The notes under the pieces were generated by a model. The model saw only the letters and a list, made by a program, of their open reading frames with translations, was not told where the DNA came from and did no database searches. Source: Paraburkholderia sp. Tr-20389 (GTDB taxonomy: Bacteria > Pseudomonadota > Gammaproteobacteria > Burkholderiales > Burkholderiaceae). Taken from it: a stretch of 64,000 bases of DNA. This document shows, piece by piece, positions 1 through 64,000 of the stretch. Each line of letters begins with the position of its first letter. The first letter of the stretch is position 1. The translations under genes were made by a program, and so were the position numbers. The DNA lies in NCBI RefSeq assembly GCF_017104565.1, contig NZ_JAAGPD010000038.1:56422-120421 (forward strand). Reading direction: 5' to 3'.

Positions 1-995
1 CAGCCGATGCACGCATCGGTGATGCTCTGGCCGTACGTCAGCGCGCAGCCGTCCTGGAGATCCTGGCGGCCCGCGACGAGGTGCGACTCGACCATCACGC
101 CAACGATGCGTTCGTCACCGGCCGCGATCTGGCGGCCGATGTCGGCGCACACGGGAATCTGATTTTCGTGCTTCTTCGAGCTGTTCGCGTGGCTCGCGTC
201 GATCATCAGGCGCGCGGCGAGGCCCGCCTTGCCGATGTCGCTGCACGCGGCGTTGACGCTGTCCGCGTCGTAGTTCGGGGTTTTGCCGCCGCGCAGGATG
301 ATGTGGCAATCCTCGTTGCCCGCCGTCGAGACGATGGCCGAATGGCCGCCCTTCGTCACCGACAGGAAATGGTGCGGCTGCGAGGCGGCCTTGATGGCGT
401 CGACGGCGATCTTCACATTGCCGTCCGTGCCGTTCTTGAAGCCGACGGGGCACGACAGGCCCGACGCGAGTTCGCGATGCACCTGCGATTCAGTCGTGCG
501 CGCGCCGATCGCACCCCACGAGATCAGATCGGCGATGTATTGCGGGCTGATCATGTCGAGGTACTCGGTGCCCGCGGGGAGCCCCAGCTCGTTGATCTTC
601 ATGAGCAGCTCGCGCGCAGTGCGCAGGCCGTCGTTGATCTTGAAGCTGTTGTCCATGTACGGGTCGTTGATGAGGCCTTTCCAGCCCACCGTCGTGCGCG
701 GTTTCTCGAAGTACACGCGCATCACGATTTCCAGTTCGCCCGCGAAGCGCTTGCGCTGCTCGATCAGGCGACCCGCGTATTCCAGCGCGGCCTTCGTGTC
801 GTGAATCGAGCACGGTCCGACGATGACGATCAGCCGGTCGTCCATGCCGTGCAGAATCCGATGCATCGATTGACGCGCGTTGAAGATCAGGTCCGACACC
901 TTCTCGTCGCAGGGGAATTCACGGATCAGGTGCGCGGGCGGCGTCAGTTCTTTCAGTTCGCGGATACGGACATCGTCGGTGTTGTGCGGGGGCAT
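1..995 (-). CDS. aroG: 3-deoxy-7-phosphoheptulonate (DAHP) synthase, class I AroG type, 3' end cut by window edge
   Basis: First step of the shikimate pathway: phosphoenolpyruvate plus erythrose-4-phosphate gives DAHP. The visible 331 residues start MPPHNTDDVRIRELKELTPP and carry the class I signatures: GPCSIHD near residue 60, the FEKPRTTVGWKGL segment, ISWGAIGARTTESQ, and DASHANSSKKHENQ near the end. The family is about 350 residues long, so only the last 20-30 are missing beyond position 1. The start is the ATG at 995, just after a purine-rich GAGGAAAA stretch. The gene is transcribed leftwards behind a promoter, an aromatic-rich leader peptide and an intrinsic terminator (annotated separately), which suggests attenuation by aromatic amino acids. 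Whether the enzyme is the Phe-, Tyr- or Trp-sensitive isozyme cannot be told by eye. Confidence 0.95.
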   Translation of the reverse strand, partial: MPPHNTDDVRIRELKELTPPAHLIREFPCDEKVSDLIFNARQSMHRILHGMDDRLIVIVGPCSIHDTKAALEYAGRLIEQRKRFAGELEIVMRVYFEKPRTTVGWKGLINDPYMDNSFKINDGLRTARELLMKINELGLPAGTEYLDMISPQYIADLISWGAIGARTTESQVHRELASGLSCPVGFKNGTDGNVKIAVDAIKAASQPHHFLSVTKGGHSAIVSTAGNEDCHIILRGGKTPNYDADSVNAACSDIGKAGLAARLMIDASHANSSKKHENQIPVCADIGRQIAAGDERIVGVMVESHLVAGRQDLQDGCALTYGQSITDACIG

Positions 996-1108
996 GGTTT
1001 TCTCCTCGATTCTTTGTGCGGTTCGGGCGGTTTGCTGCGATTCAACGACGGCGCCGCGGCGAACAGGTCAACAGGCTAAAAAGGTCAAAATCAAAGTTGT
1101 CAGGGGCG

Positions 1109-1141
1109 AAAAAAAACCGCCAGACTCGCTGGCGGTTTTTT
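1109..1141 (-). terminator. Intrinsic terminator / attenuator hairpin between leader peptide and aroG
   Basis: On the minus strand a perfect stem is formed by 1141-1129 and 1123-1111, with a 5-nt loop (1128-1124). The GC core is CCGCCAG/CTGGCGG, flanked by A6/T6, and the U-tract continues for 8 T residues. It lies about 115 nt upstream of the aroG start and downstream of a promoter, so it would end transcripts before aroG unless it is prevented from folding. Confidence 0.9.
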
Positions 1142-1197
1142 CGGGAATTTCAGGTGCCTATGTACGTTCACACCCCTCTCGATCCGCCAGCGGTCTG
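1121..1197 (-). promoter_or_regulatory. Antiterminator pairing for aroG attenuator
   Basis: Minus-strand bases 1197-1184 (CAGACCGCTGGCGG, inside codons 14-18 of the leader peptide) are complementary to 1135-1121 (CCGCCAGCGAGTCTG). Nine contiguous pairs, a bulged A at 1126 and five more pairs form. This uses up the complete GC part of the 5' arm of the terminator. The two folds are mutually exclusive. Ribosome stalling on the upstream aromatic codons would leave the antiterminator free to form. This is direct base-pair reading; the regulatory consequence is inferred by analogy with trp/phe attenuators. Confidence 0.75.
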
Positions 1198-1236
1198 AGA
1201 TGCCCAAAAGAAATAAAAATAAAACTTGGCGGACAT
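1168..1236 (-). CDS. Aromatic-rich leader peptide upstream of aroG (22 aa)
   Basis: Minus-strand ATG at 1236 to TGA at 1168 encodes MSAKFYFYFFW followed by ASQTAGGSRGV. Codons 5-11 are Phe-Tyr-Phe-Tyr-Phe-Phe-Trp, an improbable run of the three end products of the pathway that the next gene begins. The stop codon is 27 nt before the terminator stem. The ribosome-binding site is weak: no clear AGGAG, and the upstream bases read ATCCCTTTTTCGCC. The reading frame is also open back to an in-frame TAA at 1278, with a TTG at 1260 as an alternative start. No function as a protein is expected; translation itself would be the sensor. Confidence 0.8.
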   Translation of the reverse strand: MSAKFYFYFFWASQTAGGSRGV

Positions 1237-1274
1237 GGCGAAAAAGGGATGGCTCGTCAAAAAGGTTGATTGGC

Positions 1275-1304
1275 TTTATAACCCGAGGTTTGCTCGGCTG
1301 GCAA
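1275..1304 (-). promoter_or_regulatory. Candidate sigma-70 promoter for aroG leader
   Basis: The minus strand reads TTGCCA (1304-1299; 5 of 6 consensus bases for -35), then an 18-bp spacer, then TATAAA (1280-1275; 5 of 6 for -10); reading the -10 as TTATAA gives 17 bp. The predicted transcript would start near 1268, about 30 nt before the leader-peptide ATG. Confidence 0.65.
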
Positions 1305-1316
1305 GCTGGAGGCGCC

Positions 1317-1336
1317 AAAAATGCGGAAAATCCGCA
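1317..1336 (-). terminator. Short intrinsic terminator after tldD
   Basis: The minus strand has TGCGGA (1336-1331), a TTT loop, TCCGCA (1327-1322) and then five T residues. It lies 44 bp past the tldD stop and upstream of the aroG leader promoter, so it separates the two transcription units. The stem is only 6 bp. Confidence 0.5.
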
Positions 1337-1379
1337 CGAATCGACGTTGTCATGCGCGATTCGTGCGTGTGGTGCGAAA

Positions 1380-2846
1380 TCACACCGTGCCGCCGACCGT
1401 CATTTTGTCGATGCGCAGCGTCGGCTGGCCGACACCGACGGGCACGCTCTGGCCTTCCTTGCCGCACACGCCGACACCCGTATCCAGCGACATGTCGTTG
1501 CCGATCATGCTCACGAACTTGAGCGATTCGGGGCCGCTGCCGATCAGCGTCGCGCCCTTGACGGGATACGTGATCTTGCCGTTTTCGATCATGTACGCCT
1601 CCGACGCCGAAAACACGAACTTGCCGTTCGTGATGTCGACCTGGCCGCCGCCGAAGTTCACCGCATACAGACCATTCTTCACCGATTCGATGATTTCCTG
1701 CGGATCCTTGTCGCCGTTGAGCATGTACGTGTTGGTCATGCGCGGCATCGGCAGCGCGGCGTACGATTCGCGGCGCGCGTTGCCCGTCACGGGCATCTTC
1801 ATCAGGCGTGCGTTCAGCGTGTCCTGGATATAACCCTTCAGGATGCCGTCTTCGATCAGCGTCGTGCACTGCGTCGGGTTGCCTTCGTCGTCGATGTTCA
1901 GCGATCCGCGGCGGTTCGGCAGCGTGCCGTCGTCGACCACCGTCACGCCCTTGGCAGCGACCTGCTCGCCGATGCGCCCCGCGAATGCCGACGAGCCCTT
2001 GCGGTTGAAGTCGCCTTCGAGGCCGTGGCCGATCGCTTCGTGCAGCAGCACGCCGGGCCAGCCCGGTCCGAGCACGACGGTCATCGCGCCGGCGGGCGCC
2101 GGACGAGCGTCGAGATTGACGAGCGCCGCGTGCACCGCGTCATCGACGTATTTCGACAGGATGTCGTCAGTGAAATAGCCGTAGTCGAAGCGTCCGCCGC
2201 CGCCGCCGCTGCCGATTTCGCGGCGGCCGTTCTGCTCGGCGATCACCGTCACGGACACGCGCACGAGCGGCCGGATGTCCGCGGCCAGCGCACCGTCGCT
2301 GCGCGCGACCAGCACGACGTCGTATTCGCCCGCGAGGCCCGCCATCACCTGCGTGATGCGCGGATCGCGGCTGCGCGCCATCTGCTCGATGCGTTCCAGC
2401 AGCTTGACCTTGGCGGTCGCGTCGAGCGAATGCAGCGGATCGGACGGCAGATACAGATCGCGCCCGGACACGCCCGTCAGCGTCGAAGCCGCCTTGATCT
2501 TCTGCTTGCCGCCGCCCGCCTTCGCGATGGCGCGCGTGGCGATGGCCGCCTGGCGGATCGCTTCGGGCGACAGGTCGTCCGAATACGCGAACGCCGTGCG
2601 GTCGCCCGACACGGCGCGCACGCCGACGCCCTGGTCGATGCTGAAGCTGCCCGACTTGACGATGCCTTCCTCGAGGCTCCACGCTTCGCTGCGCGTGGTC
2701 TGGAAGTAGAGGTCGGCGTAATCGACGCGATGCGTAAAGATTTCGGCGAGCGTGCGGGTCAGCACGGCTTCGTCGAGGCCATAGGGCGTGAGCAGCACGT
2801 CTTTGGCCGTCGCGAGATTACGGATGCTGGGTTCGATGATGTTCAT
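1380..2846 (-). CDS. tldD: Metalloprotease TldD
   Basis: TldD/PmbA (U62) family zinc protease subunit. In enterobacteria it works with TldE (PmbA) in degrading unfolded peptides, CcdA antitoxin and microcin B17 precursor. The 488-residue length is typical of the family. The zinc-binding [11 protein letters not shown] lies at residues 269-279, with a Gly-rich stretch before it (GSGGGGGRF, about 212-220) and the conserved C-terminal Cys in [15 protein letters not shown]. It follows the nitrilase-family gene on the same strand (98 bp gap), and a short terminator lies downstream. The TldE partner is not in this window. Confidence 0.95.
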
Positions 2847-2944
2847 GCGAAGTTCGCTCGATTCAGGGTATTCGGTTGGTGCACGTCGCCTACATGGGTA
2901 GCGGCGGCGGCACTTTCAATGCGTGCGATTCAGGTCAAACGCTT

Positions 2945-3793
2945 TCAGCTCAGCACGCGGTGACGCCAGGCCGGCAGGCTTTGCCGGACTTCGTCGATGC
3001 GTGAGCGCTCGATATTGCCCACGACGACGCCCGCGCCTTCGTCGCGCACGTCGATGATTTCGCCCCACGGGTCGATCAGCATGCTGTGGCCCCACGTGCG
3101 CCGACCGTTCTCATGCTTGCCGCCCTGCGCCGCGGCGAGCACGTAGCACTGATTCTCGACGGCCCGCGCGCGCAGCAGCGTTTCCCAGTGCGCGCGGCCC
3201 GTCGTGTACGTGAATGCGGACGGCACGACGATCAGCGCGCAGTCGCCCATGCGCCGGTACAGCTCGGGAAAGCGTAGATCGTAGCAGACGGACAGACCCA
3301 CGCGCCCGAACGGCGCATCGAACGTGCGGACCGTGTCGCCGGGGCGGATCGTGCGCGCTTCGTCGAACGATTCTTCGCCTTTCTCGAAGTTGAACAGATG
3401 GATCTTGTCGTAGCGCGCGGCCTCGTTGCCTTGCGGGTCGAACACGAGCGTCGTGTTCAGCACGCGGGTTTCTTCGGGCGCCTTCAAAGGCAGCGTGCCG
3501 CCGATGATCCAGACCCGATGGCGGCGCGCCGCATCCGCGAGAAAGCGTTGGATCGGGCCGTCGCCGTAGGTTTCGCGCACCGTGAGCTTGTCGGTGTCCT
3601 TGAAACCCATGAAGCAGAAATACTCGGGCAGCAGCACGAGCTGCGCGCCGTCGGCGGCGGCTTGTGCGATCAGGCGTTCGGCATCGGCGAGATTGCGGTC
3701 GCGATCCGGCGTGCTCACCATCTGCAGCGCGGCGACGCGGAACGGACCAGCGTGGGAAGGGGACTTCGCGGACTGCGTGTTCAGGTCGCTCAT
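2945..3793 (-). CDS. Carbon-nitrogen hydrolase (nitrilase superfamily, Nit/omega-amidase-like)
   Basis: 282 residues with the nitrilase-superfamily catalytic triad: Glu57 (LLPEYFCFMG), Lys130 (ARYDKIHLFNF) and Cys170 (LSVCYDLRFPELYR). The sequence pattern is that of the Nit1/Nit2 branch. Characterised members hydrolyse deaminated glutathione or alpha-keto acid monoamides such as 2-oxoglutaramate, so a metabolite-repair role is the best inference; the substrate cannot be fixed from the sequence. The gene lies between yhdP (125 bp upstream) and tldD on the same strand, an arrangement consistent with one transcription unit. Confidence 0.88.
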   Translation of the reverse strand: MSDLNTQSAKSPSHAGPFRVAALQMVSTPDRDRNLADAERLIAQAAADGAQLVLLPEYFCFMGFKDTDKLTVRETYGDGPIQRFLADAARRHRVWIIGGTLPLKAPEETRVLNTTLVFDPQGNEAARYDKIHLFNFEKGEESFDEARTIRPGDTVRTFDAPFGRVGLSVCYDLRFPELYRRMGDCALIVVPSAFTYTTGRAHWETLLRARAVENQCYVLAAAQGGKHENGRRTWGHSMLIDPWGEIIDVRDEGAGVVVGNIERSRIDEVRQSLPAWRHRVLS

Positions 3794-3918
3794 AAGCGTT
3801 CGAAAGACTCCTGCATAAGCAGTGCGGACAGCGGGTATGGAACAGCGACGGCGGACATCGGGCGCTCGATGCCGCGCTGCACGGAGCGCGCCGGTTGCCG
3901 CCCAGAGCCGAAGTGAAC

Positions 3919-6900
3919 TCAGTTCGGCGCCGCGATGGCGGCCGGCGCGTTCATATTACCGCTATCTCCGTGGACCCGCTCGACGTGCGGTTTGGCCCAC
4001 GAACCCGTGATCGAGTAATCGCGCGCGAATGCATGTTCGATCGAATGCGACAGCGCGAGATCGCCGATCAGCGCAGCGAGCCCCAGCAGCGGATTGATCA
4101 CGGCCGCCACGACGACGCCCGTGCCCGCGCTGACAGTCGGCACGATATGCACGTTCAGGTTCTGCGTTTCGTGGGCCAGATCGACGGTGCCTTTCATTTC
4201 GGCGCGCGCGGGCGCCGTCACCATCTCGAAGTTGTTCGTGGAGCCGATGCCGTTCACCACCAGCGCGGTGCCCGTCACGTGCTCGAACGGCAGGCCTTCG
4301 CCGATCACGTCGCGGAAGTTCATCGATGCATAGCGCGCGAGGCTTTGCAGGCTCAGCACGCCAAGCAGCTTCGCGACGCCGGGATCGACCTTGAGGATCT
4401 GGCCGTGCCGCAGGTCGACGGCAAGATTGCCGTTGAGCGTCGGATAGTCCGGCTTGGTGGGGCCGCCGCGCCAGCCGAGCTTGCCCGACAGCGAGCCTTC
4501 GCCCGCCTTGAGCGTGCGCGGCAGGCCGGCGCGCTCGAGCAGCAGGCCGGCGTCCTTGATATCCAGCTTGAAATCGAGTTCGGTGCTGCGCTCGGCTTCG
4601 TCGTCCTGGCTCGGACCATAGTTGCGGCCCGTGCGCCAGTTCGCCGTCGCCTTCAGCACGGCGGCCGGGTTGTTGATTTCGAGCGAATCGAGTTGCCAGA
4701 CGGGCGTGCCGTTGTCCTCGAAGTTGTGTGCGCTGACTTCGAGCTTGCCGAAATTGCGCTCGCGTACGATCAGTTCGTTGACGACGAGATCGATCGACGG
4801 AATGTTCTGCGCCGGCTGGTTGATCGCGGGGCCGAGCAGATCGTTTTCAGTGGCGGACGGAATCACGAGCCGCGCGAGCCGCGCCTGCAGCGTGCCCGGC
4901 GAACCCGGCTGCGCCCCAGGCAGCCACGACACGTGACCCGACACCTGGTTCGACGCGATGTTCGCCTGCCACTGCTTGTCGATGTGCGATGCGCCGACCA
5001 CCACGCTTTCCCAGTGACGCTTGAGCAGCGTCAGTGTGCCGATGTGGATCGCGAAGCGGTTCGGCAGGAACTGCGCGGCCGTCGCGCTGGGCGGCACGGG
5101 CGCGACACCTTCATTGGCCTTGCGCATCTGCAGGAAGAGGGCGCGCCACGCATCGGCGTCGAGCGCATCAATGTCGACGGCGGCAATCACGCCTTCCGAT
5201 GGCAGGTCGGTGGTCCGGTTCACGCCGATCGCGCCGCGCACGACTTCGGGCGGTTGGCCGGGCGTGCGCCGCAACAGATACGTCGCCGCGATCGGGCCGA
5301 AGGTGAGGTCGGCGCGTTGCAGGACGTCGCTGTTCGCGCTGTCGCCGCCGCCCGTGGTGGAGCCGCTGTTCGCGACCGCGCTGCCGCTGCTGCCGATGGT
5401 CGGTTGGAAGGTGAAAGCAAGCGGCATTGGCGTGCCGATGGGCTTGTTGAACGGCGCCGGGAAGTTGAGCGCGAGCCCCGTCAGGTCCGAATGAACGGCG
5501 ACCTCCGGCAAGCCGCCCTTCGCGCCGTGCACGCTGATGTCATAGGGCGCGGTGCCGTTCATCCGCGTCAGCACCTGCGCGGGCAGGCCGCGCAGATTCA
5601 GGTCGCGCGCCGCGTCGACGGCGAAATGGCCGGACACGTCGAGCGCATAGGCGCCTTTCTGGTTCAGCCCGCCTTTGGCGTGGATGTCGCCGCCCATGAA
5701 CTGTCCCGTCAGCCCGTCGATCTGCGCAGTATGGTCGGTGAAGCTGACCTTGCCGCGAAGTTGCGACAGCGGCGGCACGTTGTCCATCGCAAGCCGGTCG
5801 TTCTCGAACGCCAGCGAGCCCTCGACGGCCACGTGCGTCTTCGGCGGCGCGACGCCCGGCGGCGTGGGTGGATTGCGCGGTACCGTCAGCTTCAGCGCGA
5901 GCGCGGCGGGTCCGTCGACGTGCAGTTTTTCCGTCTGGTGTTTCGCCAGCCCGCCGAGCGCACTGTTGTTCACATAGTCGAGCATGTCGGCGAGCGGCCC
6001 ATGTCCGTCGCCCGTAATCACGAGGCTCGATGCCCGGTTACCCATGTCGTCGATCTTGCCCGTCACCTTGCCGAGCGCGACGCCCTTGTAGTGCGCGCGG
6101 TCGACGTCGAAACGCAACAGCTTCTCTTTCAGCTGGAAGGTGCCGTCGATGCCGTCGAGCGCCGGCCACACGTTCGGTATGCCGTTCTTCATCGTGCGCG
6201 GCGGGTACGGCGACGGATCGAAGCGGCCGCCCTTGAACGGGGCGACGATCCTGAACACGCCCGCACTCGGGTCGCGCGAGTACGGGAATTTCTCGAGATT
6301 GCCGTGAATTTCGATCGTCGCGCCGTGCGACATGCCCGCCTGCAACCCGTGCGTCAGATAGATGCGCAGTCTTTCGCTGATGCTGGTCGGCAGGTAGCGT
6401 GTGATGCGCGTGACCTGCGCGCGCTCGAAGTCGGCTTTCAGATCGAGCGAGCCGCGCCCGCTGCCGACGTTCGAATAGCTGGCCGTCGCCCGCGCGGCCG
6501 TGTCCGCGTTCGATACCTTCAGTTCCGATACATCGACCTTGAACGCCTTGTGCCGCTGACCGGGTTCTATGGTCGACGCGATCGTCCACGCGCCCTTGCC
6601 GCTCAGGTGATCGAATGTGAGGCGCGGATCGTCGAATACGCCGGGCAGCGTGAGCGCGGCGTTGGACGTGTCGATGGCGATGGTGCCGTGTTTTTCGTCG
6701 GCATCGACGCTGCCCCACAGATTCTCCACGCCCGGAATGCCCGCGCGCGGGTGATTGCGCGCCGTCAGCCCCGGCGGCGGTTCCTGCGCGGCGACGCTGA
6801 TGCCTTGCAGGTCGGCCTTGAAGCGATAGCGGACGATCGGCTCCGCGCCCGGCTCGCGATGTTCCGTGGCCGCTTCGCCCGAATCCGGCTTGCCACGTTC

Positions 6901-8181
6901 GACTTCGATCGTGTAGTTCGCCACGAGTCCGCGCGGGTTGAAGCGCACGAGGCCGTTGAGCAGCCGCTTCGGCAGCGGCAGCGCGCGGCTGAACTCGGCG
7001 AGGATGCCAAGATCGACGCGGTCGCCCGAGATGCTGATCAACTGGCCATGCTGCACGCTCGGCATCCGGTAGCGGCTAGACAGCGTGTGCAGCGCGAGAA
7101 TGCGTGCGACGGGCGTGCCGTCGTCGAGCGGCGGCTGGCCGAGTTCGGCGCGCAGATCGTTGAGATCGAGCGTCCACTCGTCGCCGTCGTGCGCGACGGC
7201 CCACGAAAACTGCGCGACGGGCACATCCAGCTTCGGCTGCGTCGGCTTCACGCGCAGCGCGATGTTGTTGCCCGACGACTCGCCCGACGCCGAGCGCACG
7301 CGGCCTTGCGAAAACTGCAGCCAGATCTTGTTGGCGACGCGGCCCGCATAGGTTTCAATCGGGAAGTCCATGTAGCGGGCGAGCATCGGGAGATCCACGG
7401 AGCCCGTCGAGATATAGGCTTCGCCCGTCCAGTTGACCGGCTTGCCCATTGCCGCGAGGCGCGCGTGACGGAAGTACGCGCGGAAGTCGAGCGGCCCGAA
7501 CAGCACCTTGCCATCGGGCGGCGCCTGCAGCGCGAGCCGGTGATCGTAGCCGTCGCTCAGAATGGCGAGGCGGATGTTCTGCAGCGCGATTTCGGGCGCG
7601 TCGCGTCGCGCGTCGTGCCAGCGCAGCGTGCCGCCGCGCAGGACCATGGCCTGCTGACGCAGCAGCCAGGTGCTGAACGTGTCGTTGCCCGAGTGGGTGG
7701 TCGGCACCATCACGCCCGCGACGGTCAGCGAGCCGTCCGTTTCGCGCTCGATCAGCAGGTCCGGCTTGTCGACGATCACGCTCGACAGGATGGGCGCGAG
7801 CTTCCAGATGGACGACCACGACACCGTTGCGCTCGCATGCGGAATGGTCAGCGCGGCCTTGCCTTCGCGGTTGGTGATGGTGACGTCGGTGACTTCGAGG
7901 CCCGGCTGGAAGCCCGTCCAGTGGGGCGCGATCTTGCCGATCCTGAGTTGTGCGTGAATTTTTTCGGAGACGGCCGACTCGATTTGCGGACGGAACGAAT
8001 CGACGCGCGGCAGCACGACATAGCGCAAGCCGAGTACGGCCAGCACGACGACGAAGTACAGGAACAGCGCGATGCCGAGCAGGACGCGCAGCGTGTGACG
8101 CAGCACTGCATGATCGCTTCCGCCTACGGGCTTGACGCGTCCGGCTTCGGTCGGGTCGGCGGATGAGTTTCGCTCGGACAT
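3919..8181 (-). CDS. yhdP: YhdP family AsmA-like envelope protein
   Basis: 1420 residues, the usual size for this family. A single transmembrane helix near the N-terminus (about residues 30-52, LRVLLGIALFLYFVVVLAVL) anchors a very long periplasmic region that should form a repeating beta-groove. The C-terminal part has the conserved AsmA-like block (GTVDLAHETQNLNVHIVP followed by a Gly/Ala-rich hydrophobic stretch, VVAAVINPLLGLAALIGD). Relatives such as YhdP, TamB and YdbH are implicated in moving phospholipids to the outer membrane. It is transcribed divergently from glnE, with a 185-bp intergenic region, and upstream of the nitrilase-family gene and tldD. A long opposite-strand open frame here is a codon-bias shadow. 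Confidence 0.9.
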   Translation of the reverse strand: MSERNSSADPTEAGRVKPVGGSDHAVLRHTLRVLLGIALFLYFVVVLAVLGLRYVVLPRVDSFRPQIESAVSEKIHAQLRIGKIAPHWTGFQPGLEVTDVTITNREGKAALTIPHASATVSWSSIWKLAPILSSVIVDKPDLLIERETDGSLTVAGVMVPTTHSGNDTFSTWLLRQQAMVLRGGTLRWHDARRDAPEIALQNIRLAILSDGYDHRLALQAPPDGKVLFGPLDFRAYFRHARLAAMGKPVNWTGEAYISTGSVDLPMLARYMDFPIETYAGRVANKIWLQFSQGRVRSASGESSGNNIALRVKPTQPKLDVPVAQFSWAVAHDGDEWTLDLNDLRAELGQPPLDDGTPVARILALHTLSSRYRMPSVQHGQLISISGDRVDLGILAEFSRALPLPKRLLNGLVRFNPRGLVANYTIEVERGKPDSGEAATEHREPGAEPIVRYRFKADLQGISVAAQEPPPGLTARNHPRAGIPGVENLWGSVDADEKHGTIAIDTSNAALTLPGVFDDPRLTFDHLSGKGAWTIASTIEPGQRHKAFKVDVSELKVSNADTAARATASYSNVGSGRGSLDLKADFERAQVTRITRYLPTSISERLRIYLTHGLQAGMSHGATIEIHGNLEKFPYSRDPSAGVFRIVAPFKGGRFDPSPYPPRTMKNGIPNVWPALDGIDGTFQLKEKLLRFDVDRAHYKGVALGKVTGKIDDMGNRASSLVITGDGHGPLADMLDYVNNSALGGLAKHQTEKLHVDGPAALALKLTVPRNPPTPPGVAPPKTHVAVEGSLAFENDRLAMDNVPPLSQLRGKVSFTDHTAQIDGLTGQFMGGDIHAKGGLNQKGAYALDVSGHFAVDAARDLNLRGLPAQVLTRMNGTAPYDISVHGAKGGLPEVAVHSDLTGLALNFPAPFNKPIGTPMPLAFTFQPTIGSSGSAVANSGSTTGGGDSANSDVLQRADLTFGPIAATYLLRRTPGQPPEVVRGAIGVNRTTDLPSEGVIAAVDIDALDADAWRALFLQMRKANEGVAPVPPSATAAQFLPNRFAIHIGTLTLLKRHWESVVVGASHIDKQWQANIASNQVSGHVSWLPGAQPGSPGTLQARLARLVIPSATENDLLGPAINQPAQNIPSIDLVVNELIVRERNFGKLEVSAHNFEDNGTPVWQLDSLEINNPAAVLKATANWRTGRNYGPSQDDEAERSTELDFKLDIKDAGLLLERAGLPRTLKAGEGSLSGKLGWRGGPTKPDYPTLNGNLAVDLRHGQILKVDPGVAKLLGVLSLQSLARYASMNFRDVIGEGLPFEHVTGTALVVNGIGSTNNFEMVTAPARAEMKGTVDLAHETQNLNVHIVPTVSAGTGVVVAAVINPLLGLAALIGDLALSHSIEHAFARDYSITGSWAKPHVERVHGDSGNMNAPAAIAAPN

Positions 8182-8366
8182 GCTGCGACGGGGTGGGCGT
8201 ATGGTAGTTTTGCGGTCTAACGACGAAATGTATCACACGGGCCCGCCGCCACGAACCTATGGTCCGGCCTGTGTGCACAAGGCCACACGGGGTGTCGGCA
8301 GCATGCGCGAGCATCGGCTGCGATGGCCCGAAGCAGTATTCAAGCAACGAGCGAGCCAGATCTTTG

Positions 8367-11159
8367 ATGACCGAACCATCTCTGTTGAGTTCCAGCTATT
8401 CGCACTACGCGTCCCGTGCCTATGCGGCACAGCCCGATCTGGCGTCCCGTGTGGCGGCGCTGGCGGCGGCGCCCATCACCCGCGAGCGCATCGACGAACG
8501 GCTCGATGCATTGTTGAATGCGTTGCGCGCGACGCCCGAGGCGCCCCTTTCCGAAGACGCACTGAAGAAGGCGCTGCGCCAGCTTCGCGCGGAAGTGTTC
8601 TGCGCGGTGATGGAGCGCGACCTGTCCCGTGCCGCCGACGTCGCGGAAGTGACGGGCACGATGACCGACCTGGCGGAAGCGACGGTCCAGCGCGCGATGG
8701 CCGTGGTCTCCGCCGATCTCGAAGCGCTGTATGGCGAGCCGCGCGGCTCGCAGGGCGAACGGCTGTCGCTGGGCGTGGTCGGCATGGGCAAGCTGGGCGG
8801 CCGCGAGCTGAACGTGTCGTCGGACATCGACCTGATCTTCGTCTATGAGGACGATGGCGAAACGACGGGCGGCCAGCGTTCGTCCATCGCGACACAAGAT
8901 TTCTTCACGCGGCTCGGCAAGCGGCTGATCGCGGCGCTCGCCGAAGTCACGGCGGACGGCTACGTGTTTCGAGTCGACATGCGGCTGCGGCCGAACGGCG
9001 ACTCGGGGCCGCTCGTGTGCAGTCTCGGCATGCTCGAAGAATATTTCTACGTGCAGGGCCGCGAGTGGGAGCGTTATGCGTGGATCAAAGGCAGGCTCGT
9101 CTCCGAGCACGCCACCGATTCGGCGCGGCGCCTGTCGAAGCAGCTCGACGCGATCGTGAAGCCGTTCATCTACCGGCGCTATCTGGACTTCGGTGTGATC
9201 AGCGCGATCCGCTCGCTGCATCTGCAGATTCGCCAGGAAGCGCAGCGGCGCGCATCGATGCGCCCGGACAAGGCCGACGACATCAAGCTCGGCCGCGGCG
9301 GCATCCGCGAGATCGAATTCAGCGCGCAGGTGTTCCAGTTGATCCGCGGCGGCCAGGACGCCGGTTTCCGCGTGCGGCCGACGCTCGCCGTACTGCGCCA
9401 CGCGGCCGCGCGCGGGCTTGTTTCGCCCGGCGTGTGCGCGGATCTGACCAGCGCGTATCTGTTCCTGCGCGATCTCGAACACCGTCTGCAATATCGAAAC
9501 GACGCGCAGACCCATGCGATGCCCGTCGATCCCGCCGAGCGCGCGCATCTCGCGCAGGCGATGGGCTTCGACGACTACGCGTCGCTGATGGCGAAGCTCG
9601 AAACGCACCGCGAACTCGTCGAGCAGCAGTTCGACCAGATCTTCGCCGACAAGGTGAGCGGGCAGGGCGGCTGTGGCGCGCGCGAAGACGGCGCGGCCGT
9701 GTGGGTGTGGAGCAGTGCGCTCGCCGACGACAGCGCCGACGACGCGCTGGCCGCGCGGCTCGTCGAACTGGGTGTCGAACGCCCCGCTGATCTGCTCGCG
9801 CGCCTGAAGGCCGTGTGGCACTCGTCGCGCTATGCGGGTCTCGCGGAAAGCAGCCGCCAGCGCTTCGACATCGTCGCGCAGCGCGCGCTCGAGGCCGCGC
9901 ATACGCTGGAACCTGCCGAGCGGCGCGGCGATATTCTCGTGCGCCTGTTCGATCTGCTCGAAGCCATCGGGCGGCGCGGCGCCTATCTTGCACTGCTGAC
10001 CGAGTACCCGCAGGCGCTGCATCGCGTGCTGTCGGTGCTCGGCGCGTCGCGCTGGGCGGCGGGTTATCTGATCCGCCATCCGCAACTGCTCGACGAACTG
10101 CTCGACGACGAAGCGATGGCCAGTCCGTTCGACTGGCCGGAGTTCAAGCGCACGCTGCGCGCGCGGCTCGCGGCGGCCGACGGCGTCGAGCATCAGATGG
10201 ATCTGCTGCGGCACGCGCACCAGGCGGAAGTATTCCGCATTCTGCTGATCGACCTGGCCGGCAAGCTGAGCGTCGAGCATGTCAGCGACCGGCTGTCCGA
10301 ACTCGCCGATGCCGTGCTCGACGTGACGGTCGAAGCCGTCTGGAATCAGCTCGCGAAGCGCCATCGCGAGGTGCCGCGCTTTGCGGTCATCGCGTACGGC
10401 AAGCTGGGCGGAAAGGAACTCGGCTATGCGTCGGACCTCGATCTGATCTTCCTTTACGAGGACGCCGACGACAACGCATCCGACATCTACGCAACCTTCA
10501 CGCGGCGGCTGATCACGTGGCTCACGACGGCGACGGGCGCGGGCACGCTGTTCGACGTCGACCTGCGGCTGCGGCCGAACGGCGAGTCGGGCCTGCTCGT
10601 GACCGATCTCGACGCGTTTCGCCGCTACCAGTTGCGTGAGGGCGATGCGGCCAATACGGCGTGGGTCTGGGAGCATCAGGCGCTGACGCGGGCGCGCTAC
10701 TGTGCCGGCGATCCCGCCATCGGCGCGCAGTTCGAGGCGATCCGCGAGCAGGTGCTGACGACGCCGCGCGAAGCGGCCACACTGTCCGCCGAGATCGTCG
10801 ACATGCGCCGGCGCGTCGAAGACGGCCACCCGAACCGGACCGAACTGTTCGACCTCAAGCACGACCGCGGCGGCATGGTCGATATCGAGTTTGCCGTGCA
10901 GTACTGGGTGCTGCTGCACGCGGCGCGCGATCCTGAACTGATCCGCAACACGGGCAATATCGCGCTGCTGCGCGAGGTGTCGCGCTTCGGGCTGATGAGC
11001 GGCGAGGAGGCGGATACGGTGGGCGCAGCTTACCGGACCTATCGGAAGCTGCAGCACAAGCTGCGGCTGGACGGCATGGAGAAGGCGCGGGTCGAGCCGC
11101 AGACGGTCGAGAAAGAGCGTGAAGCCGTGCTGCGTCTGTGGCGGCGCGTGTTCGGATGA
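8367..11159 (+). CDS. glnE: Bifunctional glutamine synthetase adenylyltransferase / adenylyl-removing enzyme
   Basis: 930 residues from the ATG at 8367 (MTEPSLLSSSYSHYAS). It adds or removes AMP on glutamine synthetase in response to PII, so it controls nitrogen assimilation. Two nucleotidyltransferase domains are visible: the N-terminal one with GMGKLGGRELNVSSDIDLIF (about residues 138-157) and the C-terminal one with AYGKLGGKELGYASDLDLIF (about 676-695). Each is followed by a regulatory helical domain with RRGG/DRGGMVDIEF-type motifs. An in-frame upstream ATG at 8259 exists, but the extra 36 residues look non-homologous. It is convergent with recN. Confidence 0.95.
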   Translation: MTEPSLLSSSYSHYASRAYAAQPDLASRVAALAAAPITRERIDERLDALLNALRATPEAPLSEDALKKALRQLRAEVFCAVMERDLSRAADVAEVTGTMTDLAEATVQRAMAVVSADLEALYGEPRGSQGERLSLGVVGMGKLGGRELNVSSDIDLIFVYEDDGETTGGQRSSIATQDFFTRLGKRLIAALAEVTADGYVFRVDMRLRPNGDSGPLVCSLGMLEEYFYVQGREWERYAWIKGRLVSEHATDSARRLSKQLDAIVKPFIYRRYLDFGVISAIRSLHLQIRQEAQRRASMRPDKADDIKLGRGGIREIEFSAQVFQLIRGGQDAGFRVRPTLAVLRHAAARGLVSPGVCADLTSAYLFLRDLEHRLQYRNDAQTHAMPVDPAERAHLAQAMGFDDYASLMAKLETHRELVEQQFDQIFADKVSGQGGCGAREDGAAVWVWSSALADDSADDALAARLVELGVERPADLLARLKAVWHSSRYAGLAESSRQRFDIVAQRALEAAHTLEPAERRGDILVRLFDLLEAIGRRGAYLALLTEYPQALHRVLSVLGASRWAAGYLIRHPQLLDELLDDEAMASPFDWPEFKRTLRARLAAADGVEHQMDLLRHAHQAEVFRILLIDLAGKLSVEHVSDRLSELADAVLDVTVEAVWNQLAKRHREVPRFAVIAYGKLGGKELGYASDLDLIFLYEDADDNASDIYATFTRRLITWLTTATGAGTLFDVDLRLRPNGESGLLVTDLDAFRRYQLREGDAANTAWVWEHQALTRARYCAGDPAIGAQFEAIREQVLTTPREAATLSAEIVDMRRRVEDGHPNRTELFDLKHDRGGMVDIEFAVQYWVLLHAARDPELIRNTGNIALLREVSRFGLMSGEEADTVGAAYRTYRKLQHKLRLDGMEKARVEPQTVEKEREAVLRLWRRVFG

Positions 11160-11170
11160 CGCTGCATGAA

Positions 11171-11205
11171 GCGCGCGGGACGGGCTTGCTGTCCGTCCTG
11201 CGCGC
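11171..11205. terminator. Strong hairpin between convergent glnE and recN
   Basis: GCGCGCGGGACGG (11171-11183) faces CCGTCCTGCGCGC (11193-11205): a 13-bp stem with one G-T pair and a 9-nt loop, 12 bp after the glnE stop. There is no T-tract on either side, so it may stabilise transcript ends or act only partly as a terminator. Confidence 0.45.
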
Positions 11206-11223
11206 TGGTTGAGCGCTTGGGCG

Positions 11224-12891
11224 CTACGCCGCCCTCAGCATTTCCTTCGCGTGCTTGCGCGTGGTGGCCGTGATCTCCAGGCCGCCCAGCATGCGCGCGA
11301 CTTCCTCGATACGGCTCGACTTGTCCAGCGAAGTCACCGTGCTGATCGTGCCGCCCTTGCCGTTGCCGCTCTTCGCGACCTGGAAATGCTGATCGCCGCG
11401 CGCGGCGACTTGCGGCAAGTGGGTCACGCACAGCACCTGGCGTTGTTCGCCGAGTTGATGCAACAGGCGGCCGACCACTTCCGCCACCCCACCGCCGATG
11501 CCCGTGTCCACTTCGTCGAAGATGAGCGTCGGCGTCGGGCTGGCGGCGCTCGCGATCACCGAGAGCGCGAGGCTGATACGCGCGAGTTCGCCGCCCGAGG
11601 CCACTTTTGCGAGCGGCCGCAGCGGCACGCCGGCATGTCCGGCGACGCGGAATTCGATCTGCTCCATCCCGTGCGCGCCGCCTTCGGGCAGCGGGACGAG
11701 CGCGACCTCGAAGCTGCCGCCCACCATCGACAGTTCCTGCATGCCCGTCGTGACGGCCGCGCCGAGCGCTTTCGCGGCTTTCGCGCGTGCCTTGGACAGC
11801 ACCTTCGCTTCGGCCGCGTAGACTTCTTTCGCTTTGGCTTCCGCGGTGCGCAATGCGTCGAGGTCGGCGGCGGCGTCGAGCTTCGCGAGCTGCTCGCGGC
11901 GCTCCTGATGTTCTTGCGGCAAGGTTTCCGGTTGCAGCCGGAACTTGCGAGCGGCCGAATGCAGCGCTTCGAGGCGTCGTTCGACCTGCGCGAGGCGGTC
12001 GGGATCGAGTTCGAGCCGCTGTGCGTAATGGCTCAGCGAATACGAGGCTTCCTGCAGCTGGATTTCGGCCGGTTCGAGTGCAGCGAGCGCGTCGTTCAGC
12101 TCGGGATCGATCTCGGCGAGGTCGCGCAGCTTCGAGATGATCGAAGACAAATGGCCGAGCATCGCCTCGTCCGATTCGGACAGCGCAGACAGCGCACCCT
12201 GCACGCCGTCGATCAGATTCGCCGAGTGCGACAGCCGCCGGTGTTCCGTGTTGACTTCTTCCCACTCGCCGGGCTGTGGCGACAGCTTGTCGAGTTCCGC
12301 CAGCTGCCACGCCAGGCGCTCGCGTTCGAGTTGCAGCTCGCGGTCCTTGCTCTGTGCGGTTTCGACCGCTTGCACGGCCTCGCGCCAGGCGCGCCAGGCG
12401 CGGTTGACGGCGGCCGTCGTGTCGAGCAGGCCGGCGTGCGTGTCGAACAGTTCGCGCTGCGCGTCAGGACGCATCAACAGCTGATGGGCGTGCTGGCCAT
12501 GAATATCGACGAGCATCTCGCCGACTTCGCGCAGTTGCGTGAGCGTCGCCGCCGTGCCGTTGATGAACGCGCGCGAGCGGCCGTTGGCATCGACCACGCG
12601 GCGCAGCATCACGATGTTGCCGTGCTCCGTTTCGTCGGCGGCCAGCGCCTGTTCGTCGAGCCATGCATCGACGATCGGGTGCGTGTCGAACTCGGCCGTG
12701 ATGTCGGCGCGCGCCTCGCCCGTGCGCACGATGCTCGCATCGGCGCGCGAGCCGAGCGCCAGCGCGAGCGCGTCGATGAGAATGGATTTGCCGGCGCCCG
12801 TTTCGCCGGAGAAGACCGTAAAGCCGCTGTCGAATTCGAGGTCGAGCGCGGCGACGATGACGAAGTCGCGTATCGAAAGGTGGCGGAGCAT
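11224..12891 (-). CDS. recN: DNA repair protein RecN
   Basis: SMC-like ATPase for double-strand-break repair, 555 residues from the ATG at 12891 (MLRHLSIRDFVIV). The Walker A motif GETGAGKS is at residues 29-36. A long central coiled coil is rich in Glu/Leu/Arg/Ala (about 160-360). The ABC signature region ASGGELARISLAL and the Walker B motif LIFDEVDTGIGG lie in the C-terminal quarter. The open frame extends upstream, but that extension is out of register with any homology and overlaps nadK. It lies 98 bp downstream of nadK on the same strand, a common pairing in this group. Confidence 0.95.
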   Translation of the reverse strand: MLRHLSIRDFVIVAALDLEFDSGFTVFSGETGAGKSILIDALALALGSRADASIVRTGEARADITAEFDTHPIVDAWLDEQALAADETEHGNIVMLRRVVDANGRSRAFINGTAATLTQLREVGEMLVDIHGQHAHQLLMRPDAQRELFDTHAGLLDTTAAVNRAWRAWREAVQAVETAQSKDRELQLERERLAWQLAELDKLSPQPGEWEEVNTEHRRLSHSANLIDGVQGALSALSESDEAMLGHLSSIISKLRDLAEIDPELNDALAALEPAEIQLQEASYSLSHYAQRLELDPDRLAQVERRLEALHSAARKFRLQPETLPQEHQERREQLAKLDAAADLDALRTAEAKAKEVYAAEAKVLSKARAKAAKALGAAVTTGMQELSMVGGSFEVALVPLPEGGAHGMEQIEFRVAGHAGVPLRPLAKVASGGELARISLALSVIASAASPTPTLIFDEVDTGIGGGVAEVVGRLLHQLGEQRQVLCVTHLPQVAARGDQHFQVAKSGNGKGGTISTVTSLDKSSRIEEVARMLGGLEITATTRKHAKEMLRAA

Positions 12892-12989
12892 GGCTCGTGT
12901 GTCTGGCGTGGCGTGCGTGAGTTGGTCTGATCTGTTGCGGTGACGCTCGGCTTTGCCGACTGGCTGCGCCGCCTGCGTTCGGTTTGCGT

Positions 12990-13892
12990 TCAGTTGTCCG
13001 GGTCGTCTTCGTGCGACGGGTACTCGTTCCAGTGCAGCTTCTTGCGCAGCGTCGCGTAGTAGCTGTAGCCGACGGGATGCAGGAAAGGCACCGTATGGCG
13101 CGAGCGGCGCACGTCGATCGTGTCGTTCAGTTCCAGCGCGGTGAACGACTGCATGTCGAAGTTCACGTTGACGTCGCGGCCCGAAATGATCTGGATGCTG
13201 ACCTTCGAGTCGTCGGGTATCACGATAGGCCGGTTCGACAGCGCATGCGGTGCGATCGGCACGAGCACGAGGCCCTGCAACTGCGGATGCAGGATGGGCC
13301 CTTGCGACGACAGCGAGTAGGCCGTCGAGCCCGTCGGCGTCGCGACGATCAGTCCGTCCGATCGCTGGTTGTACATGAAGCGCCCGTCCACGGATACACG
13401 CAGTTCCGCCATGCCCGAAAAACCCGAACGGTTCACGACGACGTCGTTGAACGCGAGCGCGTGGTAGATCGGCTGGCCGTCGCGCATGATCCGCGATTCC
13501 AGCAGCGAGCGCTCTTCCCGTTCGAAGCTGCCCGACAGCATCTGCGGAATGATTTCCCGCATGTCGGAGAACGGGATGTCGGTGATGAAGCCGAGCCGAC
13601 CATGGTTGATGCCGATCAGCGGAGTCTTGTACGGCGCCAGTTGCCGGCCGATGCCCAGCATCGTGCCGTCGCCGCCGAGCACGATCGCCACGTCCGCGCG
13701 TGCGCCGATTTCCGCCGGCCGCAGTGCGGGCCAGCGCGAGACGCCGATTTCCTGCGCAGTTTCCGCCTCGAACGCGATCTCGAAGCCCAGCTTTTCGATG
13801 CACGTGGCGAGCGCGGTCAGCGGTTCCCCGATGCCCGGCGTATTGCTGCGCCCGACGAGCGCAACGGTCTTGAACTGGCTGTTAGCTTGCAT
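12990..13892 (-). CDS. nadK: NAD kinase
   Basis: Phosphorylates NAD to NADP. 300 residues, the normal length. The diagnostic GGDGT motif is at residues 73-77 ([13 protein letters not shown]), and the second conserved block is [17 protein letters not shown] in the C-terminal domain. The N-terminus [20 protein letters not shown] begins the Rossmann-like domain. It is divergent from hrcA across 280 bp and followed by recN on the same strand. Confidence 0.95.
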
Positions 13893-14173
13893 GCCGGCAT
13901 TACACCATAGGTGCGACCTGAAAAGAACCGTCGGCGGCGGCGGCGCGCCGGCCGGGGCGGATGCCCGGCTGCCGCGTGACGCCGGCCAGCCTTCGCCCGA
14001 TTATCGTTAGAATGGTGAAGTCCTCATGACAGACGTGACGACTGTCTGGGTCAGGGCGATGCGGTTCGTGCGCGGGCGGGGTGCCGCGCAGGGCGCGTCG
14101 GGCGGCGAGGCCGCCTGGCAGCGCACCGCCGCGCGCTCGTCGCCATGTGGTGGTTACGCTAAAATTTTTCGCC

Positions 14174-15193
14174 ATGCTAGATCCTCGCGCACAAACCCTC
14201 CTCAAAACGCTGATCGAGCGGTATATCGCCGAAGGTCAGCCGGTCGGCTCGCGCACGCTGTCGCGGTACTCCGGGCTCGAACTCAGCCCGGCGACGATCC
14301 GCAACGTGATGTCCGATCTGGAGGAACTGGGGCTCGTCATCAGTCCGCATACGTCGGCGGGGCGCATTCCCACGCCGCGAGGCTACCGGCTGTTCGTCGA
14401 CACGATGCTGACCGTCGAGCCTTCCGCCGACGAGGACGCCGTGATGCGCGCGGTCAAAACCACGCTGCAGCCCGGCGAGCCGCAGAAGGTGGTAGCGGCG
14501 GCCGCGAGCGTGCTGTCCAACCTGTCGCAGTTCGCGGGCGTGATACTGACGCCGCGCCGCAGTCACGTGTTCAAGCAGATCGAATTCCTGCGCCTGTCCG
14601 ACAAGCGCATCCTGCTGATCATCGTGACGCCGGAAGGGGATGTGCAGAACCGGATCATGGCGACGCAGCGCGACTTCACGCCGTCGCAGCTGGTCGAGGC
14701 GTCCAATTACATCAACGCGCACTTTGCGGGGCTGTCGTTCGATGAAGTGCGCCGGCGTCTGCGCGGGGAAATCGACGAACTGCGCGGCGACATGACGACG
14801 CTGATGCACGCGGCCGTCACCGCGAGCACGGACGTCACGGACACGGGCGAAACCGTGCTGATTTCCGGCGAACGCAATCTGCTCGAAGTGGCCGACCTTT
14901 CGTCGGACATGGCACGGCTGCGTAAGCTCTTCGATGTATTCGATCAAAAGACAAGCCTCCTTCAGTTGCTCGACGTGTCGAGTCACGCGCAAGGCGTGCA
15001 GATCTTCATTGGCGGCGAGTCGAACCTCGTTCCCATCGAGGAAATGAGCGTGGTGACGGCGCCGTACGAAGTGAACGGCAAGATTGTCGGCACGCTCGGC
15101 GTGATTGGCCCGACGCGCATGGCGTACAACCGCGTGATTCCCATCGTCGACATCACCGCGCGCCTGCTTTCGATGACCCTCAGCCAGCAGTAA
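14174..15193 (+). CDS. hrcA: Heat-inducible transcription repressor HrcA
   Basis: Represses groE/dnaK-type chaperone operons by binding CIRCE elements. 339 residues from the ATG at 14174 ([20 protein letters not shown]). The N-terminal winged helix-turn-helix contains [20 protein letters not shown] and [14 protein letters not shown], both family hallmarks. A central GAF-like domain and the C-terminal [18 protein letters not shown] block follow. An upstream in-frame start at 14081 would add 31 Arg-rich residues and is unlikely. It heads the chaperone region but is separated from hemH by a terminator. No CIRCE palindrome was found by eye in front of grpE or dnaK. Confidence 0.95.
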
Positions 15194-15219
15194 CCCAGCC
15201 GTTACCGGGAAGCTGCGCG

Positions 15220-15255
15220 AACGCCGCGATGACGTTCATCATGCGCGGCGTTTTT
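15220..15255 (+). terminator. Intrinsic terminator after hrcA
   Basis: AACGCCGCGATGA (from 15220) pairs with TCATGCGCGGCGTT (to 15252) with one bulged G, followed by T5. It is 27 bp past the hrcA stop. Confidence 0.75.
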
Positions 15256-15364
15256 CGCCGTGCCAATTGGCCGAATGGCCAGGTATCGCCGGCAGAGCGC
15301 GCCGCTATAATGAGCTTTCAGTCCATTACGTGCCGCGCCTGTGCGCGGCTCTTGTCTTTTGCCT

Positions 15365-16435
15365 ATGCGCTTCGATCTCGAGCGGCCCTTGCAGTCTGCT
15401 ACGGCACATCGCGTCGCCGTGTTGCTGATCAACCTCGGCACGCCCGATGCGCCGACGCCTCGTGCCGTGCGGCGCTACCTCGCGGAGTTTCTGTCCGATC
15501 CGCGCGTGGTCGAGATTCCGTCGTTCGTATGGCAAGTCATCCTGCGTCTGTTCATCCTGCCGTTTCGCGGCGTGGCCTCGGCGAAGAAGTACGCGTCGGT
15601 GTGGATGCCGGAAGGCTCGCCGTTGCGCGTGCATACGCAAAAGCAGGTCGAGGGGCTGCGGCATCTGCTGCATCTGAACGACTACACGGTGATCGTCGAA
15701 TACGCGATGCGCTACGGCACGCCCGACATTCCCGCCATGCTGAACCAGCTGAAGCTGGCGGGCGCCGAGCGCATCCTGCTGATGCCGATGTACCCGCAGT
15801 ATTCGGCGTCGACGACGGCCACTGCGTTCGACGCGGCGTTCGTGGCGCTCAAGCGGATGCGCAATCAGCCGGAAATCCGTACCGTGCGCCAGTACGCGGA
15901 TCATCCCGCGTACATTGCGGCGCTCGCGGCGCAGGTGAATCACTATTGGCATGCGCACGGCCGTCCCGACTTCGCGGCGGGCGACAAGCTCGTGTTGAGT
16001 TTTCACGGCGTGCCCAAGCGCACGCTCGACCTGGGCGATCCGTATCACGACCAATGTCAGCAGACGGCGTCGCTGTTGATGCATGCGCTCGGGCTGACGT
16101 CCGTCGAATGCCGCGTGACGTTTCAGTCGCGTTTCGGCAAGGCCGAGTGGCTTCAGCCCTATACGGCGCCGACACTCAAGGAATTGGGTGCGGCGGGCGT
16201 GCATCGCGCGGACGTGTTCTGCCCGGGCTTCACGGCGGACTGTCTGGAGACCATCGAGGAAATCGGCATGGAAGTGCGCGACGAATTCGTTCATGCCGGC
16301 GGGAAGGTTTTTCACGCGATTCCATGCCTGAACGCGGCGCCCGCATGGATCGCGGCGCTTGGCGAAATCGTCGCGCAGCATCTGCAGGGCTGGCCGGTTC
16401 AGGCAGCGACGCCGCAAAGCGCGTCTGTGGCTTGA
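15365..16435 (+). CDS. hemH: Ferrochelatase
   Basis: Last step of heme synthesis, inserting Fe2+ into protoporphyrin IX. 356 residues from the ATG at 15365 ([20 protein letters not shown]); a GTG at 15341 is an alternative. Visible motifs are [20 protein letters not shown] at the N-terminus, [15 protein letters not shown], the active-site His in [17 protein letters not shown], and the C-terminal [17 protein letters not shown]. The enzyme is likely peripheral on the inner membrane. The gene sits between hrcA and hslR on the same strand. Confidence 0.95.
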
Positions 16436-16520
16436 ATTCGCGTATCCGGCATGCAATCTGCATCCGTGTGACGGCGCGTGTCATGGCTCAAGGCTTCTGG
16501 GAACAGTTGAAGAAGGACTG

Positions 16521-16928
16521 ATGAACTACAAGATTTCTACCGAACCGGGCGCTCGCTTGCGCATCGACAAATGGCTGTGGGCGGCGCGCTTTTTCAAAAC
16601 ACGTTCGCTGGCAGCGGATGCCGTCGAGAAGGGCCGCGTGCGGATCGGCGGTGCGACGATGAAGCCGGCCAAGGAAGTGCGGGTCGGCGATCTCGTCGAG
16701 ATCGACATCGAGCGGATCGTGTGGCAGGTCGAGGTGCTCGGCGTGTGCGACGTGCGCGGGCCGGCGAGCGTCGCGCAGACCCTTTACGCGGAAACGGACG
16801 AAGGCAGGCAGAAGCGCCTAATGGAGAACGAGCGGCGCAAGACCCATCGCGAGCCGGCCGCCAGCATGCATGGACGGCCGACAAAACGCGACAGGCGCGT
16901 TATCGACAAAATTTCCAGTGGGGGTTGA
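16521..16928 (+). CDS. hslR: S4-domain RNA-binding heat shock protein Hsp15
   Basis: 135 residues from the ATG at 16521 (MNYKISTEPGARLRIDKWLW), preceded by GAAGAAGGACTG as ribosome-binding site. The S4 domain covers about residues 14-75 (LRIDKWLWAARFFKTRSLAA and the RVRIGGATMKPAKEVRVGD turn). A basic C-terminal tail follows (KRLMENERRKTHREP and GRPTKRDRRVIDK). In E. coli Hsp15 recycles free 50S subunits carrying nascent chains after heat shock, which fits the position before grpE-dnaK-dnaJ. The last 29 bases overlap a small minus-strand gene. Confidence 0.9.
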   Translation: MNYKISTEPGARLRIDKWLWAARFFKTRSLAADAVEKGRVRIGGATMKPAKEVRVGDLVEIDIERIVWQVEVLGVCDVRGPASVAQTLYAETDEGRQKRLMENERRKTHREPAASMHGRPTKRDRRVIDKISSGG

Positions 16929-17061
16929 ACAGCTCTTCAATGGTCGCGTGAACGCCGCCGTATTCGGTCGTGTGTTCGTTGACTACCCCGGACATGCAGA
17001 TGGTCGTGGTGCCCGCGACGAGTACCAAGGCGACCACCGATATAGCGAAGGTCAGTTTCAC
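16900..17061 (-). CDS. Small exported or membrane protein, 53 aa, function unknown
   Basis: Minus-strand GTG at 17061 to TAA at 16900. A strong ribosome-binding site (GAGGGGAG, 4 bases before the GTG) precedes it. The protein starts MKLTFAISVVALVLVAGTTT, a classic basic-then-hydrophobic signal or membrane segment, and ends with a polar, charged tail (EHTTEYGGVHATIEELFNPH and a final Lys-Phe-Cys-Arg). No family is recognised. The site plus signal-like N-terminus support a real gene. It is antisense to the very end of hslR and divergent from grpE. It is not a lipoprotein by any convincing lipobox. Confidence 0.6.
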   Translation of the reverse strand: MKLTFAISVVALVLVAGTTTICMSGVVNEHTTEYGGVHATIEELFNPHWKFCR

Positions 17062-17272
17062 GGTACTCCCCTCGGAGATGACAAGCGGAAACGGGCTATT
17101 AAGCTGGTGGTAAGGCTGGCGTCAGGTTAGGGTTAACGTGCCTTTTCGGACGCTCAGGTTGAGTTTAGGACACTCGCGAAGCGCACTCAATCTCAATATG
17201 ATGTCGCGCTCGAAATGCTTGTTACGCCAGATTTCCGGGCCCCTGCGAGGTGCAAAAAGCATCGGCGGAAGC

Positions 17273-17302
17273 CTTGAAATACGGCGTGTGCACCCTTACT
17301 TG
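17273..17302 (+). promoter_or_regulatory. Candidate sigma-32 promoter for grpE
   Basis: CTTGAAA (17273-17279) exactly matches the heat-shock -35 element. About 14 bp later, CCTTACTT (17294-17301) is a poor match to the CCCCATNT -10. It lies about 105 bp before the grpE start. The 346-bp gap 17062-17407 otherwise holds the divergent signal for the small minus-strand gene and no further coding evidence. Confidence 0.45.
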
Positions 17303-17407
17303 CACCGTTGATGCGCGGCCGGCATGTTGTATCGGCACCACGCCCAGCGGGCGAGTCCCATTAAACTGCCGCCGTTTCTTGGCCTTCATTTTTTGAATTT
17401 CAGCGAC

Positions 17408-18016
17408 ATGGAAAACACGCAAGAGAATCCGACGAGCCAGAACCCCACGCCCGCCGACGAAGCCGCGCGCCAGGCCGCAGAGGCCGCATCGGGCGAGCCG
17501 CAGGGTCAGGCGCAGCAGCCGGCAGCGGCTGCAGGCGAACAACCGGCACAGGCACAACCGGCAGGCGCCGACGCCGCACTGGCCGAAGCACAGGCCAAGG
17601 TGGCCGAACTGCAGGAAAGCTTCCTGCGCGCCAAGGCCGAGACGGAAAACGTCCGCCGCCGTGGTCAGGAAGACGTCGCGAAGGCGCACAAATTCGCGAT
17701 CGAAAGCTTTGCCGAACATCTGCTGCCCGTCATGGACAGCCTCGAAGCGGCAGTCACGCACTCCAGCGACGACCTCGCCAAGGTTCGCGAAGGTGTCGAA
17801 CTCACGCTGCGCCAACTGACGGGCGCGCTGGAAAAGGGCAAGGTGGTCGCGCTGAATCCGGTCGGCGAAAAATTCGATCCGCACCGCCACCAGGCCATTT
17901 CGATGGTTCCGGCGGATCAGGAGCCGAACACGGTCGTCGCCGTGCTGCAAAAGGGCTATGTGATTGCCGACCGCGTGCTGCGTCCGGCGCTCGTCACGGT
18001 CGCAGCGCCGAAGTAA
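17408..18016 (+). CDS. grpE: Nucleotide exchange factor GrpE
   Basis: 202 residues from the ATG at 17408 ([20 protein letters not shown]). It promotes ADP release from DnaK. An unusually Ala/Gln/Pro-rich disordered N-terminus (about 1-55) leads into the long coiled-coil helix ([20 protein letters not shown], the family signature) and the C-terminal beta-wing with [20 protein letters not shown] and [20 protein letters not shown]. It is the first gene of the chaperone block, with the thioredoxin-like gene 16 bp downstream. Confidence 0.95.
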
Positions 18017-18032
18017 GCGGCACTGCCCGGTC

Positions 18033-18464
18033 ATGGCCGCGATCCCCGTCGACAGTGCCGCATTCGCGGCCTTCGACATGCAGGAACTCACGGCGGATAC
18101 CTTCGACGCCGGCCTCCAGTCGGCGGGCGACGATCTCGCAGTGGTGTTCTTCTGGGGGCTCGACTGCTTCAACTGCGAAATCGCGAAGAAGGCGATGCTC
18201 GCGCAGCCGGACGCAATCCGCGCGCTCGGCCTGCGCTGGTTTCACGGCAACGTTTATGAACATCGCGATCTCGGCCGGCGCTTCACGCTGCACGGCGTGC
18301 CGACATGGTTCTTCTTCCACCGTGGAAAGCGGCTGGGGCGAGCGACGGGCTGGCATGGGCTGGTGCAATTCGAGGCAGCCGTCGCCGCGGCTCGTGAGAA
18401 AATCCGCGCGGCCGGCGCCGGGGCAGACTTCGGGGCCGGATCGGGCAGCGGCAAAGCCGATTGA
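18033..18464 (+). CDS. Thioredoxin-fold protein with CFNC active site, between grpE and dnaK
   Basis: 143 residues from the ATG at 18033. The thioredoxin-like order is visible: VVFFWGLDCFNCE with the dithiol Cys45-Phe-Asn-Cys48, then RWFHGNVYEHRDLGRRFTLH, then the cis-proline segment HGVPTWFFFHRGKRLGRATG. The active site CFNC differs from the CGPC of ordinary thioredoxin, and the usual Trp before the first Cys is displaced. There is no signal peptide, so it is cytoplasmic. A C-terminal Gly/Ala tail (GAGADFGAGSGSGKAD) is low complexity. Placement inside the grpE-dnaK-dnaJ block suggests redox protection of clients under heat or oxidative stress. This is inference. Confidence 0.85.
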   Translation: MAAIPVDSAAFAAFDMQELTADTFDAGLQSAGDDLAVVFFWGLDCFNCEIAKKAMLAQPDAIRALGLRWFHGNVYEHRDLGRRFTLHGVPTWFFFHRGKRLGRATGWHGLVQFEAAVAAAREKIRAAGAGADFGAGSGSGKAD

Positions 18465-18495
18465 AAAAATTTAATGACCGCATCGCATAAGGGGT

Positions 18496-18523
18496 CTTGA
18501 AAACGATGCGGCTGCACTTATGT
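18496..18523 (+). promoter_or_regulatory. Candidate sigma-32 promoter for dnaK
   Basis: CTTGAAA (18496-18502) matches the heat-shock -35 exactly. CACTTATGT (18515-18523), 12 bp later, is a partial match to the -10. It is about 95 bp before the dnaK start, which has its own CAGGAG ribosome-binding site at 18603-18608. It would allow dnaK-dnaJ expression independent of the grpE promoter. Confidence 0.4.
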
Positions 18524-18617
18524 TGGGTGCAGGATGAATTTCAGGGGCGGGGCGCCCGGTGGCCGGAACGGCCAGCCAGCGATGCCCGCAGCGATCAAAG
18601 TCAGGAGATTAGTAAAA

Positions 18618-20570
18618 ATGGGCAAAATCATCGGCATCGACCTCGGCACCACCAATTCGTGCGTGGCGCTGATGGAAGGCAATCAGGTCAAGGTGATCGA
18701 GAACTCGGAAGGTGCTCGCACCACGCCGTCGATCATCGCCTACATGGACGACAACGAAGTCCTCGTCGGCGCGCCCGCGAAGCGTCAGTCGGTCACGAAC
18801 CCGAAGAATACGCTGTACGCGGTCAAGCGCCTGATCGGCCGCCGCTTCGAAGAAAAGGAAGTACAGAAGGACATCGGCCTGATGCCGTACAAGATCGTCA
18901 AGCACGATAACGGCGACGCATGGGTCGAAGCGCACGGCAACAAGCTCGCGCCGTCGCAGGTGTCGGCGGAAGTGCTCCGCAAGATGAAGAAGACGGCTGA
19001 AGACTACCTCGGCGAGCCGGTCACGGAAGCTGTGATCACGGTGCCGGCGTACTTCAACGACAGCCAGCGTCAAGCCACGAAGGACGCAGGCCGCATCGCC
19101 GGTCTGGAAGTCAAGCGCATCATCAACGAACCGACGGCGGCTGCGCTCGCGTTTGGTCTGGACAAGGCCGAAAAGGGCGACCGCAAGATCGCGGTGTTCG
19201 ACCTGGGCGGCGGCACGTTCGACATTTCGATCATCGAAATCGCGGACGTGGACGGCGAAATGCAGTTCGAAGTGCTGTCGACCAACGGCGATACGTTCCT
19301 CGGCGGTGAAGATTTCGACCAGCGCATCATCGACTACATCATCGGCGAGTTCAAGAAGGAGCAGGGCGTCGATCTGTCGAAGGACGTGCTCGCGCTGCAA
19401 CGCCTGAAGGAAGCGGCTGAAAAGGCGAAGATCGAACTGTCGTCGGGTCAGCAGACCGAAATCAACCTGCCGTACATCACGGCTGACGCATCGGGTCCGA
19501 AGCACTTGAACCTGAAGATCACGCGCGCCAAGCTGGAAGCGCTGGTCGAAGACCTGATCGAGCGCACCATCGAGCCGTGCCGCATCGCGATCAAGGACGC
19601 AGGCGTGAAGGTCGGTGAAATCGACGACGTGATTCTCGTCGGCGGCCAGACGCGTATGCCGAAGGTGCAGGAGAAGGTGAAGGAGTTCTTCGGCAAGGAG
19701 CCGCGCCGTGACGTGAACCCGGACGAAGCCGTTGCTGTCGGCGCGGCGATCCAGGGCCAGGTGCTGTCGGGCGACCGCAAGGACGTGCTGCTGCTGGACG
19801 TGACGCCGCTGTCGCTGGGCATCGAAACGCTCGGCGGCGTGATGACGAAGATGATCAACAAGAACACCACGATCCCGACGAAGCACGCTCAGGTGTATTC
19901 GACGGCGGACGACAACCAGTCGGCCGTGACGATCAAGGTGTTCCAGGGCGAGCGCGAAATGGCAGCGGGCAACAAGCTGCTGGGCGAATTCAACCTGGAA
20001 GGCATTCCGCCGTCGCCGCGCGGCGTGCCGCAGATCGAAGTGACCTTCGACATCGACGCGAACGGCATTCTGCACGTCGGCGCGAAGGACAAGGCGACGG
20101 GCAAGGAAAACCGCATCACGATCAAGGCGAACTCGGGTCTGTCCGAAGCCGAAATCGAGAAGATGGTGAAGGACGCGGAAGCGAACGCGGAAGAAGATCA
20201 CAAGCTGCGTGAACTGGCGGATGCCCGCAACCAGGGCGACGCGCTGGTCCACAGCACGAAGAAGGCCCTCACCGAATACGGCGACAAGCTGGAAGCGGGC
20301 GAGAAGGAAAAGATCGAAGCTGCGTTGAAGGATCTTGAAGACACGCTGAAGAACAGCTCGAGCGACAAGGCTGCCATCGAAGCGAAGATCGAGACGGTTG
20401 CAACGGCGTCGCAGAAGCTCGGCGAAAAGATGTACGCGGACATGCAGGCGCAAGGTGCAGCGGGCGCGGCCGGCGCAGCGGGGGCAGCAGGCGCCGAAGC
20501 GGCTGGCGCGAGCCAGCAGCAGGCCGACGATGTCGTCGACGCCGAGTTCAAGGAAGTGAAGAAGGACTAA
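18618..20570 (+). CDS. dnaK: Molecular chaperone DnaK (Hsp70)
   Basis: 650 residues from the ATG at 18618 ([20 protein letters not shown]). The N-terminal ATPase domain has the phosphate-1 loop [28 protein letters not shown], the phosphate-2 motif [14 protein letters not shown] and [14 protein letters not shown]. The linker and substrate domain contain [20 protein letters not shown]. The C-terminal lid ends in an Ala/Gly-rich low-complexity stretch and the typical [14 protein letters not shown] tail. It works with GrpE upstream and DnaJ downstream. The upstream in-frame ATG at 18534 adds 28 residues that do not fit the family. Confidence 0.98.
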
Positions 20571-20592
20571 GCCGGGTTCTGTTCGACCGCAA

Positions 20593-20618
20593 GGCTGCGC
20601 ATGGAGACGTGCGCAGCC
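20593..20618 (+). other. Hairpin in dnaK-dnaJ intergenic region
   Basis: GGCTGCGCA (20593-20601) and TGCGCAGCC (20610-20618) form a perfect 9-bp stem with an 8-nt loop, 22 bp after dnaK. No T-tract follows, so this is more likely a processing or stabilising hairpin that lowers dnaJ relative to dnaK than a full terminator. The rest of the 257-bp gap shows no gene. Confidence 0.4.
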
Positions 20619-20827
20619 CGGCTGCAAAAGGTTGCGCCTGATCTTTTCGGGCGATTGAACCGATCACGCGCCTGGCGAGCCTTTTTGGCTCTCCGGGCAC
20701 ATTTGTTTTATGGAGGGCAGGGCTTTTGACCCGTAATTGCGGGCAAGGTCCGGGCCTTACGAGTCGCGAGACTCCAGCATTCAAGAGGAGCCGCCGCGCC
20801 GCATCGCGCGGATGGCGTTGAACCGAT

Positions 20828-21961
20828 ATGGCGAAACGGGATTACTACGAGGTTCTGGGCGTCGCGAAGAACGCGGGCGACGACGAAATCAAGAAGGCTT
20901 ATCGCAAGCTCGCGATGAAGTACCACCCCGACCGCAATCCGGGCAACAAGGATGCGGAAGAGCATTTCAAAGAGGTGAAGGAAGCCTATGAAATGCTGTC
21001 GGACTCGCAAAAGCGTGCCGCGTACGACCAGTACGGCCACGCAGGCGTCGATCCGAACATGGCGGGTGCGGGCGCGCAGGGTTTCGGCGGTTTCGCCGAC
21101 GCATTCGGCGATATTTTCGGCGACATCTTCGGCCAGGCGGCGGCAGGTGGACGTGGCGGCCGTGGCGGTCCTCAGGTCTATCGCGGCGCCGATCTGCGCT
21201 ACAGCATGGAAATCACGCTCGAGCAGGCCGCGCATGGCTACGACACGCAGATCCGCGTGCCGAGCTGGGTGTCGTGTGAAATCTGCCACGGCTCTGGCGC
21301 GAAGCCGGGTACGAAACCGGAAACCTGTCCGACCTGTAACGGCTCGGGCGCAGTGCGTATGTCGCAAGGTTTCTTCAGCATCCAGCAGACGTGTCCGAAG
21401 TGTCATGGCACGGGCACCTACATTCCCGAGCCTTGCACGCACTGCCATGGCGCAGGCAAGACCAAGGAAACCAAGACGCTGGAAGTGAAGATTCCGGCAG
21501 GCATCGACGACGGCATGCGTATCCGTTCGGCCGGCAACGGCGAGCCGGGTATCAATGGCGGTCCGTCGGGCGACCTGTACGTCGAGATTCACATCAAGGC
21601 GCACGCGGTGTTCGAGCGCGACGGCGACGATCTGCATTGCCAGATGCCGATTCCGTTCACCAAGGCGGCGTTGGGCGGAGAGATCGAAGTGCCGACGCTC
21701 GCGGGCCGCGCCAGCTTCACCGTGCCGGAAGGCACGCAGTCGGGCAAGACGTTCCGTCTGCGCGGCAAGGGCATCAAGGGTCTGCGTTCGAGTATCGCCG
21801 GCGACCTCTACGTGCATGTGCAGGTGGAAACGCCCGTCAAGCTCACGGATTCACAGCGTGATCTGCTGCAGCAGTTCGAAAAGTCGCTGGTCGAAGGCGG
21901 CGCGCGTCATAGCCCGCAGAGCAAGAGCTGGTTCGACCGCGTCAAGAGCTTTTTCGACTAA
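20828..21961 (+). CDS. dnaJ: Co-chaperone DnaJ (Hsp40)
   Basis: 377 residues. It stimulates DnaK ATPase and delivers substrates. The J domain (residues 1-70) carries the HPD motif in [21 protein letters not shown] Gly/Phe-rich linker follows (about 75-120). The central zinc-binding domain has four CxxCxGxG repeats: [24 protein letters not shown] and CTHCHGAG. The C-terminal substrate domains have the [20 protein letters not shown] and [15 protein letters not shown] repeats. It is the last gene of the chaperone block, 257 bp after dnaK. Confidence 0.98.
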
Positions 21962-21985
21962 CGCATTCTGAAGTTGGCGGTATGC

Positions 21986-23851
21986 ATGGCGGCTCAAGCG
22001 ACAGGCGGCGTGTTCGCGTTGCTGGACGACTGCGACTCGACCTCGAGTCGCCGGTCGAGCCGGTTATACACGGGCTTTCGGCACGAGCACGTCTGCACTG
22101 ACCGAGCGCAGCTGGATGCCGTGTGCGATGCGGCTTCGGCCGATGTCGACAGCGGTCTTTTCGCGGTCGTGCTGGCCGACTACGAGTTCGGACAGGCTTT
22201 GCAACAGGAAACGCAGCGTGCCGGTGGCACGCTGCGTTTTTTGTTGTTCGAACAGTGTCAGAAGATGTCGCGCGACGAAGTCGACACCTGGCTTGCACTC
22301 TACGACAGCGCGGCGGTCGAGCCGTCGGTGGCGGGCATCGGCGGCATTCAGGCGAGCGTCGACGAAACCGCGTTCACGCGGGCCATCGACGCCGTCCACG
22401 AGGCGCTCCGTGCGGGCGACTCCTATCAGATCAACTACACCTACCGGCTGTACTTCGACGTGTTCGGTACGCCGGCCGCACTTTTCAGGCGGCTGCGCGC
22501 GCGGCAGTCGGTTCATTACGGCGCACTGATTGCGCTGCCGGGCGACCGCTGGGTCGTGTCGTGTTCGCCGGAACTGTTCGTCGAGAAGAAGGGCGCTTCG
22601 TTGCGCACGCGCCCGATGAAGGGTACGGCGCCGCGCGCGTCGAACGCGGAGCAGGACCGTGCGGCGGCCGAATTCCTCGCCCACGATCCAAAGAACCGCG
22701 CGGAAAACGTGATGATCGTCGATCTGCTGCGCAACGACCTTTCGCGGATCGCCGAAACGGGCACGGTGAAAACGCCGGCGCTCTTTTCCGTCGAGCCGTA
22801 TCAGTCGGTGTGGCAGATGACGTCGACGGTGACGGCGACGCTGCGCCCGCGCACATCGTTCGCTGACGTTCTGCGCGCGCTCTTTCCCTGCGGCTCGATT
22901 ACGGGCGCGCCGAAGCACAAGACCATGCAGCTGATCGAACAACTCGAATCCACGCCGCGCGGCTTGTACACGGGTGCAATCGGCTGGCTCGACGCACCGC
23001 CCGATTTTGGCGAAGCGGTCGGCAAGCAGTGCGAGGACTTCTGTCTGTCGGTGGCGATTCGCACGCTGACGCTCGGTGCCGCGACGCCGTTCGCGCCCCG
23101 GCGCGGCGAAATGGGCATCGGCGCGGGCATCGTGCTCGACAGCGTGGCGCAAGACGAATACGCGGAGTGCAAATTGAAAGCACGTTTCCTGACGGAAGCC
23201 GACCCCGGCTTCCAGCTATTCGAAACGATGTACGCGACGCGCGAGGGTGGCGTGCGGCATCTCGAACGCCATCTGGCGCGGCTTGGTCAAAGTGCACGCT
23301 GGCTGGGTTTCGCATTCGCTGACAACAGCGTGCGCGCACAACTCGCCGCGCAATGCGCGACGCTGCGCAACGAAACCCCGCACCGGATGCGGCTCACACT
23401 GGACAAGGCAGGTGCGACGGAAATCACGTTTGCGCCGCTCGTACCGCTGACAGAAGAGGTGGTCGGCGTACTGCTGGGCCCGGATCATGGGTTCGCGACG
23501 ATGCAGGCAGCCGATCCGCTGCTGCTACACAAGACCACGCGCCGCGCGGAATACGATCGCGGCTGGCGCGAAGCCGAATCGCGCGATGCGTTCGACACGT
23601 TGTTCTTCAACGAGCGCGGCGAGTTGACCGAGGGCGGGCGATCGAATGTTTTCGTGAAGCTGGACGGACGCTGGTGGACGCCGCCATTGTCGTCGGGCGT
23701 GCTACCGGGCGTGATGCGTGGCGTGCTGCTCGACGATCCCGACATGCAGGCAGGCGAGCGTGTGTTGACGCGGAACGATGTGTTGAATGCGCAAGCGCTG
23801 ATGCTCTGCAATGCGCTGCGTGGCGCGATGCCGGCGCGGATTATTGTTTGA
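21986..23851 (+). CDS. pabBC: Fused aminodeoxychorismate synthase component I / aminodeoxychorismate lyase
   Basis: 621 residues from the ATG at 21986; a TTG at 21974 is an alternative. It makes p-aminobenzoate for folate. The N-terminal PabB (chorismate-binding) part contains LRTRPMKGTAPRASNAEQD, NRAENVMIVDLLRNDLSRIA, FPCGSITGAPKHKTMQLIEQ and the final GIGAGIVLDS. The C-terminal PabC part (from about residue 410) is a class IV PLP enzyme: ETMYATREGGVRHLERHLAR, the Lys in LLHKTTRRAEYDRG, and NERGELTEGGRSNVFVKLDG. The fusion has been seen in other proteobacteria. The glutamine amidotransferase partner PabA is not in the window. It sits 24 bp after dnaJ. Confidence 0.92.
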   Translation: MAAQATGGVFALLDDCDSTSSRRSSRLYTGFRHEHVCTDRAQLDAVCDAASADVDSGLFAVVLADYEFGQALQQETQRAGGTLRFLLFEQCQKMSRDEVDTWLALYDSAAVEPSVAGIGGIQASVDETAFTRAIDAVHEALRAGDSYQINYTYRLYFDVFGTPAALFRRLRARQSVHYGALIALPGDRWVVSCSPELFVEKKGASLRTRPMKGTAPRASNAEQDRAAAEFLAHDPKNRAENVMIVDLLRNDLSRIAETGTVKTPALFSVEPYQSVWQMTSTVTATLRPRTSFADVLRALFPCGSITGAPKHKTMQLIEQLESTPRGLYTGAIGWLDAPPDFGEAVGKQCEDFCLSVAIRTLTLGAATPFAPRRGEMGIGAGIVLDSVAQDEYAECKLKARFLTEADPGFQLFETMYATREGGVRHLERHLARLGQSARWLGFAFADNSVRAQLAAQCATLRNETPHRMRLTLDKAGATEITFAPLVPLTEEVVGVLLGPDHGFATMQAADPLLLHKTTRRAEYDRGWREAESRDAFDTLFFNERGELTEGGRSNVFVKLDGRWWTPPLSSGVLPGVMRGVLLDDPDMQAGERVLTRNDVLNAQALMLCNALRGAMPARIIV

Positions 23852-23890
23852 AGGATTGAACCGGCAGCGCGAGGGCGGAAGGGCCCTGCA

Positions 23891-24022
23891 TCAGGCGTGA
23901 TGCCGATGAAGCAGGCGCCCGATCCACGCGCCCAGCCGCGCATGCCAGGTGGCGTCGTGTTCGCGGGCGCGGTGCGCATGGTCACGAATGCTCGTGACGT
24001 CGATCAGGCAAAAGGGGCTCAT
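23891..24022 (-). CDS. Small basic His/Arg-rich protein, 43 aa, function unknown
   Basis: Minus-strand ATG at 24022 to TGA at 23891, with GGAGAGACGACC directly before the start (GGAGAG about 7 bases away). The peptide begins MSPFCLIDVTSIRDHAHRAR and is rich in His (8 of 43), Arg and Ala, with an amphipathic C-terminus (WHARLGAWIGRLLHRHH). No family is recognised. It is convergent with pabBC and downstream of the panB terminator, so it would need its own promoter. The good ribosome-binding site is the main support. Confidence 0.45.
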   Translation of the reverse strand: MSPFCLIDVTSIRDHAHRAREHDATWHARLGAWIGRLLHRHHA

Positions 24023-24160
24023 GGTCGTCTCTCCGTCGATGCGCGGCTCGCGCGCTGAAAGGAGAACGAAGATAGACGACGCCGATTACAGGGCGAACCG
24101 GACCCGTCTGAAAGATGTGTGATCGACCGAACGAAGCCTGAGCCGCAGCCGAAAACAAAT

Positions 24161-24186
24161 GAAAAGCGGCGCTCGAAAGCGCCGCC
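24161..24186 (-). terminator. Intrinsic terminator after panB
   Basis: The minus strand reads GCGGCGC (24185-24179), a TTTCGA loop, GCGCCGC (24172-24166), then TTTTC. The perfect 7-bp GC stem is about 10 bp past the panB stop and closes the long minus-strand run from perM to panB. Confidence 0.75.
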
Positions 24187-24195
24187 AGGCCTGAA

Positions 24196-25011
24196 TCAGA
24201 ACGTGTGCTCCGGTCCAGGGAAGGTGCCGTCCTTGACGGCCCGCACATAGGCTTCGACGGCGGCGAGAATACTCGGCTGTCCTTGCATGAAATCCTTCAC
24301 GAAGCGCGGACGCTTGCCGGGAAAAATGCCCAGCATGTCGTGCAGCACGAGCACCTGACCCGAGCAGTCGACACCCGCGCCGATGCCGATCGTCGGAATG
24401 CGCAACTGCTTCGTGACCTCGGCGGCCAGCAGCGTCGGCATCGCTTCCATCACCAGCAGTTGCGCGCCCGCGTCCTGCATCGCGCGCGAGTCGCGCAGCA
24501 GTTGGGCCGCGCCCGATTCCGTCTTGCCCTGCACCTTGAAGCCGCCGAAAGCGTGCACCGATTGCGGCGTGAGTCCGACGTGCGCGCAGACGGGCACCGA
24601 GCGCTCGACCAGAAAGCGCACCGTATCCGCGAGCCATTCGCCGCCTTCGAGCTTGATCATCTGCGCGCCTGCCTGCATCAGCTTGACGGCGTTCGCGTAC
24701 GCATCGGCGGGCGTGCCGTACGTGCCGAAGGGCATGTCGGCGACGATCAGCGCCGACGGCTTGGCACGTGCGACGCAGGCCGTGTGATACGCGATTTCGT
24801 CGAGTGTGACGGGCAGCGTGGTGCTCTGTCCTTGCAACACATTGCCGAGCGAGTCGCCGATCAGCAGCGAATCGACGCCCGCGCGATCGAGCAGCGCCGC
24901 GAAGCTCGCGTCGTAGCAGGTAAGCATCGCGATCTTTTCGCCGGCGTCGCGCATCGCCAGCAGTTTCGGGACGGTGACGGCGCTGCGGCTCGTCTCCTGC
25001 AAGTAGGTCAT
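24196..25011 (-). CDS. panB: 3-methyl-2-oxobutanoate hydroxymethyltransferase
   Basis: First committed step of pantothenate (CoA) synthesis: adds a hydroxymethyl group from methylene-THF to ketoisovalerate. 271 residues with TIM-barrel motifs. The Mg2+ ligand Asp sits in [20 protein letters not shown], followed by [53 protein letters not shown], and [20 protein letters not shown]. It is the last gene of the minus-strand run, 42 bp after the deoxynucleoside kinase gene. Confidence 0.96.
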
Positions 25012-25053
25012 GGGAAGTCCATTGGTAATGCGGCTACACGCTACAGCCAGATG

Positions 25054-25749
25054 CTATAGCGTGCCGCCTTTGACAAAGAATTCCTTGCGCCCGCGCATCG
25101 TTTCGATGCGTTCGACGAGCAAAGCAAGGTCCGCGTCGGATTCGAGCGGGTTCAGGTGTTCGGCGCTGACCGTGAGAACGGACGCGCCGTCATAGTGATA
25201 GAAGAAATCGTTGTACGCGTCGCACAGAGAACGCAGGTATGCATCCGAAATCTGCAGTTCCATCGGCACCGCGCGCTTCTGGATGCGCGAGAACAGAACT
25301 TCGGGGCTCGCCTGCAGATAGACGACCAGATCCGGCGACGGACCCGGCGTATCGAGCTTGGCCGCGAGCGCGCGGTATAGCTGGTACTCGTCGTCGTCCA
25401 GCGTCAGACGCGCGAAGATATCGTTCTTCTGCGTCATGAAATCGGTGATGAGCGGAGTGCCAGCCGTGCGCAGCGCGGCGATGTCCTGCGTCTGCTGCGC
25501 GCGCTGCAACGCGAAGCTCAGTTGCGTGGGCAACGCATGACGCGACGTGTCGCGATAGAAGCGTTCGAGAAACGGATTGTCCTGCGGGCGCTCGAACAGT
25601 TCGTGCATCGACCAGCGCTGCGCAAGCCGGCGCGCAAGCGAGGTCTTGCCGACACCGATCGGCCCTTCGATCGTCAGATACCCATGTGGCGGACGCAGAT
25701 CGGGCGCCGTCACGGTGAGCGGCGGGGCGGTCATCGGCAGCGAACTCAT
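25054..25749 (-). CDS. Deoxynucleoside kinase family protein
   Basis: 231 residues from the ATG at 25749. The P-loop IEGPIGVGKTSLARRL lies near residue 28. The family ERF motif is in NPFLERFYRD, and a DxxY-type segment follows in DDDEYQLYRALAAKL. The lid region contains RIQKRAVPMELQ, and SDAYLRSLCDAYNDFFYHYD is near the C-terminus. This family phosphorylates deoxyadenosine/deoxyguanosine or deoxycytidine for salvage; which one cannot be told here. Its ATG overlaps the folK stop (ATGA), implying translational coupling. The upstream open extension runs through folK in another frame. Confidence 0.85.
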   Translation of the reverse strand: MSSLPMTAPPLTVTAPDLRPPHGYLTIEGPIGVGKTSLARRLAQRWSMHELFERPQDNPFLERFYRDTSRHALPTQLSFALQRAQQTQDIAALRTAGTPLITDFMTQKNDIFARLTLDDDEYQLYRALAAKLDTPGPSPDLVVYLQASPEVLFSRIQKRAVPMELQISDAYLRSLCDAYNDFFYHYDGASVLTVSAEHLNPLESDADLALLVERIETMRGRKEFFVKGGTL

Positions 25750-26318
25750 CGGCAGCCGCCTTTGGGCGCGTCGTCCCTGTCGTCTGCCATGCCGATCGAG
25801 CCGGTTGCGGCGCTCGCGTTGGGTGCGAGGCACTGGCAGGTGGACTTCATCTTCTCGATGCGCTGATCGGCGACACCTGCGAGAAACGCATCGGCGCGGC
25901 CGCGTTGCGGAATGATCAGCGCCGGTTCGATTTCGACAAGCGGCACAAGCACGAACGCGCGCTCCGTCATACGCGGATGCGGCACGATCAGATCGGGTTC
26001 GTCGATGGCGTGTTCGCCGTACAGCAGAATGTCGAGATCGAGCGTGCGCGGCGCGTTGCGAAAGGGACGCTCCCGGCCGAAGTGATGCTCGATCTTGTGG
26101 CACAGCGCGAGCAGATGCCGCACGGGCATCGAGGTGTCGAGCTTGACGACGAGATTCAGATAGTCGTCGCCGCCCGCGTCGATCGGGGCAGTTCGATAAA
26201 GGCTCGATTTCGCGAGCACGGTGATGGTGTGCTGTTGTGCGAGGCACACCACCGCGTCTTTCAGGGTCTGGCGCGCGTCCCCGAGATTCGCGCCGAGGCC
26301 GAGATAGGCAACCGTCAT
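25746..26318 (-). CDS. folK: 6-hydroxymethyl-7,8-dihydropterin pyrophosphokinase (HPPK)
   Basis: 190 residues. Folate pathway: transfers pyrophosphate from ATP to 6-hydroxymethyl-dihydropterin. Signatures are AYLGLGANLGDARQTLKDAV at the N-terminus, SSLYRTAPIDAGGDDYLNLV, and the family pattern GRERPFRNAPRTLDLDILLY with its Mg-binding Asp pair. The tail after residue 160 (NASAATGSIGMADDRDDAPK) is extra to the core enzyme. It lies between pcnB (48 bp) and the deoxynucleoside kinase (4-bp overlap). Folate metabolism recurs nearby in pabBC and the folate-dependent PanB. Confidence 0.95.
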   Translation of the reverse strand: MTVAYLGLGANLGDARQTLKDAVVCLAQQHTITVLAKSSLYRTAPIDAGGDDYLNLVVKLDTSMPVRHLLALCHKIEHHFGRERPFRNAPRTLDLDILLYGEHAIDEPDLIVPHPRMTERAFVLVPLVEIEPALIIPQRGRADAFLAGVADQRIEKMKSTCQCLAPNASAATGSIGMADDRDDAPKGGCR

Positions 26319-26366
26319 GGCATAACTTCCTGCAACTTGCGTTCGACGGCGCGCGCCGGAAATGCG

Positions 26367-27965
26367 TCAGTCCTCATGCGGGCCGTCGTGGCTCGCATCG
26401 TCTGCTGCGTGGTTTCCTGAAGCCGTGCCGCCCTCCATTCCGTCGCCCTGTTTGCTGCGGTTTCGGCTATTGCTACGCCGCCGTCGTTTTCTGGGCGCCC
26501 GGTCCTTCCCGCCTTGCGAAAGCAGTGCTTCGCGCGCAGCGGCGTCTCCTTCGATGAACTCCGTCCACCACGAACCGACCGCTTCATCCAGTTCGCCCGA
26601 TTCGCAGCGCAACAGGAGGAAATCATACCCCGCTCTAAATCTTTGGTGTTCCAGCAGCTTCAGCGCGCTACGGCCCGAACGCTTTTCGAGGCGATGCTGC
26701 AGGCCCCAGATCTCGCGCATGTCCGACGAGAAGCGCTTGTGAATGGCGAGCTTTTCGGTCTGCATGTCGAGCACGTCGTCCATCGCGCGATGCAGCGCAG
26801 GCACCGGGTATTCGCCGTTCGCCTCGTATTGCTGCCAGCGTTGCTGCATGTCGTGCCACAGCAGCGTCGCGAACAGGAAGCCCGGCGACACCGGCTTGCC
26901 GGCGCGCACGCGCGCGTCGGTGTTGTTCAGTGCGAGCGTGATGAACTTCTCGCCGTGCGGCTGTTCCAGCACGACGTCGAGTAGCGGCAGCAGGCCGTGA
27001 TGCAGACCTTCCTTGCGCAGACGCTGCAGGCACGCGAGCGCGTGACCCGACAGCAGCAGCTTGAGCATCTCGTCGAACAGCCGCGCGGCGGGCACGTTGT
27101 TGATCAGGTCGGCGAGTTCGGTGATCGGCGCGCGGGTGGCTTCGTCGATTTCGAAGTCGAGCTTCGCCGCGAAACGCACGACGCGCAGCATGCGCACCGG
27201 GTCTTCGCGATAGCGCGTGGCGGGGTCGCCGATCATGCGCAGCAGGCGCGCGCGAACGTCGGCCATGCCGTTGTGATAGTCGAGCACCGTCTGCGTTGCG
27301 GGATCGTAGTACATCGCGTTGACGGTGAAGTCGCGGCGCGTAGCGTCTTCGTGCTGCTCGCCCCAGACGTTGTCGCGCAGCACGCGGCCGCTTGCGTCGA
27401 CGGCATGCGTGCGCCGGTCCAGTTCGTCGCGCTTCAGGCGGCGAGGCGGGGGCGAGTCGGCGGGCGGCGCGTCCACGAGTGCGCGGAAGGTCGACGTTTC
27501 GATGATCTCCTGGCCGAACTGCACGTGCACGATCTGAAAGCGCCGGCCGATGATGCGCGCGCGGCGGAACAGCTTCTGCACCTGTTCGGGCGTGGCGTCG
27601 GTGGCGACGTCGAAGTCCTTCGGCGCGATGCCGAGCAGCAGATCGCGCACCGCGCCGCCGACGATGAACGCGCGAAAGCCAGCCTGCTGCAGGCCTTCCG
27701 TCACGCGGATGGCGTTGCGCGAAATCAGCGACGGGTCGATGCCGTGAATATCGGAGGAGATGATGACGGGCGCGTCGGGCTCGCTGGCGACAGCAGTGGC
27801 CGCGGCCGGCTTGCGGCGCGAGCCGCCTTTCGATGACCTGGGAGTCGAGCGGACCGTGTGCGGGCGCTCGTCGAAGGAGGAGTCGTCGGATTCCGTGGAA
27901 GGCGCGGCCTCGTCAGCGGGCTCCGCGTCCTGTCCGAACAGCTTGCGAATGAGTTTCTTGATCAC
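26367..27965 (-). CDS. pcnB: Poly(A) polymerase I
   Basis: 532 residues. It adds 3' oligo(A) tails that promote RNA decay. The class II nucleotidyltransferase motif RAFIVGGAVRDLLLGIAPKD is followed by FDVATDATPEQVQKLF. Other segments are RDFTVNAMYYDPATQTVLDY, RYREDPVRMLRVVRFAAKL and the arginine-rich finish APRKRRRRSNSRNRSKQ. That basic tail and a charged 70-residue N-terminal extension (RSTPRSSKGGSRRKP) distinguish it from tRNA CCA-adding enzymes. The start is GTG at 27965, overlapping the stop of the HAD gene (GTGA). Confidence 0.93.
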   Translation of the reverse strand: MIKKLIRKLFGQDAEPADEAAPSTESDDSSFDERPHTVRSTPRSSKGGSRRKPAAATAVASEPDAPVIISSDIHGIDPSLISRNAIRVTEGLQQAGFRAFIVGGAVRDLLLGIAPKDFDVATDATPEQVQKLFRRARIIGRRFQIVHVQFGQEIIETSTFRALVDAPPADSPPPRRLKRDELDRRTHAVDASGRVLRDNVWGEQHEDATRRDFTVNAMYYDPATQTVLDYHNGMADVRARLLRMIGDPATRYREDPVRMLRVVRFAAKLDFEIDEATRAPITELADLINNVPAARLFDEMLKLLLSGHALACLQRLRKEGLHHGLLPLLDVVLEQPHGEKFITLALNNTDARVRAGKPVSPGFLFATLLWHDMQQRWQQYEANGEYPVPALHRAMDDVLDMQTEKLAIHKRFSSDMREIWGLQHRLEKRSGRSALKLLEHQRFRAGYDFLLLRCESGELDEAVGSWWTEFIEGDAAAREALLSQGGKDRAPRKRRRRSNSRNRSKQGDGMEGGTASGNHAADDASHDGPHED

Positions 27966-28648
27966 GTGGGTTGAAAGAGTTCGAGGATGCGCCAGCCTTG
28001 CTTCTGCGCATGCGCGCGCAGGGTGTCGTCCGGGTTGGTCGCGATCGGGTCGGTGACCTTTTCGAGCAGCGGGATGTCGTTATGCGAATCGCTGTAGAAA
28101 TAGCTGCGCTCGAAGTCCGACCATGATTTGCCCAGCGACGCGAGCCATTCTTCCGTGCGCACGATCTTGCCTTCACGGTAGCTCGGCGTGCCTTTCGGGA
28201 AGCCCGTGTAGTCCGATGCCGGATGGCCGTCGACCGTTTCCACTTCGCACGCGATCAGCTTGTCGATGCCGAACACTTCGGCGATGGGCGCGGTGATGAA
28301 CTCGTTGGTCGCGGTGACCATGCAGCACAGGTCGCCCGCGTCGAGGTGCTTCTGCACGAGTTCCATCGCGGCGGGCACGATGGCCGGCTTGATCACTTCG
28401 TGCATGTATTGGTCGTGCCACGTTTTCAGCTGCGAGCGCGGGTATTTCGCCAGCGGCGTCAGCATCGCGACCAGATAGGCATGAATGTCGAGCTTGCCGG
28501 CCTTGTAGTCGGCAAAGAAGCGATCGTTTTCACGCGCGAAACTTTCGGCTTCGACAATGCCGAGTTTCACCATGAAGCGGCCCCATTCGTGGTCGCTGTC
28601 GGTGGGAATGAGCGTGTGATCGAGGTCGAAGAGAGCGAGATTAGCCAT
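27962..28648 (-). CDS. HAD-superfamily phosphatase, subfamily IB (SerB-like)
   Basis: 228 residues. The HAD motifs are in order: motif I LFDLDHTLIPTDSDHEWGRF with nucleophile Asp9, motif II MVTATNEFITAPI, the Lys-containing GKIVRTEEWLASLG, and motif III YFYSDSHNDIPLLEKV. The helical cap of about 90 residues is typical of type IB enzymes such as phosphoserine or histidinol phosphatase. Substrate is not determined. It overlaps hda upstream by 8 bp and pcnB downstream by 4 bp, so the three genes are almost certainly co-translated. Confidence 0.88.
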   Translation of the reverse strand: MANLALFDLDHTLIPTDSDHEWGRFMVKLGIVEAESFARENDRFFADYKAGKLDIHAYLVAMLTPLAKYPRSQLKTWHDQYMHEVIKPAIVPAAMELVQKHLDAGDLCCMVTATNEFITAPIAEVFGIDKLIACEVETVDGHPASDYTGFPKGTPSYREGKIVRTEEWLASLGKSWSDFERSYFYSDSHNDIPLLEKVTDPIATNPDDTLRAHAQKQGWRILELFQPT

Positions 28649-29414
28649 GGGGGACTATTTTACTTGAAGCGGATGACGAGGCTTGCAGAGCCGCGCGTCG
28701 CGGGCTGTCGCTGCTGCCGCCCGCATTATCGGGCGAGGCGAGCATCGTGCGCAGCAACGGGAGCGTGACGGCGCGTTTCTGTTCGAGTGAAAAGCGGTCC
28801 AGCGCGTCGAGCAAGGACATCAGGCTCGGCATGTCGCGGCGGAAATGCGTGAGCAGGTAGGCGGGCACGTCGTCGGCGAGATTGATGCCGCGCTCGCGCG
28901 CGGCACGCTTGAGCACGGCCGCCTTGCCTTCGTCGGCGAGGGGCGCGACGTGGAACACGAGGCCCCAGCCCATGCGCGTGCGCAGGTCTTCGCGCACTTC
29001 CAGGCCCATCGGCGGGGCGTTGCCCGTGACGACGAGCGCGCTGGTCGGATGCGCGCGCACTTCGTTGACGAGATTGAACAGCGCGATCTGCTGCGCGCCC
29101 GAAAGACGGTCGCACTCGTCGACGGCATACAGCGCGACGGTGGGATCGAACGTGAACGCGGCGAGGCTGCTCTGCGGGCCGGCATAGCGCGCATGGCCGG
29201 GCGGCGCTTCGTGTACGAGCGCCTCCAGCAGATGCGTGCGGCCGCTGCCCGTCTCGCCCCAGATATAGAACGTGCGGTCCGCGACGGGGCCGGCCGCGAG
29301 CGCCGCGTCCAGCTCGCGCAGGCGCGTGACCAGCTCGGCGTTGGCGCCGGCGAAGAAGTTGTCGAATGTCGATGGCGGCGGGGTGCCGAGATCGAGCGTC
29401 AGTTGGCGCGACAC
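28641..29414 (-). CDS. hda: DnaA regulatory inactivator Hda
   Basis: 257 residues. It binds the beta sliding clamp and triggers hydrolysis of DnaA-bound ATP to prevent re-initiation. The clamp-binding hexapeptide QLTLDL is at residues 4-9. The DnaA-like AAA+ core has Walker A WGETGSGRTHLLEA (53-60 for the loop), Walker B LYAVDECDRL, and VVTGNAPPMGLEVREDLRTR as sensor I/box VII. A Ser/Ala-rich tail of about 30 residues after the core (ASPDNAGGSSDSPRR) is longer than in E. coli Hda. The start is GTG with a weak ribosome-binding site. The next gene overlaps by 8 bp. Confidence 0.92.
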   Translation of the reverse strand: MSRQLTLDLGTPPPSTFDNFFAGANAELVTRLRELDAALAAGPVADRTFYIWGETGSGRTHLLEALVHEAPPGHARYAGPQSSLAAFTFDPTVALYAVDECDRLSGAQQIALFNLVNEVRAHPTSALVVTGNAPPMGLEVREDLRTRMGWGLVFHVAPLADEGKAAVLKRAARERGINLADDVPAYLLTHFRRDMPSLMSLLDALDRFSLEQKRAVTLPLLRTMLASPDNAGGSSDSPRRAALQASSSASSKIVPHG

Positions 29415-29468
29415 AATAGTTAAGCCGTAAATAAGCCCTAATAACCCGTTACGTGACCCGGTTGGCGA

Positions 29469-30545
29469 TCAGTTCTTGTAAAGCGAACTCGACAGATAGC
29501 TCTGCCGCAGCTCGCGAAACGCGACCGAGAGTATCGCGCTGACGGGCAGCGCGAGCAGCACGCCAAAAAAGCCGAACAGCTGGCCGAACGCGAGCAGGGC
29601 GAAGATCACCGCGAGCGGATGCAGGCCGATCCGTTCGCCGACCAGTCTCGGCGTCAGGAAGAAACTTTCGAGTATCTGACCGACGCCGTAGATCACCGCG
29701 ACGGCGCCGAAGCCGTACCAGTTGCCGAACTGCAGCAGCGCGGCGAGGAGCGCGAGCGCAAGGCCTGTCGCGAAGCCGAGATACGGGATGAACACAGCGA
29801 GTCCGGTAAAGATGCCCACGGGCAGCGCGATTTCGAAACCGGCGATATACAGCGCGGCCGCGTAGAAGACGGCGAGCACGCCCATCACGAGGAGCTGGCC
29901 GCGCAGGTATTGCGACAGCATGTGATCCATGTCGCGCGCGAGATGGATCGTCTTCGCGAACCAGCGGCGCGGGATGAAGCCACGCACGCGCGCGAGCATC
30001 GCGTTCCAGTCGTACAGCAGATAGAACAGCACGAGCGGCACCATCACCACGTTGCCGACCACCGTGAGCATCACGTTCGAGCTGGTGCGGATCGACGTCC
30101 ACGCGTACAGCGCGACCGTCTGCGCGCTGCCTTCGAGCTGGCCCATCACCATGTCTCGGACGCTGGCGAAATCGAGCGAGTCGCTCACGCCCAGCACGGC
30201 GAGCTTCGGCGTGAGCCAGCCATGCAGGTGCGAGAAGAACACCGGCACCTGCTGCTTGAGCTGCGGCACTTCCTTCTGGATCACGCCCAGCACGAGCAGC
30301 CCGAGCAGCGTGACGATCGCGACGAAAAAAAGGATCATCAGCGACGCGGCGAGGCCGCGCGGCACGCGGCGGCGCGTCATCCACGCGACGCCCGGCTGCA
30401 GGATATAGGCGAGGATCGCGCCGAGCAGGAACGGCGTGAGCACGGGGCTCAACAGCCAGAGCAGAATGCCCACGGCAAGCGCAATGGCAAGCCAGATAAA
30501 GGCGCGGCGCTGGTACGGCGTGAGGATCGGACTGTTTTGCTGCAA
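29469..30545 (-). CDS. perM: AI-2E family transporter (PerM/TqsA type)
   Basis: 358 residues, all-alpha membrane protein with about eight predicted helices; obvious ones include [40 protein letters not shown] and the C-terminal [20 protein letters not shown]. The family conserved region [21 protein letters not shown] and [20 protein letters not shown] are present. Members export autoinducer-2 or act as Na+/H+ antiporters; the substrate here is unknown. The start is TTG at 30545 ([14 protein letters not shown]) with GGGAAA upstream. It is divergent from purM (97 bp) and upstream of hda on the same strand. Confidence 0.88.
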
Positions 30546-30642
30546 GGCGGATTTCCCAGGTGTCGTGTCGGCGTCTCAAATTCCAGCCACGCGGCCGGCA
30601 TCGGGTAAAATCGCATTTTACCGACCTTCGAGCACTCCCCCC

Positions 30643-31710
30643 ATGAATCAACCGAAATCCGCTCCGAATTCACCTGATTCGGCCCAAGGTTTGTCGTATC
30701 GGGACGCAGGCGTGGACATCGACGCGGGCGACGCCCTGGTCGACGCGATCAAGCCCTTTGCCAAGAAGACGCTGCGCGACGGCGTGCTGGGCGGCATCGG
30801 CGGTTTCGGCGCGCTGTTCGAGGTGCCGAAGAAGTACAAGGAGCCGGTGCTGGTTTCGGGTACGGACGGCGTCGGTACGAAGCTTCGGCTGGCATTCCAG
30901 CTGAACCGGCACGACACGGTGGGCCAGGACCTCGTCGCGATGAGCGTCAACGACATTCTGGTGCAAGGCGCCGAGCCGCTGTTCTTCCTCGACTATTTCG
31001 CATGCGGCAAGCTGGACGTCGGCACGGCGGCGACGGTCGTCAAGGGCATCGCGCAGGGTTGCGAGCTGGCTGGCTGCGCGCTGATCGGCGGCGAGACGGC
31101 TGAGATGCCGGGCATGTATCCGGATGGCGAATACGATCTGGCGGGCTTCGCGGTTGGTGCTGTGGAGAAGAGCAAGATCATCGACGGCAGCAAGATCGTG
31201 CCGGGCGACGTCGTGCTGGGTCTCGCGTCGAGCGGCATTCATTCGAACGGTTATTCGCTGGTGCGCAAGATCATCGAGCGCGCGCAGCCCGATCTGAACG
31301 CCGACTTCGACGGCCGCACGCTGGCCGAGGCGCTGATGGCGCCGACGCACATCTACGTGAAGCCGCTGCTGGCGCTGATGCAGCAACTCGAAGTGAAGGG
31401 CATGGCGCACATCACGGGCGGCGGTCTGGTCGAGAATATCCCGCGCGTATTGCGCGAGGGCTTGACGGCTGAGCTGGATCATCGCGCGTGGCCGCTGCCG
31501 CCGCTGTTTGCATGGCTGCAGAAGCATGGCGGTGTGGCTGATGCTGAGATGCATCGCGTGTTCAATTGCGGTATCGGGATGGCTGTGATTGTTTCTGCCG
31601 CTGATGCCGATGCCGCTACTGGGCTTCTGGCTGCCGCCGGTGAGCAGGTCTGGAAGATTGGTACCGTTCGTCAGAGCAAGGAAGGTGAGGCGCAGACCGT
31701 CGTGGTTTGA
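30643..31710 (+). CDS. purM: Phosphoribosylformylglycinamidine cyclo-ligase (AIR synthetase)
   Basis: Step five of purine synthesis: ATP-dependent ring closure of FGAM to AIR. 355 residues from the ATG at 30643. Visible signatures are [40 protein letters not shown] (nucleotide/substrate loop), [40 protein letters not shown] and the C-terminal [15 protein letters not shown] with [11 protein letters not shown]. It is divergent from the AI-2E transporter gene and convergent with miaA across a large palindromic element. The last 150 bp are noticeably lower in GC than the rest. Confidence 0.96.
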
Positions 31711-31802
31711 TGCGCTTTCTTCGGCGCGCGGGTTTGGTTTTTTTTCGCTGGCATCCGCGTGATGTCTCTGGTTTGCTGGCGTTGCCCCTGTGCGGGGCGG
31801 CA

Positions 31803-31836
31803 CCTACTTTTCTTTGCAGCGGCAAAGAAAAGTAGG
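31803..31836. terminator. Left hairpin of the palindrome
   Basis: CCTACTTTTCTTTGC (31803-31817), AGCG loop, GCAAAGAAAAGTAGG (31822-31836): a perfect 15-bp stem, 93 bp after purM. The arm is pyrimidine-rich on one side. It may act as a bidirectional transcription stop, although no separate T-tract follows. Confidence 0.6.
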
Positions 31837-32309
31837 CAAAAGAAAGCCGCTCACACCGCCAGCTTTTGTACTTGCCCGCGGGCCCCCTACGGGTCCCGCA
31901 CTCCACACGGCAACACTTTGTTTTGCTCCCGTTGCCAGCGCCTCGAACAGGCGCATCACCCACTCCAGTCACCCGTAGCGCAGCTAGCGGCAGCGATTCG
32001 TCTGCGCCGCCCAGGTGGCAAACGGTGTGTAGGTTGTCGCGCCGTATGCGTTGGCGATCCTACGACACCGATCTGTTTTTCAGTCCGGAGTGGTGCACTT
32101 CCATCGCGACAGCCTACACACCGTTTGCCACCTGGGCGGCGGTAGACGTCTGGTAACGCAGTCGGCGACGCGGGAGTATGAAGCGGGTGATGCGTGCAGG
32201 TAGCCCGCTGGCAACGGGCGCAAACAAGTGGGTTGCCGCGTGAAGCGTAAGAACCGTCGGGGGCCCGCAGGCAAAAACAAGGACTGGCGGTGTGAGCCCG
32301 CTTTCTTTG

Positions 32310-32341
32310 CTTACTTTCTTTGCGGCGGCAAAGAAAGTAAG
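32310..32341. terminator. Right hairpin of the palindrome
   Basis: CTTACTTTCTTTGC (32310-32323), GGCG loop, GCAAAGAAAGTAAG (32328-32341): a perfect 14-bp stem. It is the counterpart of the left hairpin with compensating changes in both strands of the stem. Confidence 0.6.
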
Positions 32342-32469
32342 TGCCGCCCCGCACAGGGGCAACGCCAGCAAACCAGAGACAAAACGCGGACGCCAGCGAA
32401 GAAAAAAAACCGGCAACGCCGCGCCGCAGGCAAAAAACGCCGACTGAGTCGCAGACAAAAACAAAAAAC

Positions 32470-33423
32470 CTACCCAGCAATAACGCGCTCGATAGCCTGC
32501 AAGGCCAACCCAGTAACATCGCCTGCGCAGCAATCAACAACAACACGTTCGGGCATCGCCCGCAGCCAGGTAAGCTGCCGCTTGCACAGTTGCCGCGTCG
32601 CAAAGACGCCTTTATCCCGCATGGTGTCGTAATCGGTTTCGCCGTCGAGATATTCCCAGGCCTGCCGATACCCGACGCAGCGCATCGACGGCAGGCCAGG
32701 ATGCAGATCGCCCCGCGCGCGCAGTCGCCTTACCTCGTCGATAAACCCATTCGCGAGCATCGCATCGAACCGCTGCGCAATACGAGCATGCAGCACGCTG
32801 CGATCGGACGGCTCCAACGCAATGGGCACAAACCGATACCGGCTCGCCAGATCATCACTGCGCGCGGGCGCAGCAAGCAACACCGACATCGGCTGCCCGG
32901 TCAGCATGAACACCTCGAGCGCTCGTTGAATCCGTTGCGAATCGTTCGGCGCGAGTCGCGCAGCCGTGATCGCATCGACCGCGGCCAGCCGCGCGTGCAG
33001 CGCCGGCCAGCCTTCGCGTGCCGCGTCGGCGTCTAGCGTCGCGCGTACCTCTGCGTCGGCGGCGGGCAGGTCGTTCAGACCTTGCGTCAGCGCCTTGTAG
33101 TACAGCATCGTGCCGCCCACAAGCAACGGCACGTTGCCGCGCGCCGTGATCTCGCCGACGAGTCGCAGCGCGTCGGCGCGGAAATCGGCGGCGGAATAGG
33201 CGTCCACGGGATCGACGATGTCGATCAGGTGATGAGGCGCGACGGCGCGTTCTTCCGCCGATGGCTTCGCAGTGCCGATGTCCATCTCGCGATAAACGAG
33301 CGCCGAGTCGACGCTGACGATCTCGACGGGCGCCCGCGCGGCGAACGCAAGCGCGGCCGCCGTTTTGCCGGAGGCGGTCGGGCCGAGGAGACAGGCGATG
33401 GGTTGCGGTGTGTGCTGCGTCAT
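32470..33423 (-). CDS. miaA: tRNA dimethylallyltransferase
   Basis: 317 residues. It transfers a dimethylallyl group to A37 of tRNAs reading UNN codons. The P-loop [16 protein letters not shown] is at residues 12-27. It is followed by [20 protein letters not shown] (substrate region), [37 protein letters not shown] and near the C-terminus [15 protein letters not shown] with [15 protein letters not shown]. It lies 34 bp after mutL on the same strand, the conserved mutL-miaA pair. Confidence 0.96.
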
Positions 33424-33457
33424 GAAAAACGTGAGCGGTTGAAAAAAACGGCGCCGC

Positions 33458-35530
33458 TCACTGTCCGCGCATGAACAGCCGGTCGAGATCGGCGAGCGTC
33501 AGCTGATACCAGGTCGGGCGCCCGTGATTGCATTGATCGGCGCGTTCCGTCGCTTCCATCTGGCGCAACAGCGCATTCATTTCATCGAGCGTCAGCCGCC
33601 GGTTCGCGCGCACGGCGTGATGGCACGCGAGCGTGCCGAGCAGTTCGTGCTGGCGTTCCGTCAGCACGCGCGAGCCGCCGTACGCATGCAGATCGGACAG
33701 CACCGCGCGCGCCAGCGCCTGCAAATCGGCGTCCTTCAGCAACGCGGGCACGGCACGGATCGCGATGGTCGTCGGCGACAAAACGGCAAGATCGAAGCCG
33801 AGTGCATCGAGCGTCTCACGCTCCTCTTCGACAACGCCGATTTCGACGGCATCGGCTGTCATCGACACGGGAATCAGCAACGGCTGCACCGCAATTGCGC
33901 GATCGGCGAGCGCATTCTTGAACTGCTCGTACAGGATGCGCTCGTGCGCCGCGTGCATGTCGACGATCACGAGGCCGCGCGCGTTCTGCGCGAGCACGTA
34001 GATACCGTGGATCTGGCCGAGCGCGAAGCCGAGCGGCTGTTCGTCATGTGGATTGAAGCTTTGCGGCGCGGCGGAAGGCTGGGTGGCAGCGAAGCCCGCA
34101 AAAGAGGGCGCGACGGCGCCGTCAGCCGTATCCGCGGCGTCGCGCAGTTCGAGCGAGGTCGTGCCTTGCGACGTACCCGCGCCCGCGTCCTTGCGGCCGA
34201 ACAGCGCGTCATATAGCGCAAGCGGCTGCGCGACGGGCAACGTGCCTTGCGTCATGCGCGCCTGGCGCATCCAGGTGTTGCCCGGCTGCGAGCTGCCGCC
34301 GTCGCTGACCCGGAAGCCGCCGCCGAGCGGCGTCGAGCCGAACGAAGCAGGCGTGCCCGTCGAAAAAGACGATGCGGGCGACGCGGATGGCATCGGCTCG
34401 ATGCGCGCCGCGTGACCGCCCGACGTCGTTTCCGGCGAAGCGCCCGCGTGCCTTGCGAGCGCGCGCTGCACGGCATGGAAAACGAACTGGTGAATCGAGC
34501 GCGAATCCCGGAAACGAACTTCGATTTTCGACGGATGCACGTTCACGTCGACGGCTTCGGGCGGCAGATCGAGGAACAGCACATACGACGGGTAGCGATC
34601 GCCGTGCAGCACGTCCTCGTACGCGGCGCGCACCGCATGCGTGAGCAGCTTGTCGCGCACGAAGCGGCCGTTGACGAAGAAATACTGCTGGTCGGCGCGT
34701 CCGCGGCTCGCGGTCGGCAGGCCGGCGCAGCCGTACACGGCAAGCGGTCCAGCCGATTCGTCGAGGGGCAGATGCGCGCCTGCGAACGTTTCGCCGAGAA
34801 TCTTCGCGACGCGCGTCGCGGGATCGCTCGCGTTCCAGTGCTCGACGGCGCGCCCGTTATGCAGCACCGAAATCGCGACGTCGGGCCGTGCGAGCGCAGC
34901 GCGACGGATCATCTCAAGACAATGGCCGAGTTCCGTCTGTTCGCTCTTGAGGAACTTGCGGCGCGCGGGCGTGTTGAAGTACAGCTCGCGCACTTCGATC
35001 GTGGTGCCGCGCGTGCCCGCTGCGGGCGACAGCGCGCCCGTCTGTGCATCGATGCGCGTCGCGTGAGAAACAGTCTCAATGCGGCTCGTGATGTGCATTT
35101 CCGACACCGACGCGATCGACGCCAGCGCTTCGCCGCGAAACCCGAGCGTCGCGACGGCTTCGAGTTCGGCGAGCGAGCGGATCTTGCTCGTCGCGTGGCG
35201 CATCAACGCGAGCGCCAGTTCGCTTTCGGGAATGCCGCAGCCGTCGTCGGTGATCGAGATGCGCTTGACGCCGCCTTCGTCGAGCAGGATGCGCAGCGTC
35301 TTTGCGCCCGCATCGAGCGCGTTTTCCAGCAGTTCCTTCACGACGGACGCCGGCCGCTCGACCACTTCGCCCGCCGCGATCTGGCTGATCAACTGGTCGG
35401 GCAGCGGCTGGATGGCGCGCAACGGACGCGGCGTGAGGGCGTTTTCGGCTGCGCCGGCGTCGGGGCTCGCAGCCGCCGGAGCGGCGGGCGCGTCGGCGCG
35501 CGTTTCGGAAGATTCGGGGATCGCGGACAT
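33458..35530 (-). CDS. mutL: DNA mismatch repair protein MutL
   Basis: 690 residues. The GHKL ATPase N-terminus contains [37 protein letters not shown], and [15 protein letters not shown]. The linker (about 350-490) is low complexity and Ser/Gly/Ala-rich. The C-terminal domain carries [14 protein letters not shown] (fits the D-x-H-A-x2-E-x4-E metal site), [12 protein letters not shown] and [11 protein letters not shown], the set that marks MutL proteins with latent nicking endonuclease activity, unlike E. coli MutL. No MutH is in the window. It precedes miaA and is divergent from the DedA gene. Confidence 0.95.
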
Positions 35531-35733
35531 GGCGAAATTATAGCGATTCGTCGCAAACCATCTGAACGCGCAGATCGCGAGCGACTTTTTTTCAAGACGT
35601 CATGGCACTTTCGGTATCATGGCGCGGTCAATTTTCTGCCTACGACGCGATTCGTACCGTCATATCGCTCGCCAACAGCGCGGCGGGGCGCGATGCCCGT
35701 CACGCCAGCTATCTGCTTTTATAAGGACGACCT

Positions 35734-36423
35734 TTGGACACGCTGCTGCAATTCGTCAATCTTGTCCTGCACATCGACAAGTTTCTCGGAGTCTTCATTC
35801 ACCAGTACGGCGCGTGGGTCTACGCGGTGCTGTTCCTGATCGTATTCTGCGAGACGGGTCTCGTCGTGCTGCCGTTCCTGCCGGGCGATTCGCTGCTGTT
35901 CATTGGCGGCGCTTTTTGCGCGACGGGCGAAATGAACATCGAATTGCTGATCGTGCTGCTGCTCGCAGCCGCCGTGCTCGGCAACACGGTGAACTACATG
36001 ATCGGCCGCGCGATCGGACCGAAGGTCTTCAACTCGCACATACCCGTGCTCGAACGGTTCCTCGATCGCGAGGCGCTGCGCAAGACACACAACTTCTACG
36101 AGCGTCACGGCGGCAAGACCATCGTGCTCGCGCGTTTCATCCCCGTCGTGCGGACCTTCGCGCCGTTCGTCGCGGGCGCTTCGCAGATGAGCGTTAAACG
36201 CTTCCAGTTCTTCAACATCGCGGGTGCGCTGTTCTGGGTGCTGCTGCTCACGCTGCTTGGTTTCTTCTTCGGCAATATTCCGTTCATCCGCCAGTATCTG
36301 AATGTGATCGTGCTGGTCGGTATCGGCGCGGCCATCGTGCCCGTGGTGCTCGGCGCCCTGTGGAAAATGTTCCGCAGCAAGCGTCAGCCGTCGGGCTCGG
36401 CCGGCAATCGCACGGGCCATTGA
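35734..36423 (+). CDS. DedA family (SNARE-associated / VTT domain) membrane protein
   Basis: 229 residues starting at a TTG (35734) with AAGGACG 6 bases upstream; no in-frame ATG fits. Motifs are CETGLVVLPFLPGDSLLFIG, AAVLGNTVNYMIGRAIGPKV and FIPVVRTFAPFVAGASQMS, which together form the re-entrant-loop core of the VTT family, plus a C-terminal pair of helices (FWVLLLTLLGFFFGNIPF and LNVIVLVGIGAAIVPVVLGA). DedA proteins are linked to recycling of undecaprenyl phosphate and membrane homeostasis. It is divergent from mutL. Confidence 0.92.
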   Translation: MDTLLQFVNLVLHIDKFLGVFIHQYGAWVYAVLFLIVFCETGLVVLPFLPGDSLLFIGGAFCATGEMNIELLIVLLLAAAVLGNTVNYMIGRAIGPKVFNSHIPVLERFLDREALRKTHNFYERHGGKTIVLARFIPVVRTFAPFVAGASQMSVKRFQFFNIAGALFWVLLLTLLGFFFGNIPFIRQYLNVIVLVGIGAAIVPVVLGALWKMFRSKRQPSGSAGNRTGH

Positions 36424-36434
36424 CGCACGCAAGC

Positions 36435-36472
36435 CGCGGGCATCCGTTCAACGCATTCAACGGATGCCCGCG
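36435..36472. terminator. Hairpin between convergent DedA and MscS genes
   Basis: CGCGGGCATCCGTT (36435-36448), 10-nt loop, AACGGATGCCCGCG (36459-36472): a perfect 14-bp stem that starts 11 bp past the DedA stop. There is no T-tract on either side, so the effect may be transcript-end stabilisation. Confidence 0.6.
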
Positions 36473-36498
36473 CAAGGAATCGCGCAGAAGAAGGACCT

Positions 36499-37311
36499 TC
36501 AGGTCGCCGCGCGCCGCACCACGGGCGTTTCCGGCGTCGGATAGCCCGCTTCGCGGAAGGTATCGATGATCGCGCGGTTCGTATCGAAGTACACCTGCCA
36601 GTAGTTGTCGTTATGCGTGTAAGGCCGCACGCACAGGAGCGGCCCTTCCGGCGTGAACGACAGCACCTCGATATCCGGCGGCGGACTCTCCGAAACATTT
36701 GGAATCTTCGTGACGGCGGCGCGCAAGCGGTTCGCCGCATCGATGGGATCCACGCCGTTCGCGACCTTCGCCGTCAGTTCGACGCGCCGCACCGGTTGCG
36801 CGCTGTAGTTCGAGATCACGCCAGAAAAAATCGTGTTGTTGCCGACGATGGTCAACACGTTGTCGGGCGTGATGATCGTCGTGCCGAACAGGCCGAGTTC
36901 CTGGACCGTACCCGTCACGCCGCCCGCCGACACGAAATCGCCGACCTTGAACGGCCGCAGCACCTGCATGAAGATGCCCGCCGCGAAGTGCGCCAGCAGC
37001 CCGCCCCACGCCGTGCCGACCGCGAGACCGACGCCCGCGAGCAACGCCGCGAAAGATGTGGTCTGCACGCCGAACACCTGCAGGATCGCGAGTACCAGCA
37101 GCAGGTTCAGAAGGCCGGCGAGGATCGAGCCGAGATAGTGCGCGAGCGTCGGGTCGACTCTGCTGTTGCGCGCGAGCACTTTGCGCAGCAGGCCGATGAT
37201 GAGTCCGATCACCCATCGCCCGACGATCCACAGAACGATTGCACCGAGTACCTTGATTCCGATGTCGATGCCCTGGGTCATCAGAAAGACGCGTACGGCT
37301 TCTATATCCAC
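36499..37311 (-). CDS. mscS: Small-conductance mechanosensitive channel (MscS family)
   Basis: 270 residues from the GTG at 37311 (MDIEAVRVFLMTQGIDIGIK), preceded by GAGGGAATC. Three transmembrane helices are visible, the third being the Gly/Ala-rich pore helix LLAGVGLAVGTAWGGLLAHFAAG. It is followed by the beta domain FKVGDFVSAGGVTGTVQELG, LFGTTIITPDNVLTIVGNN, and a C-terminal alpha/beta domain. It relieves hypo-osmotic turgor. The longer open frame upstream (ATG at 37509) adds 66 residues without membrane or family character. The 290 bp upstream (37312-37601) shows no gene. Confidence 0.92.
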   Translation of the reverse strand: MDIEAVRVFLMTQGIDIGIKVLGAIVLWIVGRWVIGLIIGLLRKVLARNSRVDPTLAHYLGSILAGLLNLLLVLAILQVFGVQTTSFAALLAGVGLAVGTAWGGLLAHFAAGIFMQVLRPFKVGDFVSAGGVTGTVQELGLFGTTIITPDNVLTIVGNNTIFSGVISNYSAQPVRRVELTAKVANGVDPIDAANRLRAAVTKIPNVSESPPPDIEVLSFTPEGPLLCVRPYTHNDNYWQVYFDTNRAIIDTFREAGYPTPETPVVRRAAT

Positions 37312-37601
37312 GATTCCCTCGCTTGAGTCGGTTGCGTATGACTGACTCGTGCATGCGACGACGCAGCGGATGCGAGGCGGATCAGCAAGGCGGACGCCGC
37401 GTCCATCGCGTGGTGCTGCACGATGTTCTTTTCCGGTACGGCGAACGGCTTGAACGGGCGGAGTTGCCCGAGATGCGAGAAACGGCGGCGCAGTTGCCGC
37501 AGCCTGCAATCATCGACTGTTATAGGTGATGGCGCGGCCCTGAGCAAGCTCTATTCCTGCTACCCAGTTGCCTGGAACGGCGGTGGCCGGTTGCACCTTG
37601 C

Positions 37602-37940
37602 CTAGGTGCCCACGACAGCGCGCGTGTCCGTGCGTTCGGCAGCTTTGCGGCTGCGCATGCGCGACAGGCCGATGGCGATTCCGCATGCCGTCAGATAAGC
37701 GGCGCTGCGCGTCGCGAAGGCGTCGGTCGTGCTGAACTTGCCGTAGCGCGCCTGCGAATCCGCGAACACGAGAAAGGTCAATGCCGCATCGAACAGCAGC
37801 GCGACCGCGACGAACGCAACGAACAGCAGGTAGCCGTTCGCGTAGGCGTCGGGCCTCATCTTGTTGACGACGCAACAGACGACCAGCAACGCGGCCAGAA
37901 TGGCCAGGTTCGAAATCAGATCGAGCAGGAAATTGATCAT
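37602..37940 (-). CDS. Small multi-pass membrane protein, function unknown
   Basis: 112 residues from the ATG at 37940. Three hydrophobic segments are seen: LLDLISNLAILAALLVVCCV, LLFVAFVAVALLFDAALTFL and, after a polar loop (DSQARYGKFSTTDAFATRS), AAYLTACGIAIGLSRM. The tail is basic. There is no recognised family. The open frame continues upstream to 38045, and the MARGIVKDRF... start at 37982 is equally possible because no start has a clear ribosome-binding site. It is isolated between mscS and the MFS gene on the same strand. Confidence 0.6.
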   Translation of the reverse strand: MINFLLDLISNLAILAALLVVCCVVNKMRPDAYANGYLLFVAFVAVALLFDAALTFLVFADSQARYGKFSTTDAFATRSAAYLTACGIAIGLSRMRSRKAAERTDTRAVVGT

Positions 37941-38150
37941 GGCGGTGAGATGAAAGCGATCCTTGACGATGCCTCTCGCCATGTGCGATCGATGTGTGAA
38001 AGCCGACCCTGCGAGTAGCCGCGCGATCATTGCACGCCTTTTCATCTCGATAAATGCAAATATAGGGAGTCCGGAATAACACGTTGGCCGGGTACGACAC
38101 GCTGTGATGGTTTATGACGTTTCGACGCTGCCCGGCACGCCAAATGTGAA

Positions 38151-38181
38151 AAAGGGTCTCCGGTTGCCCGGAGACCCTTTT
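38151..38181. terminator. Bidirectional intrinsic terminator downstream of the MFS gene
   Basis: AAAGGGTCTCCGG (38151-38163), TTGC loop, CCGGAGACCCTTT (38168-38180): a perfect 13-bp stem with T residues on the plus side and, on the minus side, TTTTTC after the stem. It ends the MFS transcript 25 bp past its stop. Confidence 0.85.
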
Positions 38182-38205
38182 GATTTCACGACGACGAACG
38201 TCTCG

Positions 38206-39699
38206 TTACGGTTTGACCGGCGCGGCGGGCGCGAAGTCTTCCGCGTCGACGTCGTAGCCCGATGGCTCCCAGCGGATCGCCAGCAGCGCGATGAGGCCGC
38301 ACAGCGGCGCGGCCGCGATGATCCAGAACACGCGCGTATGCAGCGCTGCCGCGAGCACGGGGAAGAGGAACAGCGAGACCGTGGAACTGGCGCGCATCAG
38401 CGTCTGGTTGAAGCCGACGCCGACGCCGCGAAGCGAGGTCGGATAGCTCAAGGACGCGAACGTCATGCTGTGCGAGCCCGGCCCGAAACCCTGGCCGAAC
38501 AGGAAGAGCGCGAGCATCGCGATCGCGATGGCGACCTGCGCGCCGCCGGCCGGTTTGCCGACGACGGCAAGACCGACCAGCGCGACGAGCTGGCAGGCGT
38601 AGCCGAGCACCGTCAGCTTCCACGCGCCGACCTTCGGCACCGTGCGCACCGCGATGATGCCGCCGACGAACGCAAATGCGAGGTTCAGCACGAGCGATGC
38701 GAGGATCGTCGTGAGCATCGACTGCGCGAGGAAGCTCGAGATGATGACGGGCAGACCGAACGCGACCGCGTTATAGGCGAACGACGACGCGATCGCGATC
38801 ACCGTCGCGAGCACCGTGCGCTTCAGATAGACGCCTTTGAGCAGCGTGCCGTAGTTCTTCCACGATGCCGTGCGCACGTGGCTGCGTTGCGCGGCCGCGG
38901 CGGCATCCGGCGCGACGTCGGCATCGATGCCATATGAGCGCTTGAGAATCTGCGCAGCGCCCTTGAGATCGCCCTGATTCGCGGCCCAGACCGGCGATTC
39001 GCTGATATAGCGGCTGCGGATCGCGATGATGACGATGGCGGGCACGGCGCCAAAGCCGAGAATCAGACGCCATAGCAGAGGCTGGTGGCTCTCCGGCAGC
39101 GTCGCGTAGAACGCAAGCACGAGCAGATAGGACACGCTGATGGCCGCGTACCAGACGGGACACCACATCGCCACGCGTGCGGCCTTGTTGCCCTTGCCCT
39201 GCAGCCGCGAGAATTCGGCGAGAAACGCCATCGCGACGGGCAGATCGATGCCGACGCCCAGTCCCATCACGAAGCGCGCGCCGCCGAGCACCCATGCATT
39301 CGGCGCGAATGCGCAGGCGAGCGCGGCGATCACGAAGAAGAACATGTCGGCCATGAACACGCGATAGCGGCCGATACGATCCGTCAGAAAGCCGCCGAGA
39401 CACGCGCCGACGATCGCGCCGAACGTGATCGCCGAAGCGACGAAGCCCGTGCCGGCGGGCGTCAGCGAGAATTCGCGCCCGACGTCCTTGAGGCCGAACG
39501 CAAGCGCGCCGAGATCGTAGGCATCGAGGAAGACGCCGCCGAGTGCGATCGCGACGACGATGCGCGCGTCGCTGCCGACGGCGGCGCCCTGGTTGACGAG
39601 TGCCGAGACGTCGGCGGCGGAGCGGATGACAGGCTTGTTATCGGCGCGGGGCGATGCCTGCGCGACGCCTGCTTCGGGCGCGAGAAGAGTGGTGGACAT
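38206..39699 (-). CDS. MFS transporter (metabolite:H+ symporter / sugar-porter-like)
   Basis: 497 residues from the ATG at 39699 (MSTTLLAPEAGVAQA). Twelve helices are expected. The first is in IVVAIALGGVFLDAYDLGAL, and the MFS motif A follows as LGGFLTDRIGRYRVFMADMF. RFVMGLGVGIDLPVAMAFLA resembles the PETL/sugar-porter helix 4-5 region. The second half begins near NYGTLLKGVYLKRTVLATVI, and FLFGQGFGPGSHSMTFASLS is the helix 10 region. Related proteins take up aromatic acids, sugars or osmolytes; the substrate is unknown. It is downstream of the AraC-type gene on the same strand. Confidence 0.88.
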   Translation of the reverse strand: MSTTLLAPEAGVAQASPRADNKPVIRSAADVSALVNQGAAVGSDARIVVAIALGGVFLDAYDLGALAFGLKDVGREFSLTPAGTGFVASAITFGAIVGACLGGFLTDRIGRYRVFMADMFFFVIAALACAFAPNAWVLGGARFVMGLGVGIDLPVAMAFLAEFSRLQGKGNKAARVAMWCPVWYAAISVSYLLVLAFYATLPESHQPLLWRLILGFGAVPAIVIIAIRSRYISESPVWAANQGDLKGAAQILKRSYGIDADVAPDAAAAAQRSHVRTASWKNYGTLLKGVYLKRTVLATVIAIASSFAYNAVAFGLPVIISSFLAQSMLTTILASLVLNLAFAFVGGIIAVRTVPKVGAWKLTVLGYACQLVALVGLAVVGKPAGGAQVAIAIAMLALFLFGQGFGPGSHSMTFASLSYPTSLRGVGVGFNQTLMRASSTVSLFLFPVLAAALHTRVFWIIAAAPLCGLIALLAIRWEPSGYDVDAEDFAPAAPVKP

Positions 39700-39840
39700 G
39701 CGGCGTGTGCGCGCAAAAACGCGCAAAAGGGCGAATCGTACTGGCGCCCATTCACCGCGATCAACGTTATTTTTGTTATTAGCTCATGCACACCGTCATG
39801 CGGGACGCATCACGGTGGACATGTAAGCAGGCTCGCGTCT

Positions 39841-40905
39841 TCAATTTTTGGTGATGCTGTGCCGATGCGCTGCGCGATAGTCGGTGGGGGAAATGGACAG
39901 GCGTTTGCGGAAGATCTTCGCGAGTCCGTCGCCGCTGCGCACGCCGCAGCGGCGCGCGATACCGTCGATCGACATGTCGGTCTCCGTCAGCAGCAGACAG
40001 CTCGCGTCGAGCCGCGCGCGCAGCAGATATTCCGACGGCGTGAGCCCGACTTGCGCCTTGAAGCGTCGCAGGAAGTTGCGCTCGCTCATCTTGGCTACTT
40101 CGGCCGCTTCCGCGACCGAGATATGCCGCGTGTAGTTCTCGCGGATCCAGTGCGCGGCCGTCGTGATCTTTCGGCTGATGCCCTTTTTTTCGTCGTCGTC
40201 GAGAATCGCGTCGAGCCGGCGCGATGCGCCCGACAGCGCGCGCTCCGACACGATCCGTGCGATCGGCGTGCCGTGATCGCGCTTGATCACGGTCAGCGCG
40301 GCCGCGATCGAACGCACGGGTGCGTCGACGTCGATGGAGGCGCCTGCCTCGATCTGCCATTGGGTTTCGTGGGCGACGGGTGCGACGGGCCTGCCCGAGG
40401 CGTCGGTTGCGCCCGGCATGCTGCGCCAGCCGCGCCGCTCGAAGGCGATATCGGCGGCGGCCAGCACGCCGAGTCCTTCGTCGAGCGCCTTGACGACGCG
40501 AATCTTCGGCGCGATTGCGCGCAACCTTCGGATCAACCGCTCGTTCGCTTTCGCGCGCGACGCGCCCGGACCGCCGACGATGAACAGCGTATCGAAGCCG
40601 TTCAGCAGCGGTCCATTGAGGCTCTCCGTCCACACGCGCAGCGAACAGCTGCTGACGACGCTGCCGCCCATTTCGGACAGCATGACGATCGAATAGGACG
40701 GTTCGACACCCGAACCCTCGTCGCCGGATTGGTCGGCTTGTGCTTCATTGGCGAGTCGAAATGCGTCAGCGAGCAGGCAAACGTCGCTAAGCGGAAATCG
40801 TTCAAAAACGAGAATACCGATGCGTTTGACCATGTGCCCGAGGTTGACGACTGCGCTCGACGAGGTTGAATCCATCCACCGACTCACCGCGTGCTCATAT
40901 CGCAT
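39841..40905 (-). CDS. AraC-family transcriptional regulator with DJ-1/PfpI-like N-terminal domain (GlxA type)
   Basis: 354 residues from the ATG at 40905, with GGAGACAG upstream. Residues about 25-200 form the DJ-1/PfpI (class I amidotransferase-like) fold: RIGILVFERFPLSDVCLLAD, then SLNGPLLNGFDTLFIVGGPG. The catalytic Cys of active members is absent at the expected elbow (GLGVLAAADI). The C-terminal AraC DNA-binding domain (about 255-345) has two helix-turn-helix units: SVAEAAEVAKMSERNFLRRF and DGIARRCGVRSGDGLAKIFR. It is divergent from galU across 190 bp and closely similar to the regulator at 46210-47211, so a role in polysaccharide control is plausible. Confidence 0.88.
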   Translation of the reverse strand: MRYEHAVSRWMDSTSSSAVVNLGHMVKRIGILVFERFPLSDVCLLADAFRLANEAQADQSGDEGSGVEPSYSIVMLSEMGGSVVSSCSLRVWTESLNGPLLNGFDTLFIVGGPGASRAKANERLIRRLRAIAPKIRVVKALDEGLGVLAAADIAFERRGWRSMPGATDASGRPVAPVAHETQWQIEAGASIDVDAPVRSIAAALTVIKRDHGTPIARIVSERALSGASRRLDAILDDDEKKGISRKITTAAHWIRENYTRHISVAEAAEVAKMSERNFLRRFKAQVGLTPSEYLLRARLDASCLLLTETDMSIDGIARRCGVRSGDGLAKIFRKRLSISPTDYRAAHRHSITKN

Positions 40906-41095
40906 CGTCTGTCTCCAGTGCCGAGGACGGCGAAAGAATAAAGGTCTGCGTGCCTTGGCTCCATCATAGGCCTACGTTTTTGCTGGCTGAACGCTCAAGT
41001 CGGAAATAAACGAGAAGTTGGCAGATCGGCTCGATATTCGCGGAATACGCTGGCGTATGGATGCTTATCAATCAACTCAACGAAGAGGCGCGAGC

Positions 41096-42028
41096 ATGCT
41101 CAGCATACGCAAGGCGGTGTTCCCCGTGGCCGGTCTCGGCACCCGATTCCTCCCGGCGACGAAGGCAAGCCCCAAAGAAATGCTGCCCGTGGTGGACAAA
41201 CCGCTCATCCAGTACGCAGTCGAAGAGGCGATCGCCGCGGGCATCACCGAAATGATCTTCGTCACGGGGCGCAGCAAGCGTGCGATCGAAGACCATTTCG
41301 ACAAGTCGTACGAGGTCGAGTGCGAGCTGCTCGCACGCGGCAAGCTCGCGCTGCTCGAACTGGTGCAGAACATCAAGCCGAGTCACGTCGAGTGCTGCTA
41401 CGTGCGCCAGCCGGAGCCGCTCGGGCTGGGCCACGCGGTGCTCTGCGCGGAAAAGCTGGTGGGCGACGAACCGTTCGCCGTGATCCTCGCGGATGATCTG
41501 CTCGACGGCGAGCCGCCCGTGCTTTCCCAGATGGTGAGCCTCTTCAATCACTATCACTGCTCGATCGTCGGTGTCGAGGAGATAGGGAAGCAGGAATCGC
41601 GTTCGTACGGCGTGATCGACGGCAAGCGTTGGGACGACCGGCTCTTCAAGATGTCCGGCATCGTTGAAAAGCCCGCGCCGGAAGACGCGCCGTCGAACCT
41701 CGGCGTGGTGGGCCGCTATGTGCTCATGCCTGCCATCTTCGATCGGCTGCGGCGCCAGCATGCAGGCACGGGCGGCGAGATCCAGCTGACGGACGCCATC
41801 CAGGCGTTGCTCGGCAGCGAGCAGGCGCTTGCGTATCAATATCTGGGCAGGCGTTTCGACTGCGGCAGCAAGCTCGGCTATCTGAAAGCGACCGTCGAAT
41901 TCGCGTTGCGTCATCCCGAGGTCAAGGACGCGTTCGATGCGTATCTGCGCGAGCGCATGCAGGACGGACGCGTCGCGGACGGCGAGGGCGCGAAGGAAGA
42001 ACTGGCCGAGTTATTGAGCCGGGTGTGA
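41096..42028 (+). CDS. galU: UTP-glucose-1-phosphate uridylyltransferase
   Basis: 310 residues from the ATG at 41096, with GAAGAGG upstream. It makes UDP-glucose. The N-terminal nucleotide-binding signature [20 protein letters not shown] is followed by [58 protein letters not shown] and [23 protein letters not shown]-glucose is the likely donor for the first sugar of the exopolysaccharide repeat built by the downstream locus. A clear terminator follows. Confidence 0.95.
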
Positions 42029-42061
42029 GCGCGCAGTGGTTTCGACAAGCGTTTCGACAAG

Positions 42062-42092
42062 GCGCGGCGGGCAGAGTCCGCCGCGCTTTTTT
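42062..42092 (+). terminator. Intrinsic terminator after galU
   Basis: GCGCGGCGG (42062-42070), GCAGAGT loop, CCGCCGCGC (42078-42086), then T6. It is 34 bp past the galU stop. Confidence 0.9.
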
Positions 42093-42121
42093 CATCCAGG
42101 CACCGCCGCACGCGTGCGGAC

Positions 42122-42595
42122 TCAGCGGAAATAGGCCTTGGTATTCTCGTGCACGTCGTCGCGCGCGAGCAGCGCTTCGGGCGTGAGCCAGATATAGCGG
42201 CTGTGCTGATCGAAGCGACCCACGGATGCGGTATTTTCCAGCGTCAGGAAATAGGCGAGCACGACATAGTGCGTGGAGATCGCGTCGGCGCCGGCGAAGT
42301 TGTCCTTATAAAGGTGTTCGAACAGTCCGCCAAAACGCGCGGCCGATCGCTCCATGCCCGCAATGCCCAGTTCCGCATCGACGATGCGCGTGAACGCCGC
42401 GTCGAGCCTTTCGTTCTTGCAGATGCGCCCGCCCGGCACGAACCACGTGCCGAGCGCCGGCCGGTTGCGTCGATGCCCGACCAGCACGCGGCCCCCGTAA
42501 TCGGACACGATCAGGTCGATCGACACGAGCGGCGTCATTCGCACGACCTGAAGAAAATCGTCTGCTTCGAGAAAATCCGCGCACGTAGCGGCCAT
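42122..42595 (-). CDS. gmm: GDP-mannose mannosyl hydrolase (Nudix family)
   Basis: 157 residues from the ATG at 42595, with GAGAGAGAC upstream. It hydrolyses GDP-mannose (or GDP-glucose) to GDP and the sugar. The modified Nudix box PGGRICKNERLDAAFTRIVD with AELGI lacks the usual REUXEE glutamates, as is typical of the Gmm/WcaH branch. TPLVSIDLIVSDYGGRVLVG and HRRNRPALGTWFVPGGR at the N-terminus match too. It sits next to the GDP-mannose/GDP-fucose locus, so it may tune the nucleotide-sugar pool. It is convergent with galU. Confidence 0.88.
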   Translation of the reverse strand: MAATCADFLEADDFLQVVRMTPLVSIDLIVSDYGGRVLVGHRRNRPALGTWFVPGGRICKNERLDAAFTRIVDAELGIAGMERSAARFGGLFEHLYKDNFAGADAISTHYVVLAYFLTLENTASVGRFDQHSRYIWLTPEALLARDDVHENTKAYFR

Positions 42596-42701
42596 GTCTC
42601 TCTCTCGCCTGTTGTCTTGTTTAATGGGTGCAGCGCAGTGCCGCTTCATAGGCCGGCCACGCGGCCGGCGCGCGATCGGATGCGCAACCGGCATGCCTCG
42701 T

Positions 42702-42842
42702 CTATTGATCGCGGTCGTGGGTGAACAGACGCGACGAGGTGCCGAACAGAAAGGCGATGACGACGGCGATCCCCACGCACAGGAACAGCGCGGAGGCCAG
42801 TATTGCGACCAAAATCACCATGATCCAGCCCAAACCGGTCAT
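42702..42842 (-). CDS. Small single-helix membrane protein, 46 aa
   Basis: Minus-strand ATG at 42842 to TAG at 42702, with GGAGCAGTGGGG just before the start. The sequence begins MTGLGWIMVILVAILASALF and stays hydrophobic to about residue 33 (one long or two short helices), then ends in a charged tail SSRLFTHDRDQ. No family is recognised. Codons are ordinary for the neighbourhood. It lies between gmm and the GH39-like gene on the same strand. Confidence 0.6.
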   Translation of the reverse strand: MTGLGWIMVILVAILASALFLCVGIAVVIAFLFGTSSRLFTHDRDQ

Positions 42843-43064
42843 CCCCACTGCTCCGTCGTCGTGGCCTCGCGTGCTTGCGTGCGCTGCGCTCCGTGCCCGT
42901 GCCGCGAGGCTTGCGGCATTGCAGAGAGTCTAGTCGTAGCAATAAATGGCGGTTCTGTCGTCTGACGCCTAAATCCCGTCTCGTATGGCCAATTCGCGAC
43001 AGATGCGCACGCGCGCTGGGCGATCGGTCGCGAGAGGACGAGAGAAACCATCAAGGCCGCTTCG

Positions 43065-45335
43065 TCATGGCGCGACGTAGCCCGCAGGCGTCGTCACGTT
43101 GGCCTTCATCACAGCGGCATTCGACGACACCACATACACAGGCGTCTCCGTCAGCGCGAGCGTCACGTGGCCGTCCTCGTAGGGCAGGCTCGACGGATTG
43201 CCCATCATGTCGAACACCGTTACCTTGCCCGACGTGCCCGGCGCATCGACCTGCAGCCGCCACGTCACGCCTGCTGTCGGATCGAAGTGGGTCGACTTGT
43301 TCCACTTCGCGTTGTCATGCGTCCAGGCGGCCGTGATCACCTTGCCGTTGTTCAGCCGCTGGAACGCGTACGCGTAGACGCCCGCCGGCGTGCGCTTGAT
43401 GGGGCCGAGCGTCGCCGTGCCGTCGATCAGGCGCGTCATCGCGACGATCGCGGATGCAGCGGGTTTCGGACTCACCGTGTTGGGTCCGAATGCGCCTTTG
43501 GGATGATCGAGATCGAAGAACACGCCGTAGCCCGGCGTCGCGGCAGGCGAGTCGTTCGAATAGAAGATATAGGTCATGTCCGCGCCTTCGCCGAGCAGGA
43601 TCAGATGCGTGCGTGCGACGACGGCGCCTTGCGCGTACAGCACGTCGTTGGGCGGATAGTGCGGACCGTATTGCTCGCCGACGTCGTAGCTGATGCCCGT
43701 CTCCGTCGCGAACAGTTTCGCACCGGGCTTGTACTGCTCGGCCATCACACGGCGCAGCGCGCGCATCGCGGTCGGCAGCGCGTATTGCGCCTGTTGCGGA
43801 TCGCTCGCGTTCATCAGCCGCTCCGGCGGATGTGACGGGCTGTTGCCGCCGGGATCGTAGTAGCCGTGAATCGCGATTCCATCGACATACTTCGGTAGAC
43901 CGAGGGGCGCGAGACGCTTGAGCCATTCGACGTTGCCGACCACCGAGCCATACGTCGGTCCCATCACGACGGCATTCGGATCGGTCGCATGAATGCCTTC
44001 ATGCACGGCTTTATAAAGCTCGACGAAATTCGCATCGGTATCGCGCCACGGTAGCCCGCCTGCCGCATCGGGTTCCCACGTCACCTGGTAGTAGTTGCTC
44101 TGCTGCGTCGGAAACACCGCGCTGCGCACGTGGCTCGATTCGGTGCCGACGCGCTGCATGTATTCGCGCAACGCGCTCGTCGACTTCGGCAGATAGCTGT
44201 GCGTCTGCTTGCCCGTGGGACTTGCCCAGCCAGGAATGCCATCGAGCTGGATCAGCCGCAGCAGGTCGCCCTTGCGGAACCACGACGCGAGTTGCCGCGT
44301 GGCGGGACTGAAGGTATCCGGACGGTCGGGCTCTTCCTTGTACCAGTTGCGGTTGTCGTTGACCCATGTCAGGCCGAGCTGCGTGTACATCGGCCGATAG
44401 CCGTCGCCGTCGCAGCAGTGCTCGCCGGGCGCGACGAACGCGCCGCCCTGGCCGCCGAAGCGATGCAGGTCCGCGTGTGCGAAATGCACGGGCGGCACGC
44501 TCGCCGACACATCGGGCAGCACGCCGAAGGTTGCAATGCCTTGCGGACGGGTGCCGCGTGCGGGCAATTGCGCATGCGTCTCTTCAAGCGACGCCGACAA
44601 CGCGAAGTAGCCGGCTAATGAAGACTCACAATTCAGTTTCGCCTGACGCGCGCCTTTCGCTACGTCATACGTGCCGCTGGCCTGCACGGTGCCCCACGCA
44701 TCGCGGATCTTCCACGCGAGCTTGTCGTCGCGCGCTGCGCGCGTGGTGATGACAATCTGGAACGAACGGTCGCGCGGAAAGAGGCGCGTGCCGTCGCTGC
44801 CGGGCGTATCTGCTTCGACGGGATCGCCCTGTGGATTTGCTGCCGTCGTCTCCGCCGGCTTGTTGCAACGGAGTCCTTGAGAGTCGTTCGCACGCGGTGG
44901 CGCTTTCATCGGCCAGTCGTTGTCGTCGGAGGACGTGCGCGTGGACGCGGCGGCCGTCGCGGTCGTCGCTTTGGCGGAAGCGGAAGGGGCGGCTTCGTCG
45001 TTCGCGCCTGCGATCCAGCATTGCTTGAGTTCACCGGGCGCGGGATCGCCGAATATGGCGTTATTGCAGGGCGTGCCGTTCGTCAGCGACTTGACCGTGT
45101 TGTGCGACTCGCTGCCATAGCGCACGTCGCGCGTGCCGTTGAAGCTGCATGTGCCGCGTTCGTCCGCACATTTCGTCCAGCTGTCGTTATCGGCCGATGC
45201 ATCGTCACAGCCGCTCGCTATCGCGATGCATAGCGCGAGCGTCGCAGCTCGCAAGGTGAGCGAAGTATTGCGCGAAAGATGTAACTGCGCACGTGATGCG
45301 CACGTCTTACCGAGACCATTGTCGCCATCAGTCAT
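43065..45335 (-). CDS. Putative secreted/lipoprotein glycoside hydrolase, clan GH-A (GH39-like), with Cys-rich N-terminal domain
   Basis: 756 residues from the ATG at 45335, chosen because GGGAGAAAGA precedes it. A long N-region leads to the hydrophobic stretch TLRAATLALCIAIASGC, a possible lipobox with Cys near 43. A Cys-rich module of about 55 residues follows (SWTKCADERGTCSFNGTRDV up to LKQCW), then a Ser/Thr/Ala linker. The catalytic barrel has a likely acid/base Glu421 in YYQVTWEPDAAGG and nucleophile Glu545 in KLFATETGISYDVG, fitting retaining GH39-type enzymes; C-terminal beta strands finish the protein. PslG, a GH39 hydrolase in the Pseudomonas Psl locus, is the functional analogue inferred. 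Family assignment by eye is tentative. Confidence 0.65.
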   Translation of the reverse strand: MTDGDNGLGKTCASRAQLHLSRNTSLTLRAATLALCIAIASGCDDASADNDSWTKCADERGTCSFNGTRDVRYGSESHNTVKSLTNGTPCNNAIFGDPAPGELKQCWIAGANDEAAPSASAKATTATAAASTRTSSDDNDWPMKAPPRANDSQGLRCNKPAETTAANPQGDPVEADTPGSDGTRLFPRDRSFQIVITTRAARDDKLAWKIRDAWGTVQASGTYDVAKGARQAKLNCESSLAGYFALSASLEETHAQLPARGTRPQGIATFGVLPDVSASVPPVHFAHADLHRFGGQGGAFVAPGEHCCDGDGYRPMYTQLGLTWVNDNRNWYKEEPDRPDTFSPATRQLASWFRKGDLLRLIQLDGIPGWASPTGKQTHSYLPKSTSALREYMQRVGTESSHVRSAVFPTQQSNYYQVTWEPDAAGGLPWRDTDANFVELYKAVHEGIHATDPNAVVMGPTYGSVVGNVEWLKRLAPLGLPKYVDGIAIHGYYDPGGNSPSHPPERLMNASDPQQAQYALPTAMRALRRVMAEQYKPGAKLFATETGISYDVGEQYGPHYPPNDVLYAQGAVVARTHLILLGEGADMTYIFYSNDSPAATPGYGVFFDLDHPKGAFGPNTVSPKPAASAIVAMTRLIDGTATLGPIKRTPAGVYAYAFQRLNNGKVITAAWTHDNAKWNKSTHFDPTAGVTWRLQVDAPGTSGKVTVFDMMGNPSSLPYEDGHVTLALTETPVYVVSSNAAVMKANVTTPAGYVAP

Positions 45336-45347
45336 TCTTTCTCCCAT

Positions 45348-46209
45348 ACGGTATGGATGACCGGGTTAGCGCATTGCGAGCGACCAAGATTACACCGGCG
45401 AGTTAGCAGGAATTCGACGTTTCCTAGTACCTGGACGCAACTTCGATGGCGGATCGATACGAATGTTGCGTCGTTGCGACGCTGAATCGTGGCGAATAGA
45501 GGCTAATGCACGAAAGCCGCTTCGCGCAACGGTTTGCGACCGTGCGACAAGGCGTTTGAATGTCTGAAGACGAGAGAAAAGGGTGTGCAGGTACCGCTTC
45601 GACTGCACCTGGTTAGCGCTGCGGCGCCTCGCGACGGGGCCCGATGTTTCGCGTTTGAAACATTAATCGATTTATTTATGGCCGCACTCAAAAACGAAAA
45701 GAAGAAATTATTTGGCGTGGCTTTTCCGTTCTTATAATTCCTAATTCGTGCCATTGTGTGCGCGATTTCATCATATCAATCGCGCTTTCATTTCATATTA
45801 GCAAAATGGCATTTTGATCGGGAATTGGGATAACCAGGTATGCGTTCGGGTAAGTATTGCGGACCCTGATTTTCAATCCGAAAAAATTGCTGCGGCATTA
45901 GTATGAAGAAACTGTCATTGCAACAATTTGTAAGTCTTTGTGTCAAGCCTGGCGCGGTGTTTGACGTACTGCTTACTTCGTCTTATGAAATGGCGAATTA
46001 GCTTGGAAATGCGGGCCCCGATAATCGTTTAATGGGATTGTTAAATGCGGCCTGAAAGCCCGTTATCATCCAACGGACCGAATACGCCAATACATCGTCA
46101 GTTTCAGTCAGTAGCCGCCGGGATTGTTTTTTTAATGCGTATGATGCACTGCACATCGCATGCATTTATCTAGTTCTTTCCACGCCGGAATGGTCAAGGG
46201 GGAAGAGTC
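45348..46209. promoter_or_regulatory. AT-rich intergenic region upstream of the exopolysaccharide locus
   Basis: The 860-bp gap between the divergent GH39-like gene and the second AraC-type gene holds no convincing coding sequence. From about 45640 to 46190 the base composition drops far below the surrounding GC level. It contains a good sigma-70 candidate (TTGACG 45961-45966, 17-bp spacer, TATGAA 45984-45989) and an imperfect inverted repeat 46135-46165 (ATGCGTATGATG and CATCGCATGCAT around CACTGCA, 9 of 12 pairs). This is the probable main control region of the locus, and a long leader transcript of about 210 nt is implied. Confidence 0.5.
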
Positions 46210-47211
46210 ATGGCGTATGCAAGTCTTGAATCTCCGATGGTGGGTTGGGTGCGAGCGCCGGAGCGCAGCGCGCACTACGCAGCCGCCACTCGGCACATTG
46301 CAATCTTGCTGTTCGACGGTTGTTCGCTGCTTGGCGCGGGCATCGTCGCTGAGGTCTTTCATGCCGCTAACGAACTGTCTTCATCCGCCAGTCACAACTG
46401 GATCTACGACGTGAGCTTCCTCTCGGCTGCCGGCGGCAACATCACGTGCTCGTCGTCGATCCGCGTGTGGACGGATGGACTCGATGCGCGTCATTACATG
46501 GGTTTCGATGCGCTGTTCGTGGCGGGGGGCAAGGGTGCGCATTCCGCGGCCCGCGACGAACGGCTCATCGCCTGGCTGCGACGTGTGCATGCGAACACGA
46601 GCACCGTGCGTCCTATCGGCGAAGGACGCTCGCTGCTCGAGGCGGCCTGCATCAACGGCATCCAGCAACGCGACTTCGGCAGCTACACGGTGCGCGAAGA
46701 ACGCGAAGAACGTAACGGCAGCGAAGCGAACGACCGCCTCGAGTCGATGAAGAGCGCGCTGATGCTGATCAAGCGCGATCTCGGCATCGACGTCGCGCGC
46801 AACGTGGCCGAACGCCTGATGCCCGACGCCGGCGACAGCCTGATGTCGCTGCTCGGCGACAGCACGGGCAAGAGTCCAGCGGACAAGGTGCGCGCCGCGG
46901 CGCGCTGGTTACAGGAGAACTGCCAGCGGTCGATCTCGATCGCGGATGCGGCCCAGGTGGCCGCGATGAGCGAACGCAATTTCCTGCGTCGCTTCAAGAT
47001 GGAAGTGGGCGTCACTCCGTCCGATTACCTGCTGCACGCACGGCTCGCGATTACCTGCAGCCTGTTGACCGATTCCGAACTGCCCGTCGACAAGATCGCG
47101 CGGCGCACGGGGATGGGCAACGGCGATCGCCTCGCCAAGATCTTCCGCAAGCGGATGAAAGTCTCGCCGACGGAATACCGGATGAAAACCCGGCGCGAAG
47201 CCGGCATCTAG
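46210..47211 (+). CDS. AraC-family transcriptional regulator with DJ-1/PfpI-like N-terminal domain, likely exopolysaccharide regulator
   Basis: 333 residues from the ATG at 46210, with GGGGGAAGAG upstream. The N-terminal DJ-1-like domain starts at about residue 28 (HIAILLFDGCSLLGAGIVAE) with YMGFDALFVAGGKG; no nucleophilic Cys is evident at the elbow. The AraC domain covers about 245-330: SIADAAQVAAMSERNFLRRF, VGVTPSDYLLHARLAITCSL, VDKIARRTGMGNGDRLAKIF. It is a clear paralogue of the regulator at 39841-40905. It directly precedes manC on the same strand (73 bp), so control of the polysaccharide operon, and of itself, is the simplest reading. Confidence 0.88.
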   Translation: MAYASLESPMVGWVRAPERSAHYAAATRHIAILLFDGCSLLGAGIVAEVFHAANELSSSASHNWIYDVSFLSAAGGNITCSSSIRVWTDGLDARHYMGFDALFVAGGKGAHSAARDERLIAWLRRVHANTSTVRPIGEGRSLLEAACINGIQQRDFGSYTVREEREERNGSEANDRLESMKSALMLIKRDLGIDVARNVAERLMPDAGDSLMSLLGDSTGKSPADKVRAAARWLQENCQRSISIADAAQVAAMSERNFLRRFKMEVGVTPSDYLLHARLAITCSLLTDSELPVDKIARRTGMGNGDRLAKIFRKRMKVSPTEYRMKTRREAGI

Positions 47212-47284
47212 CCGACCTCGATCCCGCAGTGGTTGTCGGGCCTTCATGCCAGGCGTTCAGTGGCAGACATTAAGGAGTGCGTAA

Positions 47285-48802
47285 ATGCTGACGGACCAGA
47301 ACAATCCGACGAATGCCGCAGAACCGGCAAGCGCGTTGCCCGCCTGCACGCATATCGTGCCCGTGATTCTGGCAGGCGGATCGGGCACGCGCCTGTGGCC
47401 GATGTCGCGTGAAAACTTTCCGAAGCAGCTGATCGGCGTGGTCGGTTCGGAGTCGCTGCTGCAGGACACCGTGCATCGGATGGAAGGCTTTCCGAGTGAA
47501 TGGGACGTGTCGCGGGCGCCCATCATCGTCTGCGGCGAAGAACATCGCTTCGTGATTGCCGAGCAGTTGACGCACAACGGCTGCACGCCACGCCTCGTGG
47601 TCGAGCCGGCGCGCCGCGACACGGCGCCCGCGCTGACGCTGGCGGCCGCGCTCGCATGCGCGAACGGCGACGACGCGATTCTCGTCGTGATGCCGTCCGA
47701 TCATGCGATCGCCGATGTGCCCGCCTTGCAGCGCGCGCTCGAAGTCGCCGCGCGTCACGCCCAGCGTGGGTCGATTGCCACGCTCGGCGTGCCGCCGCGC
47801 GCGCCTGAAACGGGCTTTGGCTATATCCGTGTCGGAAAGAAGCTCGACGACGAGGCGCGCGAGATCGACGGCTTCGTCGAAAAGCCCGCAGCCGAACTCG
47901 CGAAGCAGTATCTCGCGCAAGGCACGTACTGGTGGAACAGCGGCATCTTCATTGTGCGCGCAAGCGTGTGGCTCGCGACGCTGCAATCGCTGCAGCCCGA
48001 CATGCACGCAGCGTGTCTTGCCGCGTTCGTGCAAGGGCAATCGGACGGCGCCACGTTCCGTCCCGCAGCCGACGCGTTCACGCGCTCGCCCGCCGATTCG
48101 ATCGACTACGCGGTGATGGAGCGCCTCAATGCTTCGGCGGGCTGGACCTCGGCGGGCGTGGTCGTGCCGCTCGACGCAGGCTGGTCCGATCTCGGCTCGT
48201 GGGATGCCGTGTGGGCCGCGCAGCCGAAAGACGAAAACGGCAACGTCGCGCGCGGCCGCGTGATGTTCGAAGGCGCGGTGTCGAGCTACGCGCATTCGGA
48301 AGGACGCCTCGTTGCGTGTGTCGGCACGACGAATGTCGTCGTCGTCGAAACGGCAGATGCCGTGCTCGTCGCCGACCGTTCGCGCGTGCAGGACGTGAAA
48401 GGGCTGGTGGCGCGCATCAAGGCGCAAAAGGCGCCCGAGGCCGACGCGCATCGCAAGGTGCGGCGGCCGTGGGGCTTCTACGACTCGATCGATCAGGGCG
48501 ACCGCTTCCAGGTGAAGCGCATCGTCGTGACGCCGGGCGCGAAGCTCTCGCTGCAACTGCATCACCATCGCGCGGAGCACTGGATCGTCGTGCGCGGCAC
48601 GGCGCTCGTCACGCGCGGCGACGAACAGTTTCTGCTGAGCGAAAACGAATCGACCTACATTCCGCTCGGCGTGCGGCATCGGCTGGAGAACCCGGGCAAG
48701 GTGCCGCTCGAAATCATCGAGGTGCAGTCGGGCTCGTATCTCGGCGAAGACGACATCGTGCGCTTCGACGACACCTACGGACGCTGCGGGCCGACGAGTT
48801 AG
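47285..48802 (+). CDS. manC: Mannose-1-phosphate guanylyltransferase / mannose-6-phosphate isomerase
   Basis: 505 residues from the ATG at 47285, with AAGGAG upstream. It is a bifunctional type II enzyme. The N-terminal pyrophosphorylase has VILAGGSGTRLWPMSRENFP and FPKQLIGVVG, RDTAPALTLAAAL, VVMPSDHAIADVPALQ, and FVEKPAAELAKQYLAQGTYW with WNSGIFIVRASV. The C-terminal cupin isomerase starts near residue 390: RPWGFYDSIDQGDRFQVKRI, KLSLQLHHHRAEHWIVVRGT and the metal-binding HHH. It supplies GDP-mannose for Gmd/Fcl and any mannosyl residues. It is the first enzyme gene of the locus (bceA of cepacian clusters is the same family). Confidence 0.95.
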   Translation: MLTDQNNPTNAAEPASALPACTHIVPVILAGGSGTRLWPMSRENFPKQLIGVVGSESLLQDTVHRMEGFPSEWDVSRAPIIVCGEEHRFVIAEQLTHNGCTPRLVVEPARRDTAPALTLAAALACANGDDAILVVMPSDHAIADVPALQRALEVAARHAQRGSIATLGVPPRAPETGFGYIRVGKKLDDEAREIDGFVEKPAAELAKQYLAQGTYWWNSGIFIVRASVWLATLQSLQPDMHAACLAAFVQGQSDGATFRPAADAFTRSPADSIDYAVMERLNASAGWTSAGVVVPLDAGWSDLGSWDAVWAAQPKDENGNVARGRVMFEGAVSSYAHSEGRLVACVGTTNVVVVETADAVLVADRSRVQDVKGLVARIKAQKAPEADAHRKVRRPWGFYDSIDQGDRFQVKRIVVTPGAKLSLQLHHHRAEHWIVVRGTALVTRGDEQFLLSENESTYIPLGVRHRLENPGKVPLEIIEVQSGSYLGEDDIVRFDDTYGRCGPTS

Positions 48803-48871
48803 GGCGCGCGGCGGCGAAAGACGCAACACCCGTAGAGCAGGTAACGAACGACGAACGGCAGGGTGAACGAC

Positions 48872-50257
48872 ATGCGGGACTTACAGGACTTTTTCGCGCG
48901 GGTGGCCGACGTGGCGCTGATTCTGCTGGGCGCCGTCGTCGCATCGCAGATCCGCTTCGACGAATTTTCACAGCGCGGCTTCTACGACGCGTTCGTGCTG
49001 TTCTCCGCGGCTTTTGCGCTGGCGATGTTCCCGGCGTTCGGCGTCTATGCATCGTGGCGCGGCCGCTCGAAGCTCGCGCTCGCCGGCCAGGTTGCGCTGG
49101 CGTGGCTCGTCGTGCAGGGCTGCGCGCTCGCGCTGATGTATTCGCTGCATCGCATCGATATCGTGTCGCGCCTCTGGTTCGCGTACTGGACGGCGATGGC
49201 GGGCGGCCTGCTGATCGCGTGGCGGCTGATCGCGCACGCCGTGCTGGCGCGTGCGCGCCGCGCCGGCTGGAACCTGCATCAGGTGGCGATCATCGGCAGT
49301 GGCGGGCATTGCGACCAGATTCTGCGCCGCATCGAATCGCAGCCGGCCACGGGCTTTCGCGCCACGGCCGTATTGAACACGCATCCGGAGGATTCGCCGC
49401 TGACCAACCAGCGCGTCACGTGTTTCGATTCGCAGCAGGCTTTCGCCGAATACGTGCGCAGCAACGACGTGCACGAACTGTGGCTCGCGCTGTCGCTGAC
49501 CGACGAGCGCACGATCTTTCGCATCGTCACCGAATTCCGCAACGACCTGGTGAACATCCGTTTCATGCCGGACGTGCGCAGCCTCGCGCTGTTCGACACC
49601 AGCAGCGTGATCGAGCTGCTCGGCGTGCCCGCGATCAACCTCGTCGCGTCGCCGCTGTCGTCGCGTGCGCTGTTCAAGAAGGATCTGTTCGACCGCGTGT
49701 TCGCCGCGGCCGCGATTCTCGGGCTTGCGCCGCTGCTGATCGCGATTTCGATTGCCGTGAAGCTGTCGTCGCCGGGACCCGTGTTCTTCCGGCAGAAGCG
49801 CAAGGGCGCCGACGGGCGCGTCTTCACGATCTACAAGTTCCGCTCGATGCGCGTGCACACCGAGGAAGCCGGCAAGGTCAGCCAGGCGACCAAGGGCGAT
49901 CCGCGCATCACGAGGGTCGGCGCGTTCCTGCGCCGCACGAGCCTCGACGAGTTGCCGCAGTTCTTCAACGTGCTGCGCGGCGACATGTCCGTGGTAGGGC
50001 CACGCCCCCACGCACTCGAACACGACGATCTGTATCAGAAAGTCGTGGCCGGCTATATCCACCGCTACAGGATCAAGCCGGGCATCACAGGTTGGGCGCA
50101 AATCAACGGGTTTCGGGGCGAAACCGACCGCATCGAAAAAATGGAGCGGCGCGTTGCGCACGATTTGTATTACCTGGGGCACTGGACGTTCTGGCTCGAC
50201 ATGCGAATCATCGGCGCCACGATCGTCAAGGGCTTCATTCATACCAACGCGTATTGA
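48872..50257 (+). CDS. Undecaprenyl-phosphate glucose/galactose phosphotransferase (polyprenyl glycosylphosphotransferase)
   Basis: 461 residues from the ATG at 48872; a GTG at 48863 is possible. It links the first sugar phosphate to undecaprenyl phosphate. Four N-terminal transmembrane helices (for example VADVALILLGAVVASQIRF) are followed by a CoA-binding-like Rossmann domain (HQVAIIGSGGHCDQILRRIE). A fifth membrane segment follows (VFAAAAILGLAPLLIAISIA), and then the catalytic domain has PGPVFFRQKRKGADGRVFTI, YKFRSMRV, RVGAFLRRTSLDELPQFFNV and RGDMSVVGPRPHALEHDD. Domain order matches WcaJ/BceB. It is the committed initiating step of this polysaccharide. Confidence 0.94.
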   Translation: MRDLQDFFARVADVALILLGAVVASQIRFDEFSQRGFYDAFVLFSAAFALAMFPAFGVYASWRGRSKLALAGQVALAWLVVQGCALALMYSLHRIDIVSRLWFAYWTAMAGGLLIAWRLIAHAVLARARRAGWNLHQVAIIGSGGHCDQILRRIESQPATGFRATAVLNTHPEDSPLTNQRVTCFDSQQAFAEYVRSNDVHELWLALSLTDERTIFRIVTEFRNDLVNIRFMPDVRSLALFDTSSVIELLGVPAINLVASPLSSRALFKKDLFDRVFAAAAILGLAPLLIAISIAVKLSSPGPVFFRQKRKGADGRVFTIYKFRSMRVHTEEAGKVSQATKGDPRITRVGAFLRRTSLDELPQFFNVLRGDMSVVGPRPHALEHDDLYQKVVAGYIHRYRIKPGITGWAQINGFRGETDRIEKMERRVAHDLYYLGHWTFWLDMRIIGATIVKGFIHTNAY

Positions 50258-50312
50258 GACGGGAAGCAAGCCAGTGAAAAAGGACCAAGCTCCCCTGCTA
50301 GGAGGAACTGCC

Positions 50313-51452
50313 ATGAAGCAGCGATTTGGATTGGGTGTAGGTGCACCATTACTGCTGTCGGTTTCAGTGCTGCTCTCTGCATGCAGCATCGTGCCCGGAC
50401 AACGGATGGTCTCCCCGCCCACGCTGCCCGAGACGGGCGGCGAGTACAGCAGTGATCCTGAACAGAATGTTCAGATCCCTGTTACCGACATCAATCTCAA
50501 GCTGGTGCGTGACATGAAGGGCCAGACGACGGAACTGAACCAGCAGATCGCTGGCCTCTTCAGTACCAAACCCCCCTCCTACAAGCTCGGGCCGGGCGAC
50601 GTGCTGCAGATCACCGTGTGGGATCACCCTGAACTGGCGGCCGCTCTCGGCCAGCCGGCGCAGAACGTGAACAAGGGCGATCCCGGTCTCGGCTTCCTCG
50701 TGGATGCGGACGGCAACATCCAGTTCCCGTACGCCGGCACGATCCACGTGGGCGGCAAGGATGCGACCACGGTGCAGAAGGAGTTGTACAAGAAGTTGAG
50801 CAACGTCTATTCGAAGCCCGAGGTGACGGTGCGTGTGTCGTCGTTCCGTTCTTCGCAGGTGTATGTGGACGGCGAGGTTCATGCGCCAGGGCCCGCGCAG
50901 GTCAACGACATTCCGATGTCGCTGACTGAGGCGATCAACCGTACGGGCGGCTTCACGCCGAACGCCGATCAGAGCCACGTCGAACTCACGCGTGACGGCC
51001 ACACGTACAACATCAACGTGCCTGACCTGATCCGCCGCGGCAAGGCGCCGACGTCGATCTATCTGCAGCCGGGCGACCTGCTGCGGGTCGGCGGCCGCGA
51101 TGAATACGGCGTGTATCTGATGGGCGAAGTGAACCGGCCGGCGACCATCCTGCCGATGCGCGACGGCCGCCTGTCGCTTGCCGAAGCGCTGTCGCAGGCG
51201 GGCAGCGTGAATCCGAACACGGCTTACGCGAAGCAGCTCTTCGTGATTCGCAACTCGATGGGCGAGAAGCCGGAGATTTACCACCTCGATGCCACGTCGC
51301 CGACGTCGATGATCCTTGCGAACCAGTTCAACCTGGAGCCGAAGGACGTCGTCTACGTCGACAACAACGGTCTCGTGAAATTCAACCGCGTGTTGTCTCT
51401 GCTGTTGCCGGCGATCAACGCTGGCGTGACGGCAGCGCTGCTCGCGAAGTAG
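50313..51452 (+). CDS. wza: Polysaccharide export outer-membrane lipoprotein (Wza-like)
   Basis: 379 residues from the ATG at 50313, with a perfect AGGAGG upstream. The signal peptide MKQRFGLGVGAPLLLSVSVL ends in the lipobox LLSAC (Cys24). The Poly_export domain starts near 95: YKLGPGDVLQITVWDHPELA, followed by SLBB beta-grasp repeats (SSFRSSQVYVDGEVHAPGPA; IYLQPGDLLRVGGRDEYGVY). The C-terminal VLSLLLPAINAGVTAALLAK should be the amphipathic membrane-spanning helix of the octameric pore. It is upstream of wzc, its periplasmic/inner-membrane partner. Confidence 0.95.
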   Translation: MKQRFGLGVGAPLLLSVSVLLSACSIVPGQRMVSPPTLPETGGEYSSDPEQNVQIPVTDINLKLVRDMKGQTTELNQQIAGLFSTKPPSYKLGPGDVLQITVWDHPELAAALGQPAQNVNKGDPGLGFLVDADGNIQFPYAGTIHVGGKDATTVQKELYKKLSNVYSKPEVTVRVSSFRSSQVYVDGEVHAPGPAQVNDIPMSLTEAINRTGGFTPNADQSHVELTRDGHTYNINVPDLIRRGKAPTSIYLQPGDLLRVGGRDEYGVYLMGEVNRPATILPMRDGRLSLAEALSQAGSVNPNTAYAKQLFVIRNSMGEKPEIYHLDATSPTSMILANQFNLEPKDVVYVDNNGLVKFNRVLSLLLPAINAGVTAALLAK

Positions 51453-51544
51453 TAAGAGGCGGGGCATGCGTTGCGCGCTTTGCATCAGCGGGGATAAGGG
51501 CGCGCAACGCTTTCAAGAGTGTTGGTCTTTGATGGATCACGCAA

Positions 51545-53770
51545 ATGGCTATCAACTTTGACAATCGCTATACGGACGTCAGCTCGGACGAGATGCATCT
51601 GACGGATTATCTGCAGGCCATCGTCGCGAACTGGCGCTCGATTCTGCTGATCACACTGGCCGTCACGGCACTGGGCACCGCTTACGCCTTCCTGGCGACG
51701 CCCGTCTACCGCGCGGACGTTCTGTTCCACGTGGTCGACAAGTCAGAAAACAACAACAAGCAGGACGGCCTCCAGCCGCTCACCGGCATGTTCGACACGA
51801 AGCCGTCCACGGCGGCCGAAATCGAACTGATGAAGTCGCGGCTCGTGACGGAAGAGACCGTCAAGCAGCTGCACCTCGATATCGCCGCGCGGCCGCATAC
51901 GCTGCCCTTCGTCGGCGGACTGCTGGCGCCGCTGATGAACGGCAAGTGGGGCATCAAGCTGCCGCCGTCGATGCAGTTGCCGAGCTACGCGTGGGGCAAC
52001 GAGAGCATCAAGGTGTCGCGCTTCGACACCGCAAAGGACATGTACGACAAGGACTTCACGCTGATCGCCGGCCAGAACGGCGACTTCGTGCTGAACAACC
52101 CCGACGGCGTCGCGATTCTCGAAGGCCGGGTCGGCGAAAACGTCGTGCGCGAAACGCCGGCTGGCCCGATCACGCTGCGTGTCGACGAGATCGTCGGCGC
52201 GCCGGGCACGCGTTACGATCTGACGCGCGCTTCCACGCTGACGACCGTCGAGCGCCTGCAGAAAGCGATGGATATCGGCGAGTCGACGCTGCAGTCGGGC
52301 GTGATCCGCGCGAGCCTCGAAGGCCAGAATCCGAAACTCACGGCCGACATCATGAACAGCATGGCGCGCGAGTTCATCCGCCAGGACGTCGAAAGCCGTT
52401 CGTCGGAAGCCGAGCACATGCTGGCGTTCCTCGACCAGCAACTGCCGCAGTTGCGCAAGGAACTGGATGCCGCCGAGCAGCGCTACAACACGTTCCGCAA
52501 CCAGCACGGCACCGTCGATCTGAGCGAGGAAAGCCGGCTGCTGCTGCAACAGATCGTCGACAACAAGACCAAGCTCGTCGACCTGCAGACGCAGCGCGCG
52601 GAGATGTCGCAGCGCTTCACCGCGAATCACCCGGCCGTGGCCGCGCTCGATGCGCAGATCGCTTCGCTGCAAGGCAATCTGTCGAAGATGGGCAAGAGCG
52701 TGCAGACGCTGCCCGACACCGAGCAGACGGCACTGCGTCTGCTGCGCGACGTGCACGTCGACACCGAGCTGTACACGAACCTGCTCAACAGCGCGCAGCA
52801 GTTGCGCATCGCCAAGGCCGGCCAGGTGGGCGACGTGCGGATCGTCGACTTCGCCGAAGCCGCCGACGACCCCGTGCGTCCGAAGCGTCTGGTCGTGATC
52901 CTGATCAGCTTCGGCGCGGGTCTGTTCATCGGCATCGTGTTCGCCTTCGTGCGCAAGACGCTGTATGGCGGCGTCGAACGTCCGGACGAGCTGGAATCCG
53001 CCCTCGGCGTGCCCGTCTTCGCCGTGGTGCCGCGCAGCGAGCAGCAGATTCGCCTTCAGCAGGACGTGATGATGCGTCGGCGCGGCCTGCACGTGCTCGC
53101 CGAACAGGCGCCGCAGGACATCGCCGTGGAAGGCGTGCGCAACCTGCGCACCTCGCTGCAGCTGACCGTCGACGACAAGCAGAACAACGTCGTGATGCTG
53201 ACTGGCTCGCGTCCGGATGCCGGCAAGTCGTTCCTGTCGGTGAACCTGTCGGCGCTCGTCGCATCGACGGCCAAGCGCACGCTGGTGATCGACGGCGACA
53301 TGCGGCGCGGCGACGTGCACTCGCACTTCGGCCTGCAGCATCAGCCGGGTCTCTCCGACGTGCTGCGCGGCGGCGATCTGCAATCGTCGATCCAGCGCGA
53401 AGTGCTGCCCGGCCTCGACGTGCTGACCAAGGGCTCGCTGCCCTCGCATCCTTCGGAGCTGCTGATGAGCAAGCGCTTCGAAACGATGCTCGAAGAACTC
53501 AAGAACCAGTACGACCTGATCATCATCGATACGCCGCCCGTGCTCGCCGTCACCGATTCGACCGTGATCGGCAAGCACGTGGGGACGACGTTGCTCGTGA
53601 TTCGTCACGGTCGCCATCCGGTGAGCGAACTCGCGGAAACCGCGAAGCGCTTGCGCAATGGCGGCGTGAATTTGCAGGGGGTGTTGTTGACCGACGTACC
53701 GCAGGCGGGCGCGTTCATCGGCTCGGGTTATCGAGGCGGCTACTACGGCTACGAGAGTATCGCAGGGTAG
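51545..53770 (+). CDS. wzc: Polysaccharide co-polymerase / BY-kinase tyrosine autokinase (Wzc-like)
   Basis: 741 residues. The N-terminal Wzz domain begins with [20 protein letters not shown] (helix 1), and a large periplasmic coiled-coil region (about 270-430) leads to helix 2 near 445 ([20 protein letters not shown]). The cytoplasmic BY-kinase has Walker [20 protein letters not shown] (about 553-571), Walker A' [16 protein letters not shown] and Walker [20 protein letters not shown]. The C-terminal tail has a Tyr cluster ([15 protein letters not shown]), the expected autophosphorylation sites. It controls chain length and couples polymerisation to export by Wza. The cognate low-molecular-weight phosphatase is not seen in the window. 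Confidence 0.95.
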
Positions 53771-53885
53771 GAGCAGCGCATGTCCGGCCGGGCGGCAAGG
53801 GTGCGCCCGCGGACATCTATACGAACTGGTGCATGGGCTGGGGGCCGCGCACAGGCCACGACCCCGGCCGACACAGGAGAATACG

Positions 53886-55013
53886 ATGACTCAGAAGGTT
53901 GCCTTGATTACCGGCATTACCGGCCAGGACGGCTCATACCTGGCCGAGTTGTTGATCGACAAGGGCTACGAGGTGCACGGCATCAAGCGTCGCTCGTCGT
54001 TGTTCAACACCGACCGGATCGACCACCTTTACCGCGATGTGCATGACCCGGACCAGCGCCTGCAACTGCATCACGGCGACCTGACGGATTCGACGAGCCT
54101 GCTGCGCATCATGCAGCGCGTCGAGCCCGACGAAGTCTATAACCTCGCGGCGCAGAGCCATGTCGCCGTGTCGTTCGAGGAGCCGGAATACACGGCCAAT
54201 GCCGACGGACTCGGCACGTTGCGTCTGCTCGAAGCGATCCGCATCTGCGGCTTCGAGAAGAAGACGCGCTTCTATCAGGCATCGACCTCCGAACTCTACG
54301 GCCTCGTGCAGGAAGTGCCGCAGCGCGAGACCACGCCGTTCTATCCGCGCAGCCCGTACGCCGTCGCGAAGCTGTTCGCGTACTGGACCACGGTCAACTA
54401 TCGCGAAGCGTATGGCATCTACGCGTGCAACGGCATCCTGTTCAATCACGAGTCGCCCGTGCGCGGCGAGACCTTCGTCACGCGCAAGATCACGCGCGCG
54501 ATTGCGCGCATCGCGGTCGGTCTGCAAGACCAGCTCTATCTGGGCAACCTGTCCGCGCTGCGCGACTGGGGCCACGCGCGCGACTACGTCGACATGCAAT
54601 GGATGATGCTGCAGCAGGAGCAGCCCGAAGACTTCGTGATCGCCACGGGCGTGCAGTACAGCGTGCGCGAGTTCGTGCAGCGCGCGGCCGCCGAACTGGG
54701 CGTCACGGTGCGCTTCGAAGGCAGCGGCGTGCATGAAGTGGGCATCGTCGAACATGTCGAGCGCCGCCATCGCGCCGAAATGCGCGTGCAGCCGGGCGAC
54801 GTGATCGTACGCGTCGATCCGCGCTACTTCCGTCCGACGGAAGTCGAAACGCTGCTCGGCGATCCGTCGAAGGCGCATGAGAAGCTCGGCTGGCGGCCCG
54901 CCACGCCGTTCGAGGCGCTCGTGAAGGAAATGGTGCTGTCGGACTACCAGATCGCGCGGCGCGATGCGCTCGTCACGCTGGCTGGCTTCAAGGCGCTTGA
55001 ACATCACGAGTGA
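53886..55013 (+). CDS. gmd: GDP-mannose 4,6-dehydratase
   Basis: 375 residues from the ATG at 53886, with ACAGGAGAA upstream. It converts GDP-mannose to GDP-4-keto-6-deoxymannose. The short-chain dehydrogenase fold shows the NADP loop [58 protein letters not shown], and the active-site Ser/Thr and Tyr-x3-Lys in [11 protein letters not shown] and [12 protein letters not shown], then [20 protein letters not shown]. It overlaps or directly abuts fcl; the two run as a unit. Confidence 0.97.
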
Positions 55014-55018
55014 CGCCC

Positions 55019-56014
55019 ATGGACAAAAACGCACGCATCTTCGTCGCGGGACATCGCGGGATGGTCGGCTCGGCACTCGTGCGCAAGCTCGAGACGAGCG
55101 GCTATCGCAACCTCGTCACGCGTACGCATGCAGAACTCGATCTGACCGATCAGGCCGCCGTGAACCGCTTCTTCGAGCGCGAGCAGATCGACGTCGTGCT
55201 GCTCGCGGCGGCGCGCGTCGGCGGCATTCTCGCGAACGCGACGCAGCCCGGCGAGTTTCTCTACGAGAACCTCGTGATCGAAACCAACGTGATTCACGCG
55301 GCGTATCGCGCGAACGTCGACCGCCTCGTGTTCTTCGGCTCGTCGTGCATCTATCCGAAGCTGTGTCCGCAGCCGATCCTCGAATCGTATCTGCTGACAT
55401 CGGAACTGGAGCCGACCAACGACGCGTACGCAATCGCGAAGATCGCCGGCCTGAAACTCTGCGAGGCGTACAACCGCGAGTACGGCACGCGCTACGTCGC
55501 GCTGATGCCGACCAACCTGTACGGTCCGAACGACAACTACGACCTGAAGAACAGCCACGTGCTGCCGGCGCTGATCCGCAAGGCGCACGAGGCGCGCCTG
55601 CACGGCGATCGGTCGTTGACCGTGTGGGGCAGCGGCACGCCACGCCGCGAGTTTCTGCACGTCGACGATCTCGCGGCGGCCACGCTGTTCGTGCTCGAAC
55701 ACGAGGTGAACACGGGCGTGTTCAACGTCGGCGTCGGCGAAGACCTGAGCATTCGCGAACTCGCGCAGACGATCTGCGACGTGGTGGGCTTCGAAGGCGA
55801 TCTGCAGTTCGACGCGAGCAAGCCCGACGGCACGCCGCGCAAGCTGCTCGACGTGTCGCGGCTGGCGGCGATGGGCTGGCGCGCGAGCATCGGGCTCGCG
55901 GAAGGAATCGGCAATACCTATCGCGAGTTTGCTGCGCGGTATGAGGAGAGGTACGGAGACAAGCATGGGGAGAAGCGCGCCGCGCCTTCGTTCGCGATGG
56001 CCGCGCGTGTCTGA
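55019..56014 (+). CDS. fcl: GDP-L-fucose synthase
   Basis: 331 residues from the ATG at 55019; a GTG at 55010 overlaps the gmd stop and is the alternative. The epimerase/reductase converts the Gmd product to GDP-L-fucose. Visible motifs are [50 protein letters not shown] (catalytic Ser and Cys), [19 protein letters not shown] (Tyr-x3-Lys), and [20 protein letters not shown] (His/Cys region). It makes fucose a predicted component of the polymer. A strong terminator follows. Confidence 0.96.
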
Positions 56015-56030
56015 TGAGCCGCTCCTGGTG

Positions 56031-56078
56031 ACGGACGTTGCCCGGGACCGGGATTAGGGCGACGTCCGTTCTTTTTTC
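56031..56078 (+). terminator. Intrinsic terminator after fcl, inside the polysaccharide locus
   Basis: ACGGACGT (56031-56038) plus GCCC, 13-nt loop, GGGC plus ACGTCCGT (56063-56070), followed by TCTTTTTT. The 8-bp and 4-bp helices are separated by a T/G mismatch. It splits the locus into an upstream sugar-nucleotide/export unit and a downstream glycosyltransferase unit. Confidence 0.8.
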
Positions 56079-56119
56079 AAGGCAACCGACAGATTCGACA
56101 GAATGAGGACTGTAAGAAC

Positions 56120-57262
56120 ATGAGCGCGTCAGTCACGATCTTCCACAACGTTGTGTGGTCACGGCACAAGGGAGCCGTGTTCTCCGCGTTGCACAACATC
56201 TCGGCATCGGGGGCGATCAGCTATTCGATGGTGCAGATCGCGGACACGGAACATGACCGCATCGGGTTTTCGGACGTCGACTATTCGTTTCATCGTTATC
56301 CGATGCACAAGCTGTTCGACGGCTGCTACGAGGACGTGCCGCGCTGGCGCCTGACCGTGCGCCTCGTGTGGGAAGTCCTGAAGGCGAAGTCGGATCTGAT
56401 CGTGCTGCCCGGCTATCACCGCCCCGAGTACTGGGCGATGCTCGCCGCGTGCGTCGTGACGGGCAAGCGGCGCGCCGTGTTCTGCGATTCGACGGCGCGC
56501 GACCGTCCGAAGCGGCTCATCACGTCGATTCCCAAGCGCGTGTTTTTCTCGCTGTGCGACGGCTACTTCGGTTTCGGCGAGCGCAGCCGCGATTACCTGA
56601 TGTCGCTCGGCGCGAAGCGCGAGAAGATCTTCATTCCCTGTCAGGCGGCCGCGCTGCCCGTCACCTTTTCGCCGGAGCGCGCGCTCGCCGAGCGCGTGCG
56701 GTATCGCGCGGGCAACCCGACCGTGTTTCTGTACGTCGGGCGGCTGTCGGAAGAGAAGGGCATCACGACGCTGATCGACGCGTTCGCGGGCATCGCGAAG
56801 CGCCTGCACGATCCGCAACTGCGCATCGTCGGCACGGGGCCGCTCGAACGCGACTTGCGCAAGCGGGTGACCGAGCTGGGCCTCGACGGAGCGATCACCT
56901 TCGTCGGCAGTCTTCAGGACGAGCCGCTTTCGCGCGAATACTACGGCGCGACCTGCATGGTGCTGCCGAGCCGCAGCGAACCGTGGGGGCTCGTCGTCAA
57001 CGAGTCGCTTGCGCATGGCTGTCCCGTCGTCGTCAGCGAGAGCTGCGGCTGCGTGCCGGAACTCGTGCATGAAGGCGAGAGCGGCTACGCGTTCACGGCA
57101 GGGGACGTGGCGGGCCTGCAGCGTACGCTGCTGAAGGCAACGGAAGCATTCGCCGATGCCGAAGCATCGGCCCATCGCTGCATGGACGTGATACGGCGTT
57201 TCGATCCGCCGTCAGCGGCGGCCAACATCGCGCGCGGCTGCGCGCTGATGCTGGGTACGTGA
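56120..57262 (+). CDS. Glycosyltransferase family 4-like
   Basis: 380 residues. A GT-B fold is read from the C-terminal donor-binding half: FLYVGRLSEEKGITTLIDAF, IVGTGPLERDLRKRVTELGL, and the EX7E motif in SRSEPWGLVVNESLAHGCPV, followed by VVSESCGCVPELVHEGESGY. The N-terminal acceptor half starts MSASVTIFHNVVWSRHKGAV. It transfers a sugar from a nucleotide donor onto the growing lipid-linked repeat on the inner-membrane face. Donor and acceptor are not predictable. A weak AGGA lies upstream. It is the first gene after the internal terminator. Confidence 0.85.
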   Translation: MSASVTIFHNVVWSRHKGAVFSALHNISASGAISYSMVQIADTEHDRIGFSDVDYSFHRYPMHKLFDGCYEDVPRWRLTVRLVWEVLKAKSDLIVLPGYHRPEYWAMLAACVVTGKRRAVFCDSTARDRPKRLITSIPKRVFFSLCDGYFGFGERSRDYLMSLGAKREKIFIPCQAAALPVTFSPERALAERVRYRAGNPTVFLYVGRLSEEKGITTLIDAFAGIAKRLHDPQLRIVGTGPLERDLRKRVTELGLDGAITFVGSLQDEPLSREYYGATCMVLPSRSEPWGLVVNESLAHGCPVVVSESCGCVPELVHEGESGYAFTAGDVAGLQRTLLKATEAFADAEASAHRCMDVIRRFDPPSAAANIARGCALMLGT

Positions 57263-57372
57263 GATCGAGGGCACGCGCGGTTCCGGCTCGAGCATACCGG
57301 GCCGCGTCGGGAACGGGGTAGGCGTAGCGCTGTCCGCTGCCGCATGACGGACACTCGTCGTGGAAGTCCAAT

Positions 57373-58680
57373 ATGAAGATCCTGATTTATGGCCTCAATT
57401 ACGCGCCCGAACTCTCAGGCACGGGGAAGTACACAGCTGAGATGGCGCAGATGCTGGCGGAGTGCGGTCATGAAGTGCGCGTCGTTTGCGCGCCGCCGTA
57501 TTACCCGGAATGGAAGGTAGCGGAAGGTTATTCGATGTGGCGCTATGGGCGCGACACCCTGCGCGGCGTACGCATCTGGCGCGCGCCGTTGTGGGTGCCG
57601 TCGCAGCCCAGCGGCCTGAAGCGCATGGTGCATCTGGCGTCCTTCGCGCTGGCGTCGCTGCCGCTGCTCGCACGGCAGATTGCGTGGCGGCCCGGCGCCG
57701 TGATGCTGATCGCACCGACGATGGCCTGCGCCCCCGGCGCGCTGGCGCTGGCGCGCGTGACGGGCGCGAAGGCGTGGCTGCATATCCAGGACTACGAGGT
57801 CGACGCCGCGTTCGATCTGGGCCTGCTGAAGAGCGGGCGCGCCGCGCGTCTTGCGTACTGGATCGAGCGGCTCGTGCTGAAGCGCTTCGACGTGGTGTCG
57901 TCGATTTCGAACCAGATGGTCGGCCGCGCGGTCAGCAAAGGCGTCGATGCGTCAAAGACCGAGTTCCTGCCGAACTGGGTCGATACGCGCGACATCTTTC
58001 CGCTTGGCCGCGTGAGCGAATACCGCGAAGCGCTCGGCATTCCGGCGAGCAATACGGTGGTCCTGTACTCGGGCAACATGGGCGCGAAGCAGGGTATCGA
58101 AACGCTCGCGCAGGCGGCTGCGTCGCTGGCTTCGCGCGACGACATCAGCTTCGTGTTCTGCGGCAACGGCGCGGCGCGGGACGATCTCGTCAAGCGTTGC
58201 GAGGGCTTGCGCAACTGCCGCTTTTTACCGCTGCAGCCGGCGTCGTCGCTCAACGAACTGCTCAATGTCGCGGATATTCACGTGCTGCCGCAGCGTAGCG
58301 ACGCAGCCGACCTCGTGATGCCGTCGAAGCTGACGGGCATGCTGGCGAGCGGCGGCGCGGTGATCGCGATGGCGCGCGCAGGCACGGCGCTGTACGAGGC
58401 CGTCGCGAACAACGGCGTGACCGTGCTGCCCGAAGATACGCCCGCGCTCGTCGAAGCGATCGCGATGCTCGCCGGAGACACGGCGCGGCGCGCCGCGATC
58501 GGCGCGGCCGGGCGGCGCTATGCGGAGACGATGCTGTCGCCCCTCTCGACGCTGCTCACGCTCGATACGCGCCTTGCGCTGCTGACGGGCGACGATGCAA
58601 CGGCTGCGAAGCCGGTCGCGGCGCCGTTGACGAATGCGCCGATCCTGCCGGCGCGCGTCGAGGAGTCGGAAGTGGAGTGA
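57373..58680 (+). CDS. wcaI: Colanic-acid WcaI-like glycosyltransferase (putative fucosyltransferase)
   Basis: 435 residues from the ATG at 57373. The N-terminus KILIYGLNYAPELSGTGKYT, then APPYYPEWKVAEGYSMW, is the hallmark of the WcaI branch of GT-B enzymes. Further marks are AWLHIQDYEVDAAFDLGLLK, VLYSGNMGAKQGIETLAQAA and DIHVLPQRSDAADLVMPSKL. WcaI in E. coli is annotated as a colanic acid fucosyltransferase, which fits gmd and fcl upstream. The last 30 residues are an Ala/Pro-rich tail. A perfect terminator hairpin follows 40 bp downstream. Confidence 0.88.
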   Translation: MKILIYGLNYAPELSGTGKYTAEMAQMLAECGHEVRVVCAPPYYPEWKVAEGYSMWRYGRDTLRGVRIWRAPLWVPSQPSGLKRMVHLASFALASLPLLARQIAWRPGAVMLIAPTMACAPGALALARVTGAKAWLHIQDYEVDAAFDLGLLKSGRAARLAYWIERLVLKRFDVVSSISNQMVGRAVSKGVDASKTEFLPNWVDTRDIFPLGRVSEYREALGIPASNTVVLYSGNMGAKQGIETLAQAAASLASRDDISFVFCGNGAARDDLVKRCEGLRNCRFLPLQPASSLNELLNVADIHVLPQRSDAADLVMPSKLTGMLASGGAVIAMARAGTALYEAVANNGVTVLPEDTPALVEAIAMLAGDTARRAAIGAAGRRYAETMLSPLSTLLTLDTRLALLTGDDATAAKPVAAPLTNAPILPARVEESEVE

Positions 58681-58719
58681 TGGAGCGACGCGCGCGGGTA
58701 CGCGGTTGCCGGAAAGAGA

Positions 58720-58773
58720 GAAGGCCGCAGGCGGACCGTCATCTGACGATTCGCCTGCGGCCTTCGGTTTTTG
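58720..58773. terminator. Intrinsic terminator after the WcaI-like gene
   Basis: GAAGGCCGCAGGCG (58720-58733), 18-nt loop, CGCCTGCGGCCTTC (58752-58765), then GGTTTTTG: a perfect 14-bp stem. It lies between the wcaI-like gene and the convergent exported-protein gene. Confidence 0.88.
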
Positions 58774-58818
58774 CGTGAACTGTGCGGGTTGCCTGGATTG
58801 CGTAAGGTGGAGCGTGTC

Positions 58819-59424
58819 TTACCAGGGCGACTTGAACACGTCGCGTCCCGCGCGCTGGCTGTACGGATCGCTGTACACCGCGGTTGCGGCGCCGCCCGCA
58901 GCGGCTGCGTTGACAGGGCCGCCGCGCTGTGCGGCGCCACCCGCAGCCGCGCCGCCGCGAGCCGGGCGCCGGATCGCGCCGCCAGCTGCCGCCTCCGGAC
59001 CATTGCCACCCACCGCCGCTGACGGGCCGCCTGCTGCCTGCGTATTGGGCTTCGCGGCGCGCATGCGCTCGGTGTTGAGCAGCGAGTAGCGCTGCGCATC
59101 GGGTGTCGCGCCTTCCATGTTGTAGCCGCCGACCGCCATCGACGGTCCGCCGAGCAGACGCTGCGCGTCTTCCTGCGTGCGCTGCGCGGCCGTCTTGGAC
59201 ACTGGCGCGCCGTTGCCGTTGTTATTACCCGCGTTCTTGCCGTTGTTAGCGGCCGCGTTCTGCCCGTTGCCCTGCGCGGCATTGTTCTGCGCATGCGCGT
59301 GCGGCATCAGCACGAGCGCCGACGCGAGCGCCACGCACATCAGCAGCACGCGCGAGCGCAACCCGGCGTGCCGGGACGCATGCGCGAGCGCCGAGGCTTG
59401 CCGCGAGCGAAGATGAGCAGCCAT
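58819..59424 (-). CDS. Exported Ala/Gly/Asn-rich low-complexity protein, function unknown
   Basis: 201 residues from the ATG at 59424, with AGGAGGACGACA upstream. A basic N-terminus leads to a signal peptide (RVLLMCVALASALVLMPHAHA, cleavage likely after the second AHA). An Asn/Gly/Gln-rich stretch follows (NNAAQGNGQNAAANNGKNAG). A folded-looking core contains QRTQEDAQRLLGGPSMAVGG and SLLNTERMRAAKPN. The end is Gly/Ala-rich, finishing YSDPYSQRAGRDVFKSPW. No family is recognised. It is located between glycosyltransferase and acetyltransferase genes on the opposite strand, so a periplasmic role in the polymer machinery is only a guess. Its C-terminus resembles that of the right-edge protein. Confidence 0.7.
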   Translation of the reverse strand: MAAHLRSRQASALAHASRHAGLRSRVLLMCVALASALVLMPHAHAQNNAAQGNGQNAAANNGKNAGNNNGNGAPVSKTAAQRTQEDAQRLLGGPSMAVGGYNMEGATPDAQRYSLLNTERMRAAKPNTQAAGGPSAAVGGNGPEAAAGGAIRRPARGGAAAGGAAQRGGPVNAAAAGGAATAVYSDPYSQRAGRDVFKSPW

Positions 59425-59635
59425 TGTCGTCGTCCTCCTGCAAACGTCATGAAGCCTGTTGCCATGTTGATACGGACACTCTGCATCGATCCGCCAAAGT
59501 TCCGCACGGCACGGACAGCCGTCGTCCACGCGCGCGCGTGAGCCAGATAATCAAACGACAGGGCGCGCAATGTCCGGCCTGGCGACACAACCGGATGACG
59601 AGTCGGCGATGCGCCTCCATCGATTGGAGAAGACT

Positions 59636-60349
59636 ATGGATAACACGTTCGGCCCGACCCTCGGTCGGGCAGCGGACGGCCAGGACGCGCGGATGAAAGA
59701 CCAGCATGCCGCGCGCGCATCCGAGGCCGCAGCGCCGCCCGATTCGCCCTTGCACGACGCTTCTGTTGCGACGCAGCCGCCGGGCCGCGTGATCGACCTG
59801 AGCCTCGCGGGCAAGGGCAATTACGTCTCGTCGCGCGGTTTTCTCACCGAGCTGATCTGGTTCTTCATCGAAGCGTGCGTGATCAACAACAAGCTGCTGC
59901 CCGTGTCGTCGGTGCGCGTCGCGCTGCTGAGGCTGTTCGGCGCGAAGATCGGCGCGAACTGCCGTTTCGTGCATCCCGTGCGCGTGAAGGCGCCGTGGAA
60001 TCTCACGGTCGGCGACAACTGCTGGTTCGGCGTCGACGTGTGGATCTACAACCAGGCTCCCATCCGCATCGGCTCGAATGTCTGCATCTCGCAAGGCAGC
60101 TTTCTGAGCGCGGGTTCGCATGACATGCGAACAAACATGGATCTGTGCGTGGCGCCCATCGTCATCGAGGACGGCGCGTGGATCTCGTCGAAGTGCGTCG
60201 TGCAGATGGGCGTGACGATCGGTCGTTCGGCTGTCGTGACGCCGCTGTCCGTCGTGCACCGTTCGCTAGAGGCGGAAGGCGTGTATGGCGGCAATCCGTG
60301 CCGCTTCATCCGCAAGCGTTTTGACGCGGATGTGGGGCGCGCCTCATAA
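59636..60349 (+). CDS. wcaF: WcaF-like O-acetyltransferase (hexapeptide-repeat, LbH fold)
   Basis: 237 residues from the ATG at 59636, with GGAGAAG upstream. The first 65 residues are disordered and absent from WcaF of E. coli. The conserved part starts VIDLSLAGKGNYVSSRGFLT. The left-handed beta helix shows hexapeptide-type repeats: IGANCRFVHPVRVKAPWNLT, VGDNCWFGVDVWIYNQAPIR, IGSNVCISQGSFLSAGSHDM, IEDGAWISSKCVVQMGVTIG, and the catalytic His in AGSHD. It ends with GVYGGNPCRFIRKRF. It probably acetylates the polysaccharide repeat with acetyl-CoA. Confidence 0.87.
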   Translation: MDNTFGPTLGRAADGQDARMKDQHAARASEAAAPPDSPLHDASVATQPPGRVIDLSLAGKGNYVSSRGFLTELIWFFIEACVINNKLLPVSSVRVALLRLFGAKIGANCRFVHPVRVKAPWNLTVGDNCWFGVDVWIYNQAPIRIGSNVCISQGSFLSAGSHDMRTNMDLCVAPIVIEDGAWISSKCVVQMGVTIGRSAVVTPLSVVHRSLEAEGVYGGNPCRFIRKRFDADVGRAS

Positions 60350-60605
60350 CTTTTCACGGGATGCATGGTTCTGTCTGCCGGAAGCGCGAAGTTGGCGGAT
60401 GAACTGCCTTACGCAGCGCCATCATCCTACGTAAGCACTGGCTGGCGCGGGAACGTAGTATGCGGTCTCTGGCGCCCTGCTCGTGTAAACCCACAGGGCG
60501 TTGCTGCATGACGAGCCTGTCTCGCATGCGCGGCGGGGGGCCAGAACGGACGCTGCTTCACGCGGCCGTACAAGGTACGAACAGAACACAAGCTGGGAGC
60601 AGGGG

Positions 60606-62348
60606 ATGTTGATCGATACCCGCAGTGTCGAACAGGGCGTCGCTGTGTCGACGACGGTATGCATCATCGGGGCTGGTGTCGCGGGTATCACGCTCGCGAT
60701 GGAACTGGACCGCGCGGGCATCGAATGCTGCCTGCTCGAAAGCGGCGGTTACAAGGCCGACGACGAAACGCGCGATCTCTATCGCGGTGAAAACGTCGGC
60801 ATCCCCTACACCTTCGCGGACGGCTGCAGGAGCCGCTATCTCGGCGGCAGCAGCAATTGCTGGGGCGGCTGGTGCCGGCCCCTCGACCCGTGGGACTTCG
60901 ACAAGAAGGACTGGGTCGCGCACAGCGGCTGGCCGTTCGGCCTCGAAGAACTCGCGCCGTACTATCTGCGCACACATGCGTTGCTCAAGCTCGGCCCGCA
61001 CAATTTCGATCCTGCGTGGTGGGAGCAGCAGATCAACCGCCACGACGTGCGCCGCTATCCGTTGAGTTCGGGTAACGTGCGCGACACCGTTTCGCAGTTC
61101 AGCCCGCCCGTGCGTTTCGGCAAGGTGTATCGCGAGGTGTTGCGGCGCTCGGAGCGCGTGCGCGTGTTCCTGTACGCGAACGTCGTCAACATCGACACCG
61201 ATGCGCAGGCGACGGAAGTCACGGGTGTCGAAGTCGCGACGCTCACGGGCAAGCGGTTTCGCGTGAATGCGAAAGTCTTCGTGCTCGCGACGGGCGGCAT
61301 CGAAAATGCACGGCTGCTGCTGGCGTCGAACAAGGTGCAGGCGGCGGGTCTCGGCAACGGCAACGATCTGGTGGGTCGCTTCTTCATGGATCATCCGCGC
61401 CTGATGACGGGTACGGTGAAGTTCTCGAAGGAATGGGCGCGCAACAAGCTCTACGACATCAAGTACCACTATCAGAACCCGGTGGTCGCGGCGCACGGCA
61501 CGCATATCTCGTCGCAGTTCGCGCTGACGCACGACGTGATCAAGCGCGAGAAGCTGCTCAATTCGCGTGTCTGGTTCTTCTCGCGTTTCTTCGGCGAGGG
61601 CAGCGCGGGATCGGAGGCGCTGATCCGCTGCCGCGAGGCGCTGCATCGCAAGGAACAGCCGGGCCGCCGCGCGCGCGACGACTATCTGACGATGGCCGCG
61701 CATCCCGTCGATACCGTCGGCTTCGGTCTCACGCGCCTGCTGCAGTTGCGCGCGCTGATCTCGGACGTGAAGCTGCAGGCGATCGTCGAAGCGGAACCGA
61801 ACCGCGACAGCCGCGTCACGCTGTCGGACCGCAAGGACAGTCTCGGCCTGCCGCGCGTGAAAGTGGACTGGCGGCTCACTGAACTCGTGCAACGCACGTT
61901 CGACCGCACGTTCCAGCTACTTGCCGACGAACTGAAAATGATGGGCGTCGGAGAAGTCGAACTCGACGAACCGCTCATGGGCCGCGCATGGCCGGCGAAA
62001 CTCGAAGGCACATGGCATCACATGGGCACGACGCGGATGCACGATTCGCCGCGCGAAGGCGTCGTCGATCGCGACTGCAAGATGCATGGCGTGAGCAATC
62101 TGTATGTCGCGGGCAGTTCGGTGTTCCCGACGGTCGGCGCGAATTTCCCGACCATCACGATTTCGGCGCTCGCGTTGCGGCTGGGGGAGCATCTGGTGCA
62201 GCGGCTGGGCAAACCCGATACCGCGACCATTGTGCCCATCGGCGACGCGGCCAGCATGCGCTTCGGCGGCGTGGCGAGTGCGGAGCTGGGCAAGCTGCCT
62301 ATTGCGGCGCAGTCGCTGGTCAGGGCAGGGGGCAACGAGGCGATGTGA
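60606..62348 (+). CDS. GMC-family FAD-dependent oxidoreductase in the exopolysaccharide locus
   Basis: 580 residues from the ATG at 60606, with GGGAGCAGGGG upstream. The FAD Rossmann motif VCIIGAGVAGITLAMELDRA (about 18-37) is followed by the GMC loop RSRYLGGSSNCWGGWCRP. The C-terminal GMC domain has the catalytic His471/472 in TWHHMGTTRMHDS and an Asn513 partner in VGANFPTITISALA, the His/Asn pairing found in many GMC enzymes. Substrates of the family are alcohols and sugar hydroxyls, for example glucose or gluconate. No signal peptide is obvious. The position between an acetyltransferase and a glycosyltransferase implies oxidation of a sugar of the repeat or of its lipid-linked precursor. 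This is inference. Confidence 0.88.
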   Translation: MLIDTRSVEQGVAVSTTVCIIGAGVAGITLAMELDRAGIECCLLESGGYKADDETRDLYRGENVGIPYTFADGCRSRYLGGSSNCWGGWCRPLDPWDFDKKDWVAHSGWPFGLEELAPYYLRTHALLKLGPHNFDPAWWEQQINRHDVRRYPLSSGNVRDTVSQFSPPVRFGKVYREVLRRSERVRVFLYANVVNIDTDAQATEVTGVEVATLTGKRFRVNAKVFVLATGGIENARLLLASNKVQAAGLGNGNDLVGRFFMDHPRLMTGTVKFSKEWARNKLYDIKYHYQNPVVAAHGTHISSQFALTHDVIKREKLLNSRVWFFSRFFGEGSAGSEALIRCREALHRKEQPGRRARDDYLTMAAHPVDTVGFGLTRLLQLRALISDVKLQAIVEAEPNRDSRVTLSDRKDSLGLPRVKVDWRLTELVQRTFDRTFQLLADELKMMGVGEVELDEPLMGRAWPAKLEGTWHHMGTTRMHDSPREGVVDRDCKMHGVSNLYVAGSSVFPTVGANFPTITISALALRLGEHLVQRLGKPDTATIVPIGDAASMRFGGVASAELGKLPIAAQSLVRAGGNEAM

Positions 62349-62403
62349 CGCGACGGCCCGCCCTCGAGAAGACCGTGCGCTATCAGGAACGGTAGCGCCA
62401 AAG

Positions 62404-62435
62404 AAAAATCCCGCGATGCAGGTCGCGGGATTTTT
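62404..62435. terminator. Bidirectional intrinsic terminator between GMC oxidoreductase and glycosyltransferase genes
   Basis: AAAAATCCCGCGA (62404-62416), TGCAGG loop, TCGCGGGATTTTT (62423-62435) with T7 on the plus strand and T5 on the minus strand. It serves both convergent genes. Confidence 0.9.
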
Positions 62436-62485
62436 TTATGGCGCTTTCGCTACGTCGGGCGACGTGCGCAAAAGCGCGCAGTCGC

Positions 62486-63754
62486 TCAACTCACCGACGG
62501 CTCCCTCTGCGCCGGTGCCTTCGCGACCTTCGACACCATCGCGGCTCCCCCCGGCGTATTCTGCGGCGTCTGCTGATCGCCGGGGCGCGCCGCCGTTGCC
62601 GCGCTCGCCTGCGGCTGCAATAGCGCCGTCAACGAATCGACCATGCTCGCAATCCCGAAGCGTGCATCGAACGTTTTGCGCGCCTGCTCGCGCATGTTCG
62701 CCTTCGCGGCAGCATCGAGCGAATGCCAGTTCAGCAGGTTGCGCTGGGTGCCGTTGATCGTATCGCTGGAAACGAAGCCCGCCTGATCGTTCTCCACCTC
62801 GCGCCACACCCCGACCTTGTCCGACAGCAACACGGGCAGGCCGCACGCCAGCGCCTCGGCGACGGCCACGCCGAAGTTCTCCTGATGCGAAGGCAGCGCG
62901 AACACATCGCTCGCATAGAAGGCGCCCCATTTCAGGTCGCCTTGCAGCATGCCCGGCCACGCGATCCGTTCCTCGATTCCGCACGAGCGCGCGAGCGCCT
63001 GCAAAGGCCGCTGCCAGCCTGTCGCATCGGGCCCGGCGATCACGAGATGTGCGTCGGGGTCGCGCTGCGCATGATCGGCGAAAGCGTGTATCAGCAGATC
63101 GCAGCCCTTCTTCTCGTGAATGCGCCCGAGAAACAGCACGATCCGCTTGCCGCGTAACTGCGGATACGCGCTCAGGAACACTTCGCGCAGCGCCTGCGCA
63201 TGCGGCGGCGGTGCGTTGGTGCCGAACGGCACGACACGCTCGTTTGCGCGATACAGCCAGAACGACTGACGCGCGAGCAGCCTCTCTTCCTCGGTCGTGA
63301 AGATCACCGCGGCCGCATCGCGCAGCACGCGATATTCGGCCCAAGGCCAGTACGCCCATTTCTTCAGATGCTTGAGCGGATACGTACGCTTGAAATACGG
63401 ATCGAGCATGCCGTGCGTGTACACGTAGTACGGCACCTTCGCCGCGCGCAGCGCACGCCACGCGCCGAAGCCGTGGTACTGCCACAGTCCATGCACGATC
63501 ACGGCATCGAAACGCGGCGCTTCGCGGCTGAGCCACGGCGCGTAGGCGGGCGTGAAGCCGTAGTAGTTGCGGCCCGGACCGAGCGCATGCACGGGCAACG
63601 GGAAGTCGCGCACATACGGCGCATCGGCGGCATCGAGCGACACGACCTCGATCTCGTGGCCCAGCGACGCCATCGCGACGCCGCTCTGTCGTACACCTTC
63701 AGTCGGTCCGCCTGCCCGCGGATCGACTGTCGAAAGTAGATGAAGAATTTTCAT
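62486..63754 (-). CDS. Glycosyltransferase family 4-like
   Basis: 422 residues from the ATG at 63754 (MKILHLLSTVDPRAGGPTEG). GT-B fold: the N-terminal glycine-rich loop DPRAGGPTEGVRQSGVAMAS, VHGLWQYHGFGAW, YYVYTHGMLDPYFKRTYPLK, then the donor half RIVLFLGRIHEKKGCDLLIH, VIAGPDATGWQRPLQAL, and the EX7E region SHQENFGVAVAEALACGLPV with LLSDKVGVWREVE. A 40-residue Ala/Pro/Gln-rich tail is unusual. It likely adds another sugar to the repeat unit. It is convergent with the GMC oxidoreductase gene. The frame extends upstream, but that part is not homologous. Confidence 0.87.
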   Translation of the reverse strand: MKILHLLSTVDPRAGGPTEGVRQSGVAMASLGHEIEVVSLDAADAPYVRDFPLPVHALGPGRNYYGFTPAYAPWLSREAPRFDAVIVHGLWQYHGFGAWRALRAAKVPYYVYTHGMLDPYFKRTYPLKHLKKWAYWPWAEYRVLRDAAAVIFTTEEERLLARQSFWLYRANERVVPFGTNAPPPHAQALREVFLSAYPQLRGKRIVLFLGRIHEKKGCDLLIHAFADHAQRDPDAHLVIAGPDATGWQRPLQALARSCGIEERIAWPGMLQGDLKWGAFYASDVFALPSHQENFGVAVAEALACGLPVLLSDKVGVWREVENDQAGFVSSDTINGTQRNLLNWHSLDAAAKANMREQARKTFDARFGIASMVDSLTALLQPQASAATAARPGDQQTPQNTPGGAAMVSKVAKAPAQREPSVS

Positions 63755-63848
63755 TGGCGAATAACACGGCGTAGTGCGAAAAGAACCGGCGCTGCCGGGC
63801 GATGATGCGAGGCCATCTGCGTGATGCGCGTCATGCACCTGGGTGCAT

Positions 63849-64000
63849 TCACGCGGACGCCGGCATGCCTCGTTGACGCAGATCGCGCGTGCGGCCTGCA
63901 TCGTAGGGATCGGAGCCCGGCGCGTCTTGCAGCGTGCCGCGCGGCGACGCGCCGGCGAACGGTGCGGGACGCGGCGGCTGCGTGGGCGGTTGCGGCGGCG
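63849..64000 (-). CDS. C-terminal end of a Pro-rich protein, 5' part beyond the window edge
   Basis: The last 50 codons are visible, ending at TGA 63849. The sequence is Pro/Gln-rich (PPQPPTQPPRPAPFAGASPR) and finishes with GTLQDAPGSDPYDAGRTRDL then RQRGMPASA. No family is recognised. The SDPY-x(3)-R-x-RD-like ending resembles the end of the exported protein at 58819-59424 (YSDPYSQRAGRD). It is co-oriented with, and 95 bp upstream of, the glycosyltransferase gene. Codon usage is normal for the region, which supports coding. Confidence 0.5.
   Translation of the reverse strand, partial: PPQPPTQPPRPAPFAGASPRGTLQDAPGSDPYDAGRTRDLRQRGMPASA

Follow-up and report, generated by a model that had tools for sequence, protein, structure and literature searches.

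In the classical attenuator of the E. coli trp operon, the leader trpL carries Trp codons and follows a four-strand logic of 1:2, 2:3, and 3:4 pairing. Leader-peptide attenuation is established for trp, pheA, and pheST, as set out in the accessible part of PMC11802643. In the aroR-aroF attenuator of C. glutamicum (Neshat et al. 2014, as summarized in portions of PMC4046766, PMC7356990, and PMC11802643), a leader with Phe-Tyr-Phe lies before a DAHP synthase gene; Phe limitation is reported to raise expression, and Tyr availability is reported to be without effect (same portion of PMC11802643). Attenuators are also predicted in Merino's database before the Vibrio DAHP synthase-tyrA operon, as listed in the available section of PMC1173090. 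According to the accessible text of PMC3766115, only the Rfam leaders for His, Leu, Thr, and Trp could be used in that work.

We analyzed a window of 64,000 nucleotides from Paraburkholderia sp. Tr-20389 (contig NZ_JAAGPD010000038.1, positions 56,422 to 120,421; genome of 129 contigs and 9.0 Mb), in which an ORF rich in aromatic codons precedes aroG. The anatomy, the conservation, the alternative structures, and the masking effect described below were computed here. The aroG leader is very probably a ribosome-mediated transcription attenuator, which would tie aroG expression to the charging of tRNA-Phe and tRNA-Tyr and, in some lineages, of tRNA-Trp as well.

Anatomy of the aroG leader region

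Read directly from 1304 to 1109 on the minus strand, the locus consists of a promoter-like pair, a 22-codon ORF, and a terminator, followed by aroG (Table 1). These are the four parts, in the same order, that an earlier sequence-only reading had described, with the terminator placed here at 1140-1109; the run of Phe, Tyr, or Trp at codons 5-11 that it reported is also present (1224-1204). Both a short leader ORF with a run of end-product codons and an intrinsic terminator between that ORF and the structural gene are characteristic of the attenuator class. The identity of aroG is given by NCBIfam NF006723 (576.5 bits versus a cut-off of 568), and tldD lies just upstream of the leader and aroG in the same direction (NCBIfam TldD, 678 bits versus a cut-off of 513).

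The promoter scan of the window, which demands T as the last -10 base, did not report the TTGCCA/TATAAA pair, and thus the promoter assignment was made by reading alone. Of 135 leaders, 111 have a TATAA-like box no more than 60 nt ahead of their ATG; in 68 of the 111 it sits at -42 to -45. The terminator scan left 1140-1109 unreported, its sole output in the window being one weak site on the plus strand. The terminator folds at -19.5 kcal/mol versus a shuffled mean of -7.6 (z -4.5), and the whole leader (1109-1270) folds with a z of -3.1 (2 of 200 shuffles equally low).

The suspicion that the leader has a poor ribosome-binding site proved real and general. The median Shine-Dalgarno duplex energy of the leaders is 0.1 kcal/mol, with -6 kcal/mol or better in 1 of 135 and -8.9 kcal/mol for aroG. 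A leader without a Shine-Dalgarno sequence is not disqualifying, given that the C. glutamicum ilvBNC leader peptide is reported to be synthesized without a ribosome-binding site (a title cited in the consulted part of PMC4046766).

The terminator could belong to tldD, with the aromatic ORF present by chance. The chance component of this alternative is countered by the longest aromatic run within a short ORF, which reached seven residues in 0, six in 3, and five in 9 of 5,000 dinucleotide shuffles of the 384-nt intergenic region.

Table 1. Features of the aroG leader locus (window coordinates)
Feature	Position	Strand	Description
Promoter-like pair	1275..1304	-	-35 TTGCCA 1304-1299, 18-nt spacer, -10 TATAAA 1280-1275; by reading
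Putative transcription start	~1268	-	inferred
Strand 1, protector	1227..1251	-	pairs with strand 2 region in untranslated RNA; includes leader start codon; from MFE folds
Leader peptide ORF	1168..1236	-	MSAKFYFYFFWASQTAGGSRGV; 22 codons, ATG 1236 to TGA 1168, stop included
Sensor codons 5-11	1204..1224	-	Phe-Tyr-Phe-Tyr-Phe-Phe-Trp
Strand 2, antiterminator strand	1184..1197	-	within leader codons 14-18
Strand 3	1121..1135	-	terminator 5' arm and loop; common to antiterminator and terminator
Intrinsic terminator (strands 3:4)	1109..1140	-	5' arm 1140-1129, loop 1128-1124, 3' arm 1123-1117, eight T 1116-1109
Shine-Dalgarno of aroG	1002..1007	-	GAGGAG; anti-SD duplex -8.9 kcal/mol
aroG, DAHP synthase	3..995	-	331 codons visible; continues past window edge

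Conservation of the aromatic codons

We searched 60 genomes, our own among them, of which 36 belong to the same genus, and inspected the region before the best AroG match. An aromatic leader ORF with a terminator was found there in 36/36 same-genus genomes, with FYFYFFW in 33 of these 36 leaders. Across the family, a degenerate Phe-Tyr-Phe-Tyr-Phe-Phe pattern was found in 91 of 150 genomes, with reversed-pattern controls suggesting that some of the 91 matches, in small AT-rich genomes, arose by chance. We further chose 30 family genomes, mostly those without the FYFYFF pattern or with a chance match only; 29 had an AroG match, and the aromatic leader with terminator was found in 25 of the 29 and not in the other 4. 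The residues differ yet stay aromatic in other genera (FYFWFYAF, FFYFYFW, FWFYFYSY, HFWFFYW, YFFWYF, and FYFWHF). Leader and terminator were found together in 135 of 150 loci (L002-L151), which is not a frequency because 70 of these 150 loci were pattern-selected.

The coding constraints were evaluated from 120 distinct leaders (L012 left out), of which 90 were aligned. Our codon table covers the 72 aligned leaders that fit a regular expression; the other 18, including the window's clade, do not. Since the regular expression itself demands FYFYFF and L, P, A, and E, only third bases and free positions are informative. The third bases of the Phe and Tyr codons vary in the 72 leaders (TAC 38 and TAT 34 at codon 6; TTT 38 and TTC 34 at codon 9). 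Past the aromatic run, CTC, CCG, GCG, and GAG are identical codons in 72/72, silent sites included, and a neighboring codon with no pairing to maintain encodes R, L, K, T, A, or S. In the window's clade (five loci, L002-L006), a +1 indel after the Trp codon TGG shifts the distal leader frame, so that ASQTAGGSRGV replaces YLRPLADREGC (window 1168-1236 and L003-L006) with the strand 2 RNA intact. Given that third bases vary early in the leader, that silent sites are fixed later, and that the +1 shift spares strand 2, the first half of the leader acts as codons and the second half as RNA.

The Trp codon is kept in 55 of the 72 rows and replaced by Gly, Ser, or Ala in 17, and Trp is entirely absent from 24 of the 135 leaders. 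Trp is therefore dispensable, leaving Phe and Tyr as the core signal sensed. The proposal of one sensor for all three end products accordingly stands for Phe and Tyr and does not extend to Trp in every lineage.

Two further features of the codons were observed. At three positions the Phe codons are nearly all TTT (69, 71, and 63 of 72 rows), a notable bias if these GC-rich genomes commonly use TTC. In locus L012 (genome G022), the Trp that follows the run is replaced through a frame change, which also lets the leader ORF, MSAKFYFYFFGISDRWRIERGVSARKTPRIPEKPPA, extend into the terminator 5' arm, providing a natural altered case.

These patterns bear on three other readings of the leader. The retention of FYFYFFW within the genus would suit a functional small protein that is not a sensor. 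However, both the window's clade and L012 have a frame-shifted distal half, residues swap between lineages while staying aromatic, and beyond the run even silent sites do not vary; we consider a small protein highly improbable. A structured leader before a biosynthetic gene could also be a ligand-binding riboswitch or a T-box for aromatic amino acids. What is conserved, though, is a coding frame whose third bases are free, and neither the window nor five other loci gave an Rfam match at the gathering score of any family, which leaves this reading a negligible probability. The Rfam Phe_leader model (RF01859) scored 20.2 bits against the window (E 0.69), below its gathering score of 55, and permissive thresholds yielded only this weak match and short terminator-like matches.

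A third reading invokes TnaC-like arrest, in which a free aromatic amino acid or the nascent peptide stalls the ribosome, with another signal or the opposite sign. We reasoned that the anatomy suits any stall in this stretch and that codon content alone cannot separate tRNA shortage from arrest. Arrest peptides have fixed residues, whereas residue order and spacing vary widely between lineages here. Also pointing away from arrest is the reported rise of C. glutamicum aroR under Phe limitation (accessible part of PMC11802643), and we regard arrest as very unlikely.

Alternative structures and the proposed switch

The antiterminator proposed from the sequence alone, in which leader codons 14-18 pair with the 5' arm and loop of the terminator, was recovered as 9+5 bp between 1197-1184 and 1135-1121, with A1126 bulged. 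The antiterminator region (1121-1200) folds at -35.2 kcal/mol (z -5.1), and 0 of 200 shuffles were equally low. When the terminator 3' arm was omitted, the GGCGG:CCGCC pairing was present in the MFE of 90/90 rows. This five-pair core is invariant over the 90 rows save one G-U, and the outer pairs fail in up to 41 of the 90, for which loop alignment is perhaps partly responsible. The proximal 7 bp between strands 1 and 2 are kept in 90.6% of cells (90 rows), without paired changes.

The terminator pairing is kept in 99.7% of cells over the 90 rows, and 14 cells are altered on both sides; 0 of 500 shuffles scored as high on either measure. Two other statistics were weaker, with the count of pairs showing two-sided change reached by 70 of 500 shuffles and the number of pair types by 396. 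For the antiterminator, with its near-invariant core, 168 of 500 shuffles matched the covariation score over the 90 family rows, and RNAalifold on this region returned a 6-bp helix only, with no covariation gain. Within the family, covariation neither supports nor refutes the antiterminator. The alignment across Burkholderiaceae suggested in the sequence-only reading bears out its expectation: the family and other lineages retain the aromatic codons, the terminator, and the core of the antiterminator. Compensatory changes are clear for the terminator only.

We also compared strand 2 with its own strand 3 by permutation across 27 leaders, which gave 8 of 10,000, with 18 of the 27 fitting better than expected. 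With one leader per family (nine families), the result was weaker, at 438 and 590 of 10,000 for two choices. Poor single ranks among the 27 were those of L041 (27th), L046 (26th), and L101 (25th). Strands 2, 3, and 4 are altered together in L143, L145, and L147; in eight other relatives strand 3 is altered and strand 2 retains a U-G pair.

A UCUC...GAGA hairpin surrounds strand 2 in the window (1177-1200) and its relatives, paired in 99.0% of cells without paired changes (90 rows). It may be a pause hairpin or an SD-like stretch.

We infer that the leader is translated, that ribosomes stall within it, that polymerase and ribosome are coupled, and that read-through into aroG changes as a result. 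When charged tRNAs are plentiful, the ribosome would pass the aromatic codons and reach the stop codon, where it would cover strand 2; strand 3 would then pair with strand 4, and transcription would end before aroG. If one charged tRNA were scarce, the ribosome would halt at codons 5-11, covering strand 1 and leaving strand 2 free. Strand 2 would then capture strand 3 ahead of the synthesis of strand 4, and polymerase would continue into aroG. In the absence of translation, strand 1 would compete for strand 2, which should favor termination.

We examined these states with a masking model, in which the ribosome is a mask and the polymerase sits just short of the terminator 3' arm (134 leaders, L012 left out). 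The antiterminator formed in 133/134 leaders with the ribosome stalled in the aromatic run and in 0/134 with the ribosome at the stop codon. The sequence-only reading had worried that a ribosome at the stop codon would occlude the antiterminator incompletely, a concern answered in part by the pairing of strand 1 (1251-1227) with strand 2 in the untranslated window RNA and by the lack of an antiterminator in 134/134 leaders in this model. Without a ribosome, 87/134 leaders still formed the antiterminator before the 3' arm, and the default, untranslated state is therefore uncertain.

With the full terminator included, equilibrium folding gave the antiterminator in 28 of the 134 leaders for a mid-run stall and in 31 for a stall at the last aromatic codon, the window being among both, and the terminator in 133/134 for the free and for the stop-codon states. 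A further mark of the attenuator class is an antiterminator that excludes the terminator and whose 5' strand becomes available on stalling and is covered at the stop codon; this was found in folding before the 3' arm, and equilibrium agrees in only 28-31 of the 134 stalled cases. Given these low equilibrium counts for stalled leaders, the switch would depend on which helix is formed first. The order of helix formation decides the outcome in classical attenuators.

Distribution, origin, and relation to known systems

We built a covariance model from the 90 leaders. In our own genome it found one strong copy (130.1 bits), and the next best match (26.9) was the same terminator on the opposite strand. 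Among 276 genomes of the class, 28 had a match at E 0.01 or better, comprising our own, six with strong full-length matches, and 21 with weak matches only. All six strong matches (E 3e-7 or better), two in another family of the same order and four outside the order, adjoin a DAHP synthase (tblastn, 65-72% identity) behind an aromatic leader. No other locus among L280-L308 had a DAHP synthase neighbor by tblastn. The nine weak loci inspected, seven from the class and two from our own genome, have no aromatic leader (at most 4 of 10 residues aromatic), and an aromatic leader lay upstream of 0 of 6 paralogous DAHP synthases from our own genome and five relatives.

Within the order, we inspected 54 AroG upstream regions from 26 other families, a part of those listed. 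An ORF with at least 6 aromatic residues in ten was present in 16 of the 54, versus 5 of 1,080 shuffles and 3 of 54 on the opposite strand. With two weaker cases recognized by eye (L156 and L188), the leader occurs in 8 of the 26 families; it was not found in 36 of the 54 upstream regions.

Our named loci, the best 80 of at least 589 stretches, include 42 in which the leader is clear and a T tract is present (43 were flagged, one of them judged chance). The genera represented include Paraburkholderia, Caballeronia, Burkholderia, Cupriavidus, Massilia, Janthinobacterium, Xanthomonas, Dyella, Bradyrhizobium, and Devosia. The last four of these also show the terminator and the strand 2:3 pairing. 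No leader was found, among the same best 80 of at least 589, in eight Rhodocyclales loci, Neisseria, Chromobacterium, or 7 of 8 enteric loci, the eighth (L262) being ambiguous. Four loci with 5 of 10 aromatic residues (L215, L218, L231, and L262) were judged by eye to be chance or ambiguous. In L243, from a record titled Anaerolineae MAG, an aromatic ORF, MSRYFSFFSWYGYFAAG..., lies before aroG, and the long hairpin after it lacks a T tract.

This sampling also bears on whether the terminator belongs to tldD. In 22 of the 80 named loci (the best of at least 589 stretches), including all of L192-L202, the gene was found no more than 1 kb upstream, an association that such an origin would account for. 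Leader and tldD nevertheless come apart in both directions across loci. No tldD was found within 1 kb upstream of the leader-bearing aroG in the Xanthomonas, Dyella, Bradyrhizobium, Devosia, and Cupriavidus loci, and in Rhodocyclus, Dechloromonas, Accumulibacter, and a Ferrovum locus tldD is present and the leader absent. The leader tracks aroG, not tldD, and a tldD terminator beside a chance ORF is hardly credible as an explanation.

We placed the leader on a quick AroG tree of 67 rows, with 15 of the 80 named loci left out, nearly all of them near-copies or genus repeats. Five rows were set unclear, and L242 (4 of 10 aromatic, terminator seen) and L243 were labeled leader-bearing. The leader occurs in 30 of 34 rows of one starred clade (SH-aLRT 96), and three leader rows lie outside it; the leader label requires 7 changes on the tree, compared with 22.6 on average after shuffling. 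The tree fits a single origin followed by losses and gene transfer but does not prove it, since at least four changes are forced even when starred branches alone are considered. The aroG genes of Bradyrhizobium (L250, L251, L255, and L257) and Devosia (L236, L242, and L253) carry the aromatic leader and group with Xanthomonadales AroG (L255 is outside the tree), suggesting that aroG and the attenuator were transferred together. We give about an even chance to a broader scenario, in which a single ancient attenuator family was born once with one AroG clade and moved with the gene among Burkholderiales, Xanthomonadales, and some Alphaproteobacteria (Bradyrhizobium and Devosia). In this scenario the family would respond to aromatics collectively (any of Phe, Tyr, and, in some lineages, Trp) at the shikimate entry, through a leader ORF whose start has no Shine-Dalgarno sequence.

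If it operates as proposed, a conserved Phe/Tyr sensor on the opening step of the aromatic pathway would, in Burkholderiales, Xanthomonadales, and some Alphaproteobacteria, broaden the attenuator picture and suggest how these bacteria set aroG. Many related soil and plant bacteria share the arrangement, and aroG is the first gene for Phe, Tyr, and Trp synthesis. The attenuator would give a ready site to release flux in producer strains, and its leader would offer a natural SD-less case that needs timely translation.

Our searches of open papers found no report of an attenuator on a beta-proteobacterial DAHP synthase or on aroG of Burkholderiales, Xanthomonadales, or Alphaproteobacteria; an earlier prediction may exist in subscription papers, Merino's attenuator site, or supplements. 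The available parts of PMC2965389 and PMC5343134 do not mention such an attenuator. The small RNA ncS35 of B. cenocepacia is located elsewhere and is unrelated, going by the consulted portion of PMC5760752.

The mechanism class is known, and we place the aroG leader in it with high confidence, as a new family within that class. It resembles E. coli trpL in its four-strand logic and differs in placing the antiterminator strand inside the ORF and in having no Shine-Dalgarno sequence on the leader. Attenuation by a Phe-sensing leader peptide is shared with enterobacterial pheA (pheL) and pheST, which are other genes (accessible part of PMC11802643). The Vibrio DAHP synthase-tyrA prediction is similar in placing an attenuator-like structure before a proteobacterial DAHP synthase, but it concerns another operon and lineage, is listed for its tyrA link, and has no leader peptide described in the available section of PMC1173090. 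By analogy, the nearest precedent would be aroR-aroF of C. glutamicum, which likewise has a short aromatic leader peptide before a DAHP synthase. Likened here by its published description, that system belongs to an actinobacterium and carries Phe-Tyr-Phe, whereas the leader in the window has seven consecutive aromatic codons.
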